A DNA stretch of 32,751 nt from positions 1-32,751 of the forward strand of contig CAINLR010000183.1 of assembly GCA_903850425.1 (NCBI GenBank), written 5' to 3'. The stretch is from an uncultured Verrucomicrobia subdivision 3 bacterium (GTDB lineage: Bacteria > Verrucomicrobiota > Verrucomicrobiia > Limisphaerales > UBA11358). Below are positions 1 to 32,751 of the stretch, in pieces. A program made the translations under genes and the position numbers. Under the pieces are notes generated by a model. It was not told where the DNA came from. It saw only the letters and a program-made list of their open reading frames with translations, and did not search any database. Position 1 is the first letter of the stretch. Each line of letters starts with the position of its first letter.

Positions 1-138
1 AACCGGGTCTTTGATTCCCTGGCGGGGGTGAAGCAACAGCTCCGCTCAGGTCTCATCCGCCTGGCGCGGGATCGGATTCGCGTGCGCAGCATCACCGCCT
101 GGCCGTGGATAGTTACACTCAACTTGAAAGCAAGTTAG
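1..138 (+). CDS. IS630-family-like transposase, C-terminal fragment
   Basis: The frame is open from the first base and stops at TAG 136-138, so only the last 45 residues are visible. They contain NRVFDSLAGVKQQL and end DRIRVRSITAWPWIVTLNLK, which resembles the C-terminal end of IS630/Tc1-like DDE transposases (a tail after the third catalytic acidic residue, with a 'RSIT-x-x-PW' ending). The catalytic domain lies outside the window. A small inverted repeat, AACTTG/CAAGTT at 121-136, overlaps the last codons. I could not define a terminal inverted repeat or the TA target duplication expected of the family. Family assignment rests on a short tail and is moderately secure. Confidence 0.6.
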   Translation, partial: NRVFDSLAGVKQQLRSGLIRLARDRIRVRSITAWPWIVTLNLKAS

Positions 139-573
139 AATAAGCTGGCGCTGGCGGGCGTAGCCACGGAAAACTCAGGCCGGTTGGCGGAGCAGCTTTC
201 GACGTTTCTCCTCGACCTGTATGGTGCGGGCGTCGTGGAGTTCCGCACCATCGCCCCACCCATCGCCCGCACGATCAGCGAACGCCCGGCGGTCAGCCCG
301 TTGACTCGCTGGCAGGTCCAACACGGTGCGTTCGTCACGTCGCAATTTCACATCGGCGTCCGAATTGACGACGAGATCGCGCGGTGCCTGCTGGCCTCGC
401 TGGATGGCACCCTCGACCACCCGGCGCTGCTCGAGAAAATCTGGCGGTTGCTGAAGTCCAAGAATGCTCTGAACTTTCAGGATCATGACGAAGGTGAGCT
501 GCGCCGGAAGGTGCAAGCGGATCTGGAAAACAACTTGGAAAAACTGGCGCGCCTGGGTTTGCTGATTGCGTGA
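139..573 (+). pseudogene. Truncated SAM-methyltransferase, C-terminal regulatory domain only
   Basis: The frame is open from immediately after the transposase stop to TGA 571-573. Its sequence looks like the C-terminal regulatory/winged-helix part of class I methyltransferases with a 'methyltransferase regulatory domain': SERPAVSPLTRWQVQHGAFV, then a segment of the form F-x-I-G-V-R-I-D-D followed by LLASLDGTLDHPALL. The Rossmann SAM-binding part (expected G-x-G-x-G motif) is absent, because the sequence upstream is transposase. TTG at 184 could start a 129-residue product, but I regard this as a remnant of a gene cut by the IS element or by a rearrangement. It may still be transcribed from the element. 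Confidence 0.55.
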
Positions 574-647
574 AATGGCTGGATTCCGCCGGCCATACGC
601 TCCAGAGCAAACTGCCTGACGGCCCGCTACCTCCTTCAGTTCCCGGC

Positions 648-1004
648 TCAAGGCCGTGCCAGCGTGCCCAGATCTGCCGCAATGTTCTTAACGATGAGTG
701 TCTCGGCCGGGGTGCAGGGGTAGGCCGACTTGTCTTTGAACAGTGTCCCTTCCTTCACCGTCCGGTCCGCTGGCTTGTAATTCCGCTTGCTTTCGTAGCG
801 ATGATAGCTCCAGCCGTTTTTTTCATTATTGCCGAGGATGGTGATGTGGGGCCACGAAGGCATTTTAGCGTCGCTAGTCCGCGGCATCGTGAAGTGAACC
901 TCCTTGAATTTTTCACCAAATTCCGCCTCCCAGCCGGTGATTTCCAAAACATATAACATCCAATGACCATCCGGCTTTGATTTTTTTTTGTAGGCGTATT
1001 TCAT
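648..1004 (-). CDS. Hypothetical protein, 118 aa
   Basis: A complete minus-strand frame starting at ATG 1004. The product is small, hydrophilic and aromatic-rich, with no signal peptide or membrane segment. Features include a lysine run near the N-terminus (KKKSK, residues 6-10), WMLYVLEITGWEAEFG, and a central SWPHITILGNNEKNGW. I do not recognise the family. The lysine codons are read from a run of nine A residues (T at 981-989 on the plus strand), a possible slippage site. It faces the truncated methyltransferase and has no operon partner. The sensible amino-acid composition and lack of a better frame make it a probable gene. Confidence 0.5.
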   Translation of the reverse strand: MKYAYKKKSKPDGHWMLYVLEITGWEAEFGEKFKEVHFTMPRTSDAKMPSWPHITILGNNEKNGWSYHRYESKRNYKPADRTVKEGTLFKDKSAYPCTPAETLIVKNIAADLGTLARP

Positions 1005-1298
1005 AGGAATGATTCGGGTGAATGGTTCGAGCTAGACTGCGCGGTTCGGTGGGAATGATGTTGGCGGCGGCTTCAATGGTGGCGAAACTAGACAACAACG
1101 CCAACCGGTGTCAACTCCTTTTAATAATGACTATTATTTTCCAAGATGCTCAGATGACTCAGCGCGGGCCAATCCGCGCCGGAAATAATGAAAGTGCCCT
1201 AGGCGGGCCTGGTCGGCGGACCGCCCTGGGCAATTTGCGATAATAAAGATCGGCCACCTTGCGCGGGGCGTGCCTGCGTCCTTCCAGTCCCGGACCTG

Positions 1299-1904
1299 TC
1301 AACGCAAGTTATCCATCGGCTTGGGCGTGAAGTCCGTGTCCGAGATGAGTTGCGTCGCGGGCACCGGGCTCTGGTTCAACTCCACCGTCGCCACCTGCAC
1401 GCCGGTTCGCTTCACTTGATAACGGCCGGCATAGATCGAGGTCATCGCAAATGTCTTGGGATCGGTAATCTCCGAAGTGGCTTTGTAGCCCGGCAGGTTC
1501 CCGTTCAAATCGGCGCTCGATGTGCCGAAGGTGGGATCATAAATGATGCCCGTTTGCGGGTCTTTGACGCGGTAATGATTTTCAAATTCCCAACCTTTGA
1601 AAGCGGCGCCGGAAATCTGTGGCGGCTCACCCAGCGCGGTGTCGGTTCCACGGTCGAGCACAAAGTAGCCGCCCGAACGAGGCGGGGCGGTGTAATAAAG
1701 GGATTGCAGACCATCGATACCCATGTCCTTCGCCAACTGCATGAAGATGCGCGCGGCTGAACCGCAACTCATCCCCGTGCCCGGCGGCGGAGGCATCTGC
1801 CCCGTGCCGTTTACCGCCGTCTTGGACAGGTCATACCGGTATTGCGAGGTCTGCAATAGTTCGAGCACGTCGGCGAGTTTCTGCTTGCGTTCCGGGATGG
1901 TCAT
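1299..1904 (-). CDS. Orphan protein with Cys-His-Asp layout, transglutaminase/papain-like candidate, 201 aa
   Basis: A complete minus-strand frame, ATG 1904 to TGA 1299. Residues near 40-55 read PPPPGTGMSCGSAARIF, placing a cysteine at the start of a predicted helix. Near residues 108-125 comes FENHYRVKDPQTGIIYDPTFG, giving His and Asp in beta-strand-like surroundings. The order Cys (helix), His, Asp is the layout of transglutaminase-like and papain-like cysteine hydrolases, including toxin domains of that fold; this is inference from motif order, not a family match. There is no signal peptide or visible immunity-like neighbour. A run of eight G residues (1908-1915, plus strand) lies four bases upstream of the start codon. 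Function unknown. Confidence 0.6.
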   Translation of the reverse strand: MTIPERKQKLADVLELLQTSQYRYDLSKTAVNGTGQMPPPPGTGMSCGSAARIFMQLAKDMGIDGLQSLYYTAPPRSGGYFVLDRGTDTALGEPPQISGAAFKGWEFENHYRVKDPQTGIIYDPTFGTSSADLNGNLPGYKATSEITDPKTFAMTSIYAGRYQVKRTGVQVATVELNQSPVPATQLISDTDFTPKPMDNLR

Positions 1905-2305
1905 AACGGGGGGGGTAATGGGGTTAATTTACATGGGCATCAACTGCATTAATCAAAAACCTATAAGGCAGCGCCTACGGGTGTCAACTTGTTTCATCTA
2001 TTATACGAACGGCAGCAGTGGAATCGTCACGATCGTGCCAGCAAAGAACACCAAACCAAGAACATCACCGGACTGGTCGAACTGGTCGGCAGGGTCGCAA
2101 GCCAGCCAGTTTTATATTTGCACTGCCGGGTTTATTGCACGCTGAATAGAATGCGCCACCGGTTTGGCTCGCGGTCAACGCCAGATAATTTCTCGTGCTT
2201 TGTCGCCCTCATAAAAAGGCTGCATAATGCGAGGATTTGCTGGCGATCAGCTTTGGCCCGCCGCGCAAGCAATGTTGGCATCGGGAAAGCTTCTCTGAGG
2301 ATTGC
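1905..2305. other. Non-coding gap between divergent genes
   Basis: About 400 bases between the minus-strand Cys-His-Asp protein and the plus-strand response regulator. It must hold both promoters, but I see no convincing -35/-10 pair. The G8 tract at 1908-1915 is at its left end. No RNA gene or credible ORF was seen. Confidence 0.5.
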
Positions 2306-2905
2306 ATGAATATGGATGAAGCCTCGCTGCCAGCCGAGCTGGCTCTAACCCAGACAATCCCGGTGGCTGCGGAGGCTGCCGAAGCTTTTAAATCGAACGT
2401 GAAAGTCTGGCTGGTGGATGATAATGACACGATCCGGACGCTGGTCGCCGAATTGCTTGGCCACCAAGGTGGGATTGAGTGCGTGCGCCATTTTTCCTCC
2501 CCGGACGCATTGCTGAGTGCGCTTGCCAGCAAACCCGGGCCGGATGTCATCCTGCTCGATGTGCAGATGGGCGATCGCAATGGCTTGGATGCCGTGCGTC
2601 CGATCAAATCCCTCACGCGTTCGACCCGCGTGCTGATGTTCACCACCTGCTTCAACCCTGATTGGCGGGAACGGGCACTCGGCGATGGCGCGTCGGATTA
2701 CCTGCTCAAATCCGATCCGTTGGAACGTGTGGCCGAACGGATTCGCTGCCCGGCCCTTGATCCGGCACCCAGATCCTCCGCCCGGCGTCGCGCCCATCAT
2801 TCGGCACCGCGTGTGGGGGCAAAGCACAGCGTCCATTCAAACCCCGAAAAATCCCCGCGTCTATTTAGCCGCACGCTGGAGCGACTGCGTTCCTTGTGGA
2901 ATTAA
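2306..2905 (+). CDS. Response regulator, REC domain with short non-HTH tail
   Basis: A 199-residue two-component receiver protein. The start ATG 2306 is chosen because GAGG lies a few bases upstream (2297-2300) and the receiver domain starts about residue 32. Visible receiver signatures are VWLVDDND (acidic pair D38/D39), phospho-acceptor D85 in VILLDVQM, T113 in MFTT and K135 in YLLKSD. The order and spacing resemble NarL-type receivers. The expected C-terminal helix-turn-helix is missing: after about residue 147 the tail is Arg/His/Pro-rich and ends RTLERLRSLWN. It may be a truncated NarL-type regulator, or act by protein contacts. No cognate kinase is adjacent. Confidence 0.8.
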   Translation: MNMDEASLPAELALTQTIPVAAEAAEAFKSNVKVWLVDDNDTIRTLVAELLGHQGGIECVRHFSSPDALLSALASKPGPDVILLDVQMGDRNGLDAVRPIKSLTRSTRVLMFTTCFNPDWRERALGDGASDYLLKSDPLERVAERIRCPALDPAPRSSARRRAHHSAPRVGAKHSVHSNPEKSPRLFSRTLERLRSLWN

Positions 2906-3197
2906 CGGCTGAAAATCCGGCCGCCGGCACCCTGGAGCAGCAGAACTGGTTTTTAGCTTGGACTAGGTGGCATGAGCTGCTGAAAAAATAATTGAAGATA
3001 TTTCGAGCTGATCCCTTGACAGTTCGTGAAAGGGGGCGAAGCTAATGGTGGCTGGTGTGGACGTGAGTGTCGGTTGACAGTTGCAGGCAGTGTTGGTTGA
3101 TAGTTGCAGTCAGTTCGGTTGCAGTGTCAGTGGCAGTGTCTGAGTAGGTCAGTTGGTAGATGCGCCCACGCCAGCCACTCCTATTTTTAGCCCTCCC
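2906..3197. other. Gene-free stretch with tandem repeat, possible small RNA
   Basis: No credible ORF lies here. It contains an approximate 23-nt tandem repeat (3069-3137) and leads directly into a strong hairpin followed by a T run on the plus strand (3198-3230). That layout would suit a short untranslated transcript, or a long 3' UTR of the response regulator gene. I recognise no RNA family. Confidence 0.3.
3069..3137 (+). repeat. Degenerate 23-nt tandem repeat, about three units
   Basis: Units 3069-3091 and 3092-3114 differ at only three positions and share the core GGTTGA(C/T)AGTTGCAG. A third, more diverged unit is at 3115-3137 (GGTTGCAG and CAGT retained). No coding frame explains it. 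Confidence 0.6.
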
Positions 3198-3230
3198 TCA
3201 GGCTGACCTTAACCGGTCAGCCTGACTTTT
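3198..3230 (+). terminator. Rho-independent terminator candidate (plus strand)
   Basis: A perfect 11-bp stem, TCAGGCTGACC (3198-3208) and GGTCAGCCTGA (3215-3225), with a 6-nt loop is followed by CTTTTT. The T run is on the plus strand, so it would end a rightward transcript, either the response regulator mRNA or a short RNA from 2906-3197. The stem includes the arsC stop codon, so it may also act at the 3' end of the leftward ars transcript. Confidence 0.65.
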
Positions 3231-3657
3231 TATCGGCATCGCGCAAACCGGCGGCATAGGCATCGAACACGCGGCGCATTTCATCCCGAACGGTCCGAAA
3301 ACATTTTAGAATTTCCTCCTCGCTGCCGGTGGCTTTGGCGGGATCAAAGAACGGCCAGTGGTGGCGGTTCAATTGGCCGGGGAAAATCGGACATGCCTGA
3401 TCCGCATTGCCGCAGACGGTGATGACGGTGTGAACCGGCTGCGCCAGTAATTCGGTCAAAGGCTTTGAGCGGTGGCCGGAAATATCAATGCCCACTTCGG
3501 CCATGACTTTGATGGCGAGCGGATGGACATAGCCGGCGGGTTTCGAGCCGGCGCTCTGGACATTTGCGAGGTCGCCAAGCGCGGCGCGCAAAAACCCTTC
3601 GCCGATGTGGCTGCGGCAGGAGTTGCCCGTGCAGAGGATGAGGATGGTGGGTTTCAT
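3217..3657 (-). CDS. arsC: Arsenate reductase, thioredoxin-linked LMW-phosphatase type
   Basis: Reduces arsenate to arsenite in the cytoplasm so that Acr3 can export it. The product is 146 residues from ATG 3657. An in-frame ATG at 3681 lies inside an intergenic repeat and would add eight unrelated residues. The N-terminus ILILCTGNSCRSHIGEG is the Cys-x5-Arg phosphatase loop (C9, R15, with C14), and VCGNADQACP supplies C82 and C89, the redox pair of the Staphylococcus pI258-type ArsC. HWPFFDPAKATG and FRTVRDEM are further family signatures. It is the last gene of the ars cluster, about 100 bp after acr3, separated by an inverted heptamer array. Confidence 0.93.
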   Translation of the reverse strand: MKPTILILCTGNSCRSHIGEGFLRAALGDLANVQSAGSKPAGYVHPLAIKVMAEVGIDISGHRSKPLTELLAQPVHTVITVCGNADQACPIFPGQLNRHHWPFFDPAKATGSEEEILKCFRTVRDEMRRVFDAYAAGLRDADKKSG

Positions 3658-3669
3658 AATTTTGGGGGA

Positions 3670-3752
3670 AACATTGAACATTCAACAGCGAACGCTCAAT
3701 GACGGCTTTATGTGCAATTGGAGGTTGGGTGTTGAATGTTCAATGTTGGATG
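3670..3752. repeat. Inverted heptanucleotide array, copy A (acr3-arsC gap)
   Basis: The left arm is five 7-mers, AACATTG, AACATTC, AACAGCG, AACGCTC, AATGACG (3670-3704). The right arm is five 7-mers, TTGGAGG, TTGGGTG, TTGAATG, TTCAATG, TTGGATG (3718-3752). The arms contain a perfect 18-bp inverted repeat (3670-3687 with 3730-3747), so the RNA should fold. The spacer is 13 nt. Related arrays occur at 28727-28818 and 32261-32361. Confidence 0.85.
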
Positions 3753-3756
3753 TTTT

Positions 3757-4824
3757 TCAATTCACGCGTGCCTGATACCAGCCGCGCGACTGGTTGCAGA
3801 TTTTGCAGACCGAAAGCATCACCGGCACTTCCACGAGCACGCCAACGACCGTGGCCAGCGCCGCGCCGGAACCCGCGCCGAACAACGTGATGGCCACGGC
3901 CACGGCCAGCTCAAAGAAGTTACTCGCGCCGATGAGCGCGCCGGGCGCGGCGACATTATGCGGCACGCGCAGCTTGCGCATGAGCAGGTAGGCTAGCGTG
4001 GAATTGAAATAAACTTGGATGACAATCGGCACGGCAAGCAGCAGCACGGCCAGCCAGCGCGTCGTCAGATTTTCCGCCTGAAACGCGAAGATCAGAACGA
4101 GCGTCAGCAGCAGGGCGAAAATGGTGACGGGCTGAAACTTCGGCAGGAATTTCTGATCGAACCAATCCTTGCCGCGCGATTTGAGGAGCACGGTTCGCGT
4201 CAGCCAGCCCGCCGCCAGCGGAATGACGATGAACACCACCACGCTGGTGACGAGCACTTTTGACGGCACGACGACGTTCGCCACGCCGCAGAGAAACATC
4301 ACGATGGGCGCGAAGAGCACAAGCATGATGAGGTCGTTCACTGCCACCTGCACGAGCGTATAGACCGGATCGCCGTCGGTGAGATAGCTCCAGACAAAAA
4401 CCATCGCCGTGCACGGCGCGGCGGCGAGGATAATGAGGCCGGCCGTGTATTCCTTCGCCAGCTCCGGCGAAATCCACGCGCGGAAAATGTGCGACATGAA
4501 CAGCCAGCCGAGGAACGCCATGCTGAACGGCTTCACCAGCCAGTTGACGAACAGCGTGACGGCGAGGCCTTTCGGTTTTTTGGCGATGCCGCCGATGGAT
4601 GAAAAATCCACCTTCAGCATCATCGGATAAATCATCAGCCAGATGAGCACGGCGATGGGGGCGTTGACGTGCGAGCCGGAAACAAATTCTAATTTGCTTA
4701 AATCCGTCGTGAAGCCGGGCGCTATTTTTCCAAACGCCACCCCGACCACCATGCAGAGAAAAACCCAGACGGTCAGGTAACGCTCGAAGAACGCGAGGCG
4801 TTTTGGATTTTCGATTTTGCTCAT
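3757..4824 (-). CDS. acr3: Arsenite efflux transporter, ACR3 family
   Basis: An inner-membrane arsenite exporter of the bile/arsenite/riboflavin transporter superfamily, 355 residues with about ten hydrophobic segments. Diagnostic stretches are the N-terminal FFERYLTVWVFLCMVVGVAFG, APIAVLIWLMIYPMMLKVDF, and AAAPCTAMVFVWSYLTDGDP, which carries the conserved functional cysteine (C138), followed by VAVNDLIML. Its ATG overlaps the arsM stop in the form ATGA (4821-4824), implying translational coupling. It exports the arsenite made by ArsC; methylated species from ArsM leave otherwise. Length and motifs are complete. Confidence 0.95.
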   Translation of the reverse strand: MSKIENPKRLAFFERYLTVWVFLCMVVGVAFGKIAPGFTTDLSKLEFVSGSHVNAPIAVLIWLMIYPMMLKVDFSSIGGIAKKPKGLAVTLFVNWLVKPFSMAFLGWLFMSHIFRAWISPELAKEYTAGLIILAAAPCTAMVFVWSYLTDGDPVYTLVQVAVNDLIMLVLFAPIVMFLCGVANVVVPSKVLVTSVVVFIVIPLAAGWLTRTVLLKSRGKDWFDQKFLPKFQPVTIFALLLTLVLIFAFQAENLTTRWLAVLLLAVPIVIQVYFNSTLAYLLMRKLRVPHNVAAPGALIGASNFFELAVAVAITLFGAGSGAALATVVGVLVEVPVMLSVCKICNQSRGWYQARVN

Positions 4825-5678
4825 GGCTTGCGGGCGGTGATTTCCACGCTGGCGATGTAATCGTCCGGGCTGGCACCAGCGGGCAGGGCGGCGACGATTT
4901 TTTGGTAAAGCGGATCTTCAAAGCTGACCATCGCCGAAACGTATTCCGGCTTCACGCGCACAGCGATTTCCGACAAGCCGGCGGCGCGGGCGAAATTTTC
5001 CGTGTCCGCCACCAGCGCGGCTCCGGCCACGCAGCCGACGAGCGCTTCGACCATTTTCAAAATCTCCGGCGGCAACGGTTTCAGCAACGCCATGTCGGAC
5101 ACGGCCACTCGTCCGCCAGGCTTCAAGACCCGCGCGATTTCACGCCAGACTTGCGCCTTGTCGGGCGAAAGATTGATGACGCAGTTGGAAATGATGACAT
5201 CCACGGAATAGTCCGCGACGGGCAGGTGCTCGATTTCGCCAAGGCGGAATTCCACGTTGTCCAGGCCGGTTTCTTTCCGGTAATGCGCGATGTTGTTGCG
5301 CGCCTTGCCGAGCATTTCCGGCGTCATGTCCACGCCGATGGCGCGACCCGTGGCACCGACTTTTCGTCCGGCGATAAAAATGTCGAAGCCGCCGCCCGCA
5401 CCGAGATCAAGCACGGTTTCGCCAGGTTTCAACGCGGCGAGCGCGGCAGGGTTGCCGCAGGAAAGCCCCATGTTCGCGCCTTCCGGCAAAGCCTTGAGTT
5501 CCTCGACGGTGTAGCCGAGTTCACGCGCGAGTTTGTCGGCATCCGGCGGCGGGGAGCCACAGCAGGAGACGCCCGGCCCACAGCAGCCGGCGGTGGTTTC
5601 CTGCGCGATTTTGGCGTAGCCTTCGCGCACCAACTGGCGGACGGCTTCGGTTGTTTCAAAAGTTGGAGGCGTTTCCAT
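4821..5678 (-). CDS. arsM: Arsenite S-adenosylmethionine methyltransferase
   Basis: Transfers methyl groups from SAM to arsenite in the cytoplasm. ATG 5678, two bases after the arsR stop, gives 285 residues; an alternative ATG at 5690 lies inside arsR and adds MLLI. The N-terminal region has cysteine pairs in [10 protein letters not shown]. The SAM-binding core includes [15 protein letters not shown] and GVDMTPEML. The three cysteines typical of ArsM are present: C74 in GLSCGNP, C166 in [12 protein letters not shown] and C216 in LVGCVAG. It lies between arsR and acr3, so methylation is co-regulated with efflux. Confidence 0.94.
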
Positions 5679-5680
5679 AA

Positions 5681-6046
5681 TCAGCAGCATTTCTGGCGGT
5701 GGCAGATGACGGCGAGATCCGTCTTCAAAATTTCTTTCAGCTTTTTCGCATCGGCCCTGGTTTCATCCGTCCTGGCGAGCGATTTGTGAACCCAGTCCAG
5801 CGCCTCGCGCACAGCAACCGGTGCGGTATTTTCGGCCAGCCGGTAATAAACCCAGCGCTCCATCTTGCGCGACAAGATCAGCTGCGCGTGATGCAAAATC
5901 GAAAGGTGTTTGGAGACGGTGGACGGCGCGAAACCGAACAGTTCCGTGATTTGGCAGACACAAAGTTCCCCGTGCCGGAGGGCGAGCAGAATCCGCACCC
6001 GGTTGGGGTCGGACAACGCCTTGGTGACGGCCATGAATTCGCGCAT
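5681..6046 (-). CDS. arsR: ArsR-family arsenite-responsive repressor
   Basis: A winged-helix metalloregulator, 121 residues; ATG 6034 is an alternative start. ALSDPNRVRILLAL opens the DNA-binding fold. GELCVCQITELFG carries the C29-V-C31 arsenite site at the start of the first recognition element, as in E. coli ArsR. PSTVSKHLSILHHA is the recognition helix and WVYYRL the wing. The C-terminus ends with clustered cysteines (C115, C120, C121) that could add a third thiolate ligand. It is the first gene of the operon and probably autoregulates through the inverted repeat at 6054-6075. Confidence 0.94.
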   Translation of the reverse strand: MREFMAVTKALSDPNRVRILLALRHGELCVCQITELFGFAPSTVSKHLSILHHAQLILSRKMERWVYYRLAENTAPVAVREALDWVHKSLARTDETRADAKKLKEILKTDLAVICHRQKCC

Positions 6047-6053
6047 AGATTGT

Positions 6054-6075
6054 TATTTCGTCAAACAACGAAATA
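6054..6075. promoter_or_regulatory. Probable ArsR operator
   Basis: A perfect inverted repeat with 8-bp arms, TATTTCGT (6054-6061) and ACGAAATA (6068-6075), and a 6-bp centre. It sits only 8 bp upstream of the arsR ATG, where bound ArsR would block transcription or initiation. AT-rich dyads of this size are usual for ArsR-family operators. The assignment is positional. Confidence 0.65.
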
Positions 6076-6363
6076 CAAATCGCACACTGCGGGCCGGCTG
6101 GCAAGCTTTGTTTTGGAAAGGTATCGAGGCTGGGAAAATGAGCGCCGGACCGCGGTGTTCACGGCGCTGGCACTGCGCCGCAACTAACATTGCGCACATG
6201 GCAGCGGCGCGAACGCCGCACGCCAAATCCGCCGGAAAAATAGCGGCGCGGAAGCCCCCACAAGTCAGACGCTTCCCCGTGGCTTGGTGATGGGGGTGGG
6301 TCGCAAAGCGTTTGGACTGCGTCGGGTTTAGCGCCGCTGTTCACCCTCGCGGACGCACCCGAA
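6076..6363. other. Gene-free stretch upstream of ars operon
   Basis: This should hold the leftward ars promoter, but no clear -35/-10 pair is seen. The stretch 6301-6345 (around AAGCGTTTGGACTGCG and TAGCGCCGCT) has the look of a decayed dispersed repeat, without a second copy in the window. No credible gene. Confidence 0.4.
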
Positions 6364-6861
6364 TCAATTTACAGCGACCGGACCCTGGCGGCGCGGACGT
6401 TGTTTGGCCGAGATGGATTTAATGAGCGTATGACCCTCACCTCTAGCCGGCAGCGGCGGTTCGGCTTGCGCGATGGCGGCGTTGATGAGGGCCAGAACGC
6501 CTGGCAACCGCAGCGTCTGGGCGCTGGGCAGCCGGACGAAACGATTTTGTTTGCCATTGCCCAGCAACCGATGCTCCGGGTCGGGCAACGTGGCTCCGTG
6601 GTAGAACGAGAGGCTGACCCCGTTGGCGGCGGCGGCCAGCGAGAGGATGCAGGTGGACGCGCGTTCGGTGGTCGCATAACCGATCACGAAGAAATTGTAG
6701 TTGTCGTAAACGAGTTCATTCGCCGTGGGGAGGAGGCGGCGGATTTCAGCGCGGCAGGCGCGAATCAGCTTGGCGTTGGCCGGCGCGAACTTGCCGATAA
6801 AACCAGCCAGTTGTTTTTCCGGCGCGGCCGCCGTGGTGGTTTTGGGTTCGACGGATTTCAT
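6364..6861 (-). CDS. DUF1801-like (YdhG/CyaY-fold) protein
   Basis: A 165-residue cytoplasmic protein starting at ATG 6861. The pattern ELVYDNYNFFVIGYAT, SLAAAANGVSLSFYHGA, then LPDPEHRLLGNGKQNRFVRL resembles small DUF1801 proteins, whose fold relates to CyaY/YdhG and whose biochemical role is unknown. The C-terminal 30 residues (after about 135) are Arg/Lys/Pro-rich and look like an added tail. It is monocistronic, separated from the ars operon by 317 bp and from the membrane gene upstream by an inverted repeat. Confidence 0.75.
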   Translation of the reverse strand: MKSVEPKTTTAAAPEKQLAGFIGKFAPANAKLIRACRAEIRRLLPTANELVYDNYNFFVIGYATTERASTCILSLAAAANGVSLSFYHGATLPDPEHRLLGNGKQNRFVRLPSAQTLRLPGVLALINAAIAQAEPPLPARGEGHTLIKSISAKQRPRRQGPVAVN

Positions 6862-6912
6862 GGCATTTCAAGAATTAAATCAGCGACGCGGGGAACTGCA
6901 ATGGCAAATTTC

Positions 6913-7040
6913 GGAGCGCGGCGGGGCCGCAGACCAGCCGCAGCACGCCCAAAGATTGAGACATTTTGAAGTTTCATTGCGTCACTCCTTGCGTCGTTGC
7001 TGCGGCTGATCCTGCTCGACGCAGAGCACAGCCGCGCTCC
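6913..7040. repeat. Inverted-repeat element, MITE-like
   Basis: The ends mirror one another: GGAGCGCGGC at 6913-6922 against GCCGCGCTCC at 7031-7040, and CAGCCGCAGCA at 6935-6945 against TGCTGCGGCTG at 6998-7008. The two halves (33 and 43 nt) flank about 52 nt. No target duplication was found. It fills the gap between the DUF1801-like gene and the membrane-protein gene. Confidence 0.55.
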
Positions 7041-7042
7041 GT

Positions 7043-7816
7043 TCAGACTGTGTCAACTGCGGCTGGTTTGTCGGCATCTGCCGATCTTGGTTTTAATTTG
7101 CGGCAGCGTTCCACAAACAGAAAGAACACACCCGGCCCGAAGCAAAGCAGCATCACGGAGAGGCCGGTGGCGATGCCCCAAAAGGTGCCCATGGGCGCGC
7201 AGCAATCCTCGCGGCGGCGGACGAGGACATGGCTGGGCACCGCGACAAGTAGTTCGAGAATGCTGCCGCGCAAGAGCCAGCGGGTGGCGCGTTTGAGGAG
7301 CGCGCTGGGTTCGTCGGACACCAAGCGCCGGAAGAACACCAGCGCCCAAATCAGCCAGAAGCACAGGACGGTGAAAATCATGGTGGTCAGCGTGCCGGCG
7401 CCGGAATCGTTGCCCTGACCATTTCGATCGGCCTCCGCATGAAACAGGGCGAACAGATCGAAATAGTGAAAAGCGTGGTCGGTGAAGAGGGCGCAGAGAA
7501 TGGCGAAAAGGCCGGCGAAGCAAAGGTTGGCTAGAAAAAAGGCGGTGACGAGGACGAGGATTTTGAGGGGACGGCGTGCCGGCAGGCGGCGTTCCGCGAG
7601 ATTGATGGGCAGCAAGAGCAGCAAGGCCTGGCCGGCGAGGAGCACGGCGAGCCAGACCCAGTAGCCCCAGTGGAGATAAATTTTGGCGGCTTCAGCGAGG
7701 CCCACGTGGTTGCTCTTTAATCCCCAATCGCCTAACGCGAGCAGGACGACCGGGAGGGTCAGCAGCAACAAGGCGAGTGAGTAAAGAAAGACGGTGAGGA
7801 CGGCCCAGCGTTTCAT
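7043..7816 (-). CDS. Integral membrane protein of unknown function, about six TM segments
   Basis: A 257-residue membrane protein. The frame is open further upstream, but ATG 7816 (MKRWAVLTVFLYSLALLLLT) starts just before the first transmembrane segment, and the upstream extension looks non-protein. Hydrophobic segments lie roughly at residues 3-28, 43-68, 80-106, 140-165, 175-195 and 210-235. A charged loop before the last segment contains RREDCCAP, a vicinal cysteine pair, and the C-terminus is Lys/Arg-rich. I recognise no family. It is divergent from citrate synthase with a 347-bp gap, so not an obvious partner. Confidence 0.65.
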   Translation of the reverse strand: MKRWAVLTVFLYSLALLLLTLPVVLLALGDWGLKSNHVGLAEAAKIYLHWGYWVWLAVLLAGQALLLLLPINLAERRLPARRPLKILVLVTAFFLANLCFAGLFAILCALFTDHAFHYFDLFALFHAEADRNGQGNDSGAGTLTTMIFTVLCFWLIWALVFFRRLVSDEPSALLKRATRWLLRGSILELLVAVPSHVLVRRREDCCAPMGTFWGIATGLSVMLLCFGPGVFFLFVERCRKLKPRSADADKPAAVDTV

Positions 7817-8163
7817 ATTGGGGGATTTGGTCAGAAAGTTGATCCCCGCGCCAGCGAAAAGGACGCAGTTTTTTTGCGCGGGAATCGGTTTGAACGCCGA
7901 AACGCAAACGGCGTTGGGTAGTGGGACCAGCTTCCAGCCGTTCGCTGGCCGTGCTCCCTCGGTAAAAATCTTCTGGGCGGCGACTCCAGAACTCGACCAG
8001 CAAGATGCCGGGCCCACTACCCGCAGCGAAGTTGCGACCGTTCACCGGCCCGCGCTCCGGTGTGGTCAGCGAGATTTTTGTGAAATTCAACTTTCGCGGC
8101 TTGCCAAGGGTTCGATTCGCGGGCAAATTTGCGCGATAAAATAACCAAACCCAATAAGGAGCT
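7817..8163. other. Divergent intergenic region upstream of gltA
   Basis: It holds a small dyad (AACGCCG 7893-7899 with CGGCGTT 7909-7915), the 107-bp inverted-repeat element listed separately, a hairpin-like CACCGG/CCGGTG (8043-8062), and AAGGAG at 8156-8161 just before the gltA start. Overlapping open frames here do not look like protein. Confidence 0.45.
7916..8022. repeat. 107-bp element with 10-bp perfect terminal inverted repeats
   Basis: GGGTAGTGGG (7916-7925) is exactly mirrored by CCCACTACCC (8013-8022), and similarity continues inward for about six more bases (ACCAGC against GCCGGG). The size and ends suit a miniature non-autonomous element. No target duplication is evident. Confidence 0.4.
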
Positions 8164-9459
8164 ATGAGCACTGAAGCAAAATTAGAACTGGATGGAAAAG
8201 TTTACACCCTGCCGACCGTCACCGGCAGCGAGGGCGAAAAAGCGGTGGATGTGTCGGGGCTGCGCGCGACGACCAATTACATCACGCTCGACGACGGCTA
8301 TGGCAACACCGGCTCCTGCTCGAGCACAGTCACGTTCATTGACGGTGACAAGGGCATTTTGCGGTATCGCGGCATCCCGATTGAGCAGATGGCCGAGCAA
8401 TCGAATTTCATCGAGACGGCGTATCTGATCATCTACGGCGACCTGCCGAACCGGGCGCAACTGAAGAAATTTTCCGACCGGCTCACGGACAACCAGTTTT
8501 TGCACGAGGACATGAAGTTCCATTTCGAGGGCTTCCCGACGGGCGCGCATCCGATGGCGATCCTCTCGGCGATGATCAACGCGGCGAGTTGTTTTGATGA
8601 GGGGTTGATGAATTGGCAATGGGGCAAGAATAAACTGTTCGATGTGTATGTGGCGCGCCTGCTCTCCCAAGTGCGCACGATTGCGGCGTATTCCTATCGC
8701 AAATCCAAGGGCTTGCCGCTGATCTACCCGAAGCAGAATTACAAATACACGGCGAACTTCCTGCACATGATGTTCTCGATGCCGTATGAAGATTTTGAAA
8801 TCAAACCAGAAGTGGTCAAAGCGCTGGATTTGATTTTTCTGCTGCACGCGGATCACGAGCAGAATTGTTCCACCTCGACCGTGCGCATGGTGGCGTCGAG
8901 CCAGGCGAACCTGTTCGCGAGTTGCGCGGCGGGCGTGTGCGCGCTGTGGGGTCCGCTGCACGGCGGCGCCAACCAGGCGGTGCTGGAGATGCTGCACGAG
9001 ATTCATCAGTCCGGCGATGACGGCTCGAAATTCATCACGGCGGCGAAGGACAAAAACAGCGGCAAGAAACTCATGGGCTTCGGCCATCGCGTCTATAAAA
9101 ACCACGACCCGCGCGCCACGATCATCAAAAAGGCGTGCGACGAGGTGCTGGCAAAACTCAACATCAGCGATCCGCTGCTGGACATCGCCAAGAAACTCGA
9201 AGAGTCGGCCTTGAAGGATTCCTATTTCGTCGAACGCAAGCTGTATCCGAACGTGGATTTTTACAGCGGCATCATCATGCGCGCCATCGGCATTCCGGTG
9301 GAGATGTTCACGGTGATTTTCGCCATCGGCCGCATGCCGGGCTGGATCGCGAACTACAAGGAAATCATGGATGAGCCGAAGAGCCGCATCTACCGGCCGC
9401 GCCAGATTTACACCGGCCGCACGGTCAACAACTACGTTCCGCTCGAAGCCCGGAAGTGA
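8164..9459 (+). CDS. gltA: Citrate synthase (type II, hexameric class)
   Basis: Condenses acetyl-CoA and oxaloacetate to citrate, the entry step of the TCA cycle. It is complete at 431 residues, close to the E. coli enzyme's size. [16 protein letters not shown] carries the H228/H231 region, [15 protein letters not shown] the catalytic H266, [14 protein letters not shown] the substrate-binding H308, and NVDFYSGI the catalytic D365. The N-terminal domain before about residue 55, and [17 protein letters not shown], are typical of the Gram-negative class. ATG 8164 is preceded by AAGGAG with unusually short spacing. The other TCA genes here, sucC and sucD, are 2-6 kb away on the opposite strand. 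Confidence 0.97.
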
Positions 9460-9545
9460 ATTAGCTCATTTGTAGATTTGCATTCCCCCGCCTTAACCGC
9501 TAAAAATGTCGGCCGCACCGAGGTGCTTTCGGCGTTGGAGGTTGC

Positions 9546-10652
9546 ATGAGCAAAATTCTGGTCATTGATGACGAAGCCTGGCTGCGCGAGATGATGCGGC
9601 TCGTGCTGATGCAGCAGGGCTACGAAGTCGTGGAGGCGGGCGACAGCGAGGATGGCATCGCCAAGGCCCGGGCCATGAGGCCGGATTTGATCATCTGCGA
9701 TGTCAACATGGACAAGGCCGATGCCGGCTATGCCTTGCTGACCAAGTTGCGCGAAGATGCGGCCACCGCCAGCATTCCTTTTATCTTCATCACCGGCAAT
9801 GCCGATGCGGCCGGGATGCGGCAGGGCATGGAATTGGGCGCGGATGATTACCTGCCCAAACCCTTCAAGTCCGACGACCTCTGCGCCACCGTCAATGCCC
9901 GCCTCCGCAAGGCGCGCACCGTGCGCGAAGAAGCCGAGCGCAAATTCTCCCAGTTGCGCAGCCAGATCACCCTGATGCTGCCGCACGAAATGCGCACGCC
10001 CCTCAACGGCATCATCTCTAACGCCGAACTCCTTGCCACGATTGAGGAATTCTCGCTCCCGCCGTCGGAAATCGCCGAGATGGGACGGGAGATTTCCACC
10101 TCCGGCCAGCGGCTGGAACGGCTGATCGAAAACTTTCTCGTCTATGCGCAGCTCGAAATCCTCGCCAATGATGCCGAAGGCGTGAAAGCCCTGCGCGCCG
10201 TGCGCACCAAGGAGCCCGCGAACATTCTCCGGCAGACCGCCGCCACGCAGGCCGAGCGTTGCAGTCGCGCGCCTGAGCTCGGGGTGAGCGCCGTGGACGT
10301 GCCGCTGGCGATGGCGGAAGATTATTTCAAGAAGATCATCACCGAGCTGGTGCAGAATGCTTTTAAATATTCCAGCCCCGGTTCATTCGTGGAAGTGCGG
10401 CTCTCGGCGGCGGACGGCGAGGTTGAATTTTCCGTGCAGGATTCCGGCCGGGGATTTTCTCCGGAACAAATCCAGCGCATCGGGGCCTATGTTCAGTTCG
10501 AGCGCAAGATGCAGGATGTCGAAGGCCTGGGGCTGGGGCTGGCCATCGCCAAGAAAATGGCCGAGCTGCATGGCGGCACGCTGACCATTACCAGCGGACC
10601 AGGCCCTGGCTCGGTCGTCACCGTCAAGCTGCCGGCGGCCAGGGAGGCCTGA
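9546..10652 (+). CDS. REC-HisKA-HATPase sensor kinase
   Basis: A 368-residue soluble signalling protein with a receiver domain followed by a kinase core. The receiver has ILVIDDE (D8/D9), phospho-acceptor D52 in LIICDVNM and K105 in YLPKPF. A coiled linker (about 122-140) leads to the dimerisation helix with H147 in LMLPHEMRTPLNGI. The ATPase domain has N271 in ITELVQNAFKYS, VQDSGRGFS, and GLGLGLAIAKKMAELHGG. There is no membrane segment, so input probably comes through phosphorylation of the receiver. GGAGG at 9537-9541 supports the start. It is downstream of gltA in the same direction (86 bp) and converges on the YggT-like gene. No partner regulator is adjacent. Confidence 0.92.
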   Translation: MSKILVIDDEAWLREMMRLVLMQQGYEVVEAGDSEDGIAKARAMRPDLIICDVNMDKADAGYALLTKLREDAATASIPFIFITGNADAAGMRQGMELGADDYLPKPFKSDDLCATVNARLRKARTVREEAERKFSQLRSQITLMLPHEMRTPLNGIISNAELLATIEEFSLPPSEIAEMGREISTSGQRLERLIENFLVYAQLEILANDAEGVKALRAVRTKEPANILRQTAATQAERCSRAPELGVSAVDVPLAMAEDYFKKIITELVQNAFKYSSPGSFVEVRLSAADGEVEFSVQDSGRGFSPEQIQRIGAYVQFERKMQDVEGLGLGLAIAKKMAELHGGTLTITSGPGPGSVVTVKLPAAREA

Positions 10653-10658
10653 CGCGGT

Positions 10659-11561
10659 TCAGAGCGGCAGTTTTCCGTAGAGATCCACCAGGCCGGGAAG
10701 ATTGATCAGTGGTGGCAATGCCTGCCGGTGCTCGCCCGTTCGGACGGGAGTTTTGACGCCATTTTCCACCAGGTGGACGAGGAGAAAAACCAGGATGATT
10801 CCAACCAACGGCGCAAAATCCATTTTCCCCAGCCGCAGCGGAATTCTTTTCAAGGGCGACAGGAGCAACTGCGCCGTGGCATTGACGTAATTCCAAAACG
10901 GATGTTTGCCAAAATAGATGTAACTGTTCAACAGATGCAGCCCCAGCATCGCAACGGCCGGGAATTGCCAGACCAGATAGGAGTTCAGCCCGATGATCAG
11001 GGCCTGTTCGAGGCGGTGCGCCACAGAGACCGGCGGCGGCGAAATTTGCATGGCCGTGAGCGCCCAGCCGGAGAGCAGCCATAAAACCGCTGTGCCCAGC
11101 AACGGTAACAGCATCTTCTGCCAGCGGGCCCAGCCATCCACCCAGCCCAGCGGAATGCGCACCAACCGATGAAACGGCTCCGGCCCTTTTAACAGCGACA
11201 GGAACAATAGGCCGATGTAAAAAAGGCCGAGCACGCGGAGGAAACTCAGCAGGGAGAACAGCAGAATGCGCCCGAACCAGTCGCTGCGAAACGAAAGCTC
11301 GATGACGCCCAAATCGAGCTTGCCCGTCCAGATGGGCGAGAGCGCCGCGCCGATTTGCCAGTAAAAAATGGCGCGCAACAGCAACAGCGCCGCGATGAAT
11401 AGGAGCAGATGCCAGCGCTGAAGTTTTTTGGGAGCCGCCGGTCGCAGCGTGCCCATGAGCGTGGCCGGCGTCCGTTTGCTCAAAGGATCAAAGCCAACCG
11501 AACACCAGTTCAGCCACAGCAGCAAACTGGCGAGGTTCAGAATGAAATCAACGTAGGTCAT
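10659..11561 (-). CDS. YggT-family-like integral membrane protein
   Basis: A 300-residue inner-membrane protein. ATG 11561 (MTYVDFILNLASLLLWLNW) is chosen over an upstream in-frame start because it opens the first hydrophobic segment. The C-terminal third, with LLNSYIYFGKHPFWNYVN, LLLSPLKRIPLRLGKMDFAP and LVGIILVFLLV, resembles the YggT pattern: a loop with P-x-x-x-x-x-R, then an acidic 'D-(F/L)-(A/S)-P' and a final membrane helix. An N-terminal copy of the hydrophobic pattern suggests a two-repeat arrangement. Family members are ill-characterised membrane proteins. It starts about 100 bp beyond sucD and could be co-transcribed in the same direction. Confidence 0.65.
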   Translation of the reverse strand: MTYVDFILNLASLLLWLNWCSVGFDPLSKRTPATLMGTLRPAAPKKLQRWHLLLFIAALLLLRAIFYWQIGAALSPIWTGKLDLGVIELSFRSDWFGRILLFSLLSFLRVLGLFYIGLLFLSLLKGPEPFHRLVRIPLGWVDGWARWQKMLLPLLGTAVLWLLSGWALTAMQISPPPVSVAHRLEQALIIGLNSYLVWQFPAVAMLGLHLLNSYIYFGKHPFWNYVNATAQLLLSPLKRIPLRLGKMDFAPLVGIILVFLLVHLVENGVKTPVRTGEHRQALPPLINLPGLVDLYGKLPL

Positions 11562-11662
11562 GGGACCGGCGGCGGACGGCGGGCAACGCGGTGCGGAACC
11601 CGGCCGCACCGCACCGTTGGTTTTGGTTCACGCAGCCCGTGGCCCACCGCCGCTGGTTCGCG

Positions 11663-12565
11663 TCACATCATCTTCAACAGCGTGTCGGCCATTTCGCTCG
11701 GGGTGACGGCAATGCCGATGCCAGCCGCTTTGAACGCGGCGATCTTCGCTTCGGCGGTGCCTTTGCCGCCGCTGACAATCGCACCGGCGTGGCCCATGCG
11801 GCGACCAGGCGGCGCGGTGGTGCCCGCGATGAACCCAGCGACTGGTTTCTTGCAATTCTGTTTGATCCACTCGGCGGCTTCTTCCTCCGCGCTGCCGCCG
11901 ATTTCGCCGATCATGATGATGCCGGTAGTTTCCGGATCAGCGTTGAAAAGTTTAATCACGTCCAGATGCGAGGTGCCGTTCACCGGATCGCCGCCGATGC
12001 CGACGCAGGTGCTTTGGCCCACGCCGCGCGAGGTGAGTTGCCACACCGCTTCGTAAGTCAACGTGCCGCTGCGCGAGACGACGCCGATGTTTCCCTTTTT
12101 GTGAATGTAGCCGGGCGCGATGCCGATGCGGCAGCCGCCGTGGGAATCCTTGCCTTCGCCGGGGGTGACGATGCCGGGGCAATTTGGTCCGATCAGCCGT
12201 GTCTTGGTGTTGCCTTGCAGCGCGCGTTTCACGCGCACCATGTCGCGCACGGGGATGCCTTCGGTGATGGCGACGACGAGGTCAAGTCCGGCATCCGCGC
12301 CTTCGAGAATCGCGTCCGCCGCAAACGGCGGCGGCACGAACACCGCGCTGGCCGTCGCGCCGGTTTGCTTCACGGCGTCGGCCACGGTGTCGAAGATGGG
12401 CACCTGCTTGCCGCCGTGGTCGAAAAACTGGCCGCCTTTGCCGGGCGTGACGCCGGCGACGATCTGCGTGCCGTAATCAATGGAGAGTTGCGCGTGCTTC
12501 GCGCCAAAGCTGCCGGTGATGCCTTGGACGAGAACCTTGGTGTTGGGTTTGACTAGAATAGACAT
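11663..12565 (-). CDS. sucD: Succinyl-CoA ligase, alpha subunit
   Basis: With SucC, interconverts succinyl-CoA and succinate, making ATP or GTP in the TCA cycle. It is complete at 300 residues. The N-terminal CoA-binding Rossmann fold has [29 protein letters not shown] is conserved, and [18 protein letters not shown] carries the phosphohistidine H259. Compared with E. coli, a few extra residues (about GKDSHGG) follow TPGE before CRIGIAPG. It is the last of five close minus-strand genes beginning with sucC, but three unrelated genes lie between the subunits. A 7-nt repeat array occupies its leader. Confidence 0.96.
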
Positions 12566-12571
12566 GATTAA

Positions 12572-12606
12572 ATTTGCGATTTCGGATTTTCGATTTACGA
12601 TTTCAA
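12572..12606. repeat. Heptanucleotide tandem array ATTTNCG in the sucD leader
   Basis: Five consecutive 7-mers: ATTTGCG, ATTTCGG, ATTTTCG, ATTTACG, ATTTCAA. The array starts 7 bp upstream of the sucD ATG (minus strand) and overlaps the stop codon of the nucleotidyltransferase-like gene. The unit length matches the AAC/TTG arrays elsewhere in the window, but the sequence differs. Confidence 0.7.
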
Positions 12607-13100
12607 AACAATTCTTTCTGCTGCGAACTTATTTCTTTAACTGCACGGAGCAATCTGACGGCGTCCAAATCTTTTTGACGCCCGGCGGCTAGCTTTGCAG
12701 CGATAAGTGCATCCAGATTCAACATTCTAAATTTTCCAAAGGACATAGTGTGCAAAATGGATTGCTGCAAAACCTGCTCATAGCCGCCGAGGCCGACAAC
12801 TTCGCTCAAGCAATCCAGCTTTCCCAAGTCCGTCTGCAAATAAATATTTTTCAGGTCTTGGAAGCTGCCGCGTGTCTCTTCTAACGGCAGCTTGTTCGCC
12901 GTCAGGCGATGCACCGGATTCAAATCTTTCACCGCCAATTCAATCTTGCCGACATTTTCCTCGCCGAATGGGCAACAGATGTCCAAATCAAAAGTGGCGA
13001 CCGGCACGCCATGATAAACCACGCAAAGCCCGCCGATGACGACGAATTCAAGCCCGCTGTCTTTGAGCCGCATGAGCAAGGCTTGGTCATTCTGCGCCAT
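12603..13100 (-). CDS. Nucleotidyltransferase-like protein (AbiEii/DUF6036-type fold)
   Basis: 165 residues from ATG 13100. Motifs match the minimal nucleotidyltransferase fold: [20 protein letters not shown] followed by LDIC (the T-x-D-L-D metal site), then [11 protein letters not shown], and a C-terminal [20 protein letters not shown], typical of AbiEii/DUF6036-like proteins. Some relatives are toxins or RNA-modifying enzymes, and the substrate here is unknown. The start overlaps the end of the upstream 72-aa gene by 14 nt (13087-13100), implying coupled translation. A start at 13127 would deepen the overlap to 41 nt. The gene lies between sucC and sucD. Confidence 0.75.
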
Positions 13101-13305
13101 GAGCTTTGCCTGACTCCTGCAGTTCAATCATGAAATCAATCGTTTGCTGGTGCTCCGCAAGCCGCTGCTCGGGCGTCAGTTTCAGCGACGCTTCAATCAA
13201 CGACATGTCGAAACCATATTCCATCGCCGCGCGCCAGGCCGGTCCTGCGTCTGGCGGGCAAACGTATTTGCCGTTCATCTGCGCCAATGTTGCTTCGTCA
13301 ATCAT
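13087..13305 (-). CDS. Small partner protein of the nucleotidyltransferase, 72 aa
   Basis: Starts at ATG 13305, ten bases after the VOC gene ends. An upstream in-frame start would run into the VOC gene. The product is acidic and helical, with FDMSLIEASLKLTPEQRLAE and HQQTIDFMIELQ as the recognisable C-terminal half. In my recollection such short proteins with an 'S-L-x-L-T-P-E-x-R-L-x-x-H' pattern often sit directly upstream of AbiEii-like nucleotidyltransferases. The 14-nt overlap with the next gene suggests the two work together. An antitoxin role is possible but unproven. Confidence 0.65.
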   Translation of the reverse strand: MIDEATLAQMNGKYVCPPDAGPAWRAAMEYGFDMSLIEASLKLTPEQRLAEHQQTIDFMIELQESGKAHGAE

Positions 13306-13315
13306 GGCAAAAGAA

Positions 13316-13678
13316 TTATTTTGCCTTCCGTTTGTGGATGCAAATGCTGTTGCCGTCCGGATCAAACACCATCGCCATGTGGCACGGCGGACATTCCATC
13401 GCCTCCATGCGGAACTTGACGTGGTGCTGTTTCAAATGCGCGATGGCCTCGTCAAAATTTTCCACTTCGAGCGCGGCCATGCAGCCATCGGGGTTGGGCT
13501 TGAACATTCCCGGCGCGCAGCCGATGGCCAGCGCATACGGGCCGAATTCGTATTCGACCCACTGGCCCTCGATGTTGGTGGTGGGGTTCAAGCCCAGCAC
13601 GCCTTCGTAAAAATCACGCGCCCGCGTCATGTCCGTGACGGCGTAACAACTGAACGCGATTTCGGTGACTTTGAGCAT
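13316..13678 (-). CDS. VOC-superfamily protein (glyoxalase/bleomycin-resistance fold)
   Basis: 120 residues forming one vicinal-oxygen-chelate unit. Visible are the first beta-alpha module AFSCYAVTDMTRARDFYEGV and LGLNP, a central EVENFDEAIAHL, and the terminal MAMVFDPDGNSICIHKRK. H/E-type metal ligands are not all obvious, so substrate and metal are uncertain. It sits 9 bp after sucC and 10 bp before the 72-aa gene, so it is almost certainly in the same transcript. There is no apparent metabolic link to succinyl-CoA ligase. Confidence 0.85.
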   Translation of the reverse strand: MLKVTEIAFSCYAVTDMTRARDFYEGVLGLNPTTNIEGQWVEYEFGPYALAIGCAPGMFKPNPDGCMAALEVENFDEAIAHLKQHHVKFRMEAMECPPCHMAMVFDPDGNSICIHKRKAK

Positions 13679-13687
13679 GGCCGGAAA

Positions 13688-14893
13688 TTATTTCCCAACG
13701 GCGGCAACAATCTTCTGCGCCGCGTCCGCCATCGAATCACCGTTGATGATCGCCACGCCGGATTCAGCCAGCGTCCTCTTGCCGGCGACGACGTTGTTGC
13801 CTTCGAGCCGGACGACGAGCGGCAGTTTCAAGCCGGTTTCCTTCACCGCCGCGACGATGCCGGTGGCGATGACGTTGCAATCCATGATGCCGCCGAAAAT
13901 ATTCACCATGATGCCCTTCACGTTCGGGTCGCTCAAAATGATCTTGAACGCCGCCGTGACCTGCTCCTTGCTCGCGCCGCCGCCCACGTCGAGGAAGTTC
14001 GCCGGGCTGGCACCGCAATGCTGGATGATGTCCATCGTCGCCATCGCCAGACCGGCACCGTTCACGAGACACGCGATGCTGCCGTCGAGTTTGATGTAAT
14101 TCAGATTGAACTTGCTTGCCTCGATTTCCAGCGGCGCTTCCTCGTTCAAATCGCGCATCTCCAAAATATCTTTGTGGCGATAGAGCGCGTTGTCGTCGAG
14201 GGAGATTTTTGCGTCGAGCGCCATGACGGTTTCCTTGCCGTCGGCGAGTTCCACGACGGCGAGCGGATTGAGTTCCACCATCGAAGCGTCACATTCCCAC
14301 CAAGTGTTATAGACGCCGGTGATGAGTTTTACGCCCGCATTAAACAAATCGCCTTTCAATCCGAGCGCGGCGGCAATTTTGCGCGCCTGATACGGCATGA
14401 TACCCACGGCGGGATCAATCGTTTCTTTGAAAATCTTCTCGGGATGCTTCTCGGCCACTTCCTCAATGTCCATGCCGCCTTCGGTGCTGGCCATGATGAG
14501 CGGGCGAGAGGTCTCGCGGTTGAGCAACACGGCGAGATAAAATTCTCTTTTGATCTTCGCCCCGGCAGCGAGCAACAGCGTCTGCACCAGTCGGCCATCC
14601 GCGCCGGTCTGTTTGGTGACGAGCGTCTGCCCGAGCATTTTTTCGGCAAAGCCCACCGCCTCGTCCACGGACGACGCCACTTTGACGCCGCCTTGAAAGC
14701 CGGATTTGAAAGTTCCTTTGCCGCGTCCGCCTGCATGGATCTGCGACTTGACGACGACGCGCGCGGAGCCGCTGGCGGCGATTTTATCCGCCGCCGGCCG
14801 CACCTCGGCGAGCGACTTGGCGGGAAGTTCAAACGGGACGGCGACGCCAAATTTGGCGAGCAACTGCTTGGCTTGGTATTCGTGGATGTTCAT
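13688..14893 (-). CDS. sucC: Succinyl-CoA ligase, beta subunit
   Basis: The nucleotide-binding, ATP-grasp subunit of succinyl-CoA ligase, complete at 401 residues. [17 protein letters not shown] is the standard N-terminus, and [15 protein letters not shown] is part of the ATP-grasp site. [13 protein letters not shown] and [16 protein letters not shown] carry metal-binding acidic residues. The ligase domain has [11 protein letters not shown] and [18 protein letters not shown]. It is first in a minus-strand cluster ending with sucD. No Shine-Dalgarno sequence is obvious, and a dyad 13 bp upstream may be regulatory. Confidence 0.96.
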
Positions 14894-14905
14894 TTCATTA
14901 TCACT

Positions 14906-14931
14906 TGTAAAAGCAAAGCTAGCTTTTTACA
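14906..14931. promoter_or_regulatory. Palindrome upstream of sucC, possible operator
   Basis: Outer arms TGTAA (14906-14910) and TTACA (14927-14931) enclose a perfect 12-bp palindrome, AAAGCTAGCTTT (14915-14926). It lies 13 bp before the sucC ATG (minus strand), a position suited to a repressor site. No matching regulator is identified. Confidence 0.4.
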
Positions 14932-15118
14932 CGAAACTACGCGCTTATCAAGTCAATCAACCGCGACGATGCAGAATTTTTTAAAAAGTCCGACGCGAAA
15001 GGGCCGCCGGCGAGTCTAAACAAAGAATTTTTATACTGGTCAATCCGACGTCGAGGCGCCAGGCGGTGAAATCTCAACTGCTCGTGGATTGCGGGAGGAG
15101 ACTGAGCGGGTCGCGGAG

Positions 15119-15508
15119 TCAGGCGGGAGATTCAGGAATTACTTTGGTAATTGCGTCACGGAGTTCGGTCAAAGAAAAGGGTTTGCTGATGACGAAGTCC
15201 ACCCCCGCTGACGACTTGCCGGCCGTGGGGAAGTCGCCCGCAAACGCGGTCGCCATGATGATGGCCTGGTCCGGGTGGCGGGCCTTGATGAAGGCTGCCA
15301 AGGCATCGCCCTTCATGCCCCACATGGAATAATCGGTGATGACCAAATCGAACATGCCCGGTTCAAACATTGCCAAGGCGGCTTCGCCGCTCTCCACCGT
15401 CTTGACCGAGTGCCCGTCAAACTCCAGCAGCAACTTGATGGCCTTGCAGACGGAGGGTTCGTCGTCCACCACCAATATTTGATGGCCTTGATTGTCTGAC
15501 GTTTTCAT
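15119..15508 (-). CDS. Single-domain response regulator
   Basis: 129 residues from ATG 15508; a longer frame upstream adds non-homologous residues. It is a bare receiver: ILVVDDEPSV (D15/D16), D59 in LVITDYSMWGMKG, T87 in IIMATAFAGD and K109 in VISKPFSL. There is no output domain, so it is probably a CheY-like relay or a partner for a kinase elsewhere. The REC-kinase at 9546-10652 is a possible but distant candidate. It is divergent from the amidase gene, with a 166-bp gap in which I see no clear promoter. Confidence 0.9.
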   Translation of the reverse strand: MKTSDNQGHQILVVDDEPSVCKAIKLLLEFDGHSVKTVESGEAALAMFEPGMFDLVITDYSMWGMKGDALAAFIKARHPDQAIIMATAFAGDFPTAGKSSAGVDFVISKPFSLTELRDAITKVIPESPA

Positions 15509-15674
15509 GTTAACAACCGCAACAATAGGCAGATTCCTGGCGAACGCAAACTTTTGCTTTGCGCTACCAAAGTAATCCGCTCCCGGCAAACGATGCTACA
15601 ATCCCGCAGGATTTTTCAGCGGCCGGAAAGCTTTCCCTTGAATCCCACACGGCGCGCGGGCAATCTGCGCGGCG

Positions 15675-16673
15675 ATGAAGTTTGTTTCCACGCTGCTGCT
15701 GGCGCTGGGCCTGGCGTTTGGCACCCGCCCGGCCACGGCGGCGTTCATCAATGGCCGCAGCTACCTGGCGTTGGGCGATTGGGCGGGCGCGAACGGTTTC
15801 CGGCTCGTGCGCACTAGTGCCAGCGATGAATTCCTGGTCACGAACCGCACCCAGCGGCTGGTGTTTGAAAAAAATTCGCGCCGGGTGGCCATCAATGGCG
15901 TGAACGTGGCGCTGTCGTTTCCCGTGGCGGTGGACAAGGGCGCGGCCTTGGTCGCGCAACTGGATTTGGCCAAGACGATCGCGCCGCTGATTTATCCGCC
16001 GAAGCTCGCCGCCAAAAAAATTGCCACCATCTGCCTTGATCCCGGCCACGGCGGCAAGGACCCTGGCAACCGCGTCGGAACCAATCAGGAAAAAGTTTAT
16101 ACGCTGCTGCTGGCGGCGGAGCTGCAAACCCAGTTGAAGCGCGCCGGTTTCAATGTCCTGCTCACGCGCACCAAGGATGCGTTTGTGGATTTGCCCGCAC
16201 GACCGGAGCTGGCCAACCGGCGCGGGGCGGACCTGTTTGTCAGTTTGCATTTCAACGCGACCGAGGCGGGCAAAGACCAGGTCGCCGGGCCGGAAATTTA
16301 TTGCATCACACCGGTCGGCGCGAGTTCGAGCAACGCACAGGGCGAGGGTGCGAACCACGGTGCCTGCATGGCCAATCTGGTGGAGAAAAAAAGTCTATTG
16401 CTCGCGTATCAGGTGCAAAAGTCGCTGGTAAAGAATCTGGGCGTGCCCGACCGGGCCGTGCGGCGCGCGCGCTTTGCGGTGCTGCGTGAGGCCGCGATGC
16501 CCGCGATTTTGATCGAGAGCGGTTACATGAGCAATCCGGCGGAAGCGCGGAAAATTTTCGACGCGAACTATCGGCGGCAGATCGCCACGGCCATCGTCAA
16601 TGGAATTTTGGCGTATCAGAAATTAACTGTGGCCGTTCCCCCGCCCAAACCAGCCAACAAAAAAACCAAATGA
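15675..16673 (+). CDS. N-acetylmuramoyl-L-alanine amidase (Amidase_3), exported
   Basis: A zinc hydrolase that cleaves the bond between muramic acid and the peptide stem of peptidoglycan. 332 residues with a signal peptide (MKFVSTLLLALGLAFG, cleavage near residue 22). Residues 24-110 form a beta-rich region resembling the copper-amine-oxidase-like/AMIN type of wall-targeting domain. The catalytic domain is about 115-315: H125 in CLDPGHGGKDPG, E139 in TNQEK, H192 in LFVSLHFNA, and catalytic E281 in AILIESGYMSNP. The tail is Pro/Lys-rich. Its stop overlaps the next start (ATGA), so the two genes are translationally coupled. Confidence 0.93.
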   Translation: MKFVSTLLLALGLAFGTRPATAAFINGRSYLALGDWAGANGFRLVRTSASDEFLVTNRTQRLVFEKNSRRVAINGVNVALSFPVAVDKGAALVAQLDLAKTIAPLIYPPKLAAKKIATICLDPGHGGKDPGNRVGTNQEKVYTLLLAAELQTQLKRAGFNVLLTRTKDAFVDLPARPELANRRGADLFVSLHFNATEAGKDQVAGPEIYCITPVGASSSNAQGEGANHGACMANLVEKKSLLLAYQVQKSLVKNLGVPDRAVRRARFAVLREAAMPAILIESGYMSNPAEARKIFDANYRRQIATAIVNGILAYQKLTVAVPPPKPANKKTK

Positions 16674-17209
16674 GCATTGTCACTAAAACCGGAGATTCCG
16701 GCACCACGGGTTTGATGTATGGCCGGCGCGTGCCGAAAAACCATCCGCGCGTCGAGGCGTGCGGGACGCTGGATGAATTGAACGCCGCGCTGGGCCTCGC
16801 GCGCGCGACGGCGACCGAGCCATTCGTTACCGACAATTTGCTATGGATCCAGAAAAGCCTGGTGGACGTGATGGGCGAGGTCGGCATCGGGCCACAAGAT
16901 TTGCCGCGCTATGTCCAAGATGGTTACGCGACGGTGACGCCGGAGTTGACCGCGAAGGTGGACAAACTTGTGCAGGAAATCGAGGCGCAAAACGTGAGCT
17001 TCAAGGGCTGGGCCACGCCGGGCGCGACGCTCCCTGCCGCCGCGCTGGACGTGGCGCGGACGATCTGCCGGCGGTCCGAGCGGCGCGTTTTCGATTTGCG
17101 GTCCGCCGGCGAATTGCCGAACGGGGAGGTGGGCGTTTTTCTAAACCGGCTGTCGGATCTACTCTGGCTGTTGGCCCGCTGGGCGGAGACGAAGGCGGGC
17201 GCAGTTTGA
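16670..17209 (+). CDS. Cob(I)alamin adenosyltransferase, PduO type
   Basis: Transfers the adenosyl group of ATP to cob(I)alamin to make adenosylcobalamin. 179 residues. MSIVTKTGDSGTTGLMYG is the ATP-binding N-terminus, VEACGTLDELNAALGLARA the second motif, and ICRRSERRVFDL with FLNRLSDLLWLLARWAE the C-terminal signature. The usual 'F-x-x-P-G-G' is here FKGWATPGATLPAA. It is coupled to the amidase by an ATGA overlap, though the functions are unrelated. No cobalamin riboswitch or B12-dependent enzyme is seen in the window. Confidence 0.93.
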   Translation: MSIVTKTGDSGTTGLMYGRRVPKNHPRVEACGTLDELNAALGLARATATEPFVTDNLLWIQKSLVDVMGEVGIGPQDLPRYVQDGYATVTPELTAKVDKLVQEIEAQNVSFKGWATPGATLPAAALDVARTICRRSERRVFDLRSAGELPNGEVGVFLNRLSDLLWLLARWAETKAGAV

Positions 17210-17471
17210 CTTCCGTGGTCCAAGCTAATTCTGCACAAAATTCATATCAGGTTGCAGATATTAAATGCTGAATTGGTTTGAGACCGTGTCATCCAAGCTT
17301 ATAGTGCTTAACTGAAATCCGTATTATGCCCAATAACCGTGAGTAGCCGTGTCAAAATCTGGCCATCTGAAACAATGCAAATTAGTTCCTTATTTGCGAC
17401 CGTGCTTCACGCCGGAATCCCAAGCCTCGGCCCGACACTTTCCAACCAATAATCCTACCAACATCCGTCCT

Positions 17472-20400
17472 ATGAGAATACAAACGAGCTACCTTCGATC
17501 CATCATGAGTAACCCCTGGCAGAAATTCTCCGCTGTCGCTGCGGTTGCCATGCTGCTAGCCACCACCGGCGGCGCGATCCCCATCACCGTCACCAACACC
17601 GCCGGCAGCGGGGCGGATGTCCAATTCACGGGCTGGAGCGACGCGGGGGCCGTGGACGCCGCGGCCAACACGGACCAGATGAATGTCCGCACGACCGCGA
17701 CCCGCAATGAAATTACCGCGCTGCGTTTTGACATGACCGGTTATCCGCCGGCGAACTACACCAATTATTCCATCGGCTTGGTGAACCAGCGCGCCAACAC
17801 GGCGGCGACTTTGTTCTACTACGCCGTGCGCGACGGCGCGGTGGGCGAAGACAACAACGGAACCAGCGCGGGCTACACCGACAACACCTGGAGCGAAAGC
17901 GCGGTTTTGTTTTCCACCATGCCCGGGCTGCATTGGGCCAACACCGCCACGACCGACCAGATTCCCAACGCCGACGCGCTGCTGCTGGGTTCCGCGACCA
18001 TGAATAACACGGCCGAAGGCTCGCTCGTGACGTTCAGTTCCCCGGCGCTCACCGCGTTCATGCAAACCAATAGCGACAATCTCGTCACGTTCCTCATCGT
18101 GCGCACGGATCTTGCCGCCAGCAGCCAGGCGCGCTTTGCCTCCAAGGAAGCCACGGTGCTGGCCTCGGGCGGCACAGGCATCGCCGGCAGCTATGCGCCG
18201 CGCCTGACTTTTTCCCCCAATTGTGAATCCGCCTACGTCATCCAGAATCCGGCGAACCAGTCCGTCAACCTGGGCAGCACCGCCACGTTCACGGTGAACA
18301 TCGGCGGCACCGTTCCCACCTACCAGTGGCAGTTGAGCACGGATGGCGGCACGACTTGGAACGACATCACGCTCAACGGCACTTCCGCCAGCTATACGAC
18401 GCCGGCGAGCGTCGTCACTGACGCCGGCAACAAATACCGCTGCGTTGCGAACGTGGCGTGCGACGCGAGTTCCATCACCTCGGCGGCGGCCACGCTCACG
18501 CTGAATCAAACGGATATCTGGGTTGGGCCGGCCAGCGGCGGCGAATGGAACACCGCCGGCAACTGGAATCTCGGCGCGCCACCGCTGAGTTCCACCACCA
18601 ACGCCCTTATCGGCCTGGGCACAAATATAAATTATAATTCCGTGATGTCGGCCAATCCGTTTGGCACCCTGCTGTTGAAAGGCATCCTGAATGTGAACGC
18701 CGGCGGCTTTAACAGCGGCGCGGTGACACTGACGAACAACACCGCCAAGATTTTTGTCAACAACGGCGGGGCGGTAAATGTCACCGGCGGCATCACGCTG
18801 CTCTCCAATGCCGTGGTTTCCCTCGCCTCTGGCGGGGCTTTGACCACCAGCGGCACCTTGACGATGGGCAGTAGCGTCGCGGCCTCGGGCTTCGGCATTC
18901 TCACCAACAACGGCGGCGCGTTGACGCTGGGCGGTCTGTCGTTGAACCCGAACAACGCGAGCATTGCCACCAGTTGCCGGGTCGTCATTGCAGGCGGCAC
19001 CAACAGTCTCGGCGTGGTGGCCATCGCCCGTTCGCCGGGCGGCAACAGCGCGCCGCCGGCGATGGGCACGGACGATTTGATCATCAGCAACGGCATCGTC
19101 AACATGCGGGGCATCACCCTGGGCAACAACGCGCATGGCATCATCTATCTTGTGAACGGCTTGGTGACCAACAACGGCACGTTCACGATTCAAAACAACA
19201 CCGCCACGCGTCCGGCGCGCTTTGTGCAGACCGGCGGGACGTTTGTGAACACGAACACGGTCACCCTGCAGGGGGCGGCGGATACGGTTTACGCGGCCCT
19301 CGGCGGGACAAATAGCGTAGCCGGATTCCGCTTTAACGGCATCACAGTCCTGTTCACCAACAACAACAAGATGTATGTCGGCAGCGCCGGCATCACGGTC
19401 AGCACCACCAATACCACCACGACCGCCCTCTTGAATGCCAGCGGCTCGTTCGGGGCGACGGCGGACTGGACCAACGCGGCGTCCATCACCTTGAACGGCG
19501 GCAGCTTTGACTGTCAGGACGCCAGCGGAACACCGCACAACATTTACAGTATCGGCGCGCTGCAGGGTTCCGGCTCGGTCGCCATGATCAAGAACGGTCC
19601 GGGCACGCTGACGCTCGGGGCCGTGAACGGCTACCTCGGCAGCACCCTGATCAACCAGGGCACGTTGGCCCTCGACGCCGGCGGTGCCATCGCCATGAGT
19701 GCGGCGATCTTGGTCGGCCCGGGCACGATGTTCGATGTGAGTGCGGTTTCGGGCGGCTATGTGCAGTCGGCGGGCAAGACCCTCGGCGGCATGGGTGTCA
19801 TCACTGGCGATGTAAACATGGCCTCCGGCGCGATCATTGATCCGGGAACCAATGCTGTCACCGGATCGTTGTCGTTCTCCAATTCCCTCATAATGACCGG
19901 CGGCGCGAAAACGCATTTCGATCTCTCCACCAATCCCTCCGGCCCGAACAACGATGTGGTGGTCATCCAGGGCAGCCTGAATGTGAGCGGCGTGAGCAAC
20001 ATCGTGGAAATCAGCGGCGGCGGGGCGGCGGGCAGCATTCATCCGCTGTTCAAATATTACGGCAGCTTCGTCGGCGATGTGTCGAGCTTCACGCTGGTGG
20101 GACCTACGGGCGTCATAACCAACATCACTTCCACCACGCCCAACATGATCGCGTTCGTGCCCATGGTCAGCTTGCGCAGCCCGACCAATGTCCTCTGGGT
20201 GGGCAATGCCACCGTGAATGACTGGGACGTGCTCGCGCACACCAATTGGATCAACGGTGCGGCGCTGGACATTTTCATGGCCAACGACAGCGTGGCCTTC
20301 ACCGCGGCAGGCGGCGTGAACACCAACGTTCACATCGCCGTGCCGGTGGTGCCGAGCGCGGTCACGGTGAATTCCGCCGGGAATTATTTCTTTAGCGGCG

Positions 20401-22154
20401 CGGGCGGCATCGGCGGCGCGACGGCGCTGACCAAGACGAACTCCGGCACGCTGTTCATCCAGCTCACCAACCAGTTTACCGGTGGTGTGAATCTCAAGGG
20501 CGGCACAATTAGCGTTGCCAGCCTCGCGGATGACGGCGTGGATAGTCCCATCGGCCGCACGGGCACGCTGCTGGTGGATGGCGGCACGCTGGATTATTCC
20601 GGTCCGTCGCTCACTTGGGCGCGCTCGATCACACTCGGCACCAACGGTCAGGATGGCCTTTCCATCAGCGATCCCGCAGCCACTTTGAACCAACTCTCGC
20701 CGATCAGCGGTGGCGGTGCGCTCACCAAGACCGGCAACGGCACACTGACGCTGAATGGCAACAACACCTACGGCGGCGGCACAATTCTCAATGCCGGTAA
20801 TCTGCTCGTGAATAATGTCGTCGGTGCGGGCACGGGCACCATCTCCTTGAACGCGGGCACGCTGCAGATCGCCGCCGTGAAACCGGCGAATACTATTGAC
20901 GTGCCGGGCCTGGGGTCCATCAGCGGCGGCAACGCGGGCGGCTTGACCGGCATCAACCGCGTCACCGGCAGCGGTCCGCTCGGCCTCGCCGTCACCGTCG
21001 GCGTGTTTGATCTTGGCGGCGACATGACGGGTTATTCCGGCACGATCACCTTTACCAACGCCGGCGGCGCCGTGGTGCGCTTGAACGGTTCCACCGGCAG
21101 CGCGGCGGCCACCTGGGATTTGGGTGCCGGCCCGATGGATCTCAACGTCCGCGCCGGTTCCACCTCCAACAACATTGGCGCGTTGAAAGGCGCGAGTGGC
21201 ACGACGCTCTCCGGCCGCGGCGGCTCCAGCAACAACGGCGCGACGACCTATTACATCGGCGCGAACGGCCTGAGCACCACGTTTGACGGCATCATCCAGA
21301 ACGGCAGCGGCGGTGGTTCCTCGACGACTTCCATCAACAAAGTCGGCCCGGCCACGCTCACGCTTTCCGGCGCGAACACCTACACGGGTTCCACCACAAT
21401 CAGCTCGGGCACGCTCGCCCTGACCGGCTCCGGTGCGATTGGCAGCAGTTCCACGGTCAATATTGTTTCCGGCGCGACGCTAGATGTAACCGGTCTCAGC
21501 ACGCCGACGTTTGCCGTGGGCGGCAACCAGACCTTGCAAGGCCGCGGCACGGTGCTGGGTGGCATTGATTCAACCGGCGGCCTGCGCATCGCCCCCGGCG
21601 TCGGCGACAGCCTGGGCACGCTCACGGCCACCAATGCCATCGTCTTGGGCGGCACAACCTGGATGAAACTCAATCGCGCCAGCACTCCGAACAGTGACAA
21701 GCTGGTCTCCACGTTGTCCACCATTACCTACGGCGGCACGCTCGTGATCACAAACTTGGGCGTGGCTCTGCACGTCGGCGACACCTTCGACCTGTTCGAT
21801 GGCGGCAGTCTGAATGCCGCCACCTTCACGACGATTCTACTGCCGAACTACTATACTTGGGACACCAGCCAGTTGGGCGTCAATGGCACGGTGAGCCTCA
21901 CCGCCCGATTGCCGCTGCCCGCGATTACCACGGTGGACTTCAGCACACTCAGCGGCGGCAGCATCACCCTGAACGCCATCAATGGTGCGCCGAATGGTCT
22001 GGTAACGGTCCTCACCACCACAAATTTAACGCTGCCCGTGAGCAGTTGGACTACGGTCACGACGACTACGTTTGATGGCAGCGGCAACCTGAACCTGACG
22101 GTCACCGTAGATCCAGCCCTGCCGCAGAGCTACTATTTATTGAAGGTTCAATAA
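17472..22154 (+). CDS. Giant secreted protein with autotransporter-type passenger repeats
   Basis: 1560 residues from ATG 17472, chosen because a basic stretch and hydrophobic signal (FSAVAAVAMLLATTGGA) follow. ATG 17505 is also possible, and an upstream start would add unrelated residues. Domains in order: a beta-rich N-terminal domain resembling DNRLRE/CBM96 modules (about 40-255); an Ig-like domain with PANQSVNLGSTATFTV and YRCVAN (about 255-350); then a long Gly/Asn/Thr-rich beta-helix. The helix holds passenger-associated repeats of the form T-K-x-G-x-G-T-L-T-L-x-G-x-N-x-Y-x-G, at nucleotides about 19580-19675, 20425-20515, 20715-20810 and 21330-21420. The C-terminus is a beta-sandwich-like segment ending QSYYLLKVQ. 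Neither a beta-barrel nor a PEP-CTERM tail is visible. Confidence 0.85.
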   Translation: MRIQTSYLRSIMSNPWQKFSAVAAVAMLLATTGGAIPITVTNTAGSGADVQFTGWSDAGAVDAAANTDQMNVRTTATRNEITALRFDMTGYPPANYTNYSIGLVNQRANTAATLFYYAVRDGAVGEDNNGTSAGYTDNTWSESAVLFSTMPGLHWANTATTDQIPNADALLLGSATMNNTAEGSLVTFSSPALTAFMQTNSDNLVTFLIVRTDLAASSQARFASKEATVLASGGTGIAGSYAPRLTFSPNCESAYVIQNPANQSVNLGSTATFTVNIGGTVPTYQWQLSTDGGTTWNDITLNGTSASYTTPASVVTDAGNKYRCVANVACDASSITSAAATLTLNQTDIWVGPASGGEWNTAGNWNLGAPPLSSTTNALIGLGTNINYNSVMSANPFGTLLLKGILNVNAGGFNSGAVTLTNNTAKIFVNNGGAVNVTGGITLLSNAVVSLASGGALTTSGTLTMGSSVAASGFGILTNNGGALTLGGLSLNPNNASIATSCRVVIAGGTNSLGVVAIARSPGGNSAPPAMGTDDLIISNGIVNMRGITLGNNAHGIIYLVNGLVTNNGTFTIQNNTATRPARFVQTGGTFVNTNTVTLQGAADTVYAALGGTNSVAGFRFNGITVLFTNNNKMYVGSAGITVSTTNTTTTALLNASGSFGATADWTNAASITLNGGSFDCQDASGTPHNIYSIGALQGSGSVAMIKNGPGTLTLGAVNGYLGSTLINQGTLALDAGGAIAMSAAILVGPGTMFDVSAVSGGYVQSAGKTLGGMGVITGDVNMASGAIIDPGTNAVTGSLSFSNSLIMTGGAKTHFDLSTNPSGPNNDVVVIQGSLNVSGVSNIVEISGGGAAGSIHPLFKYYGSFVGDVSSFTLVGPTGVITNITSTTPNMIAFVPMVSLRSPTNVLWVGNATVNDWDVLAHTNWINGAALDIFMANDSVAFTAAGGVNTNVHIAVPVVPSAVTVNSAGNYFFSGAGGIGGATALTKTNSGTLFIQLTNQFTGGVNLKGGTISVASLADDGVDSPIGRTGTLLVDGGTLDYSGPSLTWARSITLGTNGQDGLSISDPAATLNQLSPISGGGALTKTGNGTLTLNGNNTYGGGTILNAGNLLVNNVVGAGTGTISLNAGTLQIAAVKPANTIDVPGLGSISGGNAGGLTGINRVTGSGPLGLAVTVGVFDLGGDMTGYSGTITFTNAGGAVVRLNGSTGSAAATWDLGAGPMDLNVRAGSTSNNIGALKGASGTTLSGRGGSSNNGATTYYIGANGLSTTFDGIIQNGSGGGSSTTSINKVGPATLTLSGANTYTGSTTISSGTLALTGSGAIGSSSTVNIVSGATLDVTGLSTPTFAVGGNQTLQGRGTVLGGIDSTGGLRIAPGVGDSLGTLTATNAIVLGGTTWMKLNRASTPNSDKLVSTLSTITYGGTLVITNLGVALHVGDTFDLFDGGSLNAATFTTILLPNYYTWDTSQLGVNGTVSLTARLPLPAITTVDFSTLSGGSITLNAINGAPNGLVTVLTTTNLTLPVSSWTTVTTTTFDGSGNLNLTVTVDPALPQSYYLLKVQ

Positions 22155-22187
22155 CTATCCTAGCGACCCAACCGGCGGGTGGAATAA

Positions 22188-22287
22188 TACCAATTCTTAG
22201 AGAGAAAAGGTGGAATGCTCGGAAACCCCCTCACCCGGCCTGCGGCCGGGTGAGGGGTCGGGCGAAAGCTACCGGCTGTCATTGGTA
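22188..22287. repeat. Dispersed palindromic repeat, copy 1, with 14-bp hairpin
   Basis: Outer TACCAAT (22188-22194) pairs with ATTGGTA (22281-22287). Inside is a perfect hairpin, CCCCTCACCCGGCC (22227-22240) against GGCCGGGTGAGGGG (22244-22257), with a 3-nt loop. The blocks GGTGGAAT-x-x-TCGGAA and GTCA(T/C)TGGTAA recur at 25839-25955. It lies between convergent genes and could end both transcripts, but no T run follows. Confidence 0.75.
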
Positions 22288-22306
22288 AATGGTCTCAGTT
22301 GCTGGA

Positions 22307-24154
22307 TCAATCCTCCACTGGCACCACGAGGTTTTCCATGATGTAGTCCTTGCGCTCCGGCGTGTTCTTGCCCATGTAGAAATTGAGGATGTTCGTAACG
22401 TCCGGCTTGGATGCGTGCTCGACTTTGTTCAAGCGCATTTCTTTGCCGATGAATTGCGCGAACTCTTTCGGGCTGATTTCGCCGAGACCTTTGAAGCGAG
22501 TAATCTCCGGCTTGCCGCCCAGGTTCTTCACCGCCGTATCGCGTTCAGCTTCGGAGTAGCAGTAAGTCGTCTTCTCTTTGTTGCGCACGCGGAACAGCGG
22601 CGTTTCCAGCACGAAGAGATGACCGTCGTGAACGAGTTGGTCGAAGAAACGGAAGAAGTAGGTGATCATCAGATTGCGAATGTGCAATCCGTCCACGTCG
22701 GCATCGGTGGCAAGAATCACCTTGTCGTAACGCAGGCTGTCGAGGGTGTCTTCGACATTCAGCGCCTGCATGAGGTGATACATCTCGTCGTTCTTATACA
22801 TGATGTCGCGCTTGAGATCCCAGACGTTCAGCGGCTTGCCTTTGAGCACGAACACCGCCTGATTGTTCACGTCGCGACAGCTCGTGATGGAGCCCGCCGC
22901 CGACTGGCCTTCGCAGATGAAGACCATCGTGCCCTTGCCCTTCTCCTTCTTTTTATCGAGATGGTTTTTACAATCTTTCAACTGCGGAATCCGCATCGTA
23001 ATAGACTTCGCCCGTTCGCGCGCGAGCTTCTTCACATCCTGCAATTCCTTCCGCAACTGCCGCGTGTCTTCCGCCTTCGCGAGGATTTTTTCCGCGATGG
23101 CTTTATTACGATTGAAGAAGTGCAGCAACTCTTCCCGGACATTATTGACAAGCTCCGTGCGGATTTCCGTATTGCCCAGTTTGTTTTTTGTCTGCGACTC
23201 GAACACCGGGTCTTTCAGCCGGATCGCCACGGCACCAACCATCGCTTCGCGCACATCATCGCCTTCATATTTGGCGCTGCCGTATTCGTTGACGGCCTTG
23301 AGCAGACCTTCACGAAAGGCACTTAAATGCGTGCCGCCGTCGGCGGTGAACTGGCCGTTGACGAACGAAAAAAATGTTTCACCGTAGCGCGAGTTGCTAT
23401 GCGTGAAACAAAATTCCAGCGTCTTGCTGGTGTAATGCAGCGGCGGATAGAAGGGTTCCGCGCCGTCGGTTTCCAGGTCTTCCATCACCAGGTCCATCAG
23501 CCCGTGGCGCGACTGGAATACCTTCGGCTCCGGCGTGCCCGCCGTTTTCAAGATCAGTTTCAGTCCGGTGTTGAGATAGCTGTAATGGCGCAAACGCCGC
23601 TCGATGTGTTCGAGGCGGAACTCGCTGTCCTTGAAAATTTCCGGGTCCGCCTCGAACTCAATCAAGGTGCCGTTGAGCTCCTTGGTCTTGCCGGCCTCTT
23701 CTTTTTTTAGCTTACCTTGTTTGAAGGCAGCTTCGGCAAATTCACCGTCGCGATGACTGCGGACCAAGAAGTTTTTGGATAGTGCGTTAACGGCTTTGGT
23801 GCCGACGCCATTCAGGCCAACGCTGAATTGAAAGACTTCGTCGTTATATTTCGCGCCGGTATTAATCTTCGAAACGCAGTCCACGACTTTGCCCAGCGGA
23901 ATGCCGCGCCCGTAATCGCGCACCGACACGCGGTTGCCCTCGAGGTTGATCTGCACCTCCTTGCCGTGGCCCATGATGTATTCGTCAATCGCATTGTCCA
24001 CGACCTCTTTCACCAGGACATAACAGCCGTCGTCCGGATTGGAGCCGTTGCCGATGCGCCCGATATACATGCCGGTGCGCAGCCGGATGTGCTCCAGCGA
24101 GGACAGCGTCTTGATCTTGCTTTCGTCGTAATTGTGCTTGGGATGGTCAGCCAT
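22307..24154 (-). CDS. parE: Type IIA DNA topoisomerase subunit B (ParE/GyrB)
   Basis: The ATPase/Toprim subunit of topoisomerase IV or gyrase. ATG 24154 gives 615 residues; the longer frame upstream adds an unrelated stretch. The GHKL ATPase domain has E50/N54 in VKEVVDNAIDEY, VRDYGRGIPLGK and FSVGLNGVGTKAVNALS. The Toprim domain begins FICEGQSAAGSI (E415), followed by ILATDADVDGLHIRNLMITY. PEITRFKGLGEISPKEF ends the conserved core. EGQSAAGSI, rather than the EGDSAGGSA of classical GyrB, and the short length favour ParE of the Bacteroidetes/PVC type. The A/C subunit gene is not in the window. Confidence 0.88.
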   Translation of the reverse strand: MADHPKHNYDESKIKTLSSLEHIRLRTGMYIGRIGNGSNPDDGCYVLVKEVVDNAIDEYIMGHGKEVQINLEGNRVSVRDYGRGIPLGKVVDCVSKINTGAKYNDEVFQFSVGLNGVGTKAVNALSKNFLVRSHRDGEFAEAAFKQGKLKKEEAGKTKELNGTLIEFEADPEIFKDSEFRLEHIERRLRHYSYLNTGLKLILKTAGTPEPKVFQSRHGLMDLVMEDLETDGAEPFYPPLHYTSKTLEFCFTHSNSRYGETFFSFVNGQFTADGGTHLSAFREGLLKAVNEYGSAKYEGDDVREAMVGAVAIRLKDPVFESQTKNKLGNTEIRTELVNNVREELLHFFNRNKAIAEKILAKAEDTRQLRKELQDVKKLARERAKSITMRIPQLKDCKNHLDKKKEKGKGTMVFICEGQSAAGSITSCRDVNNQAVFVLKGKPLNVWDLKRDIMYKNDEMYHLMQALNVEDTLDSLRYDKVILATDADVDGLHIRNLMITYFFRFFDQLVHDGHLFVLETPLFRVRNKEKTTYCYSEAERDTAVKNLGGKPEITRFKGLGEISPKEFAQFIGKEMRLNKVEHASKPDVTNILNFYMGKNTPERKDYIMENLVVPVED

Positions 24155-24320
24155 AAAAAATTCGTGCCGGTGAAGATGAAACAAACGGCGCCGAATGCAA
24201 ATGCGAAAATATTCAGGCCGTCTCGCCAAAAAGTTCGCCACGGGCATGCCCGCCGCCTGGAAGTGCAAGATTGACCATCGTCCGCGGCGGGTATAATTGA
24301 TGGTGGTCATCATTAAACAA

Positions 24321-25034
24321 ATGAAAACCTTCCGCAGCTTAACCCTTTTCTCTTGGGTCTTTACCCTCAGCCTTTGCTTCCCGGCCAAGGCGCAGGTTTA
24401 TACCAATGGCATCGTCGGTTATATCAACGAAGTTTTATTCGCGGGCGACAATCTCATCGCCAATCAACTGGGCAATTCCGACAATACCCTGAACGTCATC
24501 TTCAATGTCGGGGTGCCGGACGGTTCCACCTTTACGCTTTGGGATGCAACCCAGATGCAATTTCTACCCGCTTCCCATTACGACGCAAACACGGGCTGGA
24601 GCATCAACTACCACTTGGACTATGGCCAGGGCGGCCGCTTCCATGCGGCCGCCACCTTCACCAATACTTTTGTGGGAAATGTCTGGCCTGGATTTGGCGG
24701 CCAGATCCCCTTCACTCCGCCGCTGGTTTCCAACAACGGCCTCTATCTGCTTTCCTGTTATGTGCCCCTCGGCGGTGCCAGCTTTAATGAGATCGTTGGC
24801 CGTAACCCGCTGGATGGGGAATCGGTCCGGACCTTGAATGCGTTAACTCAGGCCTACTCCACGACTACTTTTGAAAATGGTTCATGGGACCACGGCGCGC
24901 CAGGCTTGAGTGTCGGCGAGGCCGCGTTTTTCAACCTGGGTCCAACCTTCGCAGCGGTGCCGGAACCGGCAGTGCTCTATCTGGCGGGCTTTGGGGTGGT
25001 GGCATGTGCCGCCGGTCGCCGGTCGCGGGGGTAG
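24321..25034 (+). CDS. PEP-CTERM-sorted exported protein
   Basis: 237 residues from ATG 24321, with a signal peptide (MKTFRSLTLFSWVFTLSLCF, cleavage after PAKA). The mature start, YTNGIVGYINEVLFAGDNLI followed by ANQL, matches a theme I associate with many exported verrucomicrobial proteins ('VGYIN...AG.NLIAN'). The C-terminus is a full PEP-CTERM sorting signal: VPEP at about 213-216, a hydrophobic stretch LYLAGFGVVACAA, then RRSRG. Such proteins are processed by an exosortase (not in the window) and delivered to the surface or exopolysaccharide. Function of the middle region is unknown. It is divergent from parE. Confidence 0.87.
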   Translation: MKTFRSLTLFSWVFTLSLCFPAKAQVYTNGIVGYINEVLFAGDNLIANQLGNSDNTLNVIFNVGVPDGSTFTLWDATQMQFLPASHYDANTGWSINYHLDYGQGGRFHAAATFTNTFVGNVWPGFGGQIPFTPPLVSNNGLYLLSCYVPLGGASFNEIVGRNPLDGESVRTLNALTQAYSTTTFENGSWDHGAPGLSVGEAAFFNLGPTFAAVPEPAVLYLAGFGVVACAAGRRSRG

Positions 25035-25271
25035 TCGGCTAGGTTCACGGTTATTAGTCTCAAGCCTTCGCCCGGCGGCTAGATTGAAAGAGTGTTTGAG
25101 GAGCCAATCGTTGGCATTCGTTGGCTGCTCCCGGCCGGTAAGAAGCCTATGATAGTCTCACCCGACCTCGTGATCTTGCCGGTTGGCAAACCATCGTCTC
25201 ATTACTCGCGGACTTACCTGAACTAATACTAACTGTTGACTAATCTCTTCAAAAACGGTAATTCTCTATCC

Positions 25272-25664
25272 ATGAGTGCAATTACAAGTCTATCTATCCA
25301 ACAACTACGCCAGGCTGCCAGCCTGAAAGAAAAAATCCAAACCCTGGAACAAGAACTGATCCAGCTATTGGGTGGAACTTCCAAGTCCGCGGCCACTCCG
25401 CTGGCGGCGCCTAAGAAGAAATCCGGCATGAGTGCCGCTGGCCGCGCCCGGATCGCCGCGGCCGCCAAGGCGCGTTGGGCCAGGGTCAAAGCTGCCAAGG
25501 CGGCCACTAAGCCCGCCGTTGTGGCGGCGGCGAAACCCGCCGTCGTCGCCGCAGCGAAACCCGCCGCCAAAGCGAAATTCACCATGAGCGCTGCCGCCAA
25601 GGCCAAGATTTCCGCCGCCGCCAAGGCGCGTTGGGCCAAGGTCCGCGCGGCCAAAAAAGCTTAA
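25272..25664 (+). CDS. Lysine/alanine-rich histone H1-like protein with duplicated motif
   Basis: 130 residues from ATG 25272. Residues 1-38 form a likely coiled coil (IQQLRQAASLKEKIQTLEQE). The rest is Lys/Ala-rich with two copies of a 25-30-residue unit, MSAAGRARIAAAAKARWARV and MSAAAKAKISAAAKARWAKV. They are separated by three AKPAVVAA-like repeats resembling histone H1 tails. The unit with its R-W core probably binds nucleic acid, an inference from composition. A strong terminator follows at 25703-25736, so it is monocistronic. Transcription-factor, nucleoid or DNA-protection roles are all possible. Confidence 0.8.
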   Translation: MSAITSLSIQQLRQAASLKEKIQTLEQELIQLLGGTSKSAATPLAAPKKKSGMSAAGRARIAAAAKARWARVKAAKAATKPAVVAAAKPAVVAAAKPAAKAKFTMSAAAKAKISAAAKARWAKVRAAKKA

Positions 25665-25702
25665 GACTTGTAGCGCCGGCAACGTCAGCGATCTGGCAAT
25701 TC

Positions 25703-25736
25703 AATCCGTTCTCCTTGACTGGAGAACGGATTTTTT
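25703..25736 (+). terminator. Rho-independent terminator of the histone-like gene
   Basis: A perfect 12-bp stem, AATCCGTTCTCC (25703-25714) and GGAGAACGGATT (25721-25732), with loop TTGACT. The T run 25731-25736 overlaps the end of the stem. It lies 38 bp after the stop codon. Confidence 0.9.
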
Positions 25737-25838
25737 GATTTGCCAAACATAGACAGGCTGGCCGGTGGCGGCCAAGCTCCGAGCACCAGCCTTTTAGCTG
25801 CGAACACGAACACCGCCTCAAGTCTAATCGAAACTCTC

Positions 25839-25955
25839 AAAGAGAAACGGTGGAATATTCGGAAGGCCCCCACCCCGTCCCTCGCTCCATCCGATGAGGA
25901 GAGGGTGGCCAAGAGTCGGGGGAGAGATCTACCAATTGTCACTGGTAAGCGGTCT
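25839..25955. repeat. Dispersed palindromic repeat, copy 2
   Basis: Shares with copy 1 (22188-22287) the left block AAAGAGAAACGGTGGAAT and TTCGGAA, a central C-rich/G-rich dyad (CCCCCACCCC ... GAGGGTGG), and the right block TCGGG-x-GA-x-A followed by GTCACTGGTAA and GGTCT. The central hairpin is less perfect than in copy 1. It follows the terminator of the histone-like gene. Confidence 0.7.
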
Positions 25956-26327
25956 TAATATCCGTCGGGCCAGACACCGCGACCGGCAGCAACTGAGTTT
26001 TGTCTTTGGTGCTTGAAACTTCTCTGGAGCCTGGAGGTTGGTGCTTCGTCCTGAGTTGGCCCCGCCGAAAACAGCGGGAAATCAACTATCCGCCATCTGG
26101 CTCGGGTTGGCAGTCTATCGCCAAACCCGGCTGCGCAAGATATGCGCAGCCAATTTTTCGCGGGTGCAGAATTTGCGCGGCTTGATTTCGCGAATCATTG
26201 GGGTATGCGGGTTTTTGCCTTGGCATGAGGTTTGCGTTACGACGCCTTGCACCTGGCAGATAGCACGTGTGTGTTGTCTGCATGAGCCAGACAATTAATA
26301 AAACAACAACGATAATAGGAAAATACC
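25956..26327. other. Gene-free stretch before the Spy-like gene
   Basis: No credible ORF. A short T-G-C-rich stretch (25998-26048) with recurring TTGGTGCTT/GAGCCTGGAG words looks like a decayed repeat. An orphan terminator-like hairpin is at 26129-26156. The Spy-like gene's promoter should lie in 26160-26310. Confidence 0.4.
26129..26156 (+). terminator. Orphan terminator-like hairpin
   Basis: A perfect 9-bp stem, GGCTGCGCA (26129-26137) and TGCGCAGCC (26143-26151), with a 5-nt loop is followed by AATTTTT. No gene ends just upstream; the nearest, at 25664, has its own terminator. It may end a small RNA or belong to a decayed gene. Confidence 0.55.
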
Positions 26328-26921
26328 ATGAAACTAACTCGCATCCTCACACTGTGCGCCATCACTGCCGCCATGACTTTAAGCGTCGGTAGTCTTTTCG
26401 CCCAAGATAACAACGGCGGCAATGGCGACCAGAACGGTGGCGGCCAACGCCGCAATCGCCAAGGCGGCGGACCTGGCGGCGGTGGCGGCAACTTCGACCC
26501 CGCGCAATTCCAGCAGCGCATGATGGATAATGTCCGCGACCAACTTGGCTTCACGAATGACACGGAATGGACGGCAGTGCAACCGCTCGTGCAGAAAGTC
26601 ATGGACGCCCGCCGCGACACTGCGGGTGCCGGCATGGGCCGGATGTTCGGTCGCAATCGTGGTGGCAATGGTGGCAACGGCGGCGGACCTGGTGGCGGTC
26701 GCGGCGGCATGTTTGGCCAGCCCAGCCCGGAAGCGGAAGCGTTGCAGAAGGCGGTAGATGACAATGCGCCGGCGGGACAAATCAAGGAAGCGCTCACCAA
26801 GTATAAAGCCTCGCAGAAAGCCAAGCAGGCCAAGCTGGAAGCCGCGCAGGCAGACCTCAAAGCCGTGCTCGCTCCGGGCAAGCAGGAAGCGGAAGCCGTG
26901 CTCCTCGGTCTGGTGAACTAA
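26328..26921 (+). CDS. Glycine-rich periplasmic Spy/CpxP-like protein
   Basis: 197 residues with a signal peptide (MKLTRILTLCAITAAMTLSV, cleavage near FAQ-D). Two Gly/Asn/Gln-rich low-complexity stretches (about 27-48 and 104-127) flank a helical part with MMDNVRDQLGFTNDTEW. The C-terminal helices resemble Spy/CpxP-type chaperone-like folds: QIKEALTKYKASQKAKQAKL and LKAVLAPGKQEAEAVLLGL, the last part being the usual 'L-x-P-x-Q-E-A-x-L' end. Function is inferred as periplasmic chaperone or stress protein. It lies 79 bp upstream of gspE on the same strand, so it may be transcribed into the secretion operon. Confidence 0.75.
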   Translation: MKLTRILTLCAITAAMTLSVGSLFAQDNNGGNGDQNGGGQRRNRQGGGPGGGGGNFDPAQFQQRMMDNVRDQLGFTNDTEWTAVQPLVQKVMDARRDTAGAGMGRMFGRNRGGNGGNGGGPGGGRGGMFGQPSPEAEALQKAVDDNAPAGQIKEALTKYKASQKAKQAKLEAAQADLKAVLAPGKQEAEAVLLGLVN

Positions 26922-27000
26922 CGATAATCAAATTGCGCAGGAGTCGGAGTGAAGCGTCTCGTTTGAGACAATAAACTCCGGCTCCTGCGAAACCCTTCAC

Positions 27001-28719
27001 ATGGCTGCAATCCCGGTTCCAGAATCCAAGCAGTTGCTCGAGCGCATGGTGGCGTCGCGGCAATTGTCTTCGCTCGATGCCGACGTGCTCGCGAAGTTGC
27101 CGCCGCAAAACGAGGACGAAATCCTCCGCTGGCTCGCCACCGAATACGGTCTGAGTTACACGACACTCGAAGACGTTGATCCCGACCGCCAGTTACTTTC
27201 CCTTTTCCCGGCGCGCATTTTGTTGAAGGAAGAACTCCTTCCCGTCCGGCGCGTAAATGGTTCGGTCGAAGTCGCCACCAGCCGCCTCTTTTCCACGCAA
27301 GGTTTGGACGCGCTGAAAACGCTGACCGGCTTGAATCTCAAACCGGTGCTCGCCTCGAGCGAAGCGATTCAGCGCGAAATGAAGAAGCGCCTCGGTGTCG
27401 GCGCGGATACCATCGGCACGCTGGACGAAGAGAAGACGATCCAGGTGGTGGACGATGAAGCCGAGGATCAAAATATTGACGGCGCGGAAGACGAAGCCTC
27501 CATCATCCGCTTCGTCAACCAGGTTTTGAAAGATGCGATTGAACTGCGCGCGTCCGACATTCATCTCGAACCGTTCGAGGACGAATTCAAAATCCGTTAC
27601 CGTATTGATGGTGAGTTGCAGGACACCGCCGTGCCGCCGCAGTTGAAACAGTTTCAACCGGCGATTGTTTCCCGCATTAAAATCTTAAGCCATCTCAACA
27701 TCGCGGAAAAACGGTTGCCGCAGGATGGTCGCATCAAAGTTCGCATTGAAGCGGCGGAAGTGGATATCCGCGTCTCGATCATTCCGATGTTGCACGGCGA
27801 AGCGGTCGTGATGCGTTTGCTGCGACAGAATTCCACGCTGCGCGGCCTCAACCAGATCGGCATGAACAAGCGCGAGCTGGATTGTTTCCAGCATGTGTTG
27901 CGGATGCCGCATGGGATCATTCTCGTCACCGGCCCGACCGGTTCCGGCAAAACTTCCACGCTCTACACGGCGCTGAATGAGATCAATGATTCCGTCCGCA
28001 AGATCATCACCGTGGAAGACCCGGTGGAATATCAGCTCAAGGGCGTGAATCAGATTCAGGTCAACGAAAAGTCCGGCCTCACGTTTGCCCGCGGGCTGCG
28101 TTCCATTTTGCGCCACGATCCCGACGTGATTCTCATCGGCGAAATCCGCGACGCCGAAACCGCGCAGATCGCCGTGCAAGCCTCGCTCACTGGCCACTTG
28201 GTTTTTTCCACGCTCCACACGAACGATGCGCCCGGCGCACTCACCCGGCTCGTGGACATGGGCGTTGAACCGTATCTTGTCGCCTCGTCGCTCGAAGCCG
28301 TGCTTGCTCAACGCCTCGTCCGCGTGCTGTGTCCGCACTGCAAAACGCCGGACATTACCGCAACCGCGCAGGCGTTCAAGGCCAAGCTGGGCATCGAGGC
28401 GAGCGCCACGTTGTATCACTCCATCGGCTGCCGCGAATGTCGCAACACCGGCTTTTTCGGACGTCAGGCCATCTTTGAATGGATGGACACGGATGAAGAA
28501 ATCCGCCAATTAATCCTGAAGAATGCCTCGACCGACCAGGTCCGCGCCGCTGCCCGTCGCGGTGGCATGCGCACGCTGGCGGAAGATGGCTGGCGCCTGG
28601 TCGCGCAAGGCATCACGACGGTGGAGGAAGTCTTGAGCGTGACGACGGCGAAAGAAATCGAGGGCGCGACGAAAAATCAAAGCGGAGACTCCGCCGCGAG
28701 CATCGCGGTGGCAAGGTGA
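27001..28719 (+). CDS. gspE: Type II secretion/pilus assembly ATPase GspE
   Basis: The cytoplasmic hexameric ATPase that powers pseudopilus assembly, complete at 572 residues. The N-terminal MshEN-type domain is about 1-130 (LEDVDPDRQLLSLFPARI). The core includes ASDIHLEP (184-191), Walker A GPTGSGKTS (311-319), the Asp box ITVEDPVEYQL, Walker B DVILIGEIRD (375-384) and the His box STLHTNDA. A zinc-binding element of CPHC (444-447) and CREC (477-480) is present, as in GspE and PilB. PilB is the alternative, but the following G-H-I-J-K pseudopilin genes favour type II secretion. First gsp gene of the operon. Confidence 0.92.
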   Translation: MAAIPVPESKQLLERMVASRQLSSLDADVLAKLPPQNEDEILRWLATEYGLSYTTLEDVDPDRQLLSLFPARILLKEELLPVRRVNGSVEVATSRLFSTQGLDALKTLTGLNLKPVLASSEAIQREMKKRLGVGADTIGTLDEEKTIQVVDDEAEDQNIDGAEDEASIIRFVNQVLKDAIELRASDIHLEPFEDEFKIRYRIDGELQDTAVPPQLKQFQPAIVSRIKILSHLNIAEKRLPQDGRIKVRIEAAEVDIRVSIIPMLHGEAVVMRLLRQNSTLRGLNQIGMNKRELDCFQHVLRMPHGIILVTGPTGSGKTSTLYTALNEINDSVRKIITVEDPVEYQLKGVNQIQVNEKSGLTFARGLRSILRHDPDVILIGEIRDAETAQIAVQASLTGHLVFSTLHTNDAPGALTRLVDMGVEPYLVASSLEAVLAQRLVRVLCPHCKTPDITATAQAFKAKLGIEASATLYHSIGCRECRNTGFFGRQAIFEWMDTDEEIRQLILKNASTDQVRAAARRGGMRTLAEDGWRLVAQGITTVEEVLSVTTAKEIEGATKNQSGDSAASIAVAR

Positions 28720-28726
28720 TTTATGA

Positions 28727-28818
28727 AACATTCAACATTCAACGCCCAACGCCCAACGCCCAACGCCTGGGCGATGGCATACCTTGGATGTTTGGGGTTG
28801 AATGTTGAAGGTTGAATG
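28727..28818. repeat. Inverted heptanucleotide array, copy B (gspE-gspF gap)
   Basis: Left arm of six 7-mers: AACATTC twice, AACGCCC three times, AACGCCT (28727-28768). A 15-nt spacer is followed by a right arm of TTGGATG, TTTGGGG, TTGAATG, TTGAAGG, TTGAATG (28784-28818). The GAATGTT/AACATTC parts pair. It fills the whole gspE-gspF gap and ends 13 bp before the gspF ATG. Confidence 0.85.
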
Positions 28819-28831
28819 TTCTGCTGAACCC

Positions 28832-30079
28832 ATGCCCTCCTTTTCCTATCGCGCGTTGAAGGCCGACGGCAAAATTGCCGAGGGCGTGCTGGATGCCGCC
28901 GGTCGCCCGGATGCGTTGCGGCAAATGGAGACGCTGGGGTTGCGGCCGGTGAATCTTTCGGAAAAGGCGTCCGCACCGGCCAAGAACGGAGCCGCCTCGA
29001 CGGATGCGCTGGGAAGTTTTTCGCTTAAGTTCGCGTCTAAAAAAGTCTCGGCCAAGGAACTCCAGAATTTCACGCGGCTGCTTTCCAGTCTGCTTGCGGC
29101 GGGCGTGCCGCTGAGCCGTGCGCTGGTGATTTTGCAGAAGGAAGCCTCTTCGCCGGTGGCGCGCGCCAAGTGGAAAGAAGTCCATGGCCTCGTCGTGGAC
29201 GGACTTTCCCTCACGGATTCGATGGCGAAATCGCCCGAGACTTTTCCTCGGGTTTACACCGCGATGGTGGAGGCGGGCGAGACCGGCGGTTTTCTTGACG
29301 TGGTGCTGGCGCAGATTGCGGAATTTCAATCGCGCGAAAAGGAACTGAAATCCAAAGTGCTGACCGCGATGCTGTATCCCTGCATCTTGATGGTGCTGGC
29401 GCTGGCGATTCTGGTTCTGCTGCTGACGTTTTTCATTCCCAAATTCCAGGCCATCTTCAACAACATGCACAGCGCGTTGCCGCTGATCACGCAGGTCATC
29501 ATCGGCGCGAGCCATCTCATCCGCTCGTATGGATTGGTTGTCGGAGCGGTCCTGATCGGAGTCTTCGCACTGTTGCGAACCTGGTTCACCTCTGAAAAAG
29601 GCCGGCGCATGTGGGAAGGGCTCATCTTGAAACTGCCTTTGGTGGGTCCGCTCATCGCGCAATTCGCCATGGCGCGCTTCTGCCGGATGCTCGGCACTTT
29701 GATCGGCGCGGGCGTGCCGCTGGTGCAGGGCCTCACGGTCGCGCGGCGATCCATCGGTAACCAAATTCTCGTGGACGCCGTCACGGCGTCCATCGAGCGC
29801 GTGCAACAGGGCGGGCGGCTCGGGCAAAGCCTCGCGGATTGCCGGACGCTGTTTCCCGGTTCGGTGCTGGAGATGATTTCGGTGGCGGAAGAAAGCGGTC
29901 GGCTGGACGGCGAATTAGTCCGTATCGCGCTGGAAACGGAAGCCGATCTGGACCGCAATTTGAAAACCGCCGTGGCCTTTGCCGAGCCGCTGCTGCTATT
30001 CCTAATTGCCGGTTTCATCGGCACCATTTTCATCGGCATGTTGCTGCCGGTGCTGACCATGAGCACAAACATCAAATAA
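28832..30079 (+). CDS. gspF: Type II secretion inner-membrane platform protein GspF
   Basis: A polytopic inner-membrane protein on which GspE acts. ATG 28832 (MPSFSYRALKADGKIAEGVL) is the canonical N-terminus; an in-frame start at 28802 lies in the upstream repeat. 415 residues with two T2SSF domains: the first about 80-205 (FTRLLSSLLAAGVPLSRAL), the second about 280-405 (FCRMLGTLIGAGVPLVQGL). Three transmembrane segments follow the usual positions, near 180-205, 225-250 and 385-410. EETGGFLD-type signatures appear as GETGGFLDVV and EESGRLDGEL. Confidence 0.94.
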   Translation: MPSFSYRALKADGKIAEGVLDAAGRPDALRQMETLGLRPVNLSEKASAPAKNGAASTDALGSFSLKFASKKVSAKELQNFTRLLSSLLAAGVPLSRALVILQKEASSPVARAKWKEVHGLVVDGLSLTDSMAKSPETFPRVYTAMVEAGETGGFLDVVLAQIAEFQSREKELKSKVLTAMLYPCILMVLALAILVLLLTFFIPKFQAIFNNMHSALPLITQVIIGASHLIRSYGLVVGAVLIGVFALLRTWFTSEKGRRMWEGLILKLPLVGPLIAQFAMARFCRMLGTLIGAGVPLVQGLTVARRSIGNQILVDAVTASIERVQQGGRLGQSLADCRTLFPGSVLEMISVAEESGRLDGELVRIALETEADLDRNLKTAVAFAEPLLLFLIAGFIGTIFIGMLLPVLTMSTNIK

Positions 30080-30090
30080 GAAATTAACCT

Positions 30091-30531
30091 ATGAAAATCG
30101 AAATCAAACAGAGTCAGGTTCAAAAATCAAAGTCCCAACTCGGCTTCACGCTGACGGAAATCATGCTGGTGGTGGTGATCATCGGCATTCTCGCGGCGTT
30201 GGTCATTCCGCGCATTGCCGGTTCCAGCGAGCGCGCCCGTATCACCGCGACCTACACGGACATCAACGGCGGGCTCAAAACCGCCATTGGCAACTATGAA
30301 GTGGACATGGGTTCCTATCCCAAGAATTTGCAGGATTTGATCCAGCAACCGGGCAACGCGAGCCACTGGCATGGGCCGTATCTGGATAAGATGCCGATTG
30401 ACCAGTGGGAAATGCCTTACATTTATTATTATCCCGGCAAGCACAACCCGACGTCGTATGACCTGTTGTCTGCCGGTCCCGACAAAAAAGAAGGCACCGA
30501 GGATGATCTCGGCAATTGGATGACCAAGTGA
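30091..30531 (+). CDS. gspG: Major pseudopilin GspG
   Basis: The main subunit of the type II secretion pseudopilus, 146 residues. A 17-residue leader ends in Gly, giving the prepilin peptidase site LG/FTLTEIMLVVVIIGILAA with Glu at +5. The hydrophobic helix is followed by the alpha/beta head: YEVDMGSYPKNLQDL, a Trp-rich loop (SHWHGPYLDKM) and the calcium-loop region LLSAGPDKKEGTEDDLGNW with its acidic residues. It lies 11 bp after gspF. Confidence 0.95.
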   Translation: MKIEIKQSQVQKSKSQLGFTLTEIMLVVVIIGILAALVIPRIAGSSERARITATYTDINGGLKTAIGNYEVDMGSYPKNLQDLIQQPGNASHWHGPYLDKMPIDQWEMPYIYYYPGKHNPTSYDLLSAGPDKKEGTEDDLGNWMTK

Positions 30532-30576
30532 AGTGATTTTCCGCTGGCCTGGATGGCCGGATAGGAACCGAAGCTG

Positions 30577-31092
30577 ATGTTGGCAATTGGACAAAATAGT
30601 TTCCGGCGCGAAGCCTTCACATTGATCGAATTGATTCTGGTGATGGCGTTGCTGGTGATCATCACGTCCATTGTGGTGCCGAACATGGCGGGTTTTATTA
30701 GGGGACAAGCGCTGGATTCCGAGGCGCGGCGGCTGCTGGCGCTGATGCACGCGGGCCAGAGCCGGGCGGTTTCCGATAGCGCGCCGATGATTTTGTGGAT
30801 TGATGAAAAGCAGTCCACTTACGGTCTGGAAGCCGAAACGAGCGGCAAGGACGGCGATGACAAAGCCGAAAGCCTGACGCTTGATTCGCTGCTGCAAATC
30901 GCGGTGGTGAATGTTGGGACGACGGCGACGGCGACCTTTAAGAATCTGCCGGCCATCAAGTTTTTGCCGGATGGCACGGTGGATGAAAGCAGTCCGCAGA
31001 CTTTGAAATTGACGGATGCCAGCGGGTATTCGCGGTGGTTCATCGAGCTGGCAAGCCGGACCGGTTATGAGATTCGCGACACAGAAAGATAA
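30577..31092 (+). CDS. gspH: Minor pseudopilin GspH
   Basis: 171 residues. The N-terminal methylation motif is EAFTLIELILVMALLVIITS with Glu at +5. The residue before the cleavage site is Ala (REA/FTLIE) rather than the usual Gly. The soluble domain has LDSEARRLLALMHAGQSRAV and a beta-rich C-terminus. It lies 45 bp downstream of gspG and overlaps gspI by 26 bp. GspH-type assignment rests on position between gspG and gspI and on the 'R-x-L-x-L-x-x-x-R' helix. Confidence 0.85.
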   Translation: MLAIGQNSFRREAFTLIELILVMALLVIITSIVVPNMAGFIRGQALDSEARRLLALMHAGQSRAVSDSAPMILWIDEKQSTYGLEAETSGKDGDDKAESLTLDSLLQIAVVNVGTTATATFKNLPAIKFLPDGTVDESSPQTLKLTDASGYSRWFIELASRTGYEIRDTER

Positions 31093-31504
31093 AGGTCGGG
31101 GCGGCGCGCGGCATCCCTGCCAAGCGGCGTTCACGCTGGCGGAAGTGATGGCGGCGCTGCTGTTTCTGGCCATCGTGATTCCGACGGCGGTGGAGGCCCT
31201 GCAGATCGCCAGCCGCGCCGGCGAAGTTGCCGCACGCAAAGGTGGGGCCGCCCGGATCGCCGATCGGGTTTTGAACGAGAGTCTGGTGATGACGAATTGG
31301 AATCACGGCGCGCAGAGCGGCACGGCCACGGAGAATGGAATTGAATACAAGTGGACGTTGAAAAGTCAAAGCTGGCCGGCGCAGTCGGCCTTGTCGGTCG
31401 TGACGGCGGAAGTGACGTTTTCTGCGCAGGGCAGAGATTACTCGGTGACTTTGAATACGCTGGCCAGTCCGACGACATCGGCGACCGGCCTAAACACGCA
31501 ATAG
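31067..31504 (+). CDS. gspI: Minor pseudopilin GspI
   Basis: 145 residues from ATG 31067 within the end of gspH; a longer frame (31016) would deepen the overlap. The prepilin motif is QAAFTLAEVMAALLFLAIVI, again with Ala before the cleavage site and Glu at +5. The soluble part, with RIADRVLNESLV and GIEYKWTLKSQSW, matches the small GspI fold. The stop TAG 31502-31504 overlaps the gspJ GTG by one base. Confidence 0.82.
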   Translation: MRFATQKDKGRGGARHPCQAAFTLAEVMAALLFLAIVIPTAVEALQIASRAGEVAARKGGAARIADRVLNESLVMTNWNHGAQSGTATENGIEYKWTLKSQSWPAQSALSVVTAEVTFSAQGRDYSVTLNTLASPTTSATGLNTQ

Positions 31505-32256
31505 TGAAAATCGAACCAACATTGGAACGTCGGGCCTGGCCCGGCACGCAGTCGCGCCCAGCCCGGCTGGGCGCGGCGGGATTCACGCTGATCGAGATGA
31601 TGCTCGCCATCGGCGTCTCATCCATCGTGCTGATCGCGGTGAGCGCCGCGCTGTTCACCTCGCTGCACTTGCGCGCCGGGACAACGGCCGTGGTGGACGC
31701 GGCCACGCCGATTGACCAGACCTGCGCTTTTTTGCGCCGCGATTTGCAGTGCCTCGTCTCGCCCACGAACGGCACGACCAAGATATTATCCGGCGGTTTT
31801 CGCGTCGGCACCATCAGCAGCGTCGGCGTCAGCGATCCGGTGGCTGTGGAAATGTTCACCGCCACCGGCGCGTTGAGCGACAGCCCCAGCCAGCCGTGGG
31901 GCGACGTCCAGCGCGTGACGTATGAATTGAAAAATGCCGCCGACCGTTCCGCGACCGGCAAGGATCTGGTGCGCAGTGTGACGCGGAATTTATTGTCGGT
32001 GAGCACGCCCGACGTGACCGACCAGTTGATGCTGAGCGGCGTGGCGAGCGTGAAGTTTTCCGGTTATGACGGCGCGCAATGGCAGCCCACTTGGGACACC
32101 ACGGACGTGATGTCCGCAAATACAAACCTGCCGCTCGCCGTGCGCGTGGAAATCCTGATGGCCGGCGACAATGCAACGGCGGAGCCGATTCAAATGGTGG
32201 TGCCGATTGATGCCGTGGCGCGAACGAACATGGTGCTGACGACCACTGGTGGTTGA
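31504..32256 (+). CDS. gspJ: Minor pseudopilin GspJ
   Basis: 250 residues from GTG 31504, which overlaps the gspI stop by one base; no in-frame ATG lies in a sensible place. The prepilin motif is LGAAGFTLIEMMLAIGVSSI with Gly before the cleavage and Glu at +5. The soluble domain has DQTCAFLRRDLQCLVSP, typical of the 'F-x-R-D-L' helix of GspJ. It is followed by gspK within two bases, through copy C of the heptamer array. Confidence 0.87.
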   Translation: MKIEPTLERRAWPGTQSRPARLGAAGFTLIEMMLAIGVSSIVLIAVSAALFTSLHLRAGTTAVVDAATPIDQTCAFLRRDLQCLVSPTNGTTKILSGGFRVGTISSVGVSDPVAVEMFTATGALSDSPSQPWGDVQRVTYELKNAADRSATGKDLVRSVTRNLLSVSTPDVTDQLMLSGVASVKFSGYDGAQWQPTWDTTDVMSANTNLPLAVRVEILMAGDNATAEPIQMVVPIDAVARTNMVLTTTGG

Positions 32257-32257
32257 A

Positions 32258-32751
32258 ATGAACATTCAACATCGAACAACCAACATCGAACAGCCAACAC
32301 CCAATGGTGCCGGGCGTCCGGGGTCATTGGATGTTGGCTGTTCGATGTTCGATGTTGGCTGTTTCCGCCGTTCCCGCCGTTCTGAAAAGGGCTCGGTGCT
32401 CATCATCGTGCTTTGGGTGTGCATCGGGCTGGTGAGCATCGCGCTCTATTTCGCCAATTCGATGACCTACGAATTGCGCGCGGCCGACAACCGGGTCAGC
32501 GGCATCGCGGCGGACCAGGCCATCGAGGGCGCGGCGCGCTACGTCGGTTATGTGCTGCAAAATTTCGCGACGAACGGCGCGATGCCGGACCTCACGCAAT
32601 ACACCGCCGCCGGCCTGGCGATCGGCGATGCGCACGTCTGGCTGATCGGTCGCGACCCGACAGGCGAAAACTCCAGCGAACCTTATTTCAGCCTGATTGA
32701 TGAAGCGTCCAAATTAAACCTGAACACCGCCAACACCAACACGCTGTCGTA
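32258..32751 (+). CDS. gspK: Minor pseudopilin GspK, 5' part (partial)
   Basis: Runs off the right edge; 164 residues are visible. ATG 32258 lies one base after the gspJ stop, but its first 34-36 residues are translated from a heptamer-repeat array (MNIQHRTTNIEQPTPNGAG). The alternative ATG 32345 gives MFDVGCFRRSRRSEKGSVLI, a better-sized basic leader before the pseudopilin helix. Cleavage at KG/SVLIIVLWVCIGLV, without Glu at +5, is normal for GspK. YELRAADNRV and the later DEASKLNLNTANTN are conserved GspK signatures. It probably caps the pseudopilus with GspI and GspJ. Confidence 0.88.
   Translation, partial: MNIQHRTTNIEQPTPNGAGRPGSLDVGCSMFDVGCFRRSRRSEKGSVLIIVLWVCIGLVSIALYFANSMTYELRAADNRVSGIAADQAIEGAARYVGYVLQNFATNGAMPDLTQYTAAGLAIGDAHVWLIGRDPTGENSSEPYFSLIDEASKLNLNTANTNTLS
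32261..32361. repeat. Inverted heptanucleotide array, copy C (gspJ-gspK, inside the gspK frame)
   Basis: Left arm of six 7-mers: AACATTC, AACATCG, AACAACC, AACATCG, AACAGCC, AACACCC (32261-32302). A 24-nt spacer is followed by a right arm of TTGGATG, TTGGCTG, TTCGATG, TTCGATG, TTGGCTG (32327-32361). It lies in frame in the gspK 5' end, contributing residues about 2-35 if the first ATG is used. Confidence 0.85.

Follow-up and report, generated by a model that had tools for sequence, protein, structure and literature searches.

The gspJ-gspK junction

Where does GspK begin, and does the heptamer array that lies between gspJ and the conserved part of GspK belong to the protein? In the window, i.e., the whole 32,751-nt stretch of DNA that was analysed, gspJ extends from 31504 to 32256 on the plus strand, with an inferred GTG start at 31504 and a TGA stop codon at 32254-32256; its ORF (31351-32253) matches the Pfam profiles T2SSJ and N_methyl with 44.4 and 24 bits, respectively. 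If the GTG is used, the leader of GspJ is 26 aa long; the gspJ leader region (31504-31590) contains two short GC palindromes, GGGCCTGGCCC and GCGCCCAGCCCGGCTGGGCGC. The following gene, gspK, runs on the plus strand from 32258 to 32751, where it is cut by the window end; on the contig, the entire gene spans 32258-33727, with its stop codon at 33725-33727, and its complete ORF encodes 489 aa. The protein is 59-76% identical to its orthologues in the genus and matches NCBIfam T2SS_GspK (E 3e-13, 49.9 bits, below the cut-off of 130) and Pfam T2SSK (23.1 bits, marginally below the cut-off of 24.2). Its putative assignment as GspK is based on its location after gspJ, itself recognised by the T2SSJ match, in the gsp operon, together with the weak profile match.

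A class III signal peptide consists of a hydrophilic leader ending in Gly or Ala, followed by about 20 hydrophobic residues. By eye, GspK presents such a signal, with ...RRSRRSEKG immediately before SVLIIVLWVCIGLVSIALYFA. The most likely start codon, ATG 32258-32260 on the plus strand, is one base past the end of the gspJ TGA (32256), at the same site as in array-less orthologues. A start at this position would give a 45-aa prepilin leader (coding sequence 32258-32392, plus strand) that ends in Gly before SVLIIVLW, where the class III rule predicts cleavage. The sequence-only reading of this DNA had stated that the frame from ATG 32258 stays open through the array into GspK, adding about 35 residues before RRSRRSEKG, and that a second in-frame start, ATG 32345, lies inside a TTCGATG unit. 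The ORF reading bears out both the open frame and the position of the second ATG; the extension is likewise present, its exact length being 36 residues.

A palindromic element built from heptamers

The inversion of the array, with two opposed arms, is the feature that had been missing from that reading. The 104-bp gspK array (32260-32363; the detector called 32260-32357, while the right arm reaches 32363) is an inverted repeat of approximately five plus five heptamers. On the plus strand, it comprises a left arm of [CG]AACNNY-type heptamers (32261-32304), a variable loop that separates both arms (32305-32326), and a complementary right arm of inverted heptamers of the GGATGTT type (32327-32363). 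Five units per arm were counted in 44 of 58 elements for the left arm and in 42 of 58 for the right arm. The predicted fold of the gspK array has a minimum free energy of -72.4 kcal/mol (z -6.5, 200 dinucleotide shuffles); its stem starts right at ATG 32258 and includes ATG 32345. At least 41 matches to the array are present in its own genome (both strands, query copy included), a lower bound given that scoring covered 40 of 64 candidates and that neither of the other two window copies is included. Because of this fold and these matches, the gspK array is a non-chance sequence. It is a dispersed palindromic repeat, with element matches in 25 of the 59 genomes searched (own included).

Cyanobacterial STRRs are heptanucleotide arrays with a 7-base period that are mostly intergenic. 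A plain heptanucleotide STRR was considered for the gspK array and rejected, as the arms are inverted and the units are variable rather than head-to-tail copies of one heptamer. Other short repeats were seen in passing. In the window, a short tandem array of ATTTCCG-like heptamers (12572-12604) resembles a unit family that occurs in PilX-like leaders of relatives. A hairpin of a very different heptamer (ATGAA / TTCAT type) occupies a tandem gap elsewhere in the same genome (L164:7790-7893), and a separate palindromic family (GGAGTTCCGCC...) was found in the gspK leader of G030 (L101), in L132, and as 15 exact matches in G010.

Orthologous junctions

We compared 52 gspJ-gspK junctions, of which 41 come from genomes of the genus (the genome of the window among them), 9 from the order, and 2 from further contig records. 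They cover 41 of the 42 genomes of the genus, G062 lacking the GspK N-terminus, and nine of 36 genomes from outside it in which GspK was matched. Six of 26 GspK loci entered an early comparison of starts, several of the others being genomes already counted, and four duplicate junctions with identical leaders (x70, x72, x79 and x92) were dropped from the tree, coding-copy, frame and period counts.

Thirty-three of the 52 junctions are short: the GspK start codon lies between -4 and +13 nt relative to the gspJ stop, and the leader has 14-20 aa, as in MKLNPHILEHDARRENA preceding SVLIIVLW. The remaining 19 are long, with 82-316 nt. CAACATC-type heptamer arrays occupy eight of them (G000, which is the genome of the window, G003, G005, G009, G017, G021, G022 and G031), and three more appear heptameric by eye (G015, a stub, G035 and G090); other palindromes are found in remaining long junctions, e.g., those of G030, G045 and G073. 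Period 7 is the strongest among periods 4-12 in 12 of the 19 long junctions versus 2 of the 33 short ones. The fold is clearly better than that of shuffled sequences (z -2.9 or lower) in 15 of the 19 long junctions and, among the short ones, in G064 only; no clear advantage over shuffles is seen for the inserts of G063, G069, G094 and x69, indicating that not all inserts are palindromic. Orthologous leaders terminate in G, A or, in G043, S. Leaders of approximately 105 (L105, in G045) and 118 codons (L206, in G043) were also noted; by eye, each contains several different palindromes, and each is still open and in frame. The position of the element, its inverted structure, its recurrence, the conservation of the frame described below and the existence of array-less orthologues are direct observations.

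The GspK start codon

In all 19 long junctions, an in-frame start codon is located beside the gspJ stop, -4 to +12 nt from it (ATG in 18, TTG/GTG in G035), and the frame from this start is open across the whole insert, with leaders of 27-105 aa. The other two frames, with the first two codons skipped, are open in 11 of 38 cases, although these counts overstate the independence of the junctions, given shared descent and the similar inserts in G003, G005, G009 and G017 and in G021 and G022. Because the adjacent start is in frame and open in every long junction, as opposed to the other frames, ATG 32258 is the likely start of GspK and the array is likely coding sequence inside the prepilin leader. 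By inspection, the units of the left arm rarely yield stop triplets, and an open frame over this arm therefore says little.

The alternative is that GspK starts inside the right arm, at ATG 32345 (32345-32347, plus strand) or at TTG in relatives, with a leader of 11-16 aa, the left part being untranslated and the upstream openness being due to chance. An in-array ATG or TTG that leaves a leader of this size is present in G000, G003, G005, G009, G017, G021 and G022, so that right-arm TTG codons could begin a short leader in several relatives, and a PilX-like gene of the same genome has its sole in-frame ATG/GTG within its array. However, upstream of the last position at which an internal start is possible, the gspK frame is free of stop codons in 19 of 19 cases and the other frames in 19 of 38, and the start beside gspJ is in frame in every long junction. 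Moreover, the sole in-array start of G031 is a TTG that leaves 23 aa, x69 has none, and ATG 32345 is buried in the predicted stem. We consider a start inside the right arm very unlikely, and ATG 32345, which is not conserved, was judged not to be the main start. The earlier suggestion that the array supplies the start of GspK is not supported, as a comparable in-array ATG is found in only two of the seven other CAACATC-type genomes (G009 and G017). GGATGTT-type units carry one ATG per repeat, so annotated starts can land inside arrays, which is a warning for annotators.

In orthologues without an array, GspK begins at the position that corresponds to ATG 32258, and the frame is kept in all 19 long junctions. 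These results support the main proposal of the sequence-only reading, namely that translation of the array extends GspK at its N-terminus, very probably from ATG 32258. That reading had also held that orthologues with no extension would speak against translation; such orthologues were found, but they simply show an empty leader.

When the heptamer state, present in 11 rows, is mapped on a tree built from 52 GspK proteins, at least nine changes are required, gains and losses being undistinguished, versus 10.1 on average with shuffled labels; the state is therefore hardly clustered. Sister rows differ, as G000 has an array and G027 has none. The G005 array is similar to the arrays of G003 and G017 despite their distance on the tree; some arrays may therefore be ancient and have been lost many times, or may have been transferred. 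At gspK, the insertion is in frame, the gene is otherwise intact, and the insert is absent from close relatives.

An insert inside a putatively cleaved leader

Based on these comparisons, we consider it highly probable that a dispersed palindrome lies just inside the gspK frame and forms part of a 45-aa leader that is made from ATG 32258 onwards and cleaved off, leaving the mature pseudopilin unchanged. Translation, cleavage, the mobility of the element, and tolerance as the reason for its recurrence are the steps that we infer. The element would tend to settle a few bases past a stop codon between co-directional genes; because the gspK start abuts the gspJ stop, it would here come to lie within the gspK reading frame, in the variable central part of the prepilin leader. 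Translation from ATG 32258 would yield a 45-aa leader that retains its Arg-rich tail and terminal Gly, and the prepilin peptidase would cut after this Gly, so that the mature pseudopilin would be unaltered. The leader would be free to drift in length and sequence, provided that it stays in frame and retains its Gly and its basic residues. Since the leader is removed and the mature pseudopilin remains the same, repeated gain and loss of inserts would be tolerated as well, again on condition that the frame is preserved. Initiation at ATG 32258 probably needs ribosomes that are finishing gspJ; such translational coupling must be assumed because a stem starting at the ATG would hinder initiation.

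In the sections of two reviews that deal with prepilin processing, the leader is described as cytoplasmic and as removed by the prepilin peptidase after the terminal Gly (PMC10191384, PMC4471445). The leader lengths given there are 6-26 residues in the 2014 review (PMC4471445), while the later one mentions very long prepilin leaders in S. sanguinis (PMC10191384). The GspK leaders of 45 to 105 residues exceed the range of the 2014 review. Together with the short ones, they form a natural set of leader variants (14 to 105 residues) for probing what the prepilin peptidase and membrane targeting need.

Location of the copies

Besides the gspK element, the window contains two further copies, at 28726-28821 and 3676-3748; with the detector call at 32260-32357, there are three elements in 33 kb, two of them within the gsp gene cluster. 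This is a local clustering, as the same detector picked up a single element and two isolated arms in the 400 kb of control sequence outside the window. The control comprised 433 kb of the same genome, made up of the window and twenty 20-kb stretches, taken from contigs with known copies at positions that were not chosen by content, though the list of copies was visible. A sequence-blind scan of these 433 kb for period-7 hairpins gave two matches, one of them the L164 hairpin with its different heptamer family, its criteria being too strict to serve as a survey.

The copy at 28726-28821 lies between the stop codon of the upstream gene (28719) and the inferred start of gspF (28832), and the copy at 3676-3748 lies upstream of arsC (minus strand, inferred start 3657). 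The sequence-only reading had drawn a parallel between gspK and these two genes, pointing to ATG 3681 at arsC and to an upstream frame at 28802 for gspF. An ATG exists at both positions; both copies are, however, located between genes, with the array preceding the gene in each case, and the parallel is not supported. In the frame from ATG 3681, the ArsC phosphatase domain starts at residue 13, and an internal start (MKPT) is found at residue 9, i.e., position 3657, four residues before the domain. For GspF, we take the start to be MPSFSY at 28832, judging from known GspF N-termini, which is 10 nt past the end of the array. Translated extensions of ArsC and GspF were rejected, as the arrays lie upstream of the inferred gene starts.

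In total, 60 distinct elements were classed, 7 at gspK and 53 elsewhere. Fifty of the 53 are located between co-directional genes and two between convergent genes, while one could not be classified. They start a median of 9 nt (interquartile range 6-15) past the upstream stop codon and end a median of 16 nt ahead of the next start; the genes were called with a purpose-made codon-usage script, and individual gaps may be wrong. Tandem pairs thus flank 50 of the 52 classifiable non-gspK copies, compared with 238 of 309 control gene pairs (gaps up to 600), the elements coming from several genomes and being selected for similarity to the gspK copy, and the control pairs coming from a single genome.

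Possible function and origin of the element

The hairpin could be a selected intercistronic regulator, e.g., one that reduces the amount of GspK compared with GspJ, or a processing site for RNase III, its coding capacity being incidental. The strong fold of the gspK array, the 15 long junctions that fold better than shuffles and the occupation of short tandem gaps by the copies are consistent with this role. On the other hand, presence of the array differs between sister rows, and different families of inserts occupy one site, which looks like tolerance. The arms of an element match one another little better than shuffled arms do (72% versus 66%, in a shuffle that mixed genomes), and no Rfam family reached its gathering score anywhere in the window. 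Overall, a regulatory role appears unlikely to be the explanation. Arm covariation as a proof of selected pairing was set aside, since the unit preference of each genome could explain the difference between 72% and 66%.

Concerning its origin, the element is dispersed, palindromic, approximately 100 bp long and present in many copies, as expected of a miniature element moved by a transposase (a REP/REPIN moved by RAYT, or a MITE), and Y1_Tnp genes occur in 52 of the 59 genomes (own included). Nevertheless, one architecture is built from several different heptamer sequences, and the two distributions diverge: G053 (89% complete) has 23 element matches and no Y1_Tnp match, while G006 has five Y1_Tnp matches and no element match. 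Inspection by eye recognised neither a GTAG/CGTC tag nor a target duplication at the elements; inverted arms, the other mark of a MITE, are present. No transposase could be tied to the element, and we regard this origin as distinctly improbable.

Comparison with known repeats

The gspK element appears closest to protein-coding palindromic elements such as the Rickettsia RPE and the Yersinia YPAL. RPEs are palindromic repeats of approximately 105-150 bp (Ogata et al. 2000, 2002), which, in the parts of the literature that describe them, are dispersed stem-loop palindromes, many of them in frame inside protein genes (PMC10969869, PMC2229807, PMC2996958). By the same descriptions, they occur in unrelated metabolic genes, with nearly half of the copies in ORFs and in unstructured segments of globular proteins. 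The elements reported here, which were compared with RPEs by description, differ in being built from heptamers of several sequences, in lying mostly between tandem genes and, where coding, in belonging to N-terminal leaders. The YPAL / RU-2 palindromes of Yersinia, as summarised by Delihas in 2007, also contribute, by in-frame fusion, a part of the signal peptide predicted for putative exported proteins (PMC2229807). That account concerns some cases and one named locus, whereas the insertion described here recurs in one gene across many species, involves several gene families, and is heptamer-built.

The TAACTGA arrays of Beggiatoaceae share period 7, are mostly intergenic, and often stand right before start codons; according to the sections on these arrays, they are direct repeats of one unit, with one inverted set reported, unlike the inverted arms of approximately five variable units with a loop described here (PMC4679880). 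REPs and REPINs resemble the element as short dispersed palindromes (PMC3733652, PMC3116915), and GTAG-tagged REPs have been reported in PVC bacteria (O. terrae), as noted in one of these sources (PMC3733652). The present elements differ in showing no GTAG/CGTC tag by eye and no detectable link to Y1 transposase genes. Among the matches listed in the open-access literature, no report of these Verrucomicrobia heptamers or of repeats in prepilin leaders was found.

Putative coding copies in other genes

A second prepilin-like gene with arrays in its leader is the PilX-like gene of G000:C178, which is preceded by two genes with prepilin-like N-termini; its product has no Pfam match in its first 229 aa and no NCBIfam match over 896 aa. 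A match to this protein is present in 50 genomes, and 30 orthologous loci, among the matches listed, were surveyed. Twenty-four of the 30 junctions have at least 80 nt; among periods 4-12, period 7 ranks first in 21 of these, their leaders contain several heptamer families, and an in-frame start is found beside the upstream stop in 22. The exceptions are G012 and the copy of the window's own genome (L178/L034, G000:C178 ~42670-42815), in which the stop-adjacent ATG is out of frame and the only in-frame ATG/GTG is in the array; this copy may reflect a frameshift, an assembly error or a true array-supplied start.

Outside prepilin genes, 45 tandem copies were considered, after removal of seven gspK loci, of L034 (PilX-like) and of four elements whose starts were ambiguous. 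In 20 of the 45, no stop codon interrupts the downstream frame across the element, but only three of the 45 have an ATG or GTG in this frame next to the upstream stop, and all three encode N-termini that, by eye, resemble signal peptides. In these loci (L145:11968-12056, L152:2592-2681 and L026:3043-3141), the element is seemingly translated as the n-region, and partly the h-region, of a putative Sec signal peptide; one of the three matches SCO1/SenC. One of these signal-peptide-like families has array-like leaders in G031 (by the detector) and in G015 and G005 (by eye), and is array-free in G007, G000 and G001, the G010 copy being cut by the contig end.

A broader and more tentative idea, to which we give somewhat less than even weight, is that the Limisphaerales heptamer palindromes form a distinct class that favours stop/start junctions of co-transcribed genes and persists in coding regions only if the added peptide is cut away, prepilin leaders and signal-peptide n-regions being safe harbours that are repeatedly rebuilt from several unrelated heptamer families. 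The rule it suggests is that palindromic repeats enter genes harmlessly where the product is cut off. By eye, some other pseudopilin leaders of relatives also appear to hold arrays.
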